From: Flavobacterium sp. N2270
Lineage (GTDB): Bacteria > Bacteroidota > Bacteroidia > Flavobacteriales > Flavobacteriaceae
Direction: 5' to 3'
Assembly: GCF_025947225.1 (NCBI RefSeq)
Contig: NZ_CP110005.1
Coordinates: forward strand, 186,001 to 250,000
DNA length: 64,000 bases
Positions 1 to 64,000 of this stretch are shown here, one piece after another. Position numbers and translations under genes: made by a program. The first letter of the stretch is position 1. Every line of letters begins with the position of its first letter. The notes beneath the pieces are model-generated. The model had not been told where the DNA came from. It saw only the letters and a list, made by a program, of their open reading frames with translations, and searched no databases.

Positions 1-560
1 CTAAAATCTGCAATCCATTTAACATTATGCTCCTTTTTTAACCGACTTCCAATTTGAAGTGTTGTAAAAGGTAAAGAAGTTGTATAAATATACTGAATGT
101 TCTTTTCTTTTATTAATTGGTTTGCTTTTTTAACCGTACCTTTTCTCCAAGTCCAAAAACGATCTGGAACATTTAAATAATTATCTAACAAATACTTATA
201 CAAATAATTTTTAAAAAAAGATTCTTTATTTAATATAGTATTACTTTCTATAGAGTTTGTGTTTTCAGTATTTTGCTTTAATTTTTTAAGTGTTTTAAAT
301 GTTCTATCCTTACCTGTAATCCACATATACAAACCTCTTAATGACGGTTCGATATATTCTGTTCGATATATTTCAACACCCTCTAAATCTTTTAAAAGGG
401 ACTCATCTTCATTATATATATAATTTGTATTTACAGTTAAAACAATTGGATTCCATCCCTCACGCTTTAAATATTTGACCAATTTATGGGCACGAAAAAC
501 TGCAGCATGTGTTTCGGGAGCGAAAAATGGCGTTATGACAAGAATATTCTTATTTTGCAT
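1..560 (-). CDS. Glycosyltransferase family 4-like, N-terminal part (cut by window edge)
   Basis: The reading frame opens with ATG at 560 and runs off the left edge, giving about 186 N-terminal residues. It begins MQNKNILVITPFFAPETHAA and the visible part ends with WIADFR, both typical of the N-terminal Rossmann domain of GT4 sugar transferases of the WbuB/WcaI kind. The donor-binding C-terminal domain is outside the window. Its start overlaps the end of the upstream glycosyltransferase gene by 11 bases, so it is the last visible gene of the capsule operon. It probably adds one sugar to the lipid-linked repeat unit at the cytoplasmic face; the sugar and linkage cannot be told. Confidence 0.75.
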   Translation of the reverse strand, partial: MQNKNILVITPFFAPETHAAVFRAHKLVKYLKREGWNPIVLTVNTNYIYNEDESLLKDLEGVEIYRTEYIEPSLRGLYMWITGKDRTFKTLKKLKQNTENTNSIESNTILNKESFFKNYLYKYLLDNYLNVPDRFWTWRKGTVKKANQLIKEKNIQYIYTTSLPFTTLQIGSRLKKEHNVKWIADF

Positions 561-1659
561 GGTATAATTTATATAATTCAGATACATATAAAGCTACATC
601 ATATTGCTTTACATTCTCCAATGCATTTTCCGTAAATTTAGGATAAGCCTCATCGTTAAGAATCAATTTTTCCATTTTTTCGGCTAACGCATTTTCTGAT
701 AATTTTTCATAAACAAAACCATCTATACCATTTGAAACTATATTTTGAATACCTCCAGAATTAGGAACAATCGCTGGAAGACCACATGCCATAGCTTCAA
801 TACATACAATTCCGAAAGGCTCATATGGAGCAGCATGAATAAAAGCAAAAGCATTTGGCAATAGTTGATCTACATCATTTCTCATTCCTAAAAAATGTAT
901 CGCATTGGAAATATTTAATTTATTAGCTAACAATTCTAATTCGTTTCTTTGATCACCATCCCCACAAACCAATAATCCTACATCATGACCCTTTTCTTTC
1001 AATAATCCAATAGCTTTAATAGAAACATCAACTCTTTTATTAACTCCACGACCAAGTGTTCCAACAGTTACAAAAGTAAATTTTGGTGGATTATCTATAA
1101 ATGTATCTAATTTTTTATTTGCAATAGATTTATACTTAGACAAATCAACACAATTATACATTACGTTTAGTTTGTAATTAAATATTTTATGTGTGCTATT
1201 TGTCCATTGTTTTAATTGATTACTACAAACAATTATTTTATGAAATAAAAATTGAGACATAAAATTTAAAAATCTAAATTTTATGGAATTCATATAAATA
1301 TCTCCTTGTTCAAAACCTATTCTATTTTTTACTCCTACCATAAAACCAGCAGTATTTGCTAATAGTCTAGACCAAGTTAAATGTGTTTCAATTACATCTG
1401 GAGCTTCTTTTTTTATTATTTTTTTTAATAATTGTAATATTTTAAAAAAGGATTTAGTTTGAAAAAATGATCTTAAATTTAAACAAATAACTTCTACATT
1501 TATTTCTCTGAATTTCTCACTTAATGAATTATCTTCAAATAGAACAATTATTTTTTGTTCATCTTCTGGGTGCTGCAAAACCATTTCTTTCACAATAGTT
1601 AGTAAATGAGTTTGTGCTCCGCCCATTTTAATTTCATCTATAAAGTGTAAAATCTTCAT
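550..1659 (-). CDS. GT4 family glycosyltransferase
   Basis: This 369-residue protein has the two-domain GT-B plan. The N-terminus carries MGGAQTHL, the usual glycine-rich acceptor-side loop of GT4 enzymes. The C-terminal donor site shows the EX7E motif (E280 and E288, in EPFGIVCIEA), followed by a PNSGG turn. It most likely transfers a nucleotide-activated sugar onto the growing capsule repeat unit on undecaprenyl phosphate. Its start overlaps the flippase stop by 4 bases and its end overlaps the next glycosyltransferase by 11, which indicates translational coupling. The sugar specificity cannot be read from the sequence. Confidence 0.88.
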   Translation of the reverse strand: MKILHFIDEIKMGGAQTHLLTIVKEMVLQHPEDEQKIIVLFEDNSLSEKFREINVEVICLNLRSFFQTKSFFKILQLLKKIIKKEAPDVIETHLTWSRLLANTAGFMVGVKNRIGFEQGDIYMNSIKFRFLNFMSQFLFHKIIVCSNQLKQWTNSTHKIFNYKLNVMYNCVDLSKYKSIANKKLDTFIDNPPKFTFVTVGTLGRGVNKRVDVSIKAIGLLKEKGHDVGLLVCGDGDQRNELELLANKLNISNAIHFLGMRNDVDQLLPNAFAFIHAAPYEPFGIVCIEAMACGLPAIVPNSGGIQNIVSNGIDGFVYEKLSENALAEKMEKLILNDEAYPKFTENALENVKQYDVALYVSELYKLYHAK

Positions 1660-3146
1660 AATTTATTTTTAAAAATTAGACGCTTTTCCTCTTCATTTAA
1701 CATTTGAAAAAAAACCAAAACAAAAATGAACGTATAAATTAAGTTTTTCAATATAAAATTGAACCAATTAATTTTATCAAAAAGAGTAAAACCAAAATAA
1801 CAACATATATATATAATCATAAAGGTTATTCCAAACTTTAATATTGTACTTTTTATAAACTTAAAGACATTTAGATCTAATTTTTGTTGATAATAGTAGT
1901 TCATAATCAATTGTAGAACAAAAATGGCACTTACTAAACCATAAATCATTCCAAATATGCCAAATTTTAAAGACAAATAATAGCCCAATACGGATCCAAT
2001 TATACTAAATAATAAAAAAGACAAAGCTTTAAAACGCAACATTTTTTTTGCCTCTAAAATAGCATGTGCATATCCTTGAGAAATAGGAAGTACATAAACA
2101 AGCATTATTAAAACCGCTATTAAATAAGCAGGTTGATACAGTTTTCCTATCCAAAGTAATATAAAGTCTTGGCCAGTTAATAAAAAAGCGCCAAGTACAT
2201 ATAGCAATAAATATAAAGAAATTCGGCCAACTTTAATCATTTGATTAGTAAGAGTTTCAGCAGAAGCATTATTATAAACAGATTGGATTGCTTTTGGTAA
2301 AATTAAACCATTTACAACATTTCCAAAAGTCGTATAATATATCCCTAGCATAACACCTATTCCAAAAACAGCAACCGTTATTGTATTAGTTGTTGTTCCT
2401 AATATCACTTGACCTGTTCTCCATTGAAATTGATACACTAAAGCGAAAATGAAGATCCAAAAGGAATATTGAAATATTTCTTTAACATAATAAAACTCCC
2501 ATTTATGAAGCTTAATGCTAACCTTTAGTTTAAAAAAGGTGTAATATATTGTTACTATAATAAATAACAAATTTACAATTGTGTCTAATACGACAATACC
2601 TATTGCATCTGCATCTTTTTTTAAAATAAGAACAACCGCAATACTCCTTACAACAACTTTAATTATAGTTAAAAGTCTTGGAAAAATAAATTTTTCGTAT
2701 CCAGAACAAATACCTGTAAAAGCTCCGCCAGGTAAAGTTATGGCTATATTGAAAATCAAAATCAATAACATAGTTTTGGCTTTACTCAACTCGCCATAAG
2801 ATAATGAATTCTTAAACAAAACTTCTACATTAAAATAGAATAAAATACCAAAAAAAGTAATTAAAAGCCCTATAAAAGTATATATGATAAGGCTTATGGC
2901 TAAAAAATTTTCTTGTGCTTTACTGTCATTTTGCACTCTATATTGGGCAACAAATCGAACAATAGTATTATTTAATCCTAAATCTAAAACGGATAAATAA
3001 CCCACAAAAGCACCTATAAGCGTATAAAGACCATATTCCGAATCGCCTAGCATTTTAATAATAAACGGAGTTAATAATAACCCCGTTATATTTGTCAATG
3101 CTAGATTAGCATAAGATAATATAGCGCCAAATTTATGCTCTTTCAA
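1656..3146 (-). CDS. wzx: Polysaccharide flippase, Wzx/MATE-like (oligosaccharide exporter)
   Basis: This 496-residue protein is almost entirely hydrophobic, with about 12 to 14 membrane segments. The N-terminus (FGAILSYANLALTNITGLLLTPFII) resembles the polysaccharide-biosynthesis branch of the MOP flippase superfamily. It would move the undecaprenyl-linked repeat unit across the inner membrane for polymerisation. It lies 10 bases after the dehydrogenase gene and overlaps the following glycosyltransferase by 4 bases. No Wzy polymerase is visible; it is probably beyond the left edge. The symbol is assigned by role and context, as family members diverge strongly. Confidence 0.85.
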   Translation of the reverse strand: MKEHKFGAILSYANLALTNITGLLLTPFIIKMLGDSEYGLYTLIGAFVGYLSVLDLGLNNTIVRFVAQYRVQNDSKAQENFLAISLIIYTFIGLLITFFGILFYFNVEVLFKNSLSYGELSKAKTMLLILIFNIAITLPGGAFTGICSGYEKFIFPRLLTIIKVVVRSIAVVLILKKDADAIGIVVLDTIVNLLFIIVTIYYTFFKLKVSIKLHKWEFYYVKEIFQYSFWIFIFALVYQFQWRTGQVILGTTTNTITVAVFGIGVMLGIYYTTFGNVVNGLILPKAIQSVYNNASAETLTNQMIKVGRISLYLLLYVLGAFLLTGQDFILLWIGKLYQPAYLIAVLIMLVYVLPISQGYAHAILEAKKMLRFKALSFLLFSIIGSVLGYYLSLKFGIFGMIYGLVSAIFVLQLIMNYYYQQKLDLNVFKFIKSTILKFGITFMIIYICCYFGFTLFDKINWFNFILKNLIYTFIFVLVFFQMLNEEEKRLIFKNKL

Positions 3147-3156
3147 AATTTAATAT

Positions 3157-4458
3157 TTATAATTTCCCATCTACAGCCTCAAGCAGAACACCTTTCACAT
3201 CATACAATACACTATTTTTTTTCCTCAAAAGAGATAAATCTAATGTTTTAAATTCTTTATGTGCAACACCTAAAATAATAGTGTCAAATTTTTCATTGGG
3301 TACATTATTAGTAACCTCAAGTCCATATTCATGAGCCACTTCCGCAGGGTTAGCTAAAGGGTCAAAAATAGTTACACTAACTCCATATTCTTTCAAAGAA
3401 GAGATAACATCTATAATTTTTGTGTTACGAACATCGGGGCAATTTTCTTTAAAAGTAATTCCCAACATTAAAATAGAAGCGCCATTTACAACTACCCCTT
3501 TTTTAATCATGTATTTAATAACTTGTGAAGCAACATACTCACCCATAGAATCATTTAATCGTCTTCCAGCTAATATAATTTCAGGGTGATATCCTTTTTC
3601 TTGTGCTTTTTGTGCTAAATAATATGGGTCAACCCCAATACAATGTCCGCCAACTAAACCCGGTTTAAAGGGAAGAAAATTCCATTTAGTTCCGGCAGCT
3701 TCTAAAACAGCAGCTGTATCAATTTCTAATAAATTAAAAATTTTAGCTAATTCATTTACAAAAGCAATATTGATATCGCGTTGCGAGTTTTCAATAACTT
3801 TAGCCGCTTCAGCAACTTTTATACAAGGAGCTAAATGTGTTCCTGCAGTAATTACCGTTTTATATAAATCGTCTACTTTAATTCCAATTTCTGGAGTAGA
3901 ACCTGCGGTAACTTTTAATATTTTATCAACCGTATGTTCTTTGTCTCCCGGATTAATACGTTCTGGAGAATACCCAGCGAAGAAATCTACATTAAATTTC
4001 AAGCCTGAATTTTTCTCTAAGACAGGTACGCATTCTTCTTCTGTAACTCCAGGGTAAACAGTTGATTCATAAATAACAATATCACCTTTTTTCAAAACTT
4101 TTGCAACGGTTTCACTCGCTCTATACAAAGGCGTTAAATCGGGCTTATTGTGCTTATCAACCGGCGTGGGTACCGTAACAATATAATAATTGCACGATTC
4201 TATTTCTTTTAAATCATTTGTACAAAACAATCCATTCGCTTCAGAATTGGTCTCTTTTAAAACTGCTTTTAAAACGTCATTTTCAATTTCAAGCGTAGCA
4301 TCAATACCTTGGTTAAGTTCGTTTATTCTATTTTGATTAATATCAAAACCAACCACATTAAATTTTGTGGCAAACAAACGAGCTAACGGTAAGCCTACGT
4401 AGCCAAGTCCAATAATAGCCAGACGAGGTGATGGGGTGATGGAATGATGTTGCGACAT
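3157..4458 (-). CDS. Nucleotide sugar dehydrogenase, UDP-HexNAc 6-dehydrogenase type (WbpO/TviB-like)
   Basis: It would oxidise C6 of a UDP-N-acetylhexosamine to the uronic acid with two NAD+, supplying an acidic capsule sugar. The NAD-binding GLGYVGLP lies near the N-terminus and the catalytic cysteine sits in GGHCIGVDPYYL. The chosen ATG at 4458 overlaps the preceding stop as TAATG; an ATG at 4470 would add four residues. The first residues (MSQHHSITPSPR) come from a GATG-rich short-period tract and are probably not part of the ancestral fold. A UDP-hexose 4-epimerase and a second dehydrogenase (ugd) sit upstream in the same operon, consistent with GlcNAc- or GalNAc-uronate supply. Whether the substrate is UDP-GlcNAc or UDP-GalNAc is not decided. 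Confidence 0.88.
   Translation of the reverse strand: MSQHHSITPSPRLAIIGLGYVGLPLARLFATKFNVVGFDINQNRINELNQGIDATLEIENDVLKAVLKETNSEANGLFCTNDLKEIESCNYYIVTVPTPVDKHNKPDLTPLYRASETVAKVLKKGDIVIYESTVYPGVTEEECVPVLEKNSGLKFNVDFFAGYSPERINPGDKEHTVDKILKVTAGSTPEIGIKVDDLYKTVITAGTHLAPCIKVAEAAKVIENSQRDINIAFVNELAKIFNLLEIDTAAVLEAAGTKWNFLPFKPGLVGGHCIGVDPYYLAQKAQEKGYHPEIILAGRRLNDSMGEYVASQVIKYMIKKGVVVNGASILMLGITFKENCPDVRNTKIIDVISSLKEYGVSVTIFDPLANPAEVAHEYGLEVTNNVPNEKFDTIILGVAHKEFKTLDLSLLRKKNSVLYDVKGVLLEAVDGKL
4427..4457. repeat. GATG-rich short-period tract at the dehydrogenase 5' end
   Basis: The plus strand reads as degenerate copies of a GGTGATGG/GGAATGATG unit. It lies just inside the start of the dehydrogenase gene and encodes its non-conserved N-terminal tail. 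Together with the tract at 4844-4906 it brackets the four-helix-bundle gene. Confidence 0.55.
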
Positions 4459-4832
4459 TATAATTTCCATTTTTCAGGTTCAACAATCATTTTTACTAAC
4501 ATACCTAATACCATATCATATTGTTTATAAATCTCATTATAGAGCTCATTATTAATATATTTACATTCTAACGCAAAGTCTAACCATACTTGTGTTTCTG
4601 CAGCTTCGGCTTCACAATCTGAAAGTTTAGAAACAAAATTTTTAGGATATCTTCTTTTTCTAAAAGCCTCAGCTAAATTTGCACAAACAGAACGAGAACT
4701 TCTTCGAACTTGATCTGTTAAAGAATACTTCTCATCAACAGGGAAACTTTTCGAAACATTATAAATTTCCATACTCAATTCAAAAGCCAATTGATAAACC
4801 CTTAAGTCTTTATGAGTAGCAATTTTCGCCAT
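4458..4832 (-). CDS. Four helix bundle protein (23S rRNA intervening-sequence/S23 family)
   Basis: The 124-residue product starts MAKIATHKDLRVYQLAFELS and contains DQVRRSSRSVCANLAEA, the hallmark of the S23/four-helix-bundle family also related to the Avd accessory protein of diversity-generating retroelements. It should fold as a small basic helical bundle that may bind nucleic acid; its cellular role is unknown. I chose the ATG at 4832 rather than a longer frame from 4907, because the extra N-terminus would be encoded by a repetitive tract and lies outside the family fold. It interrupts an otherwise coherent capsule operon between ugd and the second dehydrogenase, which suggests it is an inserted cargo gene. 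No reverse transcriptase or variable-repeat pair is nearby. Confidence 0.85.
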   Translation of the reverse strand: MAKIATHKDLRVYQLAFELSMEIYNVSKSFPVDEKYSLTDQVRRSSRSVCANLAEAFRKRRYPKNFVSKLSDCEAEAAETQVWLDFALECKYINNELYNEIYKQYDMVLGMLVKMIVEPEKWKL

Positions 4833-4843
4833 AAAATATTTAA

Positions 4844-4906
4844 TTTTAAAGTCTCTCCTAATCTCCAAGTCCCCCAATCTCCCAATCTCAAAGTCTCCCA
4901 GTCTCA
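4844..4906. repeat. Degenerate TCTCCCA/TCTCAAAG short-period array
   Basis: The tract consists of loosely conserved 8- to 9-base units such as TCTCCAAG, TCTCCCAA, TCTCAAAG and TCTCCCAG. It fills the space between ugd and the four-helix-bundle gene and contains no other recognisable signal. Confidence 0.75.
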
Positions 4907-4910
4907 AAAC

Positions 4911-6299
4911 CTAACTCCCAATAGATTGATAAATAAATCCTATTTTTTCTAATTCTGCTTTATTTAATAAATTTCTTCCGTCGAATACGAATGCTGGCTT
5001 AAGCATTGAATCGTATATTTTTTGCCAATCGTAGGTTTTAAACTCATCCCATTCTGTCAACACGGCAATAGCATGAGCGTTTTCACATACTTCATAAGGA
5101 TTTTCTATAACCGAAAGTCCTTTTTTATTATCATTTTCACTTCTAGATGCCAAGTAATTTAAATCGAACAGAATTTGCTTTTCACTCACTTTTGGATCAT
5201 AAACAGAAACGTGAGCTTGTTCAGAAAGTAAATAATCGGCAACATAAATTGCAGCTGATTCTCTTGTATCGTTTGTGTCTTTTTTAAATGCCCAACCCAG
5301 GAAAGCAATCTTTTTACCCGAAACGGTATTGTATAATGTTTTAATGATGTTTTTTGCAAACCTTCTTTTTTGGTGATCATTCATAATAATCACTTGTTCC
5401 CAATAATCTGCTACTTCATTTAATCCATATGACTGAGCTATATAAACTAAATTTAGGATGTCTTTTTGAAAACAAGAACCTCCAAATCCTACAGATGATT
5501 TCAAGAATTTTGAACCAATTCTGCTGTCCATTCCAATGGCTCTTGCAACTTCATTTACATCTGCTCCCGTTTTCTCACAAAGTTCTGACATTGCGTTTAT
5601 AGAAGAAACTCTTTGCGCTAAAAATGCGTTTGCCGTTAATTTTGACAATTCAGACGACCAAACATTGGTAGTTAAAATATTTTCTTTAGGCACCCAATTA
5701 GCATACACATCTACTAAAGACTGAACTGCTTTTTTACCTTCTTCAGAAGAATCTCCTCCAATTAAAACTCTATCTGGAGCCAATAAATCTTCAACTGCAG
5801 TACCTTCAGCTAAAAATTCTGGGTTAGATAAAATTTGGAAACTTACTCCATTACCTGTATTATCTAAAATATCCTTAATAGCGCTTGCAGTTCTAACAGG
5901 TAAAGTAGATTTTTCAACCACTATTTTATCAGACTTAGCTACTCTTGCAATTTGGCGAGCACATAATTCAATATACTTTAAATCTGCCGCCATACCTTTA
6001 CCTACTCCATAAGTTTTTGTAGGTGTATTTACCGAAATAAAAATCATTTCAGCTTCATCAATAGCTTTATCTACTTCTGTTGAAAAAAACAAATTTCTTC
6101 CTCTAGATTCAGCAACGATTTCGCTTAAACCCGGTTCATAAATAGGAATATTATTGACATCAACATCATTCCAAGCAGCAATTCTTTCCTCGTTTAAATC
6201 TACTACTGTAACCTTAATATTAGGGCACTTTTGTGCAATAATAGCCATTGTTGGACCACCAACATAACCTGCACCAATACAACATATATTCTTAATCAT
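4911..6299 (-). CDS. ugd: UDP-glucose 6-dehydrogenase
   Basis: This enzyme converts UDP-glucose to UDP-glucuronate with two NAD+ in the cytoplasm. The 462-residue protein resembles the longer, eukaryote-like UGDH branch: the Rossmann motif GAGYVGGP is at residues 9-16, the catalytic Cys276 is in [10 protein letters not shown], and the C-terminal UDP-binding domain ([13 protein letters not shown]) is present. It is 3 bases after the epimerase gene in the capsule operon, so UDP-GlcA is probably a precursor of the acidic polysaccharide made here. The length and all key residues look intact. Confidence 0.93.
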
Positions 6300-6302
6300 A
6301 TT

Positions 6303-7286
6303 CTATTTTAAATTTTTCCAATACCACTCAACTGCCTCCTTAAGTCCTGTTTTTAGTGAATATTGAGGATTATAATTTAATAATTTTTTTGCTTTTTCTA
6401 CACTTGCTAAAGAATGAGGTATATCTCCCGCTCTTAAAGGGCCATATTTAACTTCTACTTTTAAAATTTCAGGATCAAATTCACCTAAATATTCTTTTAC
6501 ATAACTTATTAACTCATTTAGAGTAGCTCTATCACCGAAAGCAGTATTATAAACTGTATTGATAGCGTTTTTATCTTGCGTTTCTAATGCTTTTTCATTC
6601 ATATGAATCACATTATCAATATAGGTAAAATCTCTAGAAAAGTTGCCATCACCATTTACCACCGGACTTTCATGATTTATAAAACTTTTTACAAATTTAG
6701 GAATAACCGCTGCATAAGCTCCATTTGGGTCTTGATTTCTTCCAAAAACGTTAAAATACCTTAGACCAATTGTTTCTATACCATAGGTTTTACTAAATAC
6801 ATCGGCATAAAGCTCATTTACATATTTGGTAACAGCATAAGGTGATAATGGTTTACCTATACAATCTTCAACTTTAGGTAACGCTTCTGAATCTCCATAT
6901 GTAGACGAACTTGCCGCATAAACGAATCGAGAAACCCCTTCTTTTGTAGCTGCTTGTAAAACATTTAAAAAACCTGAAACATTAACCTCATTTGAAGTTA
7001 ATGGGTCATTAATTGATCTTGGAACAGAGCCAAGCGCAGCCTGATGCAATACATAGTCCGTTCCTTTTACTGCATCTTCACATGTTTTATAATCCCTAAT
7101 ATCTCCCTCAATTAATTTGAAGTTTTTATTATTTATTAAATGAGCGATATTATGAAAATGACCTGTAGCAAAGTTATCCAAGCAAACCACTTCATTATAT
7201 TCAACAAAGTAATTACATAAATTAGAACCTATAAAACCAGCTCCTCCTGTAATAAGTATTTTTTTATTTTTTATTACTTTTTCCAA
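6303..7286 (-). CDS. UDP-N-acetylglucosamine 4-epimerase (WbpP/Gne-like SDR)
   Basis: This extended short-chain dehydrogenase has GGAGFIG at residues 14-20, the SSSTYG serine region near 127, and the catalytic pair Y150/K154 in YAVTK. The sequence around LGSVPRSINDPLTSNEVNV matches the WbpP group, which interconverts UDP-GlcNAc and UDP-GalNAc (and often the uronic forms). It lies between wzc and ugd with 3-base gaps, so it is part of the same operon. Specificity for acetylated versus plain UDP-hexose cannot be fixed by eye; GalE activity is the main alternative. Confidence 0.87.
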   Translation of the reverse strand: MEKVIKNKKILITGGAGFIGSNLCNYFVEYNEVVCLDNFATGHFHNIAHLINNKNFKLIEGDIRDYKTCEDAVKGTDYVLHQAALGSVPRSINDPLTSNEVNVSGFLNVLQAATKEGVSRFVYAASSSTYGDSEALPKVEDCIGKPLSPYAVTKYVNELYADVFSKTYGIETIGLRYFNVFGRNQDPNGAYAAVIPKFVKSFINHESPVVNGDGNFSRDFTYIDNVIHMNEKALETQDKNAINTVYNTAFGDRATLNELISYVKEYLGEFDPEILKVEVKYGPLRAGDIPHSLASVEKAKKLLNYNPQYSLKTGLKEAVEWYWKNLK

Positions 7287-7289
7287 ATC

Positions 7290-9752
7290 CTAAGAATTTT
7301 TTTTTCGAAACTTATTCAGAATCTTTTTTAATCCTTTTTCTTCCACTACTTCATCATGATATGACTCACCATAAGCTCCATAACCATAGCCATAACCGTA
7401 TCCATAACCATAGCCATATTTATTTTTATTTTGGAACCCGTTTAATAAGACACTAATATTATTTAGTTCTCCTCTTTTATGTTTTTCATTTACAACTGCA
7501 AGCATTCCCTTTTTGGTAAATCCTTGTCTAGTAACATATATTGTGGCATCTGCATATTTTGCTAATTCTAAGGCATCAGCAACTAAACCAACAGGAGGTG
7601 TATCTAAAATAATGTAATCATATTTTAGTTTTAACTCTTCAATTAAATCATCCATCGCTCCACCCATTAACAATTCAGCTGGGTTTGGCGGAATAGGACC
7701 TGAAGTAATTAAGTCTAAATAAGGTATGTGAGTTGATTGAGTAACTTCTTCTAATGTTTTTTGACCTATTAAATAGTTCACAACACCCGTAATATTATCA
7801 ATATTGAAATCACCAAAAATTCTTGGCTTACGTAAATCTAAACCAACAATTACAGTTTTCTTTTCACTTAATGCAAAAACGGTTGCTAAGTTAATTGAAC
7901 AAAATGTTTTACCTTCTCCACTGACTGAAGAAGTAAGCATTAAAATTTTAGAACCCTCAACTTTCTGTTTTTTATACATAAACTGTAAAGAAGAACGAAT
8001 TGCTCTAAATGATTCTGCTAAAGGTGATTTTGGTTTTTCAAAAACTGATAAGTTATTTAGTGTATTTCTCTTTCCAATTACTCCAATTAAAGGAATTTTT
8101 GTAAGTTTTTGAATATCATCAGCAGTGTTTATGTTATTATCTAATAAGGTTATAAGAAATACAATTAAAAATGGCACCAAAAATCCAATTAAAATTGCTA
8201 AAATATAATTAATACTTGTCTTTGGCCCCCTTAAACCTCCACCAATATCCTTTGCGGGGTCGATAAAGTCTATATCAGAAATGTTAGCTGCTTTAACAAT
8301 TTCTGCTTCACTCCTTTTTTGTAAAAAAGTACTATATAAATTGTCTTTCAGATCATATTTTCTAGTAATTTTAACTAGTTCTTGCTGTTGCTCTGGAAGC
8401 TTACTGATTTCACCTTCAAGAGCTGAAATATTTCTATTTACAATAGCCATATCTACATTCAAAGAAGTCTTAGCACTAATAATATTTTGTAGTAACACTT
8501 TTTTTAATGCTTCCATTTCCGAATCAAACTCGGTGAACATTTTATTGCTTTTAACTGAATAACCTAACTCAGCTCTTTGAGTAGACAATTGAATTAACTT
8601 TGATACATTAATTAAAATATTAGGGTCATCAATTCCTGCAACTGATGGCGCTGGCAATTTAGAAAAGTCGTTATTTTTAAGCAAATATGTATTCAATAAA
8701 TTTAAATATTTGCTTTTACGCTCAAGTTCATCTTTTGTTATATCGAACTCTGAAACTTTATCTGTTAATTTCTCACCACCAGCTTCTAATTGAAATACAT
8801 TTTTTCCTCTTCTAAAATCTTTTAATTCATTTTCTGCTTCTTTTATTTGACCTTCCATTTGTAATAATGTAGAATCAATAAAATTAATTGTATTTGTTGC
8901 AAATTGATTTTTACCATCTAACTGAATCTTTTTCAACATTGATACAGTAGTATTTAAATATTTTACTAATCGATATTTATTTGCTCCTTGTAATTGCAAG
9001 GTAATAACTGAAGCAGCTTTAGTATCAGCAGAAACATCAATTTCTTTATACTTAGCTACCGTTCCATTAAAATCACTAAATCTTAAATAAAACTCTTTTC
9101 CTTTAAAATTAATTGCATCTGGATTTAAATGAAGATTTAATGTTAAGAATGGCAAATTAACTTCCTCATTAATCTTGTATTTTTTAACAAATACATCATT
9201 TAACGTTCCTAAATCGCTTTGAGAGTTATCAATGTAATGGATTAGTTTTCCCGATGGATATTCGGCAAAATCAACACTTAATTCATATTGATTAGAAGAT
9301 AAAAACTTAATTTTGATAGGCGTATTTAAAAGTTGTCCTTTATTTTTATCTATTTTCACATAGAAAGGGACACTGCCATAAACGTCTTCAAAATAATACT
9401 TGCCTTTAACTTCGTAATTGATATAATATTCTAGATTATCAACAACTAATTCATTGTGCGAACGCGACTTTAATGTTGTAATTACAGTTTGAACTTTATC
9501 TGAAACACCTCCCCAGTTAAAAACCAAACTGGTATTAGCTGTAAAAAATGGATTGTTTTCATCTTTAACAACAATGCTAGATTCCATTCCATATATCTTT
9601 TCTTTTCTAATATTTACATTATAAGCAATTAGAAATGTAATAATAAAACTTAACACAAACCATTTCCAATATCCAATAATCTTTAAAAAAAATCCTTTAA
9701 AATCGAAATTTGATTGAGACTCAAAAAAAGTAAAATCTTTAGTATCTAACAT
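7290..9752 (-). CDS. wzc: Polysaccharide co-polymerase/BY-kinase (Wzc-like tyrosine autokinase)
   Basis: The 820-residue protein has the fused PCP-2a architecture: an N-terminal membrane segment (about residues 30-50), a long periplasmic region with coiled-coil stretches, a second membrane segment near 525-545, and a cytoplasmic BY-kinase domain. The kinase shows Walker A in SSVSGEGKT (about 608-616), Walker A' in VGLDLRKP and Walker B in IILDTPP. The C-terminus carries a tyrosine cluster with nine Tyr between about 779 and 798, mostly as Tyr-Gly repeats, which is the usual autophosphorylation tail. It controls chain length and export together with Wza, whose gene lies just upstream. The Tyr-Gly tail is encoded by a hexamer microsatellite. 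Confidence 0.93.
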   Translation of the reverse strand: MLDTKDFTFFESQSNFDFKGFFLKIIGYWKWFVLSFIITFLIAYNVNIRKEKIYGMESSIVVKDENNPFFTANTSLVFNWGGVSDKVQTVITTLKSRSHNELVVDNLEYYINYEVKGKYYFEDVYGSVPFYVKIDKNKGQLLNTPIKIKFLSSNQYELSVDFAEYPSGKLIHYIDNSQSDLGTLNDVFVKKYKINEEVNLPFLTLNLHLNPDAINFKGKEFYLRFSDFNGTVAKYKEIDVSADTKAASVITLQLQGANKYRLVKYLNTTVSMLKKIQLDGKNQFATNTINFIDSTLLQMEGQIKEAENELKDFRRGKNVFQLEAGGEKLTDKVSEFDITKDELERKSKYLNLLNTYLLKNNDFSKLPAPSVAGIDDPNILINVSKLIQLSTQRAELGYSVKSNKMFTEFDSEMEALKKVLLQNIISAKTSLNVDMAIVNRNISALEGEISKLPEQQQELVKITRKYDLKDNLYSTFLQKRSEAEIVKAANISDIDFIDPAKDIGGGLRGPKTSINYILAILIGFLVPFLIVFLITLLDNNINTADDIQKLTKIPLIGVIGKRNTLNNLSVFEKPKSPLAESFRAIRSSLQFMYKKQKVEGSKILMLTSSVSGEGKTFCSINLATVFALSEKKTVIVGLDLRKPRIFGDFNIDNITGVVNYLIGQKTLEEVTQSTHIPYLDLITSGPIPPNPAELLMGGAMDDLIEELKLKYDYIILDTPPVGLVADALELAKYADATIYVTRQGFTKKGMLAVVNEKHKRGELNNISVLLNGFQNKNKYGYGYGYGYGYGYGAYGESYHDEVVEEKGLKKILNKFRKKNS
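7378..7419. repeat. In-frame hexamer microsatellite in the wzc tail
   Basis: About six copies of CATAnC (read on the plus strand, with A, G or T variation) encode alternating Tyr-Gly on the minus strand. Because the unit is six bases, gain or loss of copies keeps the reading frame and changes the number of tail tyrosines. Confidence 0.8.
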
Positions 9753-9763
9753 CTTATTCTCTA

Positions 9764-10558
9764 TTATAGATTTCTAGTTAACAAAATAGTCGTTGTTATT
9801 AATGACAATGCAGTTATAATTGTTCCTATTGTTTGAACACCAGTGGTTCCTGTTCCCCAAGACTTTTGTTTCAAAGGTTTTATATAGATATAATCATTTG
9901 GTTGTATATAAAAAACTGGAGATTCAAATGCTTTTGAACTAGTTAAATCTATATAATATGTTTCAAAACCTTGAGGTAATTTTCTAATAACTTGCACTTC
10001 TTTCCTATTTCCTGTAATGGTAATATCTCCAGAGTTTGCAATTGCCTCCATTATGTTTACTTTATCCTGAAACAATACATTTGTTCCTGGGGTGTTAATC
10101 TCACCATTCACAGTATATCTTAAGCCCGCTAATTTTACATTCACAAACAATCTCGCCTCACTCTTAAAATATTCATCCAAAAGTCTTTTTTCAATTTCGT
10201 TTTTAACTTCTTCAACAGAATATCCTAAAACATTTAAGTTTCCTAAAACAGGTATATTAATATTTCCATGATCATCTACTGTAAATCCATTGAAGTAAAG
10301 TGTTTGTGGACTTTGCTGCACTTGATTTAGTTGAGTAGATGGATTAAACATTTCCACTAATCGTTGATCCAAGGCTTTTATTGATATTGATAAGATATCA
10401 TTTGTTTGAACACGATAAGGCTTTGAAAGAGATTCATTTACCTGAATAAATTGATTCTTTTCTTGTTCTTTCTGTAAATAAATTAAGTCTTTATTTGGTA
10501 TACACGAAGTAGCAAAAACTACTATTAATAATATATATATAAATTTATACAATTTCAT
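9764..10558 (-). CDS. wza: Polysaccharide export outer-membrane lipoprotein (Wza-like)
   Basis: This 264-residue protein starts with a lipoprotein signal (MKLYKFIYILLIVVFATSC), so Cys19 would be the lipidated residue. A polysaccharide-export domain follows (YRVQTNDILSISI), then an SLBB-type segment (LRYTVNGEINTPGT). It ends in a hydrophobic stretch, TIGTIITALSLITTTILL, that could serve as the outer-membrane-spanning helix as in Wza. It is the first gene of the operon, directly followed by wzc, and has a Bacteroidetes -7 element about 20 bases upstream. It is shorter than E. coli Wza, as is usual in Bacteroidetes. Confidence 0.92.
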   Translation of the reverse strand: MKLYKFIYILLIVVFATSCIPNKDLIYLQKEQEKNQFIQVNESLSKPYRVQTNDILSISIKALDQRLVEMFNPSTQLNQVQQSPQTLYFNGFTVDDHGNINIPVLGNLNVLGYSVEEVKNEIEKRLLDEYFKSEARLFVNVKLAGLRYTVNGEINTPGTNVLFQDKVNIMEAIANSGDITITGNRKEVQVIRKLPQGFETYYIDLTSSKAFESPVFYIQPNDYIYIKPLKQKSWGTGTTGVQTIGTIITALSLITTTILLTRNL

Positions 10559-10577
10559 TACATTTTATTTAAGAAAA

Positions 10578-10585
10578 CAAATATA
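10578..10585 (-). promoter_or_regulatory. Probable -7 element of the capsule operon promoter
   Basis: TATATTTG matches the Bacteroidetes TAnnTTTG -7 consensus, 20 bases before the wza ATG. No clear TTG was found at the expected -33 position, so this promoter may need an activator or be weak. Confidence 0.6.
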
Positions 10586-10634
10586 GTTTTTAGAATTAAA
10601 TTTGAGAAATTTAAACCCTTTTATATTAAAAAAA

Positions 10635-11255
10635 TTAATTCTGTTTCAACGAGCTTTCAAACGGAATTCTATGCAACAAACTTCTTCCTAATGTTACTTC
10701 ATCAGCATATTCTAATTCATCTCCAATTGCAACACCTCTAGCAATTGTTGATGTTTTTATATTAAAATCTTTAATCTGTTTATAAATATAAAAATTAGTT
10801 GTATCTCCCTCCATAGTTGAACTTAGTGCAAAAATAATTTCTTCAACATTTCCTAGTTTAATTTTATTAATTAAAGTACTTATTTTTAACTGACTAGGCC
10901 CAATTCCTTCAATAGGGTTTATTTTACCACCTAAAACATGGTAAACCCCTTTAAACAAACCTGTATTTTCAATAGCCATAACATCTCTAACATCCTCAAC
11001 CACACATATTAAACTCTTATCCCTTTTTGTATTACTACAAATTAGACAAACTTTATCGTCTGAAATATTATGACATTCGGTGCAATAAGAAATTTCACTT
11101 CTTAATTTAAATAGTGAAGAGCTTAAATTTTGCGTTTGATCTAAAGGTTGACGAAGTAAATGCAAAGCCAATCGAAGTGCCGTTCTTTTACCAATTCCGG
11201 GTAATTGAGCTATTTCATTTACCGCATTTTCTAATAATTTTGAAGGTAATTCCAT
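10635..11255 (-). CDS. recR: Recombination mediator RecR
   Basis: RecR acts with RecO (and RecF) to load RecA on gapped DNA. The 206-residue product has an N-terminal helix-hairpin-helix ([25 protein letters not shown]), a four-cysteine zinc motif ([16 protein letters not shown]) and a Toprim domain beginning near [13 protein letters not shown] chose the ATG at 11255 ([12 protein letters not shown]), which matches the family N-terminus; a frame from 11282 would add nine unsupported residues. TAnnTTTG-like boxes at 11261-11268 and 11269-11276 lie just upstream, the nearer only five bases from the ATG. It is divergent from the symporter gene. Confidence 0.95.
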
Positions 11256-11303
11256 AATTACAAAAATACAAAAGTAAGTCATTTTATTATTAATATATTC
11301 TTT

Positions 11304-11311
11304 TATCTTTG
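11304..11311 (+). promoter_or_regulatory. -7 element upstream of the symporter gene
   Basis: TATCTTTG fits TAnnTTTG and lies 20 bases before the ATG at 11332. The -33 region has only a T-run, with no TTG. Confidence 0.55.
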
Positions 11312-11331
11312 TTTGAAATTAAGCAAAAACT

Positions 11332-12780
11332 ATGAGCCCAATATCAATTCTTATATTAATACTATCTTATTTTAGTGTACTTATTTTGTTCTCTTACTTT
11401 ACAGGAAAGAAAGAAGTTTCAAATAACGACTCTTTTTTTAAAGCAAACAAGCAATCGCCTTGGTATTTAGTAGCTTTTGGAATGATTGGATCTTCTCTTT
11501 CAGGAGTAACATTTATTTCCGTTCCTGGAAAAGTAGAAGGCTCTCAATTTGTTTATTTTCAAATTGTTTTAGGATACATTGTTGGATACTTTATTATTGC
11601 TACCGTTTTACTCCCACTATACTATAAACTTAATTTAACCTCTATTTACACGTATTTAGAAGATCGATTTGGGAAATATTCTTATAAAACAGGAGCTTGG
11701 TTTTTTATTATCTCTAGAACTGTTGGCTCTAATTTAAGATTACTTTTAGTTGCCGATGTTTTGCAAACTTTAGTATTTGAACCACTTGGCATTTCATATT
11801 GGATAACCGTAACTGCAACAATTTTATTAATTTGGCTATATACTTTTAAATCTGGAATTAAAACTATTATTTGGACCGATACACTTCAAACATTCTTCAT
11901 GTTAGTATCTGTTGGAATTTGTATTGTTGTAGTTTCTGAAGATTTAGGTTTAAATATTTCAAATTTTTCTTCTTTTATAGCGGATAGTGATTTTTCTAAA
12001 ACTTTCTTTTTTGAAGACATACATAAACCAACTTATTTTTGGAAACAATTTTTATCTGGTGCTTTTATAGCAATTGTTATGACAGGTCTAGACCAAGATA
12101 TGATGCAAAAAAACCTAACATGTAAAACACTAAAAGATGCGCAAAAAAACATGTTTTGGTTTACAATTGTACTTACTATTGTTAATTTTTTCTTTCTTGT
12201 TTTAGGATTATTATTTACAGAATATGCCTTAAAATATGGTATTAACGCTCATGGTGATGCTTTATTTCCAATTTTAGCCAATAAGCATTTAGGAATAGTC
12301 GTAGCATTTAGTTTTTTACTTGGCCTTATCGCCGCAGCTTATTCAAGTGCAGATAGTGCTTTAACATCATTAACCACTTCTTTTAGTATTGATATTCTTG
12401 ATATTGAGAAAAAATACGATGAAGTAAAACAGGTTACAATAAGAAAAAGAATTCATTTAATGTTTGTAGTAATTTCTATTTTTGTAATCTTATTTTTCAA
12501 ATACGCCTTTAATGATTCAAGTATCATTGATAAAGTATTAAAATTTGCAGGGTTTACTTATGGGCCATTATTAGGTCTTTATAGTTTTGGTTTATTTACC
12601 AAATGGAAAGTCAAAGATGTTCTTGTACCAATTGTAGCCATTTTAGCAGTAGTAATTTCTTTATTATTAAACAACTACAGTTTTGAATGGTTTGGTTTTA
12701 ATTTTGGATTTGAAATATTAATCGTAAACGGAATACTAACTTTCTTAGGATTAATATTGATTCGTAGCAAGCAAAACTAA
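11332..12780 (+). CDS. Sodium:solute symporter (SSS family)
   Basis: The 482-residue integral membrane protein has about 13 hydrophobic segments with the SSS pattern, including FKANKQSPWYLVAFGMIGSS in the TM1-2 region and AAAYSSADSALTSL, the conserved Na+-site serine motif of later helices. It should use the sodium gradient to import a small solute; the substrate (sugar, amino acid, sialic acid or pantothenate-like) is not evident. It is monocistronic, and its last 30 bases overlap the convergent CoA-binding protein gene. Confidence 0.9.
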   Translation: MSPISILILILSYFSVLILFSYFTGKKEVSNNDSFFKANKQSPWYLVAFGMIGSSLSGVTFISVPGKVEGSQFVYFQIVLGYIVGYFIIATVLLPLYYKLNLTSIYTYLEDRFGKYSYKTGAWFFIISRTVGSNLRLLLVADVLQTLVFEPLGISYWITVTATILLIWLYTFKSGIKTIIWTDTLQTFFMLVSVGICIVVVSEDLGLNISNFSSFIADSDFSKTFFFEDIHKPTYFWKQFLSGAFIAIVMTGLDQDMMQKNLTCKTLKDAQKNMFWFTIVLTIVNFFFLVLGLLFTEYALKYGINAHGDALFPILANKHLGIVVAFSFLLGLIAAAYSSADSALTSLTTSFSIDILDIEKKYDEVKQVTIRKRIHLMFVVISIFVILFFKYAFNDSSIIDKVLKFAGFTYGPLLGLYSFGLFTKWKVKDVLVPIVAILAVVISLLLNNYSFEWFGFNFGFEILIVNGILTFLGLILIRSKQN

Positions 12781-13107
12781 AGTACAAGATTCTTCAAAAG
12801 CAATATTATTAGCTTTTAGAATTTGTTCAAACTCTTCATTTTCAGTTCCAGGATTAAAAATTACTCTTCTTGGCTTTAATGATAAAATATAATCGTAATA
12901 TTCTTGCTGTGCTTTTGGATTAATATAAAGTGTAATAGTATCAATTGCATGAAAATCTAGTTTTTCAGTTTCAATAGGCACATCTAAAACCATTCCTTTT
13001 GCAGCTCCAATTGCCACAACTTGATGACTTTTTGCTAATAAATTATTTATTGCTTTATAAGAATATCGTTCTTTATTTGTAGAAGCCCCTATAACAAGTG
13101 TTTTCAT
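12751..13107 (-). CDS. CoA-binding protein (YccU-like)
   Basis: The 118-residue single-domain protein begins with a Rossmann-like strand and loop (KTLVIGASTNKERYSYKAI) and contains RRVIFNPGTENEEF, typical of the small CoA_binding family (YccU-type). The domain resembles the N-terminal part of succinyl-CoA synthetase alpha. Its cellular role is unknown. It converges on, and overlaps by 30 bases, the 3' end of the symporter gene. Confidence 0.87.
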   Translation of the reverse strand: MKTLVIGASTNKERYSYKAINNLLAKSHQVVAIGAAKGMVLDVPIETEKLDFHAIDTITLYINPKAQQEYYDYILSLKPRRVIFNPGTENEEFEQILKANNIAFEESCTLVLLATNQY

Positions 13108-13278
13108 ATGTAAATATTATTATTTTTTAGAAATGTGTATCGCTTACTTTTTTAGATAGTTTAAAAAACAATATTAGTATTTGTGATTTCACATATTTAG
13201 AATATTTATATAAAATTACTAAAATAATTATAACTTTGAGTTAACATTACATTAAAAGCTATTTAAAAAAAGTAGCTA

Positions 13279-13286
13279 TATCTTTG
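13279..13286 (+). promoter_or_regulatory. -7 element of the marC promoter
   Basis: TATCTTTG matches the consensus and is 11 bases from the marC ATG, which predicts a very short leader. The -33 box is not evident. The rest of 13108-13297 is A/T-rich and shows no other feature. Confidence 0.55.
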
Positions 13287-13297
13287 CAAAAAAAATT

Positions 13298-13924
13298 ATG
13301 GAGCTATTTATTTATGTATTTGCCGCACTATTTTCTGTTCTTAATCCTTTAGGAGCAATTCCTATTTTTGTTGGACTAACTCAAGATGACAGCAAAAAAG
13401 AACGCTCGAGAATTTCAATTTGGACAGCTATAAACGTTTTTATAATTCTTTTAATATCCTTTTTTATTGGAGAATATGTGCTTAACTTTTTTGGAATTAG
13501 CATTGATGCTTTAAGAATTGCCGGTGGAATTATTATTGTTAATTCTGGCTTTTCTTTATTGTCTGGAAACATAAGTAAGCGAAAAGGATTAAATAAAAAA
13601 GTTACTAATGACGCTATGCACAGAAACGACATTGCACTTACCCCTTTAGCAATGCCAATGCTCGCAGGCCCAGGCTCTATGTCATTATTAATAGCTATGT
13701 ATCAAGAACAACCAGAAATTTCCGATAAAATTATTACATGTGCAGCTATCTTATGTGTAGCACTTACTATTTTTTTTATTTTAAAAAGCGCTCATTACTT
13801 ATCAAAAATATTAGGAGCATCGGGTATTGTAGCAATTTCACGTATTATTGGTTTTATTGTAATTGCAATTGGTATTCAATATATAAGTAGTTCTCTTGTA
13901 AATATATTAGCTACTGCATTTTAA
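13298..13924 (+). CDS. MarC family integral membrane protein
   Basis: The 208-residue protein has six predicted membrane segments and the MarC/UPF0056 signature: it opens FAALFSVLNPLGAIPIFVGLT and has a central PLAMPMLAGPGSM. The founding family member was once linked to multiple antibiotic resistance, but that was not confirmed and the function is unknown. It is a single-gene unit ending at a strong bidirectional hairpin shared with cysN. Confidence 0.9.
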   Translation: MELFIYVFAALFSVLNPLGAIPIFVGLTQDDSKKERSRISIWTAINVFIILLISFFIGEYVLNFFGISIDALRIAGGIIIVNSGFSLLSGNISKRKGLNKKVTNDAMHRNDIALTPLAMPMLAGPGSMSLLIAMYQEQPEISDKIITCAAILCVALTIFFILKSAHYLSKILGASGIVAISRIIGFIVIAIGIQYISSSLVNILATAF

Positions 13925-13956
13925 TTATTAATAAGAACCAATTAGAACCTTAAAAA

Positions 13957-13989
13957 AAAACCTTAAAACAATTTGTATTTTAAGGTTTT
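13957..13989. terminator. Bidirectional terminator between marC and cysN
   Basis: A perfect 12-bp stem (AAAACCTTAAAA paired with TTTTAAGGTTTT) encloses a 9-base loop. A/T tracts flank it on both sides, so it can serve both convergent transcripts. Confidence 0.85.
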
Positions 13990-14001
13990 CTTTTAAATAA
14001 T

Positions 14002-15246
14002 TTATTCTACAAAACCAACAGCAACTGTATTATTTGTTTGCATATCAATTAAAATAAATGCTCCATTTGCTTTATTCTCTGAGAATTTATCTAAGAAAAG
14101 AGCATTTGCAAGTTTTAAATTTACAACTGCAATAGTATTTAATTCAATACTAGATCCTTCAAAATTTTCTAAAGGATTTTCAGGATTTATTAAATAATTT
14201 ACTTCTTGAATTTTACAAAAAGTAGTTCTTGAAGCAACTTGTAAATGATATTTTGCACTTAAATTAGCAGGTTTTTCGTCTAACCATACTATACGTGCTT
14301 GTACTTCTTTTTCGAAAAGAAAAGGAGTAGTTTCTTTTGCCAAAAGCATTCCTCTGCTAATATCAATTTCGTCTTTTAATCTAATTTGAATAGAATCACC
14401 AGTATTAGCTTCTGATAGAGTCGTTGTAAATTTTCTAATTTCAATTACTTCTGATTTTTTTTCAGACGGCAAAACACTCAATACATCTCCTACTTTCACA
14501 CTTCCAGAACTTACTCTACCTGCATACGACCTGTAATCTATAAACTTATCATTTTGGACATGATATACTTGCTGCACATCCATTCTAAATGGTTTTGTGT
14601 TTTCTACTTTCTTAGAGAAACCATGTAAAACAGTTGACAAGGTTTCTCCATTATACCAAGGTGTATTTTTGGAAACATGCACTACATTATCTCCTTTTAA
14701 AGAACTAATTGGGATAATGGCAATATCTTGTTGAATAGGTTCTAATTGCTTCACCATTTTGTCGATTTCGGCAGCTATGTTTAGAAAAACATCTTCACTA
14801 TATTCGACTAAATCCATTTTATTGATACAAAACACCACTTGTTGCAAACGCAACATACGACTAATAAAATAATGACGATGCGTTTGTTCCAATAAGCCTT
14901 TACGAGCATCAATTAAGATAATCGACAAATCGGAATTAGAAGCACCAGTCACCATGTTTCGAGTATATTCCACATGACCAGGACTATCAGCAATAATAAA
15001 CTTTCTAGTTTCCGAAGAAAAGTAGATATGAGCCACATCGATAGTAATTCCTTGTTCTCGTTCTGCAATTAAACCATCAGTAATCACAGAAAAATCTAAA
15101 TCTTCTAATCCTTTTTCTTTTGTTTTTTTACGAACAAGTTCTTCTTGCTCGATTGTCAATGCATTATTATCATACAGAAAACGACCTATTAAAGTACTTT
15201 TCCCGTCATCGACACTTCCTGCTGTATTTATTTTAAGTAATTCCAT
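14002..15246 (-). CDS. cysN: Sulfate adenylyltransferase subunit 1 (GTPase)
   Basis: CysN is the regulatory GTPase that drives ATP sulfurylase (CysD) to make APS from sulfate and ATP. The translation-factor-like G domain is visible: P-loop GSVDDGKST at residues 10-18, DSPGH (G3) and NKMD (G4). Beta-barrel domains follow. At 414 residues it lacks the fused APS kinase (CysC) seen in some relatives. It is the last gene of the cys operon and ends at the hairpin shared with marC. A gap of about 100 bases holding direct repeats separates it from cysD. Confidence 0.95.
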   Translation of the reverse strand: MELLKINTAGSVDDGKSTLIGRFLYDNNALTIEQEELVRKKTKEKGLEDLDFSVITDGLIAEREQGITIDVAHIYFSSETRKFIIADSPGHVEYTRNMVTGASNSDLSIILIDARKGLLEQTHRHYFISRMLRLQQVVFCINKMDLVEYSEDVFLNIAAEIDKMVKQLEPIQQDIAIIPISSLKGDNVVHVSKNTPWYNGETLSTVLHGFSKKVENTKPFRMDVQQVYHVQNDKFIDYRSYAGRVSSGSVKVGDVLSVLPSEKKSEVIEIRKFTTTLSEANTGDSIQIRLKDEIDISRGMLLAKETTPFLFEKEVQARIVWLDEKPANLSAKYHLQVASRTTFCKIQEVNYLINPENPLENFEGSSIELNTIAVVNLKLANALFLDKFSENKANGAFILIDMQTNNTVAVGFVE

Positions 15247-15279
15247 TTTTTTATTCGATAGTTAGATTATTTGAGAGTA

Positions 15280-15324
15280 CGATTCTTCGATTCTTGGAAA
15301 GTTCGATTCTTCGATTCTTCGAAA
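15280..15324. repeat. Two near-identical 21-base direct repeats between cysD and cysN
   Basis: A unit reading CGATTCTTCGATTCTTNGAAA occurs at 15280-15300 and 15304-15324 with one difference. Each unit contains an internal 8-base repeat (GATTCTTC). Further degenerate ATTCGA/ATCTAATAATC copies extend the tract on both sides (about 15255-15350). Confidence 0.8.
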
Positions 15325-15350
15325 AATCTAATAATCCAAAGATCCAATCA

Positions 15351-16253
15351 TCAAAAATAGCCTCCCTTTTTTCTTTGTTCCAAAGCGGCTTCCGATCGTT
15401 TATCATCTATCCTCGCTCCTCTTTCTGATGATTTTGATGCTTTGTTTTCATACATTACTTCATCAATTGTAGCTGCATTTGATGGTAAAGCTGCTGTACA
15501 TGTCATATCTCCAACCGTACGAAAACGAACAATATCGGTAACAATCTCATCGGTTTCCACCAAATTCAAATACGCTGAGTGTGCTAAAACGGCTCCGTCT
15601 CTTTTTACTAATTTGCGTTCGTGAGCGAAATAAATAGAAGGCAATTCTAAATTTTCTTGTTTGATGTAACTCCACACATCTTCTTCGGTCCAATTACTAA
15701 TAGGAAAAGCTCTTACGTTTTCACCAAAGTTGATTTTACCATTCAAAATTGTAAACATTTCCGGACGTTGTTTTTTAGCATCCCATTGTCCAAAATCGTC
15801 TCTTACTGAAAAGATGCGTTCTTTGGCTCTAGATTTTTCTTCATCACGACGCGCTCCGCCAATACAAGCATCAAACCCGAATTCTTCGATAGCATCTAAA
15901 AGCGTTACGGTTTGCAACGAATTTCTACTCGCATACTTACCTGTTTCTTCCTGTGCTTTATTTGAATTAATACTATCTTGAACATAGCGAACGATTAATT
16001 CGACATCTAATTCAGCTATTAATTTATCACGAAAAGTTATCGTTTCTGGAAAATTATGACCGGTATCGATATGCATAAAAGCAAACGGAATCTTAGCCGG
16101 ATAAAAGGCTTTTTGCGCTAATCTTGCTACTGTAATGGAATCTTTTCCACCAGAAAACAACAAGACTGGTTTTTGAAATTGGGCTGCGACTTCTCTTAAA
16201 ATATAAATACTTTCGTTTTCTAATTCCTCTAAATGATTTCTCATTTCTTTCAT
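15351..16253 (-). CDS. cysD: Sulfate adenylyltransferase subunit 2
   Basis: This is the catalytic subunit of heterodimeric ATP sulfurylase. The 300-residue protein has the PP-loop SGGKDS at residues 34-39, the GGARRDEEKSRAKERIFS arginine-rich segment, and the family C-terminus ending KKGGYF. It lies 6 bases after cysH and is followed by cysN, so the operon makes APS and reduces it. All family landmarks are present. Confidence 0.96.
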   Translation of the reverse strand: MKEMRNHLEELENESIYILREVAAQFQKPVLLFSGGKDSITVARLAQKAFYPAKIPFAFMHIDTGHNFPETITFRDKLIAELDVELIVRYVQDSINSNKAQEETGKYASRNSLQTVTLLDAIEEFGFDACIGGARRDEEKSRAKERIFSVRDDFGQWDAKKQRPEMFTILNGKINFGENVRAFPISNWTEEDVWSYIKQENLELPSIYFAHERKLVKRDGAVLAHSAYLNLVETDEIVTDIVRFRTVGDMTCTAALPSNAATIDEVMYENKASKSSERGARIDDKRSEAALEQRKKGGYF

Positions 16254-16259
16254 TTGTTA

Positions 16260-16994
16260 TTAATTATTTTTATCTTGATGAATGTGTAAGCCACATTCTT
16301 TTTTACCATTTTCCCACCACCATCTACCAGCTCTAAAATCTTCTCCTTCTTCAAGAGCACGAGTACAAGGTGCACAACCTATACTTAGGTAGCCTTTTTT
16401 GTACAAACTGTTTATTGGGATATTATGTTGGGCAACCAATTCTTCTACTTCTTCTAAAGAGAATTTCAATAAAGGATTGAATTTTATCAATTGGTTGTCT
16501 TCATCCCATTCTAAAAACTGCATGGTTTCTCTATTTTGCGATTGTTCTGCACGTAAACCAGTAATCCATAAATTAGCACCTGCAATAGCTTTTTTTAAGG
16601 GTTTAACTTTTCTTACGAAACAACAACTCTTTCTACTTTCAATACTGTCATAAAAACCATTGACTCCGTCTTTTGAAACATAGTCTTGAATATCAAGTTC
16701 ATTAGGATAATAGACATGAATTGTTTTTTGTTTGTATTTATCTTGTGTTTTTTGGAAGACTTCGTAGGTTTCATTGAATTGTCTTCCTGTATCTAATGTA
16801 AAAATAGAAACCTCATTTTCGAATTGGTCTAAAAAATGATGAATTAATTGGTCTTCAATACCAAATGAAGTTGAAAAAACATGTTTCCCTTCAATGGTAT
16901 TAGCAACATATTGTAAACTTTCTGCTAAGTTGAGCGTTGCTATTTTATTGTTATACTCTTCTAAAAGTGATTTTATTTTGTCCATCTTGCCCAA
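16260..16994 (-). CDS. cysH: APS/PAPS reductase (assimilatory)
   Basis: The 244-residue protein belongs to the CysH family. It has paired cysteines at 124-125 (RKSCCFVRK) and a second pair at 207/210 (GCAPC), plus a C-terminal Cys234 in KKECGLH. The CC...CxxC arrangement is the [4Fe-4S] signature of reductases that act on APS, so it probably reduces APS directly to sulfite; no cysC kinase gene is seen in the operon, which agrees. An ATG at 16985 (MDKIKSL) is an alternative start. Its 5' end overlaps the DUF2061 gene by up to 22 bases. Confidence 0.93.
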   Translation of the reverse strand: MGKMDKIKSLLEEYNNKIATLNLAESLQYVANTIEGKHVFSTSFGIEDQLIHHFLDQFENEVSIFTLDTGRQFNETYEVFQKTQDKYKQKTIHVYYPNELDIQDYVSKDGVNGFYDSIESRKSCCFVRKVKPLKKAIAGANLWITGLRAEQSQNRETMQFLEWDEDNQLIKFNPLLKFSLEEVEELVAQHNIPINSLYKKGYLSIGCAPCTRALEEGEDFRAGRWWWENGKKECGLHIHQDKNN

Positions 16995-17206
16995 ATTCTT
17001 TCATGAAAAAAATACAATATCATTTTTGTAAAAACTTCAAAACTGCCAATTGAAAAGGCAATTTTAAAACTTCCAGTCATTATATAAGAAATAATTGTAG
17101 TATCAATAGTACCTACAATTCTCCAAGTAACCGCTTTTAACGCAGATACTTTGACTTCTTTATGTTTTTCTAAAGGTTTTTTAGATCTTATTAAATCGAG
17201 TATCAT
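16973..17206 (-). CDS. DUF2061 domain small membrane protein
   Basis: The 77-residue product contains the DUF2061 core: KAVTWRIVGTIDTTIISYIMTGS, then a hydrophobic segment with FEVFTKMILYFFHERIW. Two membrane helices are likely. I chose the ATG at 17206 because the longer frame from 17281 would cover the promoter and operator sequence and overlap the Rrf2 stop. It is the first gene of the cysH-cysD-cysN operon and overlaps cysH. The function of DUF2061 is not established; the context suggests a role in sulfate uptake or assimilation. Confidence 0.85.
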   Translation of the reverse strand: MILDLIRSKKPLEKHKEVKVSALKAVTWRIVGTIDTTIISYIMTGSFKIAFSIGSFEVFTKMILYFFHERIWARWTK

Positions 17207-17227
17207 TTCAACTATTCTATTTTTTTT

Positions 17228-17235
17228 CAAATATA
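17228..17235 (-). promoter_or_regulatory. -7 element of the cys operon promoter
   Basis: TATATTTG on the minus strand lies 21 bases before the DUF2061 ATG at 17206 and just downstream of the inverted repeat at 17238-17264. No TTG is found at -33. Confidence 0.6.
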
Positions 17236-17237
17236 CT

Positions 17238-17264
17238 ATTAGTCTATCGAATAAGTAGACTAAT
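17238..17264. promoter_or_regulatory. Perfect 9-9-9 inverted repeat, probable Rrf2 operator
   Basis: ATTAGTCTA and TAGACTAAT are exact reverse complements separated by 9 bases. The palindrome occupies the -33 to -7 spacer of the cys promoter and lies 14 bases past the stop of the Rrf2 regulator gene, so it is a natural site for that regulator to control cys expression. Confidence 0.7.
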
Positions 17265-17277
17265 TTGGTAAAAAAAA

Positions 17278-17691
17278 TCAAAAAGTTATTAAATCGTATA
17301 ATGTTTTCTTTTCTAAAACACTCAATGCATTATCTCTAACTTGAATCATTAACTTATTTAAGCCACACGTTTCTTCGCTAGGACAATCATCGCATTTCTC
17401 ATAAAAATTTAAACTTACGCAAGGTAACATAGCTATTGGCCCGTCTAAAAACCTAATAATTGTTGCAACAGAAATTTCTTTTGGGTTTTTCATTAAGTAG
17501 TAACCACCACCTTTCCCTTTTTTAGAACCTACCAAACCAATTTTCTTTAAATCTAACAAAATAGCCTCTAAAAATTTTTTAGAAATATTTTCTTTTTCAG
17601 AAATTTCAGAAATTAGAACAGGCATTAAATTATCTTGCTTTGCAATATAAATTAACGCCTTTATTCCATATTTTGTTTTTTTTGACAACAT
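17278..17691 (-). CDS. Rrf2 family transcriptional regulator (probable cysteine/sulfur regulator)
   Basis: The 137-residue protein has the Rrf2 winged helix: MLSKKTKYGIKALIYIA, ISKKFLEAILLDLKKIGLVGSKKGKGGGYYL as recognition helix and wing, and a dimerisation helix. Four cysteines, C91, C100, C103 and C109, cluster where IscR-type members carry Fe-S ligands, so it may sense Fe-S status or redox directly. Its gene is immediately upstream of DUF2061-cysH-cysD-cysN, with a perfect palindrome between. A CymR-like role in sulfur control is inferred from this context. It follows the ctlX-like gene's upstream side and is read separately from it. Confidence 0.9.
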   Translation of the reverse strand: MLSKKTKYGIKALIYIAKQDNLMPVLISEISEKENISKKFLEAILLDLKKIGLVGSKKGKGGGYYLMKNPKEISVATIIRFLDGPIAMLPCVSLNFYEKCDDCPSEETCGLNKLMIQVRDNALSVLEKKTLYDLITF

Positions 17692-17694
17692 CGA

Positions 17695-18633
17695 TTATGC
17701 TTTTGGCAAGAAAACTTCAGCCATCATACAACGAGCGCTTCCGCCACCACAAAGCTCAATAGTATCTAAACTTGCATAAATAATTTTACAATGTTTTTCT
17801 ATTTTAGTAATTTGCTCTTTTGTTAAACATTGGTAAGCAGCGTTACTCATAACTAAGAACAACTCGTCATTTGCACCGCGCACTTGCAACATATTTCCGG
17901 CAAAATTATTTACTTGTTCTTCCGAAATTAAAATTACTTCTTTACCACTATTTTTTAAACGCTTTAAAACATTTTTTTGTTCTGCTTTAACATCAATACA
18001 ATCTGCACAAACAACAGCAAAAGTTTCCGCTAAGCACATCATTACATTAGTATGGTAAATATGTTTTCTTTCGCCATTTGGTAACGTTTGAAAAGCTTCA
18101 AAAATTACTGGATCGTAATGAAAATCTTCACAAAACTCAATAAAAAGTTCTTCATCTGCTCTTGGAGACAAGGCGCAGTAAGCAATTTCATTTTCCCTGT
18201 CTAACATGATACTTCCCGTACCTTCTAAAAATAAATTATCTTCTTCAGCAGAAGTATAATCAACAATGTTCTCAATTTTGAATCCTTTTTCTTCCAAAAG
18301 ATCTAAAATTTCTTCACGTCTTTCTAATCTTCTGTTTTCTGCAAACATAGGATAAAGAGCAACATCTCCATTTTCATGAAAAGAAACCCAATTGTTAGGA
18401 AAAATACTGTCAGGAGTGTCTGGCTTAAGAGTATCATCAACCACAATAACGTTCACTCCTGCAGCTTTTAATTTCACCACATAATTATCAAATTCTTCTT
18501 GTGCTTTTGCATTTACAGTTGCAGGTAAAAGTCCATCTAAAACTTTTTGATAGTAATTGTTTACAGCTGTTTGTTCGTTCATACGGAAAGCAACCGGACG
18601 AATCATTAATATTGTATTTGTAGTTTGGTTCAT
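17695..18633 (-). CDS. ctlX: Citrulline-utilisation-type hydrolase, CtlX-like (amidinotransferase fold)
   Basis: The 312-residue protein belongs to the guanidine-modifying superfamily with arginine deiminase and dimethylarginine hydrolase. It starts TNTILMIRPVAFRMNEQTAVNNYYQ, has a central histidine in IYHTNVMMC, and the nucleophile Cys302 near the end in GGGSARCMM. These match proteins annotated as CtlX or arginine-deiminase-related in Flavobacteria and Francisella. It would hydrolyse a guanidino or ureido substrate, possibly citrulline. It lies 18 bases after a second family member, so the two probably form one operon. The exact substrate is not certain. Confidence 0.78.
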   Translation of the reverse strand: MNQTTNTILMIRPVAFRMNEQTAVNNYYQKVLDGLLPATVNAKAQEEFDNYVVKLKAAGVNVIVVDDTLKPDTPDSIFPNNWVSFHENGDVALYPMFAENRRLERREEILDLLEEKGFKIENIVDYTSAEEDNLFLEGTGSIMLDRENEIAYCALSPRADEELFIEFCEDFHYDPVIFEAFQTLPNGERKHIYHTNVMMCLAETFAVVCADCIDVKAEQKNVLKRLKNSGKEVILISEEQVNNFAGNMLQVRGANDELFLVMSNAAYQCLTKEQITKIEKHCKIIYASLDTIELCGGGSARCMMAEVFLPKA

Positions 18634-18651
18634 TTTGTATTTTAATATAAA

Positions 18652-19566
18652 TTATTCTCTAATTAATGGCAAAGTTGAACAACGAAGTAAACCTTCTTGT
18701 TTAGCAATTTCAGCATATGGAATTTCCTCCACTGTAAATCCGTTTTCCCTTAACCATGTATTTAATCTTGTGAAGTTTTTTTCTGAAACTACAACATCTG
18801 GAGCAATTGAAAAAACATTTGAATTCATTCCGTACATTTCATCTCTTGTAATGTGAAATAAATTTTCTTTTCCAAAAAGATTCACCAAATACATATAATC
18901 TGCTTCTTCACGGAAACCACTTTTGTAAATAATTCCTTTATCTTTTCCAACAGGCTGAAAACAACAATCTAAATGCAATGCATTATCTTTTGCTTCGATT
19001 TTTGATTTAACCAAATCAAATTCTTTAACAATTTTATGAGGAAATAAATTTTTAATATAATTTACACCTTCCATATTTGTTCTTGCTGTGATATAATCTT
19101 TATAATCTGAACCTTTATATGTCCCAATAAAAATATGATCATTCCAAACCATAACATCACCACCTTCTATATGTACTTCTTCTGGCGGACGAACTACCTT
19201 TTTAGGATCTATTTGATCTATTACATATTGAATAGCATCTAATTCGCGTTCTCGATCAGGCAAAATATTTGCTTTAATAAAAGTATCATCAATTACAAAA
19301 CCAATATCTCTTGTAAAAATTTGATTGTAATTTTCAATAATTTCTGGCCTAAAGACTTTTACATCATATTTTTGAAACACTTTATTAAAAGCTTCCATTT
19401 CATTTACCATATCTTTTTCTACAGGATAAGTTCCTGCTAGAATATGTTCTAATGATTTTGGATCATAAGCTTCTTCTACTGTTGGAGTTGGTCCGTTACT
19501 TATTGCAGTTCCTAAAACCACTGCTTTTAATCGTGATGACTCGTTTTTTACATTTAATTGTAACAT
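18652..19566 (-). CDS. Dimethylarginine dimethylaminohydrolase/arginine deiminase family protein
   Basis: The 304-residue protein shows the amidinotransferase-fold landmarks: TRDIGFVIDDTFI near residue 90, EVHIEGGDVMVW (acidic and guanidine-binding loop), LHLDCCF with the catalytic histidine, and the C-terminal nucleophile Cys296 in LLRCSTLPL. The overall length suits DDAH or related arginine-modifying hydrolases. It is followed by ctlX, which suggests joint arginine or citrulline breakdown. A TATCTTTG -7 element lies about 50 bases upstream. Confidence 0.82.
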   Translation of the reverse strand: MLQLNVKNESSRLKAVVLGTAISNGPTPTVEEAYDPKSLEHILAGTYPVEKDMVNEMEAFNKVFQKYDVKVFRPEIIENYNQIFTRDIGFVIDDTFIKANILPDRERELDAIQYVIDQIDPKKVVRPPEEVHIEGGDVMVWNDHIFIGTYKGSDYKDYITARTNMEGVNYIKNLFPHKIVKEFDLVKSKIEAKDNALHLDCCFQPVGKDKGIIYKSGFREEADYMYLVNLFGKENLFHITRDEMYGMNSNVFSIAPDVVVSEKNFTRLNTWLRENGFTVEEIPYAEIAKQEGLLRCSTLPLIRE

Positions 19567-19614
19567 AAATTGGCTTTTTTAGCTTTTACATTGTTATTCC
19601 ATAACATAGTATGG

Positions 19615-19622
19615 CAAAGATA
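19615..19622 (-). promoter_or_regulatory. -7 element for the DDAH-like/ctlX operon
   Basis: TATCTTTG (minus strand) matches TAnnTTTG and lies 48 bases before the ATG at 19566. The -33 region lacks a clear TTG. Confidence 0.5.
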
Positions 19623-19670
19623 GGAAAAGGAATTAAATAGTATGCTTCACTTTTTCTAAATATTGTGTAT

Positions 19671-19700
19671 AAAAAAATCCCGATTTATCGGGATTTTTTT
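19671..19700 (-). terminator. Terminator of gltA
   Basis: A 13-bp stem (AAAAAAATCCCGA with TCGGGATTTTTTT) with a 4-base loop lies just past the gltA stop. The T-run follows on either strand. Flanking TATTGTGTAT/ATACAATA could extend the pairing. Confidence 0.88.
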
Positions 19701-19717
19701 ATACAATAATTTAAAAA

Positions 19718-21001
19718 TTATCTTTTTTCAACTGGGACGAATGCTCTTAAATTTTCCCCCATATATACTTGTCTTGGACGACCTATAGGTTCTTTATTTA
19801 ATCTCATTTCTTTCCATTGAGCGATCCAACCTGGTAAACGTCCTATTGCAAATAAAACGGTATACATTTCAACAGGAATTCCCATTGCTCTATATATAAT
19901 TCCAGAATAGAAATCTACATTTGGGTATAAACTTCTAGCTTTGAAGTACTCGTCTTCTAAAGCTACTTTTTCTAATTTTTTAGCAATATCTAATAATGGA
20001 TCATCTACACCCATAGCAGTTAAAACATCATCAGCTGCTTTTTTAATTATTGTTGCTCTTGGATCGAAGTTTTTATAAACTCTGTGTCCGAATCCCATTA
20101 AACGGAATGGATCTTCTTTATCTTTTGCTTTTAAAACGTATTTATCAACATCTCCACCATTATCGTGAATTTCTTGTAACATTTCTAAAACTGCCTGATT
20201 AGCCCCACCGTGTAACGGTCCCCATAATGCAGAAACACCTGCAGAAATAGAAGCAAATAAACCTGCATGAGAAGAACCAACAATTCTAACTGTAGATGTT
20301 GAACAATTTTGTTCATGATCAGCATGAAGAATAAATAATTTATCTAAAGCTGCAACTACTTTGTTATCCATTTTGTATGGCTCAGTAGGAATTTCAAACA
20401 TTAAACGCATAAAATTTTCTACATATCCCTTAGTATTATCATAATAGTTTAAAGGATAACCCATTCTTCTTCTATATGTCCAAGTTGCAATAACCATAAA
20501 TTTCCCCATAGTTTTGCAAACTGCATCATATAATTCTTTTTCATTATCAACATTCACTGGTTTTGGGTTAAATGCTGTTAATGCACTTGTTAAAGAAGAC
20601 AAAACACCCATAGGATGAGCTGTTTTAGGAAAACCCTCTAAAATAGTTTTCATTTCTTCGTTAACTAAAGTGTATTTTCTTATGTCATTTTCAAATTGCT
20701 CTAACTGTTTAGCAGTTGGCAATTGACCAAAAACTAATAAATAAGAAACTTCTAAAAAATTTGATTTATCAGCCAATTCTTCAATTGAATAACCTCTATA
20801 ACGTAAGATTCCTTCTTCACCATCTAAAAAAGTAATTTCACTATTACAAGAACCTGTATTTTTGTACCCTGGATCAATTGTAATTGCACCTGTTGCTCCA
20901 CGCAACTTTTCTATATCGATAGCTACTTCATTTTCAGTCCCAACATAAACAGGGAACTCATACTTTTTGCCATCTAGCTCTAATATTGCAGTTTTTGACA
21001 T
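19718..21001 (-). CDS. gltA: Citrate synthase
   Basis: This is the type II (hexameric, proteobacterial-like) citrate synthase that condenses acetyl-CoA and oxaloacetate at the head of the TCA cycle. The 427-residue length fits. Visible landmarks are the N-terminal beta domain, FILHADHEQNCSTST with catalytic histidine, GPLHGGANQA and MGFGHRVYKNFDPRA, which hold the active-site histidines and arginine, and a conserved FYSGI aspartate region. It is a single-gene unit with its own terminator, downstream of eno. Confidence 0.97.
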   Translation of the reverse strand: MSKTAILELDGKKYEFPVYVGTENEVAIDIEKLRGATGAITIDPGYKNTGSCNSEITFLDGEEGILRYRGYSIEELADKSNFLEVSYLLVFGQLPTAKQLEQFENDIRKYTLVNEEMKTILEGFPKTAHPMGVLSSLTSALTAFNPKPVNVDNEKELYDAVCKTMGKFMVIATWTYRRRMGYPLNYYDNTKGYVENFMRLMFEIPTEPYKMDNKVVAALDKLFILHADHEQNCSTSTVRIVGSSHAGLFASISAGVSALWGPLHGGANQAVLEMLQEIHDNGGDVDKYVLKAKDKEDPFRLMGFGHRVYKNFDPRATIIKKAADDVLTAMGVDDPLLDIAKKLEKVALEDEYFKARSLYPNVDFYSGIIYRAMGIPVEMYTVLFAIGRLPGWIAQWKEMRLNKEPIGRPRQVYMGENLRAFVPVEKR

Positions 21002-21102
21002 ATTTACTAAATGTATTTTATAATTTTACGAACATTGCGAATTTAACGAATAAAAATTTAATTTTAAAGTTATTTTAAATAATTTATCGTTAATTTTTAA
21101 AT

Positions 21103-21142
21103 AAAAAAACCTACTAATAACTTAACATTAGCAGGTTTTTTT
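21103..21142 (-). terminator. Terminator downstream of eno
   Basis: The stem pairs AAAAAAACCT-A-CTAAT with ATTAG-C-AGGTTTTTTT, with one internal mismatch and an 8-base loop. It starts 17 bases beyond the eno stop on the minus strand. Confidence 0.85.
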
Positions 21143-21158
21143 ATTTTTTTGTAAAAAG

Positions 21159-23574
<2,416 letters not shown>

Positions 23575-23601
23575 TGTGTGTTGTTGTTGTTGTTGATTAT
23601 G

Positions 23602-23609
23602 CAAATTTA
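23602..23609 (-). promoter_or_regulatory. -7 element of the carA-eno promoter
   Basis: TAAATTTG fits TAnnTTTG. The predicted leader contains a run of about five CAA triplets directly before the carA start. No -33 TTG was found at the expected distance. Confidence 0.5.
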
Positions 23610-23635
23610 AATTAAAAATTGAAAAAAAGGTATAT

Positions 23636-23668
23636 AAAAAAAGGATAAACAATGTTTATCCTTTTTTT
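23636..23668 (-). terminator. Terminator of the exported-protein gene, upstream of carA
   Basis: AAAAAAAGGATAAAC pairs with GTTTATCCTTTTTTT around a 3-base loop. It begins a few bases after the stop at 23672. Confidence 0.88.
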
Positions 23669-23671
23669 AAG

Positions 23672-24346
23672 CTATTTAGAAAAATAAAATTTAAATATTT
23701 TTACTACATCATCCTCGTTAGAGTAAGACAACTTTTCATCTGAAACAAAAGCTTTAATTTCTTTTTCTTTATCGCTGAAAATTTTTAAAATAAATTTTTT
23801 CTTCAACTTAAGAGTTTCCAAAGATGTACCATTTAAATATAAATATTCTTCTTTAGTCTTATAAAAACTAGGCGAAGTTACCTGAGTTAATGGGTTAAGA
23901 ACACCATCAACAACAGAAACATCAAATTTTTTAAAAAAATTATAATTCCCATCAACATTTAAAACTTGTAACAACTCGCCATTAAATAATTTATAAGTTT
24001 TGGAATTGTAATAAACAAAGTTTAAGTCATTTTTATTAAACTGAAAAACAGAATCTCTTGAAAATTTAGTTTCTAACTCTTTAGTCTTTATGTTATAATT
24101 TAAATTATCTAAAGTGAATCTACTACCACTTTTAGATTGCATCACAAAGTTTCCACTCCAAGTAGGAAACAAATATACTGAACCTTCAATTTGAGACTTT
24201 ACTGGTTTAGAAACAATCCAAGCACCATTCATTTTAACTTCATCATTAATACCTGAAGTAGCTGAAGAATTATTAAAATCAAATTGATTATCGCTTTGCG
24301 CAAATAATGAAGAAGAAACAAGTAAGAATAAAATAATATATTTCAT
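23672..24346 (-). CDS. Exported protein of unknown function
   Basis: I do not recognise this 224-residue protein. It starts with a clear Sec signal peptide, MKYIILFLLVSSSLFAQS, with probable cleavage after Ala-Gln. The mature part is rich in aromatic and charged residues and predicted beta structure (for example VYLFPTWSGNFVMQSKSGS), and ends KIFKFYFSK. The ATG at 24346 was chosen because it places the signal peptide at the N-terminus; an upstream ATG at 24388 lies in the rplQ terminator. It sits alone between two hairpins, so it is its own transcription unit. Confidence 0.75.
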   Translation of the reverse strand: MKYIILFLLVSSSLFAQSDNQFDFNNSSATSGINDEVKMNGAWIVSKPVKSQIEGSVYLFPTWSGNFVMQSKSGSRFTLDNLNYNIKTKELETKFSRDSVFQFNKNDLNFVYYNSKTYKLFNGELLQVLNVDGNYNFFKKFDVSVVDGVLNPLTQVTSPSFYKTKEEYLYLNGTSLETLKLKKKFILKIFSDKEKEIKAFVSDEKLSYSNEDDVVKIFKFYFSK

Positions 24347-24375
24347 AAAATATTTTTTTTGTAAGCAAATGTAAT

Positions 24376-24412
24376 AAAAAAGAGACATATTTTACAATAT
24401 GTCTCTTTTTTT
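24376..24412 (-). terminator. Terminator of the alpha ribosomal operon
   Basis: AGAGACATATT pairs perfectly with AATATGTCTCT around a 4-base loop, with A- and T-runs outside. It lies about 16 bases past the rplQ stop and ends the rpsD-rpoA-rplQ unit. Confidence 0.9.
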
Positions 24413-24427
24413 ATAAAAACTTTAAGA

Positions 24428-24904
24428 TTATTCTGGAGCATTTGTGTTTTCAGAAGCATCAGTAGTTGGAGCTTCAGCAACATCTGCTTTTTTCTTACCA
24501 CGACGAGTAGTTTTCTTAACTTCTTTTTTACCAGCAGTATAAATGGTATTGAAATCTACCAATTCGATCATTGCCATATCCGCATTATCTCCTAAACGAT
24601 TTCCTAATTTAATAATACGTGTATATCCTCCTGGACGATCACCAACTTTAGCAGCTACTTCTCTGAATAATTCAGTAACAGCATATTTATCTCTTAATTT
24701 AGAGAATACGATACGTCTGTTATGAGTAGTATCATCTTTTGATTTTGTAACAAGAGGCTCAAAAAACACTTTTAAAGCTTTTGCCTTAGCAACAGTTGTA
24801 TTAATACGCTTGTGTTCTATTAACGAACAAGCCATATTAGCTAACATAGCTTTTCTGTGACTTGATTGTCTACTTAAATGGTTGAATTTTTTTCCGTGTC
24901 TCAT
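24428..24904 (-). CDS. rplQ: 50S ribosomal protein L17
   Basis: L17 binds 23S rRNA near the peptide exit tunnel. The N-terminus ([21 protein letters not shown]) and the region [10 protein letters not shown] match the family. At 158 residues it is longer than the roughly 120-residue core because of a lysine-, alanine- and threonine-rich C-terminal tail after about residue 120, as is common in Bacteroidetes. It is the last gene of the alpha operon, behind rpoA, and is followed by a strong hairpin. Confidence 0.97.
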
Positions 24905-24964
24905 GACTAACTATTTAACCTTCATCTTGCTGCAATCCACTATGGAGAGCAAAATATGAAGAAT

Positions 24965-25957
24965 TTATTCTTTATCTAATTTATATTTGCTTAAATCCAT
25001 TCCAAAAGAAAGATTTTTAGCCGCAACTAATTCATCAAGTTCTGTAAGAGACTTTTTACCAAAGTTTCTGAACTTCATTAAATCATTCTTATTGAAAGAA
25101 ACTAAGTCTCCTAATGTATCAACTTCTGCCGCTTTTAAGCAATTTAAAGCTCTAACAGACAAGTCCATATCAACTAATTTAGTTTTCAATAATTGTCTCA
25201 TATGTAAAGACTCTTCATCATATGATTCTGTTTGAGCAATTTCATCAGCCTCAAGTGTAATTCTTTCATCAGAAAACAACATAAAGTGGTGAATCAACGT
25301 TTTAGCTGCTTCAGTTAAAGCATCCTTAGGATTAATAGAACCATCAGTTTGGATTTCGAAAACTAATTTTTCATAATCGGTTTTTTGTTCCACACGAAAG
25401 TTTTCAATTGAATACTTTACATTTTTTACTGGAGTGTAAATTGAGTCAGTATAAATTGTACCAATGGGTGCGTTCGCTTTTTTGTTTTCTTCAGCAGGAA
25501 CATAACCTCTACCTTTTTCGATAGAAAGTTCCATGTTGATAGTTGTTTTGCTATCTAAATTACAAATAACTAAATCAGGGTTTAAAATTTGAAAACCAGA
25601 AATAAATTTTTGGAAATCACCTGCAGTTATTTGCTCCTTATTTGTTAAAGAAATAGAAACAGACTCATTATCAATATCTTCAATTTGTCTTTTAAAACGA
25701 ACTTGTTTAAGATTTAATATAATTTCTGTAACATCTTCTACAACACCTGAAATAGTAGAGAATTCATGTTCAACTCCTTCCATTCTAACAGATGTAATAG
25801 CGTATCCTTCTAAAGAAGAAAGCAAAACTCTTCTTAATGCATTACCAACTGTCAATCCGTAACCAGGTTCTAAAGGTCTAAATTCGAATTTACCTTCAAA
25901 ATCGGTTGAATCGATCATGATAACTTTATCGGGCTTTTGAAAATTAAATAATGCCAT
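24965..25957 (-). CDS. rpoA: RNA polymerase alpha subunit
   Basis: The 330-residue protein nucleates RNA polymerase assembly and contacts upstream DNA and activators. The N-terminal dimerisation domain contains [28 protein letters not shown]; the C-terminal DNA-binding domain spans about residues 255-315 with [20 protein letters not shown]. It lies between rpsD and rplQ, the standard alpha-operon order. Confidence 0.98.
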
Positions 25958-25979
25958 ATAATTCGACTAATGTCAGATT

Positions 25980-26585
25980 TTATTTGTTATACAACTCAAC
26001 GATTAGTTGCTCTTTAATGTTTTCAGGAATTTGTAATCTTTGAGGAACAGCAACATAAGTACCTTCCATTGTATCATTATTCCAAGTAATCCATTCATAA
26101 ACTTGTGAAGCACTTGCTAAAGAATTTGCAATTGTTTCTAAAGATTTAGATTTTGCTCTAACAGCAACTTTATCTCCTGCTTTTAAGTGATATGAAGGAA
26201 CATTTACTAATTCTCCATTAACTGTAATATGTCTGTGAGAAACGATTTGACGAGCAGCTCTACGAGAAGGAGCAACACCCATTCTATATACAACGTTATC
26301 TAAACGAGATTCACATAATTGAAGTAAAATTTCACCTGTAACACCAGAAGCTGCAGCAGCTTTTTTGTATAAGTTTCTGAATTGCTTTTCTAAAATACCA
26401 TAAGTATATTTAGCTTTTTGCTTTTCCATTAACTGAACAGCGTACTCAGATTTTTTACCTCTTCTTTTAGCCATTCCATGTTGGCCAGGTGGGTAATTTC
26501 TTTTTTCGAAAGCTTTATCTTCTCCGAATATTGCTTCGCCAAATTTACGAGCAATTTTTGTTTTTGGACCAGTATATCTTGCCAT
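25980..26585 (-). CDS. rpsD: 30S ribosomal protein S4
   Basis: S4 is a primary 16S rRNA-binding protein that starts 30S body assembly and in E. coli represses the alpha operon. The 201-residue protein begins [20 protein letters not shown], without N-terminal zinc cysteines, so it is the zinc-free form. The S4 domain is seen in [22 protein letters not shown] 123-base gap with a TATATTTG box separates it from rpsK, suggesting that rpsD-rpoA-rplQ can be transcribed on its own. Confidence 0.98.
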
Positions 26586-26682
26586 TTCAATTTTTTTAAG
26601 ATAGAGATTATGAATTCAGGTCAAATCCTTCGATAATCGTAATTCTATCTAGTTTATACTAAATTATTTTTTTTTAAGAGTG

Positions 26683-26690
26683 CAAATATA
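26683..26690 (-). promoter_or_regulatory. -7 element upstream of rpsD
   Basis: TATATTTG lies 97 bases before the rpsD ATG and is followed by GCACTCTT, similar to the start region of the rplC promoter. No clear -33 TTG is present. Confidence 0.5.
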
Positions 26691-26708
26691 TAATAAATAT
26701 ATTTGATA

Positions 26709-27092
26709 TTAAACTCTTCTTCTCTTTGGAGGTCTACACCCATTATGAGGCATAGGAGTAACATCGATAATTTCTGTAACTTCGATACCACTATTGTGGA
26801 TAGAACGAATAGCAGATTCTCTACCGTTACCAGGACCTTTAACGTAAACTTTTACTTTTTTAAGTCCAGCTTCAAGAGCTACTTTTGAACAATCTTCAGA
26901 TGCTAACTGTGCTGCATATGGAGTGTTCTTTTTAGAACCTCTGAAACCCATTTTACCAGCTGAAGACCAAGAAATAACTTCACCTTTCTTGTTTGTTAAA
27001 GAAATAATGATATTATTAAAAGTAGCACTAACATGAGCTTCTCCAGTAGATTCAACGATAACTTTACGTTTTTTTGCTGTTGCTTTAGCCAT
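26709..27092 (-). CDS. rpsK: 30S ribosomal protein S11
   Basis: S11 lies on the 30S platform near the mRNA exit and E site. The 127-residue protein has the expected core ([28 protein letters not shown] strand region) and the conserved end [17 protein letters not shown], here with DVTPMP. It starts 9 bases after rpsM. Confidence 0.98.
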
Positions 27093-27101
27093 ACTTACTT
27101 A

Positions 27102-27476
27102 TTATTTAGTTGCTTTTTTCTTATTAGCAACAGTTTTTCTTTTACCTTTTCTAGTTCTAGAGTTATTCTTAGTTCTTTGACCTCTTAACGGAAGTCCAGC
27201 TCTATGACGAATACCTCTTTGACATCCAATATCCATTAAACGTTTAATGTTTAATTGAATTTCTGAACGTAATTCTCCTTCAATTTTGAAAAATGAAACA
27301 GCCTCACGGATGGCGCTAATTTCATCATCGTTCCAATCTTGAACTTTTTTATCTTCACTAACACTAGCTTTAGCTAAAATATCTTTAGCTCTACTAGCAC
27401 CTATACCAAATATATAGGTTAATGCGATAACTCCTCTTTTTTGTTTAGGTATATCTACCCCTGCAATTCTAGCCAT
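27102..27476 (-). CDS. rpsM: 30S ribosomal protein S13
   Basis: S13 in the 30S head forms bridges with the large subunit and contacts P-site tRNA. The 124-residue protein begins [20 protein letters not shown] and ends with the basic tail containing [17 protein letters not shown]. It lies 2 bases after the short rpmJ gene. Confidence 0.98.
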
Positions 27477-27478
27477 AA

Positions 27479-27595
27479 TTATCCTTGTCTTTGTTTAAAT
27501 CTAGGATTCTTTTTGTTAATAACGTATAATCTTCCTTTTCTACGCACAATAATGCACTCGGCACTTCTTTTTTTAACTGATGCTCTTACTTTCAT
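27479..27595 (-). CDS. rpmJ: 50S ribosomal protein L36
   Basis: This 38-residue gene is easily missed because of its length. The product starts [19 protein letters not shown] and ends NPRFKQRQG, the L36 signature. Three of the four zinc ligands of the C+ form are replaced: position 11 is Ser, 27 is Asn and 33 is Phe, leaving only Cys14. It is therefore a zinc-independent L36. It lies between infA and rpsM, the usual place in the spc-alpha junction. Confidence 0.96.
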
Positions 27596-27605
27596 TTTAG
27601 TAGCT

Positions 27606-27821
27606 TTAGTATCTATATGTAATTCTTGCTTTAGACAAATCGTAAGGGCTCATTTCAAGTTTTACCTTATCTCCTGGTAATAATTTAATATAATGCATAC
27701 GCATTTTTCCAGAAATATGAGCGATTACTATATGTCCATTCTCTAACTCAACACGAAACATTGCATTTGATAATGCTTCGATAATTGATCCGTCTTGTTC
27801 TATTGCTGATTGTTTTGCCAT
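27606..27821 (-). CDS. infA: Translation initiation factor IF-1
   Basis: IF-1 occupies the 30S A site during initiation. The 71-residue OB-fold protein contains [38 protein letters not shown], typical in length and sequence. It follows secY by 6 bases, and rpmJ follows it by 10. Confidence 0.98.
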
Positions 27822-27827
27822 AAAAAA

Positions 27828-29177
27828 TTAAGCTACTGCTTTTCTATTTTTACCACTCTTCATCAAACCATCATAATGTCTATTTAACAAATATGAATTA
27901 ATTTGTTGAATTGTATCAATTGCAACTCCGACCATAATCAATAATGATGTTCCTCCATAAAAATAACCCCAAGCCCCTTGAACTCCCAATAAACTAACAA
28001 CAACAGCAGGTAAAACCGCTATAATCGCTAAAAATAGAGAGCCAGGAAACGTAATTAAAGACATGATCTTATCTAAGTAATCACCAGTTTCAACACCAGG
28101 ACGAAAACCAGGAATAAAACCACCAGATCTCTTTAAATCATCAGCCATTTTATTTGTTGGTACAGTAATTGCGGTGTAAAAATACGTAAAAATTATTATT
28201 AACAAAGCAAATACTATATTATATACTAACCCAAAAGGATCATTAAACATTCCAGCTAACGACTGTGCTGTGTCTGATTCTTTAGCTAAACCAGAAACTG
28301 CAGCAGGTATAAACATAATTGCTTGTGCAAATATGATTGGCATTACACCAGATGCGTTAAGCTTTAAGGGAATAAATTGTCTTGATCCTCCCATTGAATC
28401 TTCTTCAAACTCACCAGAAACAGTTCTTCTTGCATACTGTACAGGAATTCTTCTCATTGCCATAACCAACAGGATACAAGCTATAATAACTAAGAACCAT
28501 AAGATAAGTTCCAATACAATCATCATAACACCTCCATTAGCCTGTGTAGTTCTAGAAGTAACTTCTTGAATGAAAGACTGAGGCATTCTTGCAATAATAC
28601 CCACCATAATCAATAATGAGATACCATTACCAATACCTTTATCAGTAATCTTTTCACCCAACCACATTGCAAATATCGTTCCTGTGACTAAAATAAGCAC
28701 TGAAATTGATAAGAAAAAGAATGAGAAAAACTCAGGAACAAACGCTTCACTAGGTAAAGTCGTGTTAAGGTTATAAATATAACCTGGCGCTTGAACAAGA
28801 GTAATAAGGATAGTTAACCATCTTGTAATTTGGTTGATCTTTTTTCTACCACTTTCACCATCTTTTTGAAGTTTTTGTAAATATGGAACTGCAATTCCCA
28901 TTAACTGAACAACAATAGATGCTGAAATGTAAGGCATAATACCCAATGCAAATACAGAAGCCTGCGAAAACGCACCTCCTGTAAATACATTAATTAACCA
29001 ACCAATACCTTCGTCAGTTTGATTTGAAAGGTTTCCTAATTGAGTAGCATCAATACCTGGAAGAGTTACTTGTGCACCAAAACGATACGCAAGCAAAATA
29101 AGTAAAGTAAAAGTTATTTTATTTCTTAACTCTTCTATTTTCCAAACATTGACTAATGAATCTATAAATTTCTTCAT
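27828..29177 (-). CDS. secY: Protein translocase subunit SecY
   Basis: SecY is the channel of the Sec translocon in the inner membrane. The 449-residue protein has ten membrane segments and the family motifs LITLVQAPGYIYNL, GNGISLLIMVGIIARMP and the cytoplasmic loop PVQYARRTVSG. The C-terminal RHYDGLMKSGKNRKAVA is also typical. It lies between rplO and infA in the spc operon. Confidence 0.98.
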   Translation of the reverse strand: MKKFIDSLVNVWKIEELRNKITFTLLILLAYRFGAQVTLPGIDATQLGNLSNQTDEGIGWLINVFTGGAFSQASVFALGIMPYISASIVVQLMGIAVPYLQKLQKDGESGRKKINQITRWLTILITLVQAPGYIYNLNTTLPSEAFVPEFFSFFFLSISVLILVTGTIFAMWLGEKITDKGIGNGISLLIMVGIIARMPQSFIQEVTSRTTQANGGVMMIVLELILWFLVIIACILLVMAMRRIPVQYARRTVSGEFEEDSMGGSRQFIPLKLNASGVMPIIFAQAIMFIPAAVSGLAKESDTAQSLAGMFNDPFGLVYNIVFALLIIIFTYFYTAITVPTNKMADDLKRSGGFIPGFRPGVETGDYLDKIMSLITFPGSLFLAIIAVLPAVVVSLLGVQGAWGYFYGGTSLLIMVGVAIDTIQQINSYLLNRHYDGLMKSGKNRKAVA

Positions 29178-29190
29178 TTTACTAATTAGA

Positions 29191-29643
29191 TTATAAACTT
29201 ACTACTTCTCCACCAGCAGCTTCTATAGCCGCTTTTGCAGTTGCAGTAAATTTGTGAGCACTTACTTTTAATTTAGTTTTTAGCTCACCTCTTCCTAAAA
29301 TCTTTACTAAGCTATTTTTTGTAGCTAAACGAGTTTCAACTAACACTGAAAAATCAAGTGTATCAGTTATCACACCGTTATCTACTAACATTTGAATTGT
29401 ATCAAGATTTATACCTTGGTACTCTTTTCTGTTGATATTTTTGAAACCAAACTTAGGCACACGTCTTTGAAGTGGCATTTGCCCTCCTTCAAAACCAATT
29501 TTCTTAGAATAACCAGAACGAGATTTTGCTCCTTTGTGTCCACGTGCAGCAGTACCACCTTTTCCAGAACCTTCTCCTCTACCTAATCTTTTATTTTGGT
29601 TATGTGTTGACCCTTCAGCCGGTTGTAAGTTACTTAAATTCAT
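29191..29643 (-). CDS. rplO: 50S ribosomal protein L15
   Basis: L15 is a late-assembly large-subunit protein. The 150-residue product begins MNLSNLQPAEGSTHNQNKRLGRGEGSGKGGTAARGHKG, whose glycine-rich basic extension enters the rRNA core, and has GGQMPLQRRVPKFGF. It sits between rpmD and secY. Confidence 0.97.
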   Translation of the reverse strand: MNLSNLQPAEGSTHNQNKRLGRGEGSGKGGTAARGHKGAKSRSGYSKKIGFEGGQMPLQRRVPKFGFKNINRKEYQGINLDTIQMLVDNGVITDTLDFSVLVETRLATKNSLVKILGRGELKTKLKVSAHKFTATAKAAIEAAGGEVVSL

Positions 29644-29654
29644 AACGAATATTA

Positions 29655-29837
29655 TTATTTAGTTTCTTCTACAGAAACTAAGTGTTTAACTTTATTTACC
29701 ATTCCAAGGATAGCAGGATTTGCATCATGCGCAACAACTTGTCCCATTTTACGAAGACCTAAAGCTTCCAATGTTCTCTTTTGATCAAGAGGACAGTTGA
29801 TTTTACTTTTTACTTGTTTTACTAATATTTTTGCCAT
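29655..29837 (-). CDS. rpmD: 50S ribosomal protein L30
   Basis: The 60-residue product (MAKILVKQVKSKINCPLDQKRTLEALGLRKMGQVV...) has the short bacterial L30 length and its conserved K-R-T-L-E-A-L-G-L-R-K core. It lies between rpsE and rplO. Confidence 0.96.
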   Translation of the reverse strand: MAKILVKQVKSKINCPLDQKRTLEALGLRKMGQVVAHDANPAILGMVNKVKHLVSVEETK

Positions 29838-29850
29838 TTTTCCTTGAATT

Positions 29851-30375
29851 TTATCCTTTAAATACTTTATCTAGAGAAAGTCCTCTTTGTTTTGCAACTG
29901 TTGCAGCACTTCTCATTTGTAATAAAGCATCAAAAGTAGCTTTAACAACGTTATGAGGATTTGAAGAACCTTGAGATTTTGACAATACATCATGAATCCC
30001 TACAGACTCTAATACCGAACGAACAGCACCACCAGCAATTACTCCGGTACCATGCGATGCAGGCATTAAATTAACTCTAGCTCCTCCAAATTTTCCTTTT
30101 TGTTCGTGAGGTACAGTATGACCATATAAAGGAATTCTAACTAAGTTTTTCTTAGCATCTTCTACTGCTTTAGCAATAGCTTCAGATACATCCTTAGATT
30201 TTCCTAAACCATGACCTACAACACCGTGCTCGTCTCCAACTACAACAATTGCAGAAAAACCAAATGCTCTACCTCCCTTAGTAACTTTAGTTACACGGTT
30301 TACATTAACCAAACGATCTTTTAAATCAAGACCACCTGGTTTAACTAGTTCTACGTTTTTATAATTTTGATACAT
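29851..30375 (-). CDS. rpsE: 30S ribosomal protein S5
   Basis: S5 lies at the mRNA entry channel and affects decoding fidelity. The 174-residue protein shows the double-stranded-RNA-binding-like N-terminal domain ([22 protein letters not shown]) and the C-terminal domain with [18 protein letters not shown]. It is located between rplR and rpmD. Confidence 0.98.
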
Positions 30376-30381
30376 AATTTC

Positions 30382-30732
30382 TTAGAATTTAAGTCCTGCT
30401 TCTCTAGCTCCTTCAGCTAATGATTTTACACGTCCATGATATAAATACCCTCCTCTATCAAAAGATATTGTATTGATACCAGCTTTAAGTGCTCTTTCAG
30501 CAACTAATTTTCCAACCGCATTAGCAGTTTCAACGTTTGTACCCTTTACAACTTCATTTTCACGTGAAGATGCAGAAACTAGTGTTACACCGTTTACATC
30601 ATCTATGACTTGAGCATAGATTTCTTTATTAGATCTAAATACAGAAAGTCTTGGCTGAGCAGCAGTACCGCTAACAGTCTTTCTAATTCTGAATTTTATT
30701 CTCTGTCTTCTTTCAGTTTTTGTTAATGACAT
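30382..30732 (-). CDS. rplR: 50S ribosomal protein L18
   Basis: L18 binds 5S rRNA and helps place it in the large subunit. The 116-residue product contains [18 protein letters not shown] and ends with the conserved [24 protein letters not shown]. It lies between rplF and rpsE. Confidence 0.98.
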
Positions 30733-30743
30733 AGTCTTAATTT

Positions 30744-31286
30744 TTAAGCTGATTTACCTGCTTTTCTTCTTAATACTTCACCTACAAACTTAACCCCTTT
30801 ACCTTTGTATGGCTCTGGTTTACGGAAACCTCTGATTTTAGCAGAAACTTGACCTAATAATTGTTTGTCAAATGATGATAATTTTACTATTGGATTCTTA
30901 CCTTTTTCAGATATAGTTTCCACTTGAACTTCTGGTACAATATTTAAAACTATATTGTGTGAAAATCCTAAAGCTAAATCAAGTTTTTGACCTTGATTAG
31001 AAGCTCTATAACCTACACCAACTAATTCTAATGATTTTGTAAAACCTTCAGAAACCCCTATAATCATATTGTTTATAAGAGAACGATAAAGTCCGTGTTT
31101 CGCTCTCTCATTTTTTTGATCAGATGAACGCTCAACGATAACATTGTTATCTTCAATTTTAACCGTAACATCAGAAAACTCCTGAGAAAGCTCGCCTAAT
31201 TTTCCTTTTACTGTAACAACAGCATCTTTCACCTCTACAGTTACTCCTGCTGGTATTGCAATTGGATTTTTACCTATTCTTGACAT
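30744..31286 (-). CDS. rplF: 50S ribosomal protein L6
   Basis: L6 lies near the GTPase-associated region of the large subunit. The 180-residue protein starts [17 protein letters not shown] and ends in the conserved [24 protein letters not shown] chose the ATG at 31286, which matches the family start; a longer frame from 31316 would overlap rpsH and add ten unsupported residues. Confidence 0.98.
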
Positions 31287-31300
31287 TCTTCGTCTTTTTA

Positions 31301-31699
31301 TTAATATACGTAACAAATAACTTCTCCACCAACATTAAGTTGCTTTGCTTGCTTACCAGTCATTACACCTTTTGATGTAGAAACGATAGCAATACCTAAA
31401 CCATTTAAGATTCTAGGTAAAGTAGAAGAACCTGAATATTTACGTAAACCTGGTTTACTAATTCTTTGGATATCTTTGATAACAGACTCTTTAGTCTCTT
31501 TATCATATTTAAGAGCAATTTTGATAGTCCCTTGAACAGAGTTGTCTTCAAATTTGTAACTTAAGATATATCCTTGATCGAATAAAATCTTTGTGATTTC
31601 TTTTTTAAGGTTAGAAGCAGGAATTTCAACCACTTTGTGGTTTGCAGCAACTGCATTTCTAACTCTTGTAAGATAATCGGCAATTGGATCTGTATACAT
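31301..31699 (-). CDS. rpsH: 30S ribosomal protein S8
   Basis: S8 binds the central domain of 16S rRNA and in E. coli represses the spc operon. The product, 132 residues from the ATG at 31699, begins MYTDPIADYLTRVRNAV and has the C-terminal STSKGVMTGKQAKQLNVGGEVICYVY. The start at 31735 would add twelve non-family residues. The 100 bases between rpsN and this ATG hold a near-consensus promoter, unusual in a tightly packed operon. Confidence 0.97.
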   Translation of the reverse strand: MYTDPIADYLTRVRNAVAANHKVVEIPASNLKKEITKILFDQGYILSYKFEDNSVQGTIKIALKYDKETKESVIKDIQRISKPGLRKYSGSSTLPRILNGLGIAIVSTSKGVMTGKQAKQLNVGGEVICYVY

Positions 31700-31777
31700 T
31701 TGTATAGAATTGCGGTTAGGGTTTTCGTTTGGCACTCACCAAACGAACCTATAACCAGTTAATTTTTATTTGGATTG

Positions 31778-31808
31778 CAAAAGTAATAACTTTTTACGAG
31801 ATTACCAA
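31778..31808 (-). promoter_or_regulatory. Internal promoter before rpsH (TTG-N20-TACTTTTG)
   Basis: On the minus strand TTG at 31808-31806 is 20 bases from TACTTTTG at 31785-31778, which fits the Bacteroidetes -33/-7 consensus. The -33 box lies in the last codons of rpsN. It would allow rpsH and downstream genes to be expressed from inside the spc operon. Confidence 0.65.
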
Positions 31809-32071
31809 GATGCTTTTTTAACACCTGGAATCAAACCTTGATTAGCCATCTCACGGAAAGTAACACGTGAAATACCAAACTGACGCATGTAACCTCTTGG
31901 CCTTCCAGTTAACTTACAACGATTATGCAAACGTACTGGAGAAGCATTTTTAGGTAATTTTTGCAATGCTTCATAGTCTCCTGCTTTTTTTAAAGCTTCT
32001 CTCTTTTCAGCATATTTATCTACAATTGCTTGTCTTTTAACCTCGCGGGCTTTCATTGATTCTTTAGCCAT
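31802..32071 (-). CDS. rpsN: 30S ribosomal protein S14
   Basis: S14 lies in the 30S head. The 89-residue product ([24 protein letters not shown]... [21 protein letters not shown]) is the long zinc-free type without the CxxC pairs of the short form. It is 3 bases after rplE. Confidence 0.97.
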
Positions 32072-32074
32072 ATC

Positions 32075-32626
32075 TTAGTTCTTTTTAAAAGGTAACCCTA
32101 GTTCTGTTAATAATGCTTTAGCTTCTGTATCTGTATTTGCAGTAGTAACAAAAGTAATATCAAAACCAGAGATTCTGTTAATTTTATCAATATCAATTTC
32201 AGGGAAAATGATTTGCTCTAAAACTCCTAAATTATAATTACCTCTACCATCAAAACCAGTAGCTTTAATTCCACCAAAGTCTCTAACAGATGGTAATGAA
32301 GATGTAATAAGTCTATCTAAAAACTCATACATTCTTTCACCACGTAAAGTTACTTTAGCACCAATCGGCATTCCTTTTCTTAATTTAAAAGATGCAACAT
32401 CTTTTTTAGAAATTGTAGCTACTGCTAATTGACCAGTAATTTTAGTCATTTCTTCTACAGCATAATCAACTAACTTTTTGTCAGACACAGCTGCACCAAC
32501 TCCACGGCTTACAACAATTTTTTCAAGTTTAGGAACTTGCATAACATTTTTGTAACCGAATTCTTCTGTAAGAGCAGAGATCACTCTACTCTTATATTCT
32601 TCTTTTAATCTAGGTATATAAGCCAT
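32075..32626 (-). CDS. rplE: 50S ribosomal protein L5
   Basis: L5 binds 5S rRNA and contacts P-site tRNA and the 30S head. The 183-residue product contains [19 protein letters not shown] and the conserved [20 protein letters not shown], and it has the usual length. It starts 2 bases after the rplX stop and ends 3 bases before rpsN. Confidence 0.98.
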
Positions 32627-32628
32627 TA

Positions 32629-32946
32629 CTATAATACTTGATTAGATTTCTTTGAAAATCTGATTTTCTTATCTCCTTCAACTTTAAATCCAACTTTAGT
32701 TGCCTCTTTTGATTTAGGATCAATTAAAGACAAGTTAGAAATATGCATTGGAGCCTCTTTCTTAACGATACCTCCTTGAGGGTTTTTTGCACTTGGCTTC
32801 GTATGTTTTGAAACCATGTTAACACCTTCAACTACCGCTTTATTTTTATCACGGATAACACGTAAAACTTTACCTTCAGAACCTTTATGGTCTCCAGCAA
32901 TAACTTTAACTACGTCTCCAGATTTAATTTTTAGCTTTGTCATCAT
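32629..32946 (-). CDS. rplX: 50S ribosomal protein L24
   Basis: L24 is an early assembly protein at the exit tunnel. The 105-residue product has the KOW motif ([23 protein letters not shown]) at the N-terminus. Two consecutive Met codons begin the frame; either ATG (32946 or 32943) may be used. It lies between rplN and rplE. Confidence 0.97.
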
Positions 32947-32954
32947 TTTAGATA

Positions 32955-33323
32955 TTAAAGCACCTCTGGTGCTAATGATACAATTTTCATGAATTTATTA
33001 TCACGAAGTTCTCTTGCTACTGGACCAAAAACACGTGTTCCTCTCATTTCACCAGTTGCATTTAACAAAACACAAGCGTTATCATCAAAACGGATATAAG
33101 ATCCGTCTGCTCTTCTCACTTCTTTCTTTGTACGTACAACTACTGCTGTAGAAACTGCTCCTTTTTTTACGTTACCGTTTGGAGTAGCATCTTTAACAGA
33201 AACTACAATTTTATCTCCAACAGAGGCATAACGACGTTTCGTTCCTCCTAAAACACGGATAGTCAAAACTTCTTTTGCTCCTGTGTTATCTGCTACTTTT
33301 AATCTTGATTCTTGTTGTACCAT
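32955..33323 (-). CDS. rplN: 50S ribosomal protein L14
   Basis: L14 contacts the 30S subunit and silencing factor RsfS. The 122-residue protein starts [28 protein letters not shown] and ends with the conserved [12 protein letters not shown]. It lies 2 bases after rpsQ. Confidence 0.98.
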
Positions 33324-33325
33324 AA

Positions 33326-33583
33326 TTACTTAGCTCTTTCAATGATTTCAACTAATCTCCAACATTTAGATTTACTTAAAGGACGCGTTTCGCTAATTCT
33401 TACAGTATCTCCAATGTTACAGTCGTTTGTTTCGTCGTGTGCAACGTATTTTTTCGTTTTCAACACGAACTTACCATACATAGGGTGTTTTACTCTTTTT
33501 GTTTCTGAAACAACAATAGATTTCTCCATTTTGTTACTAGTAACAACACCAACTCTTTCTTTTCTTAAATTTCTTTTTTCCAT
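33326..33583 (-). CDS. rpsQ: 30S ribosomal protein S17
   Basis: S17 is a primary 16S rRNA-binding OB-fold protein. The 85-residue product contains [19 protein letters not shown] and [23 protein letters not shown], standard for the family. It is placed between rpmC and rplN. Confidence 0.98.
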
Positions 33584-33600
33584 CTTTCAGCAGAATACAA

Positions 33601-33792
33601 TTATTGTAACTCTCTTTTAGTTAACTCTGTAGCAATTCTAGCTACAGCTCTTCTAATAGTTCTTATTTGAAGAGGATTCTCAATTGGTGAAATCGTGTGA
33701 GCTGCTTTTAAATCAGCATACGTTTTCTTTAATTGACTAAGCTTCTCTTGCAATTCTACTGCAGATAGATCTTTTATTTCTGATTGTTTCAT
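33601..33792 (-). CDS. rpmC: 50S ribosomal protein L29
   Basis: L29 lies at the peptide exit site, near the docking area for trigger factor and SRP. The 63-residue two-helix protein (MKQSEIKDLSAVELQEKLSQLKK...) matches the family. It lies between rplP and rpsQ. Confidence 0.97.
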   Translation of the reverse strand: MKQSEIKDLSAVELQEKLSQLKKTYADLKAAHTISPIENPLQIRTIRRAVARIATELTKRELQ

Positions 33793-33804
33793 AATAAATT
33801 TAGA

Positions 33805-34230
33805 TTATGCTTGAAAATCTCTAGCAACGACAAACTTAGTTTTAACAGGAAGTTTTTGAGCGGCAAGACGTAAAGCCTCTTTTGCTACAGAAAGTGGAAC
33901 TCCACCAACTTCAAACATTATTTTTCCTGGCTTAACAACTGCAGCCCAGTATTCAACTGCACCTTTACCTTTACCCATACGTACTTCAAGAGGCTTTTTA
34001 GTAATAGGCTTGTCTGGGAATATTTTAATCCATAATTGTCCCTCTCTCTTCATATAACGAGTAGCTGCAATACGAGCTGCTTCGATTTGACGAGAAGTTA
34101 AGAACATTCCATTTTCATGTACAGATTTAATACCAAACATTCCATTTGAAAGTTCATGCCCTCTTTGAGAGTTACCTTTCATTCTACCTTTTTGTACCTT
34201 ACGGTATTTTGTTCTTTTAGGCTGTAACAT
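33805..34230 (-). CDS. rplP: 50S ribosomal protein L16
   Basis: L16 organises the A-site side of the peptidyl transferase centre. The 141-residue protein begins [19 protein letters not shown] and contains [19 protein letters not shown]. It lies between rpsC and rpmC. Confidence 0.98.
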
Positions 34231-34249
34231 TTTTCTTTAGTTTAAAAAA

Positions 34250-34969
34250 TTACTTTCTTTTGCTTCTGTTTGGTTTACCTTTTCCAGATCCTGCAGATTT
34301 AGACTTTTGTTTGTCCATACCTACTAACGGAGAAAGATCTCTCTTACCGTAAACCTCACCTTTCATTATCCATACTTTAATTCCCATTCTACCATAAGTA
34401 GTATGAGCTTCAGCCAATGCATAATCAATATCAGCTCTGAAAGTTGACAAAGGAATTCTACCATCTTTAAAACCTTCTGAACGCGCCATTTCAGCACCAT
34501 TCAAACGACCAGAAATTAACACTTTAATCCCTTCAGAATTCATTCTCATTGCAGCAGAAATAGCCATTTTAATAGCTCTTCTGTACGAGATTCTGTTTTC
34601 GATTTGACGTGCAATACTGTTAGCCACTAAAAAAGCATCTAACTCAGGTCTTTTGATTTCAAAAATATTGATTTGAACTTCTTTATCTGTAATTTTCTTA
34701 AGTTCTTCTTTTAACTTGTCTACCTCTTGACCACCTTTACCGATAATAATACCAGGTCTAGCAGTAGTGATAGTAACGGTTACAAGTTTTAAAGTTCTCT
34801 CGATAATTATCTTAGACACACTAGCTTTTGATAAACGTGCATGGATATACTTTCTGATTTTGTAGTCTTCAGCGATTTTATCACCGTAGTCATTTCCACC
34901 ATACCAGTTTGAGTCCCACCCTCTGATGATACCAAGTCTATTTCCAATTGGATTTGTCTTTTGTCCCAT
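34250..34969 (-). CDS. rpsC: 30S ribosomal protein S3
   Basis: S3 forms part of the mRNA entry channel and helicase. The 239-residue protein has the start [23 protein letters not shown], a KH domain with [16 protein letters not shown], and a C-terminal lysine/serine-rich tail. It lies between rplV and rplP. Confidence 0.98.
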
Positions 34970-34977
34970 ACTGTTTA

Positions 34978-35388
34978 TTAATTACTTTGTGTGTTATTAT
35001 TAGATCCTAATACGATTGTAACGTGATTAGAACGCTTTCTTATTCTATGAGCGCGACCTTGAGGTGCTGGTCTAAGTCTTTTCAACATAGCACCACCATC
35101 AACTCTGATCTCTTTAACAATTAAGCCTGCATCTTCTAAACTTTCCTCTGCATTTTTAGCCTGCCAGTTAGCAATAGCTGATAACAAAAGTTTTTCAAGT
35201 TTATTCGAAGCTTCTTTACTATTAAATCTTAATATATTAAGAGCTAATTCTACCTTCTGACCTCTTACTAAATCTGCAACGATGCGCATTTTTCTAGGTG
35301 AAGTAGGGCAGTTATTCAATTTTGCGAAAGCAATAGACTTATTAGCCTCTTTTCTCGCATCTGCTGTTTCTCTTTTACGAACTCCCAT
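34978..35388 (-). CDS. rplV: 50S ribosomal protein L22
   Basis: L22 lines the exit tunnel constriction; loop changes cause macrolide resistance. The 136-residue protein contains [25 protein letters not shown] and the tunnel loop region [19 protein letters not shown], which appears unaltered. It lies between rpsS and rpsC. Confidence 0.97.
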
Positions 35389-35393
35389 GCCTC

Positions 35394-35672
35394 TTATTTT
35401 TTACCTTTATTTTTTGCACCAGCATGACCCCTAAAAGATCTTGTTGGTGAAAATTCTCCTAATTTATGTCCTACCATGTTTTCAGTAACGTAAACAGGTA
35501 CAAATTGACGACCATTATGAACTGCGATAGTTTGCCCAACGAAATCTGGAGTAATCATAGATGCTCTTGACCAAGTTTTGATCACAGCTTTACTATCTTT
35601 CTCTACATTATCTTGAACTTTTTTATCCAATTTATAGTGAACATAAGGTCCTTTTTTTAATGAACGTGCCAT
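35394..35672 (-). CDS. rpsS: 30S ribosomal protein S19
   Basis: S19 lies in the 30S head and contacts S13. The 92-residue product starts [19 protein letters not shown] and has the conserved [15 protein letters not shown]. It lies between rplB and rplV. Confidence 0.98.
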
Positions 35673-35680
35673 ATCTTATA

Positions 35681-36505
35681 TTATTTCTTTCTACGTTCTA
35701 CAATATACTTGTTACTCGGGTTAACTTTAGAACGAGTTCTATAACCTTTAGCTGGTAAACCTTTTCTTGAACGTGGATGACCTCCTGAAGAGCGTCCTTC
35801 TCCACCACCCATTGGGTGATCAACTGGGTTCATTGCAACTGGTCTTGTTCTCGGTCTTCTACCTAACCATCTAGATCTACCAGCTTTACCTGATACAACT
35901 AATTGATGATCAGAGTTAGAAACAGCTCCAATTGTAGCCGAGCAAGTTAACAAGATCAATCTTGTTTCACCAGAAGGCATTTTAATAGTAGCATATTTTC
36001 CATCTCTTGCCATTAATTGAGCAAAAGTTCCTGCCGAACGCGCAATAACAGCACCTTGACCTGGACGTAATTCAATACATGAAATCACTGTCCCTAGAGG
36101 AATTTTACTTAAAGGCATTGTGTTTCCAATCTCTGGAGACGCATCTGGACCTGAAACTAAAGTTTGTCCAACTTCTAATCCATTTTGTGCAATAACATAA
36201 GTTTTTGCACCATCAGCATAAGCTAATAAAGAAATAAAAGCAGAACGATTAGGATCGTACTCGATAGTTTTAACTGTAGCTGGAATCCCATCTTTAGTTC
36301 TTTTAAAATCGATTAAACGATACTTTTGCTTGTGACCACCGCCCATATAACGCATGGTCATTTTTCCTTGACTATTTCTACCTCCAGAGTTTTTTTTCGG
36401 CGCCAACAAAGAGCGTTCCGGCTTATCAGTTGTAATAGTGTCAAAGCTATTCACAACTCTAAATCGCTGACCTGGGGTAATAGGTTTTAATTTTCTAACT
36501 GACAT
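35681..36505 (-). CDS. rplB: 50S ribosomal protein L2
   Basis: L2 is needed for subunit joining and peptidyl transfer. The 274-residue protein has [27 protein letters not shown] and the conserved [20 protein letters not shown] with the functional histidine. It lies between rplW and rpsS. Confidence 0.98.
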
Positions 36506-36511
36506 GTTCTA

Positions 36512-36802
36512 TTAGATATTATTATAAAAATCTATTGTTTCACCTTCTTTTACTTGTACAATTGCTTTCTTGTAAGCATTTGTTTTACCACTGATCAAAC
36601 CACTTTTAGTGTATTTTACCGATCTATCCGCTCTGTAAGTCATAGTGTTAACAGCCTCAACATTCACACCATAAGCAGCTTCAACTGCATTTTTGATTTG
36701 AATTTTATTAGCTGACTTCTGAACCACAAAACCGAAACGATTATAAACTTCACTAAGTTTAGTTATTTTTTCAGTTATAATAGGTTTAATAATGATACTC
36801 AT
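36512..36802 (-). CDS. rplW: 50S ribosomal protein L23
   Basis: L23 is the main chaperone and SRP docking protein at the exit tunnel. The 96-residue product begins MSIIIKPIITEKITKLSE and ends KAIVQVKEGETIDFYNNI, as expected. It lies between rplD and rplB. Confidence 0.96.
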   Translation of the reverse strand: MSIIIKPIITEKITKLSEVYNRFGFVVQKSANKIQIKNAVEAAYGVNVEAVNTMTYRADRSVKYTKSGLISGKTNAYKKAIVQVKEGETIDFYNNI

Positions 36803-36810
36803 AACCTTAA

Positions 36811-37440
36811 TTATTTACTTAAATTTTCTTCAATTTCTCCAATCGCACCTTCTAAAACAACCAAACTATTTGTATTCAAAATAGTATAAGTACTTAATTC
36901 TGAAGAGCTTACCACTGAAGAAGCCTTTAAATTACGTGACGACAAATATACATTTTTATTTGAATCGCCCAACACAAATAAAGATTTTTTATTTTCTAAC
37001 CCTAAAGCTTTCAATACGTTAATGAAATTTTTAGTGTTTGGAGCTTCGAAACTGAAGTCTTCTACAACAATCAAATTAGACTCTTTTACCTTAATAGATA
37101 AAGCAGATTTTCTTGCTAATCTTTTTAAGTTTTTGTTCAATTTGAAAGAATAACTTCTTGGTCTTGGACCAAAAACAGTACCTCCTCCTTTAAATAAAGG
37201 ATTCTTAATACTACCAGCACGAGCTGTACCTGTTCCTTTTTGCTTTTTAATCTTACGAGTACTTCCAGTAACCTCTGCTCTCTCTTTAGCTTTATGAGTA
37301 CCTTGTCTTTGATTTGCTAAGTATTGCTTAACATCAAGATATACTGCATGATTATTTGGCTCAATTGCGAATACTGAATCAGAAAGTTGAACTTTTCTTC
37401 CAGTATCTTTTCCGTTGAAATCTACTACTTTTACTTCCAT
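36811..37440 (-). CDS. rplD: 50S ribosomal protein L4
   Basis: L4 lines the exit tunnel and in E. coli autoregulates the S10 operon through the mRNA leader. The 209-residue protein contains [42 protein letters not shown], the extended rRNA-binding loop. Its ATG shares one base with the rplC stop (TAATG), so translation is probably coupled. Confidence 0.97.
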   Translation of the reverse strand: [209 protein letters not shown]

Positions 37441-38057
37441 TACTTCTGAATGATTACATAAGAGTTCTTGTGTCCAGGAATAGCTCCTTTAACAACTAAT
37501 AAGTTCTTTTCAGCAACAACTTTCAAAACTTTTAAATTTTGAACTGTAACATTATCACCACCCATTCTACCAGCCATTCGCATTCCCTTGAATACTCTAG
37601 ACGGATAAGATGAAGCTCCAACAGAACCAGGTGCTCTCAAACGGTTATGTTGACCATGAGTCGCTTGACCAACACCACCAAAACCGTGACGTTTTACAAC
37701 ACCCTGAAAACCTTTACCTTTTGACACTCCTTGAACGTCAACATACTCACCTTCAATGAATAAATCCACAGTGATAACATCACCTAATTTGTGCTCTTGT
37801 TCAAACTCCTTAATTTCAACGACTTTTTTCTTCGCAACAGTTCCTGCTTTCTTAAAGTGAGCTGCCTCAGCTTTAACAGTTTGCTTTTCAGATTTGTCAT
37901 CGAAACCAAGTTGTAGAGCAACGTACCCGTCAACCTCCTCGGTTCTGACTTGGGTAACTACACATGGACCAGCTTCAATTACTGTACAAGGAATATTTTT
38001 CCCGTTTTCATCAAAAATGCTAGTCATGCCAATTTTTCTTCCGATTAACCCAGACAT
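37440..38057 (-). CDS. rplC: 50S ribosomal protein L3
   Basis: L3 nucleates large-subunit assembly and reaches the peptidyl transferase centre. The 205-residue protein starts [20 protein letters not shown] and has the conserved [21 protein letters not shown] with [18 protein letters not shown]. It is the first gene after a 222-base gap that holds the rpsJ terminator and a consensus promoter, so here the S10 operon starts at rplC instead of rpsJ. Confidence 0.98.
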
Positions 38058-38110
38058 ATTAAACTAATTATTAATTAAATTTTACTTTTTGTATACATAT
38101 AATACATACA

Positions 38111-38128
38111 CACCTCTTTTTGAGGGTG
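38111..38128 (-). promoter_or_regulatory. Stem-loop at the predicted 5' end of the rplC operon mRNA
   Basis: Directly downstream of the rplC -7 box the minus strand reads CACCCTC-AAAAA-GAGGTG, a 6-bp stem with one bulge and an A-rich loop. It lies at or next to the expected transcription start, about 55 bases before the ATG. A similar element follows the rpsL promoter. Confidence 0.55.
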
Positions 38129-38160
38129 CAAATATATAATTTTTTTTTAAATACCGCAAA
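38129..38160 (-). promoter_or_regulatory. S10 operon promoter before rplC (TTTG-N20-TATATTTG)
   Basis: TTTG at 38160-38157 lies 20 bases from TATATTTG at 38136-38129, an exact Bacteroidetes -33/-7 arrangement. The -33 TTTG is itself the end of a second TATATTTG (38164-38157), so two overlapping promoters are possible. Confidence 0.75.
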
Positions 38161-38217
38161 TATAATTAGTTAGACCAAAAAATAAGTTTTTGACCTAAAA
38201 AACAACTTGAAGTATTT

Positions 38218-38252
38218 AAAAAAACCGCAGTACATAAATACTTGCGGTTTTT
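38218..38252 (-). terminator. Terminator after rpsJ (str operon)
   Basis: AAAAACCGC-AGTA pairs with TACT-(T)-GCGGTTTTT around a 6-base loop with one bulged base. A T-run follows. It lies 27 bases beyond the rpsJ stop. Confidence 0.85.
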
Positions 38253-38279
38253 ATTACTGACCAAACAGTTATATTGAAA

Positions 38280-38585
38280 TTATACTTTAATTTCAACTTC
38301 AACACCACTCGGTAACTCTAATTTCATTAAAGCATCGATAGTTTTTGAAGAAGAACTATAAATATCTAATAACCTCTTGTAAGAGCTTAATTCAAATTGC
38401 TCTCTAGATTTTTTATTTACGTGTGGTGAACGTAAAACAGTGAAAATCTTTTTATTTGTTGGTAAAGGAATTGGCCCAGTAACTACAGCACCAGTACTCT
38501 TTACAGTTTTTACAATCTTTTCAGCAGACTTGTCTACCAACATGTGATCGTAAGATTTTAATTTTATTCTGATTTTTTGACTCAT
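38280..38585 (-). CDS. rpsJ: 30S ribosomal protein S10
   Basis: S10 is a 30S head protein, also a NusE antitermination factor. The 101-residue product starts [25 protein letters not shown] and ends SGVEVEIKV. It lies 11 bases behind fusA and ahead of a strong terminator, so it belongs to the str unit and not to the unit beginning with rplC. Confidence 0.98.
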
Positions 38586-38596
38586 TTTCTTAAAAA

Positions 38597-40753
38597 TTAA
38601 GCGTTACCTTTTGCTTTTTTAATTACTTCTTCTGAAATATTAGAAGGTGTTTCTGCATAGTGAGAGAACTCCATTGTAGAAGTAGCTCTACCAGATGACA
38701 ATGTTCTCAATGTAGTTACATAACCAAACATCTCAGATAAAGGCACATCAGCTTTAATAGTTTTTGCACCAGATCTATCTCCCATGTCATTAACTTGACC
38801 TCTTCTTCTATTTAAATCCCCAACGATATCACCCATATTTTCTTCTGGAGTAATAACTTCGATTTTCATAATAGGCTCAAGAATAACAGCTCCTGCAGCT
38901 TTAGCTACTTCTTTATACCCCATTTTTGCCGCTAATTCAAAAGAAAGAGCATCAGAATCTACAGGGTGAAAAGATCCATCAGACAAAGTAACTCTCAAAC
39001 TATCCACAGCATAACCTGCTAATGGACCAGTTTTCATAGCTTCACGGAAACCTTTTTCAACAGCAGGAATATATTCTTTAGGAACATTTCCTCCTTTAAC
39101 AGCATTAATAAATTGTAACCCTACAGCTGGCTTACCATCAACATCTTCAGCAGGCTCTAATGTAAATACAATATCACCGAATTTACCACGTCCACCAGAT
39201 TGTTTCTTGTAAGTTTCTCTATGAGTAGCAGATCTTGTAAATGCTTCTTTATATTCAACTTGAGGCTCACCTTGGTCAACTTCAACTTTAAATTCACGCT
39301 TCATTCTATCAATCAAGATATCTAAGTGTAACTCACCCATACCTGAAATAATAGTTTGACCTGAAGCCTCATCAGTTCTAACTGTAAATGTAGGATCCTC
39401 TTCAGCTAACTTAGCTAAAGCCATACCCATTTTATCAACGTCAGCTTTTGTTTTAGGCTCAATTGCAATACCAATTACAGGATCAGGGAATTTCATTGAC
39501 TCAAGAATAATTGGGTGCTTTTCGTCACACATTGTATCCCCAGTTTTGATATCTTTAAATCCTACAGCAGCTCCAATATCTCCAGCCTCAATATATTCGA
39601 TTGGATTTTGTTTGTTAGCATGCATTTGGTAAATACGAGAGATACGCTCTTTATTTCCTGAACGAGTGTTCAAAATATAAGATCCCGCATCTAAACGTCC
39701 TGAATAAGCACGGAAGAACGCTAAACGACCAACATAAGGGTCAGTAGCAATTTTAAATGCTAAAGCAGCAAATGGCTCTTTAACATCTGGCTTACGTAAT
39801 ATTTTTGTTTGATCTTCTTCTAATAAATCAGCATCATCAGGATGAATCCCCTCAATACCTTCTTTATCCATTGGAGATGGTAAATACTTACATACAGCAT
39901 CTAACATAAATTGAACTCCTTTGTTTTTAAACGCAGAACCAGCAATCATAGGAATGATAGCCATATCAATTGTAGCAGCTCTTAATGCAGCATTAATTTC
40001 ATCTTCAGTTATTGAATTCTCATCTTCCATATACTTATCTAAAAGATTTTCGTCATATGTAGCGATTTCTTCAATAAGAATAGAACGATATTGTTTAACT
40101 TCATCAACCATATCAGCTGGAATATCAATAATATCAAAAGTAGCTCCTTGAGTTTCATCATGCCATACAATAGCTTGATTTTTAACTAAATCAACAACTC
40201 CTCTGAAATCATTTTCCTCACCAATAGGTAAAGTGATAGCAACAGCATTTGATTTCAACATATCTTTTACCTGTTGACATACTGCTAAGAAATTAGATCC
40301 TTGACGGTCCATTTTATTAACAAATCCCATACGAGGTACTCTATATTGATCAGCAAGTCTCCAGTTAGTTTCTGATTGAGGTTCAACACCATCAACAGCA
40401 CTAAATAAGAAAACTAAACCATCTAATACACGTAACGAACGATTTACCTCTACAGTAAAATCAACGTGTCCCGGAGTATCAATAATATTAAAGTGGTAAG
40501 GTATAGACTCTGGCAACAATGCACCTTGCTTTGTTGGAAAATTCCACTCACAAGTAGTTGCAGCAGAAGTAATAGTAATACCTCTTTCTTGTTCTTGAGC
40601 CATCCAGTCCATTGTTGCTGCACCATCATGCACTTCACCAATTTTATGCGATTTCCCAGTATAGAATAATACACGCTCTGTTGTTGTTGTTTTACCAGCA
40701 TCAATGTGAGCAGCAATTCCAATATTTCTTGTATATTTTAAATCTCTTCCCAT
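38597..40753 (-). CDS. fusA: Elongation factor G
   Basis: EF-G is the GTPase that drives ribosomal translocation. The 718-residue protein has all five domains; the G domain shows [12 protein letters not shown] (P-loop), RGITITSAA switch [10 protein letters not shown] and NKMDRQG. The C-terminal domain includes [20 protein letters not shown]. It lies between rpsG and rpsJ; tuf is not next to it, which is usual in Bacteroidetes. Confidence 0.98.
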
Positions 40754-40762
40754 TTCTTCTAA

Positions 40763-41239
40763 TTAAAATCTAAAGTGTGAGAATGCTTTATTTGCATCTG
40801 CCATTTTATGAGTATCCATTCTTTTCTTAACCGCAGCACCTTCTTCTTTAGAAGCTGCTAAGATTTCAGACGACAATTTACCTGCCATAGATTTCTCATT
40901 TCTTTTTCTTGCATATAATATTAACCATTTCATTGCAGTAGAAATTTTTCTATCTGGACGAATTGGCATTGGTATTTGGAACGTTGCTCCACCTACTCTA
41001 CGGCTTCTTACTTCTACGTGAGGCATAACATTTGTTAATGCATCTTTCCATAGCTCTAAAGCTGTTTTTTCTGTATCTCCTTTTTTAGCTTCTACAATGT
41101 CTAATGCATCATAAAATACTTTAAAAGCTGTTGATTTTTTACCATCCCACATTAAGTTGTTTACAAAACGTGTTACTAACTGATCGTTAAATTTAGGATC
41201 CGGTAAAAGAGGTCTTTTTTTGGCTGCTCTTTTTCTCAT
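40763..41239 (-). CDS. rpsG: 30S ribosomal protein S7
   Basis: S7 is the primary binder of the 16S 3' domain and in E. coli represses the str operon. The 158-residue protein begins [30 protein letters not shown] and ends [13 protein letters not shown]. It lies between rpsL and fusA. Confidence 0.98.
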
Positions 41240-41263
41240 GTCTTTTCTTTAAAAGTTTAAAAA

Positions 41264-41647
41264 TTACTTTTTAGCGTCTTTTGGTCTTTTTGCTCCGTAC
41301 TTAGATCTTCTTTGAGTTCTACCGCTAACTCCGGCAGTATCCAAAGCACCACGTACAATGTGGTATCTAACACCTGGCAAATCTTTAACTCTTCCACCTC
41401 TAACTAATACTATCGAGTGCTCCTGTAAATTATGTCCTTCTCCAGGGATGTAAGCATTTACTTCATTACCATTTGTCAAACGCACACGCGCAACTTTACG
41501 CATTGCTGAGTTTGGTTTTTTAGGTGTTGTAGTATACACACGCGTACAAACCCCTCTTCTTTGAGGACAAGAATCTAAAGCAGCCGATTTACTCTTCTTA
41601 GTTATTTTGGCTCTTCCTGTTCTTACTAATTGTTGAATTGTTGGCAT
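41264..41647 (-). CDS. rpsL: 30S ribosomal protein S12
   Basis: S12 is at the decoding centre. The 127-residue protein begins [21 protein letters not shown] and has the lysine of TTPKKPNSA and of [13 protein letters not shown] unchanged, so no classical streptomycin-resistance substitution is seen. It is the first gene of the str operon, behind a TACATTTG -7 box and a 5' stem-loop. Confidence 0.98.
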
Positions 41648-41678
41648 AACTGTTAATAATTGTTACTAATAATTTAAT

Positions 41679-41698
41679 ATCCCCGCTTTTTAGGGGAT
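41679..41698 (-). promoter_or_regulatory. Stem-loop at the predicted 5' end of the str operon mRNA
   Basis: ATCCCC and GGGGAT form a perfect 6-bp stem with an 8-base A-rich loop. The hairpin begins two bases after the -7 element, so it would sit at the extreme 5' end of the transcript. Confidence 0.6.
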
Positions 41699-41699
41699 G

Positions 41700-41707
41700 C
41701 AAATGTA
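41700..41707 (-). promoter_or_regulatory. -7 element of the str operon promoter
   Basis: TACATTTG fits TAnnTTTG and is 52 bases before the rpsL ATG. TTTG at spacing 15 is the nearest -33-like box, shorter than the usual 19-21. Confidence 0.6.
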
Positions 41708-41865
41708 ATGATTAATTTAAACAAAACAAACTTAATCCATTAATTTTCAATCATCTCTAAATGAAATATTTATTTACATTAAAAAACAGAATTAATAACT
41801 TAGTTTCATCAAGCTATTTACAAGACATTATACTTAATTTATTTTTTTTACGTTTCTTTACATCA

Positions 41866-43527
41866 ATGAAATATTTTATTCTGTTTTTTACTTTATTTAC
41901 TTGCAATCTTTCTATTTCTCAAAACTTTTATTTGAAAATTGAAGGCGAAAATGACTTTGAAACCAAGCAAATTGACTCTATAAACTATAAGAGTAAACAT
42001 AAACTTGTGGCAGATATATTAAAGGAGAAAGAAATATTTGATTTAACACTTCAAAACAATGGTTTTTTTGAAGCTGAATTAATAAAACAAACAAAAACGA
42101 ACGACAGTACATTTTTATTTCAATATAAATTAGGCTTACCTTTTAAAAAGATACATATATATACAGGTACAATTTCAGAAGACATTTTAGCTACACTTCA
42201 AATAGAATCCGACTCCATTCGACTGAAAATAAAAGAAACTGAGAGTTGGATGCAATCTAAAGTCAACTTACTTGAAAAGAAAGGCTATTCATTAGCTAAA
42301 CTTTCATTGACTAATCATAAACAAATTAAAAATAAACTTACTGCTACTTTATTTATAGAATTAAACCAAAAAAGAACAGTTGATGATTTGGTCATTCTTG
42401 GATATGATAAATTTCCAACAAACATTAAAAAGAATTGGATTAAAAAATATAAAAGAAGAACCTTCAACCAAGATTTGGTAAAAGAGATAAACGATGATTT
42501 TTCCGAACTTCCATTCATTACACAAACAAAATATCCAGAAATATTATTTACTGAAAATTCAACAAAGATTTATACTTATCTAGAAAAAACAAAACCAAAT
42601 AAATTTGATGGCTTTATTGGTTTTTCAAACGATGAAAATAACAAGTTGATTTTTAACGGATATTTGGATTTATCACTACAAAACATTTTCAATTCAGGAG
42701 AAAAATTTAAACTCTATTGGAAAAACGACGGAAAACAACAAACTTCTTTTAACCTTGGAACAGAATTACCTTACTTATTTAAAAGTCCGCTTGGATTAAA
42801 AGCTGATTTACGAATATTTAAAAGAGACAGTACATTTCAAAACACAATTACCGATTTAAATTTAGGTTATTATTTTACGTATAACAAAAAAGTATATTTA
42901 GGTTTTCAAAACACCAAATCAGTAGACATCCAAAAAGTAAATTCAGCAACTTTAAATACATTTACCAATACTTTTTACACCACAAGTTTTGAATATTTCA
43001 AAAGAAAAATAGATGACTTCTTATTTCCAGAAAGAACAAATTTCCTTTTCAAAACAGGTTTTGGAAATCGTAAAATAGCTTCCGAAAACACTTCTCAATT
43101 TTTTGGACAAATAGACGCTACTCATATTTTATATTTAAACACCAAAAACAACATTCGAATAAAAAACCAAACGTTTTATTTAAATAGTGATACTTATATA
43201 ATAAACGAACTGTATCGCTTTGGAGGAATCAATTCCATTAGAGGTTTTAGAGAAAATAGTTTACAAGCCAACTTCTTCTCAGGCTTAATGCTTGAATACA
43301 ACTATATTCTAGCACCAAATATTTATGTTCATTCTATAACTGATTACGGCTATTTTCAAGATAAATCATCAGAAATACAAGATAGCCTTCTCGGGCTTGG
43401 ATTTGGATTTGGATTACTAACCAATAACGGTCTTTTTAATTTGGTTTATGCAAATGGCTCTACAAATAATCAAGCGATCAAACTTTCAAATTCTATAATT
43501 CACATTAGTTTTAAAACGAATTTTTAA
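41866..43527 (+). CDS. BamA/TamA-like outer membrane barrel protein
   Basis: The 553-residue protein has a signal peptide (MKYFILFFTLFTCNLSISQN), then about 200 residues with POTRA-like alternation of strands and helices, and a C-terminal domain with beta-barrel periodicity. FGGINSIRGFREN resembles the conserved RGF/RGY motif of Omp85 proteins, and the chain ends in phenylalanine. I chose the ATG at 41866 to keep the signal peptide at the N-terminus; a frame from 41761 adds an unlikely extension. It may insert or export outer-membrane proteins or lipids, but the exact role and partner are unknown. It is followed 51 bases later by rlmB, which has its own promoter box. Confidence 0.75.
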   Translation: MKYFILFFTLFTCNLSISQNFYLKIEGENDFETKQIDSINYKSKHKLVADILKEKEIFDLTLQNNGFFEAELIKQTKTNDSTFLFQYKLGLPFKKIHIYTGTISEDILATLQIESDSIRLKIKETESWMQSKVNLLEKKGYSLAKLSLTNHKQIKNKLTATLFIELNQKRTVDDLVILGYDKFPTNIKKNWIKKYKRRTFNQDLVKEINDDFSELPFITQTKYPEILFTENSTKIYTYLEKTKPNKFDGFIGFSNDENNKLIFNGYLDLSLQNIFNSGEKFKLYWKNDGKQQTSFNLGTELPYLFKSPLGLKADLRIFKRDSTFQNTITDLNLGYYFTYNKKVYLGFQNTKSVDIQKVNSATLNTFTNTFYTTSFEYFKRKIDDFLFPERTNFLFKTGFGNRKIASENTSQFFGQIDATHILYLNTKNNIRIKNQTFYLNSDTYIINELYRFGGINSIRGFRENSLQANFFSGLMLEYNYILAPNIYVHSITDYGYFQDKSSEIQDSLLGLGFGFGLLTNNGLFNLVYANGSTNNQAIKLSNSIIHISFKTNF

Positions 43528-43566
43528 AAAATTTCTAACTTGTAACTTTTACTTCTAACTTTAATT

Positions 43567-43574
43567 TATCTTTG
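43567..43574 (+). promoter_or_regulatory. -7 element four bases before the rlmB start
   Basis: TATCTTTG ends four bases before the rlmB ATG. This spacing would place the transcription start at the start codon. A TTG occurs at spacing 24, longer than optimal. Confidence 0.6.
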
Positions 43575-43578
43575 CCAA

Positions 43579-44313
43579 ATGGAAAAAGAAAATCAAATAT
43601 TTGGAATTAGAGCAATAATAGAAGCTATTGTTGCAGGAAAAGAAGTCGATAAAGTTTTTATTCAAAAAGACGCACAAGGCGAATTGATGCAAGAGCTTTT
43701 GAAAACAATGAAAAAAAACAATATTAATTTTGTTTATGTTCCTGTTGAAAAACTTAACCGATTAACTTCTAAAAACCACCAAGGTGCAGTTGCAAGTATT
43801 TCACCTGTTTCTTTCCATGATTTAGAAACGTTGGTTACAGCAGTTTTAGAAAAAGAAAAAACACCTTTATTTTTAATATTAGACCAATTGTCTGACGCTA
43901 GAAATTTTGGAGCTATTATCAGAACTGCAGAATGTACTGGAGTTGACGGAATTATTATTCAAAAACAAGGTTCTGCACCTGTAAATGGAGATACTGTAAA
44001 AACTAGTGCTGGTGCAGTATTTAATGTCCCAATTTGCAAAGTAGACCACATTAAAGACGCTATTTTCTTTTTACAAGGAAGCGGAATCAAAACTGTTGCT
44101 GCAACTGAAAAAACCGACAATACCATTTACGACATATCACTTGCTGAACCTACTGCAATTATAATGGGAAGTGAAGACCGTGGTGTAAACCCCTCAGTAT
44201 TGAAAATTGTAGATGAAAAAGCAAAATTACCAATGTATGGAACTATAGAATCGTTAAATGTTTCTGTGGCTTGTGGCGCTTTTTTATATGAAACGGTAAG
44301 ACAAAGACAGTAG
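43579..44313 (+). CDS. rlmB: 23S rRNA (guanosine-2'-O-)-methyltransferase RlmB
   Basis: This SpoU/TrmH-class SPOUT enzyme would methylate G2251 of 23S rRNA with AdoMet. The 244-residue protein has an N-terminal L30e-like substrate domain (IFGIRAIIEAIVAGKEVDKVFIQ) and the SPOUT motifs LDQLSDARNFGAIIRTAE, GAVFNVPI, and the knot sequence IMGSEDRGVNPSVL followed by LNVSVACGAFLYE. Other SpoU members are the main alternative. The promoter box sits immediately upstream, giving a probable leaderless mRNA. Confidence 0.9.
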   Translation: MEKENQIFGIRAIIEAIVAGKEVDKVFIQKDAQGELMQELLKTMKKNNINFVYVPVEKLNRLTSKNHQGAVASISPVSFHDLETLVTAVLEKEKTPLFLILDQLSDARNFGAIIRTAECTGVDGIIIQKQGSAPVNGDTVKTSAGAVFNVPICKVDHIKDAIFFLQGSGIKTVAATEKTDNTIYDISLAEPTAIIMGSEDRGVNPSVLKIVDEKAKLPMYGTIESLNVSVACGAFLYETVRQRQ

Positions 44314-44385
44314 ATTGAAGAAGGTAGAGTTTAGATTATTGATTTCAGATTGTTTTAAAAATCAAAAGTCGTTAATCTATAACCA

Positions 44386-45144
44386 TCAATCTTTTTTAAT
44401 TCCAATAAAATTATAAATTACCTTTAAAGAAGTTGTAAAGTATTCCTTTACGACTTCTTCTGGTTTTGGCAGAGGGTTAAATTTTCCTGTTTCGTCAAAA
44501 TTTTTTATAAATGGATCCAGCTCTGGGTTAAAATCAGGTTTTTCCCAGTCGTATAAAATAGGTTTTGCAAATTGAGGTGTTCTTAAAACCAAAGCAAAAG
44601 CAATTCCTGTTAAAAAACCACTTAAATGTCCTTCCCAAGAAATAGCGTCATCTACTTTTGGAAACATATACCAAACCATTCCGCCATAAAACACAACGAT
44701 TAGCAAAGACAAGGCAACTAAACGATAATATTTGGTAAAAATTCCTTTAAAAAACATAAAACTTACCAAAGCATAAATTAATCCGCTTGCACCAATATGA
44801 TAACTCGGTCTTCCTAACAACCAAGTTCCTAAACCTGAAAATATAATTCCGAAAATAAGAACTACAAAAGACTGTTCTCTATAAAAAAATCGTAGTGCCG
44901 CTAACAAAACTAATAAGGCTAGTGAATTATTTATTAAATGTTTTAAATCGCCATGCAAAAAAGCACTGAAGAAAATTCCTTTTGCACCAAATGCTTCTCT
45001 TGGATACACACCATAATGTGATAAGCTGATATGAAAGTGTTTTTCTACCCAAAATACTGTCCAAAGCGACAATACAAAGAGTAATGGTAACAGTACTACC
45101 GATGGCGTAAAAACAAATGGATTTTCTAAACTTGGTTTTTTCAT
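44386..45144 (-). CDS. Rhomboid family intramembrane serine protease
   Basis: The 252-residue protein has six or so membrane helices and the catalytic dyad of rhomboid proteases: Ser120 in GASG and His173 in WEGHLSG. The HLINN segment in the second core helix is also conserved. It would cleave membrane proteins within or near the bilayer; the substrates are unknown. It converges on rlmB across a short A/T-rich degenerate repeat tract, and its promoter lies just upstream. Confidence 0.92.
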   Translation of the reverse strand: MKKPSLENPFVFTPSVVLLPLLFVLSLWTVFWVEKHFHISLSHYGVYPREAFGAKGIFFSAFLHGDLKHLINNSLALLVLLAALRFFYREQSFVVLIFGIIFSGLGTWLLGRPSYHIGASGLIYALVSFMFFKGIFTKYYRLVALSLLIVVFYGGMVWYMFPKVDDAISWEGHLSGFLTGIAFALVLRTPQFAKPILYDWEKPDFNPELDPFIKNFDETGKFNPLPKPEEVVKEYFTTSLKVIYNFIGIKKD

Positions 45145-45157
45145 ATAATTGTAATCT

Positions 45158-45165
45158 CAAAGATA
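45158..45165 (-). promoter_or_regulatory. -7 element of the rhomboid gene
   Basis: TATCTTTG on the minus strand is 13 bases before the ATG at 45144. There is no clear TTG at -33. Confidence 0.5.
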
Positions 45166-45231
45166 AGACCAAATAATTTGTTGTGCTATTTTGTCAGAAA
45201 AAAGAAAAAATACAAGTCCAAAAGAATATAA

Positions 45232-45296
45232 GATAGCCCTGATAGAGCCGATAGCTTTGTAGCGAAGCGGAAAACTAAAGGTGAAAGCAGGAATAT
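45232..45296. repeat. Possible degenerate copy of a dispersed Flavobacterium intergenic element
   Basis: The segment reads AGATAGCCCTGATAGAGCCG, then AGCGAAGCGGAAAACTAAAG, then GTGAAAGCAGGAATATGG. This resembles a GATAGCCC...AGCGG...GAAAGCAGGA element that I recall from many Flavobacterium intergenic regions. It lies between the divergent rhomboid and rarA promoters. Confidence 0.4.
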
Positions 45297-45337
45297 GGAT
45301 TGCAAAAACATCAAAAACTTTCGCTTCAAAATAAAGA

Positions 45338-45368
45338 TTGTTTCATAAAAAGGATATGATTAAATTTG
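45338..45368 (+). promoter_or_regulatory. rarA promoter (TTG-N20-TAAATTTG)
   Basis: TTG at 45338-45340 and TAAATTTG at 45361-45368 are 20 bases apart, a full consensus match. The ATG of rarA begins after only four more bases, which predicts a leaderless transcript. Confidence 0.75.
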
Positions 45369-45372
45369 TGCT

Positions 45373-46650
45373 ATGGAAGCACCGTTAGCAGAAAGAATTA
45401 GACCCAAAAACTTATCGGAATATATTAGTCAGTTGCATTTAGTAGGCGAACAAGGTTCGTTAACACATCAAATTGCAAAAGGAATAATTCCAAGTTTAAT
45501 TTTATGGGGACCGCCTGGAACCGGAAAAACGACTTTAGCGCAAATAATGGCTGAAGAAAGTAAGCGACCATTTTATATTTTAAGCGCTATTAATAGTGGT
45601 GTAAAAGATATTCGTGAAGTTTTAGAGAAAGCCAAACAAAGTGGCGGAATTTTTACGGCTAAAAACCCCATTTTATTTATAGATGAGATTCATCGTTTTA
45701 GTAAATCGCAACAAGATTCTTTATTAGCAGCAGTTGAAAAAGGTTGGGTAACCTTAATAGGAGCCACGACTGAAAATCCGAGTTTTGAAGTAATTCCTGC
45801 TTTATTGTCAAGATGTCAGGTTTATGTGTTGAATCCGTTTTCGAAAGATGATTTAGAAGCATTATTAAATCGAGCAATTGCTACAGATCGTTATTTACAA
45901 ACTAAAAAAATTGAATTAAAAGAAACCGAAGCTTTACTGCGATTATCGGGCGGTGATGGAAGAAAATTATTAAACGTTTTTGAATTAGTAATTAATGCAA
46001 CCGAAGAAGACACGATTGTAATTACCAATGAAAAAGTAATGCAATTGGCTCAAAAAAACACCGTTTTATACGACAAAACCGGCGAACAACATTATGATAT
46101 TGTTTCAGCATTTATAAAATCGATACGAGGAAGTGATCCAAATGGTGCAGTTTATTGGTTAGCTCGAATGATTGAAGGCGGAGAAGACGTGAAATTTATA
46201 GCTAGAAGATTATTAATTTTAGCTAGTGAAGATATTGGAAATGCCAATCCAACCGCATTAATTATGGCAAATAACACGTTTCAAGCAGTTACAACAATTG
46301 GTTACCCTGAAAGTAGAATTATCTTGAGTCAGTGTGCTATATATTTAGCGAGTTCAGCAAAAAGTAACGCGAGTTATATGGCCATTGGAAAAGCACAACA
46401 ATTGGTAAAACAAACAGGCGACTTGCCAGTTCCGTTACATTTGCGAAATGCTCCAACCAAATTAATGAAAGAATTAGGCTATGGCGATGAATATAAATAT
46501 TCGCACGATTATGCCAATAATTTTGCTGAGCAAGAATTCTTGCCAAATGAAGTTTCAGAAACTAAATTTTTTGAACCTGGTGATAACGCTCGTGAAAGAG
46601 AATTACGCACTTTCTTGAAAAATAGATGGAAAGATAAATATGGGTATTAG
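45373..46650 (+). CDS. rarA: Replication-associated recombination protein A (AAA+ ATPase)
   Basis: RarA (MgsA) is an AAA+ ATPase that acts at stalled replication forks with SSB. The 425-residue protein has Walker A GPPGTGKT (46-53), Walker B ILFIDEIH (100-107), sensor 1 in GATTENPSF, and the C-terminal tetramerisation domain with [14 protein letters not shown] and [14 protein letters not shown]. The stop codon TAG lies in the first unit of the downstream heptamer array. It is monocistronic. Confidence 0.95.
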
Positions 46651-46692
46651 GTATTAGGTATTAGGTATTAGGTATTAGGTATTAGGTATTAG
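46644..46692. repeat. Tandem heptamer array (GTATTAG)x7
   Basis: Seven exact head-to-tail copies of GTATTAG occupy 49 bases. The first copy contains the stop codon of rarA. Eight bases separate it from a second, unrelated heptamer array. Confidence 0.95.
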
Positions 46693-46700
46693 CAAAATTA

Positions 46701-46735
46701 CTTTTTACTTTTTACTTTTTACTTTTTACTTTTTA
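46701..46735. repeat. Tandem heptamer array (CTTTTTA)x5
   Basis: Five exact copies of CTTTTTA occupy 35 bases and abut the stop codon of the convergent gene at 46736. The two arrays together fill the whole gap between the converging genes. Confidence 0.95.
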
Positions 46736-47476
46736 CTAAAACTTAACCTCAACTTTTTCAGAAACTAATACTTCGTTTTGGTAATACTCAAAAAACCAAC
46801 CGTTTATTTTCTTCATAAAAACACCATTTATTTCTCCTTTTGAAGCAATAAAAACCGATTCGTTTGATGTTTTTTGAATAAGATAAACTACTGTTGGAGC
46901 ACTATCAACAATTTTATAACCGTTTGAAATAGGAAGTGCATATAGCTCGCCTTTTAGAGGCTTCACAACTTCCGCAACGATAGGTTTAATTTCTTTAACT
47001 TCAACTTTTTCTATAGTTTGAACTACAGGTTCTTTAATTTCATTTTCAGGAGCATTTAAATTTTTGATTTTCAAACTTCCTCTTAAAGAAGTTAGAGCAA
47101 ACCTTAAAGCTTCATTATATGCTACATTATAATCTTTATCTCTACTAGAGCCTTCTGCACTTGTTAGAAGAATATTATTTTGACAATCAGTTAAGACTAC
47201 CGTCAATCTGCTCGCAAAAAGTCCATTATTTTCAGTAACATCTGCAAATAAAACAGTGCACCTATTATTAGCAATTTCTTTTGGTAAAATATCTTCAGCA
47301 TAATATACTTTAAACCCTTCGGTTTCAAAAAAAGATTTTGTTAGTGAATTCAAATTATACTTATTTTCTTCCTTTAAAAAAGAAAACTTTTTAGGAAGAA
47401 TAATTATTTCGTATTTAGATTGTGCCGAAATACTAATTGTAAATAAAATTGTAATAATGAATATTAACTTTTGCAT
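46736..47476 (-). CDS. Exported protein of unknown function
   Basis: I do not recognise this 246-residue protein. It has a signal peptide (MQKLIFIITILFTISISAQS) and a mature part with an N-terminal mixed alpha/beta region (about 20-130), a Glu/Val/Pro-rich linker (about 140-175) and a C-terminal beta-rich domain ending EVLVSEKVEVKF. It lies 1 base after the yjjG-like gene and is the last gene of a five-gene operon with an ABC transporter. Its stop codon touches a heptamer repeat array. Confidence 0.7.
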   Translation of the reverse strand: MQKLIFIITILFTISISAQSKYEIIILPKKFSFLKEENKYNLNSLTKSFFETEGFKVYYAEDILPKEIANNRCTVLFADVTENNGLFASRLTVVLTDCQNNILLTSAEGSSRDKDYNVAYNEALRFALTSLRGSLKIKNLNAPENEIKEPVVQTIEKVEVKEIKPIVAEVVKPLKGELYALPISNGYKIVDSAPTVVYLIQKTSNESVFIASKGEINGVFMKKINGWFFEYYQNEVLVSEKVEVKF

Positions 47477-47477
47477 G

Positions 47478-48179
47478 TTATAATATGTTTTTTAATTCTA
47501 ATAAATGATTTACTTGATAAATTGATTTTGATGTACTGAAATTTTGTTCATTAAAATAAATAGCATCTATTCCAAAGCTTAATGCTCCATCAATGTCTGC
47601 TTCTAAACTATCGCCTATCATTATACTTTCTTCTTTAGAAGCTTTTGCCAAAGATAGTGCAAATTCAAATATAGTGGGGTGTGGTTTTTTAACTCCAACC
47701 ATTTCAGAATTAGTAATAGTCTGAAAAAAATGATCAATTTTAGAATTCCTTAATTTTCTGCCTTGAACTTCACCAAATCCGTTAGTAATAATATGTAAAT
47801 GATAATTTTCTTTCAGATAATTAAGCACCTCAATTGCTCCGTCAAACAACAAGTTATTGTCAGGTAAATGTATAATATAATCTTCTGAAAGCTGATGAAT
47901 CATTTCATCAGTTATTGAAAAGTCTAAAGCTTCAAACACATCTTTTAAACGATAAAAGCGTAGATGCTCAATAGAAATTTGATTGACTTGATACAATTTC
48001 CAATAATGATGATTTCGAGGAATATAATATTCTAGAAATTCTACAACTGAAACCTCTAAATTATGTTTCTTAAAAATAATTTCAAATGCAAAAGCCGAAT
48101 TTTTATCAAAATCCCAAAGTGTGTGATCTAAATCAAAAAATATATGTTTCTTATTAGAGAAGGTTTTCAATTGATACAA
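47478..48179 (-). CDS. yjjG: YjjG family noncanonical pyrimidine nucleotidase (HAD)
   Basis: The 233-residue HAD-superfamily phosphatase has motif I in FFDLDHTLWDF, motif II in IITNGF, and motifs III/IV in KKPHPTIFEFAL and MIGDSLEADIDGA. The L-W after DHT and the four-helix cap match YjjG, which dephosphorylates damaged or noncanonical pyrimidine nucleotides. Another HAD nucleotidase is possible. It starts directly after the CFFC protein gene with no gap. Confidence 0.85.
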   Translation of the reverse strand: MYQLKTFSNKKHIFFDLDHTLWDFDKNSAFAFEIIFKKHNLEVSVVEFLEYYIPRNHHYWKLYQVNQISIEHLRFYRLKDVFEALDFSITDEMIHQLSEDYIIHLPDNNLLFDGAIEVLNYLKENYHLHIITNGFGEVQGRKLRNSKIDHFFQTITNSEMVGVKKPHPTIFEFALSLAKASKEESIMIGDSLEADIDGALSFGIDAIYFNEQNFSTSKSIYQVNHLLELKNIL

Positions 48180-48665
48180 TTATTTACCTGCAGTAATTAC
48201 AGTGTTTTCTATGTGATAAATCCAATCTTCAACATCGCTATCATTATAACGAAATGTTCCTTTTAAGGTAACATATTGATCGGTTTTTAACTTAGGTAGT
48301 TCTCCTTTAAATTTAATACCCATTATTGTTTCTGGCCCTGATTTTCCACAGAAAAAACATGCAGCAAAAACATTTTTACTAATAGCATAATTCTTATTAT
48401 CAATAGGAATTATAAAACCGCTAATTACTACCGACTTCCCTTGCATAGACTTTAGTTTTGGGTTTATTACAGGAAACATAACTTCACCATATAACTTATC
48501 TGGTTTTTTTAGATAATCTATTTTTCCTAATAATGTCCAAGTTAATGTATCTGCATAAACAGAAGTTGTTGCTTTTTGAAAATTTTGTTTTTCTTCTTTC
48601 GAATTAAAACTAAATAATGTAATTGCAATTAATAAGGCAAGTGAAAATTTTAATGTATTACGCAT
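48180..48665 (-). CDS. Exported OB-like protein with CFFC motif (possibly DUF3299-related)
   Basis: The 161-residue protein has an N-terminal hydrophobic signal (MRNTLKFSLALLIAITLFSF) and a beta-rich mature part with LKSMQGKSVVISGFIIPID, Cys103/Cys106 in CFFCGKSGPE, and YVTLKGTFRY. This resembles small periplasmic OB-fold proteins found beside MacB-type transporters, such as DUF3299; I recognise the general type but am not sure of the family. The paired cysteines could bind metal or be redox active. It overlaps the permease gene by 8 bases. Confidence 0.65.
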   Translation of the reverse strand: MRNTLKFSLALLIAITLFSFNSKEEKQNFQKATTSVYADTLTWTLLGKIDYLKKPDKLYGEVMFPVINPKLKSMQGKSVVISGFIIPIDNKNYAISKNVFAACFFCGKSGPETIMGIKFKGELPKLKTDQYVTLKGTFRYNDSDVEDWIYHIENTVITAGK

Positions 48666-49911
48666 TTGCTAATGTTTTTGATATGTTTAAATTATAAGCT
48701 TTTATTGCAGGAATTAACGCCGCAATTATACCTACAGATATTGTTAGTAAAAATAATATTCCTTCTTTCTCCCAAATGAATTCGTAAGGATTAAAACTCA
48801 GTTTAAAATCTTCTTCAGATGAGTTTGAAATAAATATCAATGCTACTCTTCCCAAAATCGTACCAAAGATAAATCCAACAGTACAAAGCAACAAACTTTC
48901 AATCATTATTAGTTTTAAAAGTTGTAATCTTTTTGCCCCGTTTACACGTAAAAGCGCAAATTCATCTTTTCTTTCTTTTAAAGTATTGAATAATGCAATA
49001 AAGATTGATATTCCAGAAATTAACATAATTCCGTAAGCTAAATAACGAAGTCCGTTTATTCCAACACCAAACAAACTAACCAATCGGTTTACTTCTAATG
49101 CCGGTGAAGCAGCTTGCATTTTTGTGTTTTGAGGAATAAGACGTTGCCAAGTTAATTTTGCCATAGGATTTCTAATCTGCAACAAAACAGCAGTTATATC
49201 CATTCCTTTTTTATCTAAAGTAAATTCTTCTGAATGATGCTCTTCTCCCTCTTCATGAACATGCCCTTCTTCTCCATGTGCTGGATTTGCTTCTTCATGT
49301 CCACCGTGCATTTGCCAAACACTTGGAATAGTACATAAGATTAAATTATCAACAACTTTACCCGTTTGTTCTGCTATTCCAACAATTTTATACGCATATT
49401 GATCATGAACTTCTCCTTCAGCAGCATCACCATGCGAACCAAAAAATTCATCTCCCAACTTTAAATTTAATTTTTGAGCAATTTCAGAACCAACAACTAC
49501 TTCAAAATTATTTTCGAATATTTTTCCTTGAGTAATTTTCGCATCATATTTCTCTAAATAATCTGAAGTTGTTCCTAATATTTTATAACCTCGATAATTG
49601 TCTCCAAAAGCAAGTGGAATTGCCTTTTTTACAAATGGATGTTGCATCCAAACTTTTGCAGAATCGTAACTTATGTTTCCTGTAGGCGCATCTACTTGGT
49701 AAACTGAAGAAAGAATTAATTGCAACGGACTTCCTTGTGCTCCGAGAACTAAATCAACCCCATCAATATTATTGGTAAATTTTTCTTCAAATTGTTTTTC
49801 CAATAAAACCAAAACAGTAATAATTGCTACACTTGAAGTTAGTAATATTATACTTAAAATAGTATTCAATGGTTTAAACCAAATATTTCGCCATGCTAAT
49901 TTTGTAATCAT
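48658..49911 (-). CDS. FtsX/MacB-like ABC transporter permease with His-rich loop
   Basis: The 417-residue protein has the MacB/LolC-like plan: one N-terminal membrane helix (about 15-38), a large extracytoplasmic domain, and three C-terminal helices with the FtsX signature (YGIMLISGISIFIALFNTLKERKDEFALLRVNGAKR). In the outer domain, residues 201-226 hold seven histidines with many glutamates (MHGGHEEANPAHGEEGHVHE and onward), which looks like a metal-binding loop. It pairs with the ATPase gene one base upstream. Such transporters are usually mechanotransmitters working with a periplasmic partner, here perhaps the CFFC protein. Metal (for example zinc) handling is an inference. Confidence 0.85.
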   Translation of the reverse strand: MITKLAWRNIWFKPLNTILSIILLTSSVAIITVLVLLEKQFEEKFTNNIDGVDLVLGAQGSPLQLILSSVYQVDAPTGNISYDSAKVWMQHPFVKKAIPLAFGDNYRGYKILGTTSDYLEKYDAKITQGKIFENNFEVVVGSEIAQKLNLKLGDEFFGSHGDAAEGEVHDQYAYKIVGIAEQTGKVVDNLILCTIPSVWQMHGGHEEANPAHGEEGHVHEEGEEHHSEEFTLDKKGMDITAVLLQIRNPMAKLTWQRLIPQNTKMQAASPALEVNRLVSLFGVGINGLRYLAYGIMLISGISIFIALFNTLKERKDEFALLRVNGAKRLQLLKLIMIESLLLCTVGFIFGTILGRVALIFISNSSEEDFKLSFNPYEFIWEKEGILFLLTISVGIIAALIPAIKAYNLNISKTLANA

Positions 49912-49912
49912 C

Positions 49913-50545
49913 TTACACTAACGTTAATTGGTTAATAAATTTCTCTTTAATTCTACTATCATGCGTTACAATAATAAGCGCAGCTTTATATTCTTTAGAT
50001 AAACTTGTCAGCAATTCAATTACTTTTTCAGCGTTTTTATCATCTAAACTCGATGTAGGCTCATCTGCTAAAAGCACTTTTGGTTCATTCATTAAGGCTC
50101 TTGCAATAGAAACACGTTGTTGCTGACCAATACTCAATTGACTTGGTAATTTATGTGCTTGCTTTTCAATATCTAATTCAACTAAAAGTTTTTTAGCCCT
50201 TGTAGTATTTTTATTCCCATTAGCCAACCAACTAGCCATTTCTAAATTCTCTAAAACCGTTAAAGAAGAAATAAAATAAGACTTTTGGAAAACCAAACCA
50301 ATATTCTGACCTCTAAATTTATCGTTTTCTCTTTCATTCAAGGAAACAATATCCGTTCCATCAATTAAGATTTTACCTGTTGTTGGTTTCAATAAACCTG
50401 CTAGAATATGTAAATAGGTTGTTTTACCTTTACCAGAATCGCCAGTAATTAAGATGGTACTTCCTTCAGAACAATACAAATTAGGCAAAATAAAAGATTG
50501 CTCTTTATTGTATGAAAAAGTAATATTTTCGGCACTTATAATCAT
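49913..50545 (-). CDS. ABC transporter ATP-binding protein (MacB/LolD-like)
   Basis: The 210-residue ATPase has Walker A GDSGKGKTT (35-43), the signature LSIGQQQR and Walker B VLLADEPTSSLD, with the LolD/MacB-type spacing. It forms the engine of the transporter with the FtsX-like permease encoded one base downstream. It is the first gene of the five-gene operon running to 46736. Confidence 0.92.
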   Translation of the reverse strand: MIISAENITFSYNKEQSFILPNLYCSEGSTILITGDSGKGKTTYLHILAGLLKPTTGKILIDGTDIVSLNERENDKFRGQNIGLVFQKSYFISSLTVLENLEMASWLANGNKNTTRAKKLLVELDIEKQAHKLPSQLSIGQQQRVSIARALMNEPKVLLADEPTSSLDDKNAEKVIELLTSLSKEYKAALIIVTHDSRIKEKFINQLTLV

Positions 50546-50611
50546 TTGATAAGCTAATTTATAATAAGTTGCAATATAAGGAATTGAAAAGAGATTATTT
50601 CTTAAACTTTT

Positions 50612-51295
50612 CTAAAAAATTCCTTCATCTGCAAAACTAAAATAACTGTGTTCGGTAATTATTACATGGTCTAAAATTTGAATGTCCAAACTCCTACCTG
50701 CTTCTTTTAATTTCTTAGTAATTTGAATATCTGCACCACTAGCTTGTAATTTTCCAGAAGGATGATTATGCGATAAAATAATAGAAGTTGCATTATGCTC
50801 TAAAGCCATTTTGAATACAATTCGAGTATCGACAAGCGTTCCAGTCAAACCACCTTTACTTATTTGCGATTTGTAAATTACTTTGTTGGAATTATTAAGG
50901 TACAAGACCCAAAACTCTTCGTGAGGCAATTCACCAATAATAGGTTGCATAATTTCAAAAACTGCTTTACTTGAAGTAATTTTAGATAACTCAACCGTTT
51001 CTTCAACTCTTCGTCTTCTTCCTAACTCTAAAGCTGCAGCAATAGAAATAGCTTTTGCTTCTCCAATTCCTTTGAACTGAATTAATTGTTGAACCGTAAG
51101 TTTACCAAGAAGATTTAGGTTGTTATTTGTAGAAGCTAAAATGCGTTGGCAAAGTTGCACGGCACTTTCGTTTCTTGACCCAGAACCTATAAGAATAGCA
51201 AGTAATTCTGAATCAGATAAAGAAGCTCTTCCTTTTAGAAGGAATTTCTCACGTGGTCGATCATCCTCGGCCCACTGATTAATTGGCGTATACAT
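50612..51295 (-). CDS. radC: RadC family JAB-domain protein
   Basis: The 227-residue protein has an N-terminal helix-hairpin-helix-like part (QLIQFKGIGEAKAISIAAALELGRR) and a C-terminal JAB/JAMM metalloprotease-like domain with H176 and H178 in SHNHPSG and D189. RadC was named for DNA repair, but its function is disputed. It is a single gene between the ABC operon and the divergent DUF1287 gene. Confidence 0.92.
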   Translation of the reverse strand: MYTPINQWAEDDRPREKFLLKGRASLSDSELLAILIGSGSRNESAVQLCQRILASTNNNLNLLGKLTVQQLIQFKGIGEAKAISIAAALELGRRRRVEETVELSKITSSKAVFEIMQPIIGELPHEEFWVLYLNNSNKVIYKSQISKGGLTGTLVDTRIVFKMALEHNATSIILSHNHPSGKLQASGADIQITKKLKEAGRSLDIQILDHVIITEHSYFSFADEGIF

Positions 51296-51393
51296 AAAAA
51301 TTTATTTTGGCGTTTATAAGAACAAAGTAAATTCTTTTTTTAATACGTTCAAAATAAATGCATTGAAAAATACGTTTAGAAAAGAAACACTAT

Positions 51394-52065
51394 ATGAAAA
51401 TGCATTTTGCCTTTCTTTTTATTCCGATTTTATTTTGTTGCCAAAAAGAGCAATCACTACCTACTGATATAAATAATGTAACAATTAACAATATTACAGG
51501 AACAGAGCAAAGAATTAAACCAATTGAAAATCCAATTGACTTTTATCAAAAACTTTCTAATGCAGCAATATCTATTATTGACCCTGAAATAGTTTACACG
51601 CCAGCTTATGTTGTCATAAAATATCCAAATGGAGACGTTCCTCCAAAAACAGGGGTTTGCACTGATGTTATTATTCGTGCATATAGAAAACTTGATATTG
51701 ATTTACAAAAAGAAGTGCATGAAGATATGAAGGCAAATTTTTCAAAATATCATAACTTAAAAAAATGGGGATTAAAAACTACTGATAAAAATATTGATCA
51801 CAGAAGAGTCCCAAATTTGGAAGTTTTTTTCGAACGAAAAGGAGAGAAATTGCCTATAACAGACAATCCAGATGATTACAAAACAGGTGAGATTGTTTCT
51901 TGGCTTTTAACAGGTGATGCAATTCCTCATATTGGAATTATTACGAATTTAAAATCTAAAGACGGAAAAAGACCAATGATTGTTCACAATATAGGTAGCG
52001 GACAAGTTTTAGAAGATTGTTTACTGAATTGGAAAATTGTGGGGCATTTTAGGTATGGTGAATAA
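51394..52065 (+). CDS. DUF1287 lipoprotein (NlpC/P60-like)
   Basis: The 223-residue protein begins with a lipoprotein signal ending in ILFC (Cys15). The mature region matches DUF1287: GVCTDVIIRAYRKL with probable nucleophile Cys89, KTGEIVSWLL and IPHIGII with His179. This fold suggests a cell-wall or amide hydrolase on the periplasmic side; the substrate is unknown. Its stop lies 10 bases before the GIY-YIG cassette. Confidence 0.85.
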   Translation: MKMHFAFLFIPILFCCQKEQSLPTDINNVTINNITGTEQRIKPIENPIDFYQKLSNAAISIIDPEIVYTPAYVVIKYPNGDVPPKTGVCTDVIIRAYRKLDIDLQKEVHEDMKANFSKYHNLKKWGLKTTDKNIDHRRVPNLEVFFERKGEKLPITDNPDDYKTGEIVSWLLTGDAIPHIGIITNLKSKDGKRPMIVHNIGSGQVLEDCLLNWKIVGHFRYGE

Positions 52066-52075
52066 TCTAGACACA

Positions 52076-52434
52076 GTCATTGCGAGGCACGAAGCAATCT
52101 AAATAATCATAACATCTTTAATATCTTCAAACAAATCATCCCAATTGGGGTTCATTTTTTCAATTAATTCTATTTTAGCTTTTCTTGAACCACCTTTTAA
52201 TTGTTTTTCCCTAGAAATGGCATCACCAATCATTTGGAATTGCTCATAATAAACTAGTTTATTTAAATTATATCTAGCAGAAAATGAGTTTTGAAATCTT
52301 TTCTCTCTGTGTTCTATAATTCTATTTGGTAAATTAGAAGTTACACCAATATACAATGTTGTATTGGAATGATTTGTAATAATATAAACAAAACCTGGCT
52401 TCATTTTTTAGATTGCTTCGTTCCTCGCAATGAC
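52076..52434. mobile_element. GIY-YIG cassette bounded by 25-bp terminal inverted repeats
   Basis: The left end (52076-52100) reads GTCATTGCGAGGCACGAAGC plus AATCT, and the right end (52410-52434) is its reverse complement with a single mismatch. Between them lies only a 101-codon GIY-YIG gene, whose stop codon is inside the left repeat and whose start is 5 bases from the right repeat. The 359-bp unit is inserted between two convergent genes, 10 bases from one stop and 5 from the other. No target duplication is obvious. The terminal repeat resembles the GTCATTGCGAGG...GAAGCAATCT repeats that I recall as dispersed in many bacterial genomes. Confidence 0.75.
52099..52404 (-). CDS. GIY-YIG nuclease domain protein
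   Basis: The 101-residue product is a stand-alone GIY-YIG domain: MKPGFVYIITNHSNTTLYIGVTSNLPNRIIEH contains the GIY-like (VYIIT) and YIG strands and the conserved arginine, and REKQLKGGSRKAKIELI carries the catalytic-glutamate region. Related small proteins (UPF0213/YhbQ-like) are common and mostly uncharacterised; some cut or bind structured DNA. Its frame is held within two terminal inverted repeats, so it probably belongs to a mobile cassette. Confidence 0.9.
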   Translation of the reverse strand: MKPGFVYIITNHSNTTLYIGVTSNLPNRIIEHREKRFQNSFSARYNLNKLVYYEQFQMIGDAISREKQLKGGSRKAKIELIEKMNPNWDDLFEDIKDVMII

Positions 52435-52439
52435 GCTGA

Positions 52440-53795
52440 TTACTCAATCAACGTTTTTACCTCATCAAAATTCAACCCGCCATAATTTCCAGAACTCATT
52501 AAAAGCAAAGCTGAATTATCAAAGTTTTGAGCAAATAAGAAATCTTTAAATTCTGTTGGATTGGTGTAAATAATTAAATCGTCTCGTTTAAAAGACTGTG
52601 CAATTTGGTCGTAGGTTACTTCTTCTAATTGTTTAATTTTCACAGCATCTGGCGAATAAAAAACAACGGCGACGTCTGCCGATTCTAAAGCGCCTTCGTA
52701 TTCTTTTAAAAATTCAGCATTTAAACTAGAATACGTGTGTAATTCTAAACAAGCGATTAATTTTCTGTCTGGATATTGATTTTTAACCGCTTTTGTAGTG
52801 GCTGCAACTTTACTTGGCGAATGTGCAAAATCTTTGTAAGCAACTTTACTATTTCCTTCTGCAATTTTTTCTAAACGTTTGCTTGCACCTTTAAAAGTTG
52901 CAATTGCTTCATAGAAATCAGCTTCGTCAATTCCCATATTTTGGCAAATCCATTTGGCACCAGCTAAATTATTTAAATTATGCGCTCCAAAAACTTCAAT
53001 AGGCATTGGTCCGTCTGGAGTTTCTAATAATGTAATTCCATTTTCTACCGAATATTCTGGAGTTAAATATGGAATTCTTCTAATTTGGTTTTCGGTTTCT
53101 TCGGCTACTTGTTTTACAGTTACATCTTCTTCATTATAAACTAAAATTCCACCTTTTGTAATTTGATTGGTAAAAATTCGAAATTGTTCTACATAATTTT
53201 CAAATGTTGGAAACACATTTATATGATCCCAAGCAATTCCTGATAGCAAGGCAATATTTGGTTGATATAAGTGAAATTTCGGTCGTAAATCCATTGGTGA
53301 AGACAAATATTCATCACCTTCTAAAACAATAAAATCGTTATCTTCTGTAAGGTGAACCATCGTATCAAAACCTTCAAGTTGTGCGCCAACCATATAATCG
53401 ACCTCAACATTATGATAATGCATTACGTGTAAAATCATTGAAGTAATTGTTGTTTTTCCGTGAGAACCACCAATTACCACTCTGGTTTTATCTTTCGATT
53501 GTTCGTATAAAAACTCTGGATACGAATAAATTTTCAAGCCTAATTCTTGTGCTTTTAATAATTCTGGATTATCTGCTTTTGCGTGCATTCCTAGAATAAT
53601 TGCATCAATATCGGTAGTGATTTTCTCTGTAAACCAACCCATTTCATTTGGCAACAATCCTTTTTTCTCTAAACGTGATTTTGAAGGTTCAAAAATAGCG
53701 TCGTCACTACCTGTAACTTTATATCCTTTATCATGTAATGCCAATGCTAAATTGTGCATTGCTGCTCCGCCGATGGCTATGAAATGTGTTCTCAT
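52440..53795 (-). CDS. mpl: Mur ligase family protein, Mpl-like
   Basis: The 451-residue protein has the three-domain Mur ligase plan: N-terminal nucleotide-sugar binding (MRTHFIAIGGAAMHNLALALHDKGYKVTGSD), the ATP loop GSHGKTTITSM, and the C-terminal domain with FAHSPSKVAATTKAV. The sequence resembles Mpl, which reattaches L-Ala-D-Glu-mDAP tripeptide to UDP-MurNAc in peptidoglycan recycling. MurC is the main alternative. It ends 5 bases from the GIY-YIG cassette. Confidence 0.85.
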   Translation of the reverse strand: MRTHFIAIGGAAMHNLALALHDKGYKVTGSDDAIFEPSKSRLEKKGLLPNEMGWFTEKITTDIDAIILGMHAKADNPELLKAQELGLKIYSYPEFLYEQSKDKTRVVIGGSHGKTTITSMILHVMHYHNVEVDYMVGAQLEGFDTMVHLTEDNDFIVLEGDEYLSSPMDLRPKFHLYQPNIALLSGIAWDHINVFPTFENYVEQFRIFTNQITKGGILVYNEEDVTVKQVAEETENQIRRIPYLTPEYSVENGITLLETPDGPMPIEVFGAHNLNNLAGAKWICQNMGIDEADFYEAIATFKGASKRLEKIAEGNSKVAYKDFAHSPSKVAATTKAVKNQYPDRKLIACLELHTYSSLNAEFLKEYEGALESADVAVVFYSPDAVKIKQLEEVTYDQIAQSFKRDDLIIYTNPTEFKDFLFAQNFDNSALLLMSSGNYGGLNFDEVKTLIE

Positions 53796-53864
53796 TTTTT
53801 TATTTTAAAAGTTGATTTGTGAATTTGATTATTCGATTAACCGATATAACTATTCAACAAAAAC

Positions 53865-54548
53865 TTATTTTTCAAACAATTCTTTTAACTTATTTGCTTT
53901 TGCTTTTTCCTTTAATTTATTCAAATACAAATCATATAGTTTTTCAAAAGTAGTTTTTGAATTCCCAATGATATGCGCATTTTTATAATTAATTTCAGCA
54001 TTTTTATATCGTTTAAAATAAACATCGATATATCCTTTTGCTAAATATCCGTCTACTTTTGAAAGTTGCATTAATTCATTAGCATATACTTGCGCTTTTG
54101 TTTCACTTCCTCCTATTATTGCAGGAATTTCAATATAAAAAATTACTAAAGCCCAACGAGATTCAATATGCTTTTTATCTAATTTTGTCGCTATTAAAAA
54201 AGCATCCTCGACATCATCAATCATCCCTAATGCGGCAAACTTATTACTTTCTTTCGCTTTCATTCCTAATGCTCCACCATACTTATAATGATAGTTTGCA
54301 TTTTGAGGGTTTTGCTGTTTGATCTTTTCGTAGCATTTAATAGCTTCAGCCCAATCTTTATTATGACCTGCAATATCACCTAAATACTCAATTGTTTTTA
54401 AGTTTAATGGAAATTGACTTAAATAATTATCGAAATGAATTTTTGCTTCATTATATTTTTTTTGAGCAAACAATTTCTCCCCTTTTTCAAAATTAGATTG
54501 AGAAAATAGGTTAGCAGAAATTAAAAACAAAAAAATGAAATATTTCAA
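53865..54548 (-). CDS. TPR-repeat exported protein
   Basis: The 227-residue protein has a signal peptide (MKYFIFLFLISANLFSQS) followed by tetratricopeptide repeats, for example FEKGEKLFAQKKYNEAKIHFDNYL and DWAEAIKCYEKIKQQNPQNANYHYKYG. It probably mediates protein contacts in the periplasm; partners are unknown. It is a single gene with a TATTTTTG box 17 bases upstream. Confidence 0.8.
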   Translation of the reverse strand: MKYFIFLFLISANLFSQSNFEKGEKLFAQKKYNEAKIHFDNYLSQFPLNLKTIEYLGDIAGHNKDWAEAIKCYEKIKQQNPQNANYHYKYGGALGMKAKESNKFAALGMIDDVEDAFLIATKLDKKHIESRWALVIFYIEIPAIIGGSETKAQVYANELMQLSKVDGYLAKGYIDVYFKRYKNAEINYKNAHIIGNSKTTFEKLYDLYLNKLKEKAKANKLKELFEK

Positions 54549-54746
54549 AATGTAAAATTTGATTCAAAAATAAGAAAATGATTTTTAGTTGAGTTTGATT
54601 TTAACTAATTTAATTATAATAATATACTTTTAGTTTCAATAAGAAGAACTATCATTTCTTAAAAATAATAGATGAATTTAAGATATACTCATTTTTTTAA
54701 TTATTTTTATCCCGTTTTGAAATTGTATTTAACTAAACTATAAAAA

Positions 54747-55535
54747 ATGGAATCAGGAAAGAGTAATAAAAAAATTACAAAAATAGAAGGAGCTGACGAA
54801 CAATCTACTGCATCAAGAGGTTTTGTTCCTACAGAAGAAAGCAAAGGAAAAGCTACTCAATTAAGAATGTTTGCAGCATTATCATGGCTTGGTGCTATTG
54901 GTGCGCAAATAGGAGCAATCATGCTTTTATTTAAACAACCTGTAAACATGACTTGGATCATAGCTTTAATTGTGGTTGATTTAGCATTAGCTATTTTAGG
55001 TTCTTACTTATGGAAAAAATCGAATAGATTAGATCCTGCCTCTGAAAAAAACAAGTTTATGTTTTTTATGCAAAGTCAATTAGGATTAGTAGTAGCTATA
55101 ATTGCATTTTTACCATTAGTAATTTTTGTGTTTACGAGCAAGAATCTTGATGGAAAACAAAAAGGAATTATTGGAGGAATTGCAGCAGTTGCATTAGTTA
55201 TTGCAGGAATTGCAGGAACAGATTTCAATCCGCCTTCAGTTGAACAATATACAGAGCAAACAGAGCAAGTTGAAGGGTTAAATAACGGGGTTAATCATGT
55301 ATTTTGGACAAAATCTGGAAAAAGCTTTCATTTGTTTCAAGATTGTGGGTATATAAACTCTGACAGAACAACAGAGATTTTCCAAGGAACTGTTGCTCAG
55401 GCTAGAGAATTGAAAAACATTACCGATCTTTGTGATAGATGCGAGAAAAGAGCTGAAAAAAATAAAGCCGCTGAAAATCTTTTAGAAACTCCTGAAACAG
55501 AAGAAAGCGTTCTTGAAACAGAAGCTGCTGAATAA
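54747..55535 (+). CDS. Four-TM membrane protein with C-terminal HxxxxC...CxxC domain
   Basis: I do not recognise a named family. The 262-residue protein has four hydrophobic segments (about 41-62, 69-88, 111-130 and 140-157), then a soluble C-terminal domain with WTKSGKSFHLFQDCGYINSD and ITDLCDRCEKR. His195, Cys200, Cys229 and Cys232 are spaced like a small zinc site similar to those in Ada- or topoisomerase-type zinc ribbons. Acidic and lysine-rich termini flank it. The gene stands alone and ends at a terminator shared with obg. Confidence 0.65.
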   Translation: MESGKSNKKITKIEGADEQSTASRGFVPTEESKGKATQLRMFAALSWLGAIGAQIGAIMLLFKQPVNMTWIIALIVVDLALAILGSYLWKKSNRLDPASEKNKFMFFMQSQLGLVVAIIAFLPLVIFVFTSKNLDGKQKGIIGGIAAVALVIAGIAGTDFNPPSVEQYTEQTEQVEGLNNGVNHVFWTKSGKSFHLFQDCGYINSDRTTEIFQGTVAQARELKNITDLCDRCEKRAEKNKAAENLLETPETEESVLETEAAE

Positions 55536-55553
55536 ATTTAACTAAATCATATA

Positions 55554-55587
55554 AAAAAACCGACTAGCAAATCCTAGTCGGTTTTTT
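55554..55587. terminator. Bidirectional terminator between 54747 gene and obg
   Basis: CCGACTAG and CTAGTCGG form a perfect 8-bp stem extended by A/T pairs, with a 6-base loop. It lies between two convergent genes and has runs suited to both. Confidence 0.88.
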
Positions 55588-55604
55588 TATAAATATTTTT
55601 AAAA

Positions 55605-56606
55605 CTATACATTTAGCATTTGCCAAAGTTTATCTTTTAATTCTACTAAACCTTGTTGAGCTACTGAAGAAATAAACATATATGGAACACCTTTTAGTTC
55701 TTTGTCTAAAACTTGTTTCATTTCTGTTTGAAGTTCTTCATCTAACATGTCCGATTTAGAAATTACTAAAAGTCTGTCTTTATCTAACATTTCTGGATTA
55801 TATCGACGAAGTTCATCTAATAAAATCTCATATTCTTTCTTAATATCATCTGCATCTGCTGGAACTAAAAACAACAGTGTTGAATTACGTTCAATATGGC
55901 GTAAGAAATAATGTCCTAAACCTTTTCCTTCTGCTGCACCTTCAATAATTCCAGGAATATCTGCAATTACAAATGATTGAAAATCTCTATAAGCAACAAT
56001 TCCTAAATTAGGTTTTAATGTTGTAAAAGGATAATCAGCAATTTTTGGCTTAGCCGAAGTTAAAACAGATAATAAAGTTGATTTTCCTGCATTTGGAAAA
56101 CCTACTAAACCAACATCAGCTAAGACTTTTAACTCTAAGATAACATCTAGTTCTTCAGATGGCATTCCTGGTTGAGAATAACGAGGTGTTTGATTTGTAG
56201 CCGTTCTAAAATGCCAGTTCCCTAAACCTCCTTTACCTCCTCTTGCTAAAATTTTAGTTTCATCATGTTCTGTAATTTCAAACAGAACCTCTCCAGTTTC
56301 TTTATCTTTTATTACAGTTCCTAATGGAACCTCTAAATATTTGTCTTCACCATCATGACCAGTACTCCTAGAGCTTCCCCCATCACCACCATGACTACCT
56401 TTTAAATGTCTAACAAATTTTAAGTGAAATAATGTCCAAAGGTTTTTGTTTCCTTTTACATAAACATGTCCTCCACGTCCTCCATCACCACCATCTGGCC
56501 CACCTTTTTCAATAAATTTTTCTCTATGCAAATGCGTAGATCCTTTACCTCCTTTACCAGAAGCAACATATATTTTTACGTAGTCTACAAAATTCCCTTC
56601 TGTCAT
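55605..56606 (-). CDS. obg: GTPase Obg/CgtA
   Basis: Obg is an essential GTPase tied to 50S assembly and stress signalling. The 333-residue protein has the glycine-rich N-terminal fold ([16 protein letters not shown] and [12 protein letters not shown]) and the G domain with GFPNAGKST (169-177) and [10 protein letters not shown]. The C-terminal OCT domain of some Obg proteins is absent, giving the common short form. Upstream lies a 14-base repeat pair and then the adk terminator. Confidence 0.96.
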
Positions 56607-56616
56607 AACTTAATTA

Positions 56617-56644
56617 GTAATTAGCGATTAGTAATTAGTGATTA
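56617..56644. repeat. Two 14-base repeats (GTAATTAGYGATTA)
   Basis: GTAATTAGCGATTA (56617-56630) and GTAATTAGTGATTA (56631-56644) are tandem with one difference, and partial copies extend on either side. They lie just upstream of obg. Confidence 0.8.
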
Positions 56645-56740
56645 GCTAACTACTACTCTAAAAATATTTTTGCAAAGATAGTTTTTTTTTAGCCCTTATA
56701 GTAGTGGAAAGCTTTTTTGTGGTAAAAGACAAATTTTGCT

Positions 56741-56778
56741 CATAAAAAAAGAGCGACTAAAGAAGCTCTTTTTTTATG
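56741..56778 (-). terminator. Terminator of the HPRT-Adk fusion gene
   Basis: CATAAAAAAAGAGC pairs perfectly with GCTCTTTTTTTATG around a loop of about 10 bases. It lies 55 bases past the fusion gene stop. The rest of 56645-56832 shows no other feature. Confidence 0.88.
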
Positions 56779-56832
56779 TTTAGCAAATGTTTTTTAGACA
56801 AAAAACTTGCAACGAATAGAAGGATTAGCTTC

Positions 56833-57951
56833 TTATAAATTGTCTATTACTTTACTTAATCTTTCTGTAATTTCTTCAATAGAACCTATACCGTTAACAG
56901 CATAAAATTTATTTTGATCTTTATAATAATCCATTAATGGAGCCGTTTTTTCGTTGTACTCTTGATATCTATTTCTAATTTTTTCAACATCTTGGTCGTC
57001 TGCCCTACCTGAAGTTTTTCCTCTTTCTAGCAAACGCTGAACTAAAATTTCATCATCTGCTTCTAATGCAACTGTTGCTGTTACATTCCATTCTTTCGTT
57101 TTCAAAAAAGCATCTAAAGCATCAGCTTGAGCAATTGTTCTAGGAAAACCGTCAAATAAAAATCCTTTCGAATCAAGATTCTTTTCAACTTCATCTTGTA
57201 ACATTTTAATTGTTACTTCATCAGGCACTAGATCTCCTTTTTCAATATATGATTTAGCTAACTTTCCTAAATTGGTATCATTTTTCATGTTATATCTAAA
57301 GATATCACCTGTTGAAAGATGTGTTAAACTGTATTTTTGTTTTAAGAATTCTGCTTGAGTTCCTTTTCCAGCACCTGGCTTTCCAAATAAAACGATATTA
57401 ATCATGTTGTTGTGTATATTTGTGTTAGCTAATTGATAAACGTTTTTTAAATTTCTACCTAATCCGTCATAATCCAATCCATATCCAACAATAAATTTAT
57501 TTGGAATTCTTATACCAACATAGTCTAATTTAATGTCTTTTTTATAGGCTTCAGGTTTAAAAAATAAAGTTGCAATTTTAAAATGTTTTACTTTTTGTTC
57601 TTTAAATATGTTTTTTAATTCTTCAACTGTATTCCCAGTATCTACAATGTCCTCAACAACTATTACAGATCTTCCTTCTAAACTTTCATTTAATCCGATA
57701 AGTTGTTTTACATTATTAGTAGATTGTGTTCCTTCATATGAAGCTAATTTTACAAAGTTCACTTCACAAGGATGTTCATAATGTTTCATTAAATCAGCCA
57801 TCACCATGAATGAACCGTTTAAAACACCTATAAAAACAGGGATTTCTTCACTAAAATCAGCTGCAATTAACTTTGCCATATTTTGAATAGCAAAATCTAA
57901 CTCTTTTGCTTGTATAAAAGCTTCAAATTTTTTGTTGTGTAGTTGTATCAA
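56833..57951 (-). CDS. adk: Fused hypoxanthine phosphoribosyltransferase and adenylate kinase
   Basis: The 372-residue frame carries two enzymes. Residues 1 to about 178 form a type I phosphoribosyltransferase with the PRPP loop VIVVEDIVDTGNT (96-108), typical of hypoxanthine salvage. Residues 184-372 are a complete adenylate kinase with P-loop GKPGAGKGT (190-198), the THLSTGDIFR AMP site and DGFPRTIAQ. An internal Met183 at 57405 could start adenylate kinase alone, but the frame is continuous. Linking purine salvage to AMP phosphorylation is a known flavobacterial arrangement. A promoter lies upstream and a hairpin downstream, so it is its own unit. Confidence 0.9.
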   Translation of the reverse strand: MIQLHNKKFEAFIQAKELDFAIQNMAKLIAADFSEEIPVFIGVLNGSFMVMADLMKHYEHPCEVNFVKLASYEGTQSTNNVKQLIGLNESLEGRSVIVVEDIVDTGNTVEELKNIFKEQKVKHFKIATLFFKPEAYKKDIKLDYVGIRIPNKFIVGYGLDYDGLGRNLKNVYQLANTNIHNNMINIVLFGKPGAGKGTQAEFLKQKYSLTHLSTGDIFRYNMKNDTNLGKLAKSYIEKGDLVPDEVTIKMLQDEVEKNLDSKGFLFDGFPRTIAQADALDAFLKTKEWNVTATVALEADDEILVQRLLERGKTSGRADDQDVEKIRNRYQEYNEKTAPLMDYYKDQNKFYAVNGIGSIEEITERLSKVIDNL

Positions 57952-57978
57952 TTTTCAGTAGTTTTTAGGAATAAACAA

Positions 57979-58008
57979 CAAATTTACTAAACTCGTAAGG
58001 ATTTCAAA
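57979..58008 (-). promoter_or_regulatory. Promoter of the HPRT-Adk gene (TTTG-N18-TAAATTTG)
   Basis: TTTG at 58008-58005 lies 18 bases from TAAATTTG at 57986-57979. The spacing is slightly short of the usual 19-21. Confidence 0.6.
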
Positions 58009-58050
58009 TAAAGTATTTTATTTTTTTTGCAAATTTGGTATATTTACAAA

Positions 58051-58593
58051 ATGACAACAGAAATGTTTACCAAAATTGATCAAAGTAATGCCAGTAAAAA
58101 ATGCCGAATTATGGTGAGTAATTTTGCAATGAAAAGCGATGAAAATTTAGTTGAATTAACTACTACTGCTTTTGATATTTCGAATAAAAACCATGTGAAA
58201 GCTTTTTGGTCCTTAGAACTAGTTTGTGAAAAAAAACTTAAATTATTTACTCCTTATATTGACGAATTTTGTACAGTTTTATCAAAAATAAAAGACGACT
58301 CTGCTGTTAGGCCAGCAACTAAAATTTGTTGGTTTTTAGCTAAAAGCAATAAAAAAAACGGAATTTATTTATCAAAAGACCAAGAACACATTATTATAGA
58401 GAATTTAATTGACCGATTGATTCAAGATGAAAAAGTAGCAGCAAAAGTATATGCAATGAAAGCATTATTTGTTTTTGGAATAAAACATAACTGGATTTAT
58501 GACGAATTAAAACCTATAATTACTCAAGATGCTTATCAACATACAGCTGCTTATCAATCTTGTGCTCGAAATATTTTGAAAAAGATAAATTAA
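58051..58593 (+). CDS. All-helical protein of unknown function
   Basis: The 180-residue protein appears entirely alpha-helical, with amphipathic helices of about 20-30 residues in the style of HEAT or armadillo repeats (AFWSLELVCEKKLKLFTPYIDEFC and KVAAKVYAMKALFVFGIKH). No catalytic motif is visible. I chose the ATG at 58051 (MTTEMFTK), which lies 4 bases after a TATATTTA box; an upstream frame from 58027 would run through this promoter-like sequence. It precedes purK by 42 bases and is probably in the same region of expression. Confidence 0.7.
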   Translation: MTTEMFTKIDQSNASKKCRIMVSNFAMKSDENLVELTTTAFDISNKNHVKAFWSLELVCEKKLKLFTPYIDEFCTVLSKIKDDSAVRPATKICWFLAKSNKKNGIYLSKDQEHIIIENLIDRLIQDEKVAAKVYAMKALFVFGIKHNWIYDELKPIITQDAYQHTAAYQSCARNILKKIN

Positions 58594-58606
58594 TTTTCAA
58601 AATGTT

Positions 58607-58614
58607 TATCTTTG
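58607..58614 (+). promoter_or_regulatory. -7 element of purK
   Basis: TATCTTTG fits the consensus and is 21 bases before the purK ATG at 58636. The TTG upstream is 28 bases away, so the -33 box is poor. Confidence 0.5.
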
Positions 58615-58635
58615 CCTAAACACAACTACAACGAA

Positions 58636-59793
58636 ATGAATTACTTTTCTTCTGATTTTAAATTAGGAATTTTAGGCGGAGGCCAATTAGGCAAAATGCT
58701 TTTAACCGAAACTAGAAAATTTGACGTTCAAACTTTAGTATTAGACCCAAGTGAAGAAGCACCATCTCGTTTTGGTTGTAACGCTTTTTACAAAGGAAGT
58801 TTAATGGATTATGATACTGTTTATCAATTTGGAAAAATGGTAAACGTACTTACAATTGAAATTGAAAACGTTAATTTAGACGCATTAGACAAACTTGAAG
58901 AAGAAGGACTACCTGTTTTTCCATCACCAAAAACGTTGCGTTTAATACAAAACAAAGGAAAGCAAAAAGATTATTATGTAGCCAATGGAATTCCAACTTC
59001 TAAACATTTACGTTTTGTAGGCTTAGATGATTTAAGAGAAAGTTTAGCAAAGGATAAATTAGATTTCCCTTTTGTATGGAAAAGCGCACAATTTGGTTAT
59101 GATGGGAACGGCGTAAAAATTTGCCGTTCTGCTTTAGATTTAGTCAAACTTCCAGATGTTGAATGTATTGCTGAAGAATTGATACCTTTTAAAAATGAGT
59201 TAGCTGTTATTGTTTCTCGTTCTACAAATGGAGAAATAAAAACATATCCTGTTGTAGAAATGGAGTTTCATCCAGAAGCCAATCAAGTGGAATACGTAAT
59301 TTGTCCAGCACGAATTGAAGATTCAGTTGCATTGAAGGCGCAAGAAATTGCATTAAAAGTTTCAGAAGCGTTTAACCATGTAGGTTTATTAGCTGTAGAA
59401 ATGTTTCAAACTGAGAATGATGAAATTTTGGTAAACGAAGTGGCTCCAAGACCACATAATTCTGGACATTATTCAATTGAAGCCAGTTATACTTCTCAAT
59501 TTGAAAATCATATTCGTGCAATTTTAGGTTTACCTTTAGGAAATACAAGTAGTAAAGTTGCGGGTATTATGGTAAATTTAGTTGGCGAAGAAGGTTTTAC
59601 AGGGCAAGTAGTTTACGAAAACATAGAAAAAATAATTGCTATTGACGGTGTCACTCCACATATTTATGGAAAAAGAGAAACGCGACCGTTTAGAAAAATG
59701 GGACATGTTACTATTGTAAACCCTGATATGGAACAAGCAAGAAAAGTTGCTGAAGTAGTGAAGAATACAATCAAAGTAATTAGTGTTCAGTAA
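58636..59793 (+). CDS. purK: 5-(carboxyamino)imidazole ribonucleotide synthase
   Basis: PurK is the ATP-grasp enzyme that carboxylates AIR to N5-CAIR in purine synthesis. The 385-residue protein begins MNYFSSDFKLGILGGGQLGKML and contains FVWKSAQFGYDGNGV, EELIPFKNELAVIVSR and EVAPRPHNSGH. I took ATG 58636 rather than an alternative TTG at 58612, which falls inside the -7 box. purE follows 132 bases downstream. Confidence 0.95.
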   Translation: MNYFSSDFKLGILGGGQLGKMLLTETRKFDVQTLVLDPSEEAPSRFGCNAFYKGSLMDYDTVYQFGKMVNVLTIEIENVNLDALDKLEEEGLPVFPSPKTLRLIQNKGKQKDYYVANGIPTSKHLRFVGLDDLRESLAKDKLDFPFVWKSAQFGYDGNGVKICRSALDLVKLPDVECIAEELIPFKNELAVIVSRSTNGEIKTYPVVEMEFHPEANQVEYVICPARIEDSVALKAQEIALKVSEAFNHVGLLAVEMFQTENDEILVNEVAPRPHNSGHYSIEASYTSQFENHIRAILGLPLGNTSSKVAGIMVNLVGEEGFTGQVVYENIEKIIAIDGVTPHIYGKRETRPFRKMGHVTIVNPDMEQARKVAEVVKNTIKVISVQ

Positions 59794-59840
59794 ATAGTTT
59801 TCAGAAAACAGAAGAAAGTTTTGCTTATAAACACAAACTT

Positions 59841-59866
59841 GTCTTTCTGACGAAGGAAGAATCTCA
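59841..59866. repeat. Solitary copy related to the GIY-YIG cassette terminal repeat
   Basis: GTCTTTCTGACGAAGGAAGA followed by ATCTC resembles the 25-base terminal repeat of the GIY-YIG cassette (GTCATTGCGAGGCACGAAGC-AATCT) and a GTCATTCTGA...GAAGAATCTC repeat that I recall in Bacteroidetes. It lies between purK and purE without a gene or partner. Confidence 0.5.
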
Positions 59867-59925
59867 TAAATTAAGATTATAGTTTTTTATATTTTCAATT
59901 TAAATAAACGATTAAACAACAAAAA

Positions 59926-60402
59926 ATGAAAGTAGCCGTAATAATGGGAAGTATTTCAGACATGCCAGTTATGAAAGACGCCATAGACATATTAAAAGGA
60001 TTTGACATTGAGGTAGAAGTAGATATTGTATCTGCTCACAGAACGCCTGAAAAATTATTTGACTTTAGTCAAAATGCACACACAAGAGGAATTTCAGTAG
60101 TAATTGCTGGAGCAGGTGGTGCAGCACATTTACCAGGAATGGTAGCATCGATGAGCCCGTTACCCGTAATTGGTGTTCCGGTAAAATCAAGTAATTCTAT
60201 TGATGGTTGGGATTCTGTTTTATCAATCTTACAAATGCCAGGTGGAGTTCCTGTTGCAACTGTTGCATTAAACGGAGCTAAAAACGCAGGAATTTTAGCC
60301 GCTCAAATCATTGGAAGTCACGACAAATGTGTGTTGGATAAAATTGTTCTTTACAAACAAGGATTAAAAGAAGCAGTTATAAAAGCTTCGGAAAGTTTAT
60401 AA
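59926..60402 (+). CDS. purE: 5-(carboxyamino)imidazole ribonucleotide mutase
   Basis: PurE converts N5-CAIR to CAIR, the step after PurK. The 158-residue class I protein begins MKVAVIMGSISDMPVMKDAIDIL and contains the VSAHRTPEKLFDF and AGAGGAAHLPGMVASM active-site loops. It is complete. A hairpin follows 7 bases beyond the stop. Confidence 0.97.
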   Translation: MKVAVIMGSISDMPVMKDAIDILKGFDIEVEVDIVSAHRTPEKLFDFSQNAHTRGISVVIAGAGGAAHLPGMVASMSPLPVIGVPVKSSNSIDGWDSVLSILQMPGGVPVATVALNGAKNAGILAAQIIGSHDKCVLDKIVLYKQGLKEAVIKASESL

Positions 60403-60408
60403 AAAAAT

Positions 60409-60430
60409 GAAGCTCCATCCCTGGAGCTTC
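60409..60430. terminator. Hairpin after purE, T-run only on the minus strand
   Basis: GAAGCTCCA and TGGAGCTTC form a perfect 9-bp stem with a 4-base loop. The plus strand continues TGAAAATC with no U-tract, while the minus strand has a run of seven T. It may work as a factor-assisted terminator for purE or stop antisense transcription. The remaining bases to 60551 show no feature. Confidence 0.6.
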
Positions 60431-60551
60431 TGAAAATCTATTCACATTTAAGTGACAACTATAAAAAAAATTCTTGTTTGGGACAAAAAGGTCTCTTTCA
60501 TCATCATTTCGTCGACAAAAATATACACTTTATCGATAATTACAAAATATT

Positions 60552-62579
60552 ATGACAATTTTTTTAGAAAAATTCAACACAAAACACAATTCTGCACCTT
60601 TTAACAAGATTAATCTTTCAGATTATAAACCTGCTTTTGAAGAATGTATCGAAAAAGCAAAAGCAGAAATAGATGCAGTCATTCAAAATACTGAAAATCC
60701 AACTTTTGAGAACACTATAGAAGCACTTGATTTTGCAGGTGAAAATCTAGACCGTTTATCAAGTATTTTCTTTAATCTTAATTCAGCAGAAACTTCTGAA
60801 GAAATGCAAAAAATTGCACAAGAAGTTTCTCCTCTATTAACTGCTTTTAGTAATGATATTACATTAAATGAAGATTTGTTTAAAAAAGTAAAAGCCGTTT
60901 ACGATCAAAAAGATAGTTTGACTTTAACAACAGAACAGGCTACTTTATTGGATAAAAAATACAAAGGTTTTGCAAGAAATGGCGCTTTACTTTCTGAAGA
61001 TAAAAAAATGCGTCTTCGTGAAATTGATAAAGATTTAGCTAAATTAAAACTTACTTTTGGCGAAAATGTACTCGCTGAAACAAATAACTATCAACTTCAC
61101 TTAACCAATGAATCAGATTTAAGTGGTTTACCCGAAGGAACTATTGAAGCAGCAAGAACCTTAGCAAAAAGTAAAGAACTAGAAGGTTGGATTTTTACTT
61201 TAGATTATCCTAGTTATATTCCTTTTATGACCTATGCAGATAAACGCGAATTACGTAAAGAATTAGCCATAGCTGCTGGAAAAAAAGCCTTTCAAAATAA
61301 TGAATTTGATAATCAAGAAAATGTTTTAAAAATTGCCAAATTGCGTCATGAAAGAGCAAATTTATTAGGTTATGCAACACATTCTCATTTTGTTTTAGAA
61401 GAACGAATGGCGCAAAATCCAGAGAAAGTAAAGTCGTTCTTAAATGATTTATTAGAAAAAGCTAAACCTGCAGCTGAAAGAGAATTTTCAGAATTAACTG
61501 ATTTTGCAAAACAATTAGACGGAATTGAAGTTTTAGAAAAATGGGATGGCGCTTATTATTCAGAAAAACTAAAACAAAAATTATTTAGTTTAGATGATGA
61601 AAAATTAAAACCTTATTTCAAACTAGAAAATGTTTTAAACGGCGCTTTTACAATTGCTGAAAAATTATACGGAATTACATTTAAAGAAGTTTTTGACATT
61701 GACAAATACCACGATGATGTTCAAACTTTTGAAGTTTTAGATTTTGAAGGAAATCTTGTTGCATTATTCTATACCGACTTTTTCCCTAGAAAAGGAAAAC
61801 GAAACGGAGCTTGGATGACTTCCTTTAAACCTCAATTTATCAAAAATGGAGTAAACGAAAGACCACATATTTCTAACGTCTGTAATTTTACACCGCCAAC
61901 AGAAAGCAAACCTTCACTCCTAACCTTTAATGAAGTTACTACTTTATTTCACGAATTTGGCCATGGTTTACACGGAATGTTAGCCAATACAACTTATCCA
62001 AGTTTATCAGGAACTTCAGTATATTGGGACTTTGTAGAATTACCAAGTCAGGTTATGGAAAACTGGTGTTATGAACCCGAAGCTTTAGCATTATTTGCAA
62101 AACATTATCAGACAGGAGAAATTATTCCACAAGAATATGTAGAAAAAATAAAAGAAAGTGCTAGCTTTTTAGAAGGAATTGCAACTATGCGTCAAATTAG
62201 TTTTGGTTTATTGGACATGGCTTACCATAGTAATGACCCAAAAGATATAACTTCTGTAAAAGAATTTGAAGAAGCTGCTTTTGAAAACACAAAATTGTAT
62301 CCAGATGTTGCTGAAAACTGTATGAGCGTTTCGTTTTCGCATATTTTTCAAGGCGGATATTCTTCTGGATATTACAGTTATAAATGGGCTGAAGTTTTAG
62401 ATGCAGATGCTTTTGCTTATTTTCAAGAAAAAGGAATTTTCAATAAAGAAGTGGCTACTAAGTTCAAAGAAAATGTACTTTCAAAAGGTGGAACTGAATT
62501 ACCAATGGAATTGTACAAAAAATTTAGAGGTCAAGAACCAAAACCAGAGGCTTTGTTGAAAAGAGCTGGGTTGATTTAA
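60552..62579 (+). CDS. M3 family metallopeptidase (peptidyl-dipeptidase/oligopeptidase A-like)
   Basis: The 675-residue cytoplasmic protein has the thimet-oligopeptidase fold with HEFGH at residues 467-471 as the zinc site and the glutamate ligand region in FVELPSQVMENWCYE after it. It lacks a signal peptide. Dcp and PrlC/OpdA are the closest named types; a precise symbol is not certain. It degrades short peptides. A small gene of unknown function follows 6 bases later. Confidence 0.93.
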   Translation: MTIFLEKFNTKHNSAPFNKINLSDYKPAFEECIEKAKAEIDAVIQNTENPTFENTIEALDFAGENLDRLSSIFFNLNSAETSEEMQKIAQEVSPLLTAFSNDITLNEDLFKKVKAVYDQKDSLTLTTEQATLLDKKYKGFARNGALLSEDKKMRLREIDKDLAKLKLTFGENVLAETNNYQLHLTNESDLSGLPEGTIEAARTLAKSKELEGWIFTLDYPSYIPFMTYADKRELRKELAIAAGKKAFQNNEFDNQENVLKIAKLRHERANLLGYATHSHFVLEERMAQNPEKVKSFLNDLLEKAKPAAEREFSELTDFAKQLDGIEVLEKWDGAYYSEKLKQKLFSLDDEKLKPYFKLENVLNGAFTIAEKLYGITFKEVFDIDKYHDDVQTFEVLDFEGNLVALFYTDFFPRKGKRNGAWMTSFKPQFIKNGVNERPHISNVCNFTPPTESKPSLLTFNEVTTLFHEFGHGLHGMLANTTYPSLSGTSVYWDFVELPSQVMENWCYEPEALALFAKHYQTGEIIPQEYVEKIKESASFLEGIATMRQISFGLLDMAYHSNDPKDITSVKEFEEAAFENTKLYPDVAENCMSVSFSHIFQGGYSSGYYSYKWAEVLDADAFAYFQEKGIFNKEVATKFKENVLSKGGTELPMELYKKFRGQEPKPEALLKRAGLI

Positions 62580-62585
62580 ATAAAA

Positions 62586-62906
62586 ATGAGTCAGATATAT
62601 TACAATCAAAAATTAATAAAATTAATTGAAAAGTTATTTATTAATGGAAAAGATGCGAGAGAAAAGTTAATAGAAAATGAAGATTTAATTCATACAGTGT
62701 ATCTAGCATCAAACTCAAATGATTTGGACACAAAAACTAAAACTAGTTGGAATAAAATATGGAATGATTTAAACACTAGTAAGGAAATAATATTAACAAA
62801 AGACAGAACTATATCTTCATTTAGAAATACAGTTTCATCAAAAAGGAATAAAACTTTATCTAAGTATTTACAACTTATTTTTGAAGAATATTGTAAAATC
62901 ATATAG
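62586..62906 (+). CDS. Small protein of unknown function
   Basis: I do not recognise this 106-residue protein. It is polar, mostly helical and lysine-rich (YYNQKLIKLIEKLFINGKDAREKLIENEDL), with no signal peptide or membrane segment. It starts 6 bases after the M3 peptidase stop and ends before a terminator, so it is expressed with the peptidase. The composition matches its neighbours. Confidence 0.65.
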   Translation: MSQIYYNQKLIKLIEKLFINGKDAREKLIENEDLIHTVYLASNSNDLDTKTKTSWNKIWNDLNTSKEIILTKDRTISSFRNTVSSKRNKTLSKYLQLIFEEYCKII

Positions 62907-62912
62907 ATTTTA

Positions 62913-62943
62913 GAAACCGAAGAATTACTACTTCGGTTTCTTT
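62913..62943 (+). terminator. Terminator after the M3 peptidase operon
   Basis: GAAACCGAAG pairs perfectly with CTTCGGTTTC around an 8-base loop and is followed by TTT. It lies 6 bases past the stop of the small gene. Confidence 0.88.
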
Positions 62944-62951
62944 ACAAAACA

Positions 62952-62975
62952 AACTTTCATTTTTTTTTGAAACTT
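62952..62975. promoter_or_regulatory. Operator-like palindrome over the GbsR gene promoter
   Basis: AACTTTCA-N8-TGAAACTT is an inverted repeat with one mismatch. It overlaps the -33 box (TTTG at 62966-62969). A perfect version occurs before the next gene at 63528-63551. Confidence 0.65.
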
Positions 62976-62997
62976 TAAAAACTTTTATATATCTTTG
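62966..62997 (+). promoter_or_regulatory. GbsR/MarR gene promoter (TTTG-N20-TATCTTTG)
   Basis: TTTG at 62966-62969 and TATCTTTG at 62990-62997 are 20 bases apart. The ATG at 63002 follows after only four bases, predicting a leaderless mRNA. Confidence 0.75.
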
Positions 62998-63001
62998 TGG
63001 T

Positions 63002-63508
63002 ATGGAATTTAAAGAAGCAAAAAATAAATTCGTTCAAACATGGGGAGCATTGGGTAGCCAGTGGGGAATTAATAAAACCATGGCGCAAATTCATGCTTTA
63101 TTAATGATTAGCAACGAAGCTATTTCTATGGAAGACATAATGGAAGAATTACAAATTTCTCGTGGAAATGCTTCTATGAATATTCGCGCATTAATGGATT
63201 GGGGAATTGTTTATAAAGAATACAAAGCAGGAGAACGAAGAGAATTTTTTACTGCTGAAAAAGATTTAGATGAATTAGCCGTAAAAATTTCAAAAGAAAG
63301 AAGCAAAAGAGAAATTAAACCAGCTTTGAAAGTTTTAAAAGAAGTTTCGTCAATTGAAGCTAATAAAACAGAAGAAGAAAGACATTTTGTAGAACAAACT
63401 TCTAAACTTTATGATTTTGTTTTAAAGGCAGATAATGTTTTAGACAAAATTACAGAATACAAAGACAATTGGTTAGCCAAACTGGTTGTAAAGATTATGA
63501 AGAAATAA
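63002..63508 (+). CDS. GbsR/MarR family transcriptional regulator
   Basis: The 168-residue protein has a winged-helix domain: KTMAQIHALLMISNEAISMEDIMEELQISRGNASMNIRALMDWGIVYKEYKAGERREFF includes recognition helix and wing. The N-terminal WGALGSQWG and C-terminal helices fit the GbsR-like subgroup. It probably binds the palindromes found before its own gene and before the following membrane-protein gene, acting as an autoregulator. The ligand is unknown. Confidence 0.88.
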   Translation: MEFKEAKNKFVQTWGALGSQWGINKTMAQIHALLMISNEAISMEDIMEELQISRGNASMNIRALMDWGIVYKEYKAGERREFFTAEKDLDELAVKISKERSKREIKPALKVLKEVSSIEANKTEEERHFVEQTSKLYDFVLKADNVLDKITEYKDNWLAKLVVKIMKK

Positions 63509-63527
63509 ACTAAAAAAATTTAACCTA

Positions 63528-63551
63528 AACTTTCATTTTTTTCTGAAAGTT
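63528..63551. promoter_or_regulatory. Perfect operator-like palindrome before the 63566 gene
   Basis: AACTTTCA and TGAAAGTT are exact reverse complements with an 8-base spacer. It is the same motif and spacing as the site before the GbsR gene and ends 14 bases before the next ATG. No consensus -7 box is seen here. Confidence 0.65.
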
Positions 63552-63565
63552 CAAAAATAAAATAT

Positions 63566-63922
63566 ATGAAAATAGCACAAAAAATAAACAAAATTAGTTA
63601 CATAGCAACTCTTTTTCTTTACCTAACAGTAATTTTTGGTTTATATGCACAGATTGCTTTAGGCGCAATACAAATACTAATTGCTTTATATATTAGTTTT
63701 AATATGAAATTCCTAACAAAGAAAATGAAATATCAAATAATTAATTATTGGATTTATGTAGCTCTTTATTCAGCTTTAGTAACAGCTTTTTTTAATGATT
63801 GGATTGACTTTAATGACAATAATTTACTTTTAATAATTACAATTATAATATTACCTATGAGTATTGCAACATATTTCACAATTACTTTAAATAAAATAGC
63901 AAAACAGAATGAAACAAAATAA
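63566..63922 (+). CDS. Small integral membrane protein of unknown function
   Basis: The 118-residue protein has about four membrane segments (near 12-29, 31-46, 61-76 and 85-105) and basic loops. I recognise no named family. It is preceded by a palindrome shared with the adjacent GbsR-type regulator, so it is likely a regulated partner of it. Its end overlaps the next gene by 14 bases. Confidence 0.7.
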   Translation: MKIAQKINKISYIATLFLYLTVIFGLYAQIALGAIQILIALYISFNMKFLTKKMKYQIINYWIYVALYSALVTAFFNDWIDFNDNNLLLIITIIILPMSIATYFTITLNKIAKQNETK

Positions 63923-64000
63923 ATTAATCATAGCTGCTGGAACAGGATTTTTAGGACAGGTTTTAGTAAACCATTTCAAAAATAAATTTGAAGAAATTGT
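63909..64000 (+). CDS. NAD(P)-binding epimerase-like protein, N-terminal part (cut by window edge)
   Basis: Only 30 residues are visible, MKQNKLIIAAGTGFLGQVLV and on. The pattern AAGTGFLGQ is a Rossmann GxGxxG-like loop typical of the SDR-type epimerases of the TIGR01777 kind. The 14-base overlap with the upstream membrane-protein gene suggests that both, and perhaps the regulator, form one operon. Confidence 0.6.
   Translation, partial: MKQNKLIIAAGTGFLGQVLVNHFKNKFEEI

Follow-up and report, generated by a model that had tools for sequence, protein, structure and literature searches.

A stand-alone GIY-YIG nuclease gene between inverted hairpin repeats in Flavobacterium: a candidate minimal REP-type mobile element

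A 359-bp unit at positions 52076-52434 of the window, the whole 64,000-nucleotide stretch of Flavobacterium sp. N2270 DNA that was analyzed, is made up of two inverted ends and one 101-codon GIY-YIG gene, with no other content. We consider it probable that this unit is a minimal REP-type mobile element, whose nuclease would act on its own hairpin ends and would feed a pool of short non-autonomous pairs. By comparing sequences we show that such genes are bracketed by hairpins, that the hairpin stems covary, that nucleases match their cognate repeats, that the repeats are dispersed, and that units are present, absent or decayed at orthologous sites. A wider proposal may follow, that a GIY-YIG nuclease of ~100 residues and two coevolving hairpin ends form a new class of transposable element over many bacterial phyla, the autonomous driver of orphan CGTC REPs and short pairs and, at ~360 bp, among the smallest autonomous mobile elements; on this we are evenly divided.

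Two convergent genes flank the unit, which occupies the gap between them. The left neighbor (51394-52065, + strand; an ORF with a match to PF06940, E=2.2e-67) encodes a DUF1287 protein and stops 10 bp short of the element, and the right neighbor (52440-53795, - strand; an ORF matching PF08245 and PF01225) encodes a Mur-ligase-family protein, called mpl in an earlier sequence-only reading of this DNA. The left end (52076-52100, + strand) carries an outward GTC head at 52076-52078 preceded by A (AGTC), a stem of ATTGC/GCAAT at 52079-52083 and 52094-52098, a 10-nt loop and the tail CT. The right end (52410-52434, - strand) is the same hairpin inverted, its GTC head (52434-52432) also outward and preceded by C (CGTC). 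Both ends fit GTCATTGCGAGGNACGAAGCAATCT exactly and differ solely at N (C/A), an identity of 24/25, and no match to the inverted-end pattern was found in 100 shuffles of the window. A repeat search extends the arms to 32 nt each, the left at 52076-52107 (+) and its partner at 52403-52434 (-), 94% complementary and separated by 295 nt. The nuclease gene (52099-52404, - strand; ORF and Pfam) begins with ATG, five bases (TTTTT) from the right end, and stops within the left repeat: the 25-mer covers two bases of the TAG, and the 32-nt repeat covers the whole codon. The sequence-only reading had described this layout, 25-base ends reverse-complementary with one mismatch, nothing but a 101-codon GIY-YIG gene between them, a stop codon in one repeat, a start five bases from the other and a convergent gene on each side, and it was accurate throughout.

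Each arm is itself a hairpin, with a 5-bp stem that begins A-T and a 10-nt loop, on the plan GTC-stem-loop-stem-CT. The single ends of the window fold weakly (-2.4 kcal/mol, z of -0.53 and -0.87), and fold stability was unremarkable both here and in locus L008, so the hairpin claim rests on covariation. An Rfam search of 51900-52600 at E<=1 gave no match, nor did PADLOC.

The window protein matches Pfam GIY-YIG with E=4e-14, together with weak profile matches to TIGR01453 and T5orf172. In an alignment of 15 diverse members Tyr-8, Tyr-19, Gly-21, Arg-29, His-33, Glu-66 and Asn-85 are invariant, and we take these to be the catalytic motif residues of GIY-YIG. Among solved structures, the profile matches just two chains at E<=0.01, PDB 1zg2 and 1ywl, both stand-alone GIY-YIG proteins of the UPF0213/COG2827 type. 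Over 425 non-independent pairs (>=70% identity, dS 0.05-1.5) the median dN/dS was 0.10 and the maximum 0.36, ratios that indicate purifying selection on the nuclease genes.

Bracketing by hairpins extends well beyond the window. We read the flanks of 87 GIY-YIG matches, found in 35 of 60 genomes (the window's own included), and in 32 of 89 ORF hits the highest-scoring inverted repeat across the gene reached at least 40, as opposed to 0.4% of 1780 same-geometry draws from the same loci. Hairpins with a GTCA head occurred at 3.0/kb beside 78 distinct GIY-YIG genes (taken from 92 ORF hits after identical genes and those under 60 aa were dropped) versus 0.51/kb elsewhere in the same loci. Searching plasmids with the window protein by tblastn returned 33 records at up to 58% identity, among them Rhizobiaceae, Sphingobium, Novosphingobium, Azospirillum, Neisseria, Aeromonas, Photobacterium, Planktothrix and Spirosoma. 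In the 16 records that were fetched, mostly one per species, the best inverted repeat scored at least 46 in 12, 34-35 in two and 15-16 in two; GTC heads were present in 11 of the 12 strong cases, the arms of L139 being without one. The Neorhizobium gene has CGTCATCCTCGGGCTCGACCCGAGGATCCAC on one side and a one-base variant on the other, and in Azospirillum lipoferum the unit is located between sufB and sufC.

A scan of named genomes with the 15-member alignment as query was evaluated on the best 80 of at least 574 confirmed loci, whose titles cover alpha-, beta-, gamma- and deltaproteobacteria, Anaerolineae, Nitrospirae, Ignavibacteriales, Omnitrophus, candidate phyla, Armatimonadota and Bacteroidota. 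Among these best 80, 53 had an inverted-repeat score of at least 40 (null, 0.4% of 1600 draws). Outward GTC hairpins with 6 bp or more flanked the gene on both sides in 41 (null, 6 of 1600), and at least one outward GTC hairpin was found in 68. Pooling all samples gave 245 distinct GIY-YIG genes (counted as distinct domain sequences from loci shorter than 20 kb, five of them in open frames above 200 aa, stop to stop), of which 195 carry a flanking GTCA hairpin and 107 an outward pair; the two nearest outward stems are identical in 75 of these pairs and differ in 32. The same pairing of gene and hairpins in such distant bacteria points, as a pattern of sequence, to a very small mobile element. 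The 50 genes with no GTCA hairpin nearby count against this explanation, as do the 32 pairs whose nearest stems differ.

Two further arrangements were seen in these loci. On the Planktothrix plasmid (L131, 1221-1970) tandem hairpin arrays and repeated half-ends surround a GIY-YIG gene that is flanked by an MmeI-type restriction gene and drmA; comparison gave such arrays instead of a clean empty site. Another GIY-YIG lineage, of ~83 aa and with few or no GTC hairpins, lies 3' of tRNA-Val(TAC) in all seven loci with a tRNA among eight scanned (L078, L085, L087, L088, L090, L094 and L096). Downstream, four of the seven carry a copy of 34-40 nt from the tRNA 3' end; L087 has 12-nt copies only, and L078 and L096 have none by the same test. 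In L085 and L087 the gene is present in tandem copies. This lineage looks like a tRNA-3'-end cassette, and it too counts against the mobile-element explanation.

The hairpins fall into stem types (ATTGC, ATTTC, ATTCC, ATGCT, ATCCC, ACCCC and more), each with its own complement. Covariation was assessed on arms found solely as inverted repeats across the gene, which avoids selection for pairing. The 5' stem was complementary to the downstream NNNN-TC of its own arm in 42 of 60 arms from the host genus/order sample (1000 shuffles: mean 10.8, maximum 20) and in 44 of 55 other arms (shuffled mean 11.3, maximum 19), which shows at the sequence level that the stems change with compensation. Stem type also follows the nuclease lineage. 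On a FastTree phylogeny of 186 of the 245 genes, restricted to labels occurring at least twice, the stem label changes 47 times, whereas 300 shuffles gave 112.7 changes on average and never fewer than 105; the corresponding values are 22 versus 62.4 (minimum 57) for the 108 genes of the host genus/order sample and 25 versus 35.2 (minimum 31) for the 76 others.

The sequence-only reading had proposed a search for further ends, and this yielded seven matches at up to three mismatches in the window's own 2.79-Mb genome, where the reversed-pattern control gave none, and 1834 type-1 copies in 249 genomes of the host genus. Two of the seven are the window pair itself; the other five lack a partner end within 1.5 kb when as many as five mismatches are allowed, and one of these solitary ends (L006) has a decayed inverted partner by eye. 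Another (L005, near 1450) adjoins a different short repeat, CCCTCGACTGCGCTCGGGATGACGG, which is presumably a dispersed repeat. Short stand-alone GIY-YIG genes number three in the same genome, alongside three matches within longer frames. Around the second (C1:839557), the type-2 nuclease of this genome (C1:839542-839841), the inverted ends are of other sequence, GTC-ATTTC...GAAAT; the third (C1:465641) is accompanied by two hairpins that look decayed by eye and differ again in sequence.

Across the 249 genomes we scored the type-1 nuclease at E<=1e-26 and the type-2 nuclease at E<=1e-32, and counted type-1 repeats with up to two mismatches and type-2 repeats exactly, both counts including the nuclease's own ends; the reversed-pattern controls for both types gave none among the matches listed. 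The type-1 nuclease is present in 50 genomes and the type-2 nuclease in 81, and dispersed copies number up to 189. Nuclease 1 is associated with repeat 1 (AUC 0.86) and hardly with repeat 2 (0.57), and nuclease 2 with repeat 2 (0.84) more than with repeat 1 (0.63, p 2e-4), statistics that ignore kinship within the genus, as do all copy-number associations given here. Median counts of repeat 1 and repeat 2 were 9 and 0 in the 29 genomes with the type-1 nuclease only, 1.5 and 14 in the 60 with type 2 only, 20 and 11 in the 21 with both, and 0 and 0 in the 139 with neither. In a model including genome size and the Y1_Tnp count, each nuclease predicts its cognate repeat (t=9.2 for type 1, 6.5 for type 2) but not the other (-0.9 for nuclease 1 with repeat 2, 0.8 for nuclease 2 with repeat 1); leaving the nuclease's own two ends out of the counts lowers the cognate values to 7.2 for type 1 and 3.7 for type 2. 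For type-2 repeats, genome size outweighs the other predictors (t=10.1), a result that weighs against the mobile-element explanation. Each nuclease type predicts its own repeat and, once genome size is corrected for, not the other's.

Repeats also occur where the nuclease is missing. At least 10 type-1 repeats are present in 33 of the 199 genomes without the type-1 nuclease, and of the 139 genomes with neither nuclease 32 have at least five copies of repeat 1 and 22 at least five of repeat 2. Loss of an autonomous copy would explain type-1 repeats without their nuclease, and another mover would do so too.

In the host genus the repeats are found both solitary and as head-outward pairs, in line with the dispersed non-autonomous pool that had been suggested from the window alone, and their numbers track the cognate nuclease. 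The fetched loci contain 89 distinct head-outward pairs of up to 160 bp, 66 of them 60-109 bp long. Genome G180 has five type-1 pairs 73-78 bp apart. In six genomes most of the listed matches are explained by a ~102-bp pair from G159 together with its spacer (61-102 each among the matches listed, with identities mostly 74-96% and some places counted on both strands). Some gene-less pairs keep pieces of the nuclease gene in or beside them and therefore derive from a full unit: in G258, 23 nt of the gene start are retained in or beside a hairpin pair, and in Sinorhizobium meliloti the gene end lies between two hairpins. The base before the left GTC of the 89 pairs is T in 74%, C in 21%, A in 4% and G in 0%. 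Target duplications, which the sequence-only reading had asked for, did not emerge from these 89 dimers, as flank repeats of 2-9 nt never exceeded the largest of 200 shuffles. Elsewhere in the genus (G153, C1:2391398-2541775), 20 type-1 repeats lie in one orientation (20 forward, 0 reverse), 16 listed repeats falling within ~150 kb of a 4-Mb genome.

The site between the DUF1287 and Mur-ligase genes is polymorphic. Among the matches listed for the 249 genomes, the alignment of G215 spans the unit and that of G255 covers part of it, and in the remaining genomes the listed alignments start at or just before the Mur ligase. G255 has both ends as a short pair with the gene absent; in G172, G189 and G113 the DUF1287 and Mur-ligase genes are adjacent without a type-1 end, the empty sites that the earlier reading had called for; and G013 holds a broken GIY-YIG unit of another kind, whose ends differ as well. 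G262 has a full unit ~0.9 kb from its Mur ligase, around which several type-1 hairpin pairs with similar spacers form an array (L159, 1000-2630). With the unit missing from the same intergenic place in several relatives and a gene-less pair in one, the suggestion of a very small mobile cassette gains support; a fixed position in all relatives and no ends elsewhere, the observations named beforehand as speaking against it, are not what we find. A second site in the genus carries a full unit in G159, G125 and G137, a decayed one in G258, type-2 pairs in G224 and G144, and no cognate end in G065. Full and empty states were also seen in Shinella and Sphingobium plasmids, gain and loss being judged by parsimony only. 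Three Shinella plasmids, TYG72 and TYG65 are empty sister sites with neither gene nor cognate end, and two Sphingobium plasmids and Sinorhizobium K101 (L144, L146, L289) have a double-headed hairpin at the gene-less site, one head being CTC in K101 (L289). Such double-headed hairpins are as a deletion between repeated half-stems would leave them, and may be excision or deletion scars. In a 50-kb Sphingobium comparison a hairpin pair is present in two strains and absent in one, in flanks too diverged for exact borders.

The strongest rival to a mobile element is homing into REP pairs, which we regard as unlikely. Something else would spread the pairs, and a GIY-YIG homing endonuclease would cut its cognate repeat and insert between the hairpins, recognizing the repeat without moving it; recognition of the repeat by the nuclease is required here too. 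Homing would suit the position of the gene in place of the short spacer of head-outward pairs, the identity of the two nearest stems in 75 of 107 cases, and the gene-less sites with a double-headed hairpin (the two Sphingobium plasmids and K101) or a short pair (G255). It sits poorly with the sister sites that have neither gene nor cognate end (G065, the three Shinella plasmids, G172, G189, G113, TYG72 and TYG65) and with the nuclease-gene pieces in or beside gene-less pairs, by which some pairs derive from a full unit. Copy number that tracks the cognate nuclease also speaks against it, although homing would likewise favor repeat-rich genomes.

We find it improbable that a Y1 (RAYT/IS200-like) transposase moves the repeats in trans while GIY-YIG genes just gather in tolerant intergenic spots. 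Y1_Tnp is present in 184 of the 249 genomes and its count predicts type-1 repeats in the model above (t=4.9), as this proposal would have it, but of the best 30 Y1_Tnp loci none shows an outward pair and two show a hairpin of any kind, as against 54 and 116 of 146 GIY-YIG genes (flank windows differing slightly). Neither the stem type that follows the nuclease tree nor the double dissociation between nucleases and repeats is predicted by hitch-hiking, and the 0 of 30 outward pairs agrees with Di Nocera et al. 2013 (PMC3733652), who found CGTC repeats flanking no tyrosine transposase gene. Least probable of all is service to the host as a small repair or structure-specific nuclease without mobility, the hairpins being terminators or its own regulatory sites. 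In its favor, the nuclease is under purifying selection, and small COG2827 genes of Caulobacter crescentus, one with an SOS box, are discussed as possible repair enzymes in PMC1839093. Against it, presence is patchy (50 of the 249 genomes for type 1, 81 for type 2) and at differing sites, hairpins with outward heads occur on the upstream side of the gene and not just the downstream side, and dispersed copies number up to 189.

For the mobile element that we favor, we propose that the ~100-aa nuclease would recognize its own hairpin sequence and nick or cut at the hairpin foot, the hairpin probably being single-stranded or extruded at replication when cut. The unit, or a short gene-less pair, would then be copied or pasted elsewhere without target duplication. 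To our knowledge GIY-YIG enzymes do not join DNA ends, and re-insertion would therefore need host functions. Gene-less pairs would spread in trans, as REPINs do with RAYTs, by an unrelated enzyme. The proposal names a specific candidate, and it predicts for each hairpin the nuclease that would act on it. If it is true, a transposon-like cycle can run on a GIY-YIG nuclease of ~100 residues, and many small genes annotated as UvrC-like, hypothetical or "GIY-YIG nuclease family" gain a function.

Several known systems share parts of this design. GIY-YIG homing endonucleases (I-TevI type; T5orf172, Seg) have the same catalytic domain, whereas the present gene has ~100 residues, is intergenic, lies between hairpin-repeat ends and has no intron or intein that we could find; a group I intron homing endonuclease was rejected on the intergenic position and on the lack of an Rfam match at E<=1 in 51900-52600. 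The stand-alone proteins 1zg2 and 1ywl were deposited as hypothetical proteins, and we know of no repeat association for either. A DDE-type MITE or IS was set aside, the 89 dimers having no target-site duplication. The closest parallel in organization is REP/RAYT (TnpA_REP), with its REPINs and REPtrons, where an enzyme gene flanked by hairpin ends likewise accompanies a dispersed pool of paired hairpins. RAYT systems are not known to make target duplications, and none was found for the GIY-YIG unit. The enzyme here is GIY-YIG (PF01541) rather than an HUH Y1 transposase, the two folds being unrelated, and the heads are CGTC/TGTC rather than GTAG; identity with REP/RAYT was rejected, since the element encodes no Y1 and none of the best 30 Y1_Tnp genes of the genus sample has an outward GTCA pair.

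In the literature, Di Nocera, De Gregorio and Rocco 2013 (PMC3733652) report CGTC-tagged REPs in five phyla including Bacteroidetes, apparently without a dedicated transposase, and count C. crescentus among the positive species; PMC1839093 (2007) describes three small COG2827 genes of unknown role in C. crescentus. "GIY-YIG" is absent from the text of PMC3733652, a 2025 REP survey (PMC12306157) contains neither "GIY" nor "endonuclease", and the passages of PMC9465073 and PMC10928387 that carry GIY-YIG and REP terms use them unconnected with each other. Among the titles and abstract starts listed by searches of an open-access library, none linked GIY-YIG genes to REPs.

The ends of the nuclease units resemble CGTC REPs in their CGTC or TGTC head, a stem that opens with complementary A-T positions, head-to-head dimers, and occurrence in Bacteroidetes and alphaproteobacteria. 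Host-genus ends differ in that stems are often 5 bp, loops often 9-10 nt and tails of kinds such as CT or CAC. In the window the right end has the CGTC tetranucleotide but the left end AGTC, and the 5-bp stem, 10-nt loop and tail CT(A) depart from the CGTC REP form, whereas the relatives L128, L133, L136 and L137 have its stem and loop; window-type repeats are nonetheless dispersed in many copies and form head-to-head dimers, as CGTC REPs do. Judged by sequence, the window ends are a divergent kind and not strict members of that family. In Neorhizobium, Shinella, Rhizobium, Aeromonas and Azospirillum the ends beside the nuclease gene match its 8-9-bp stem, 4-5-nt loop and CCA tail. The ends in many Proteobacteria fit the CGTC REPs, and the GIY-YIG nuclease is a candidate enzyme for a repeat family that has been without one.
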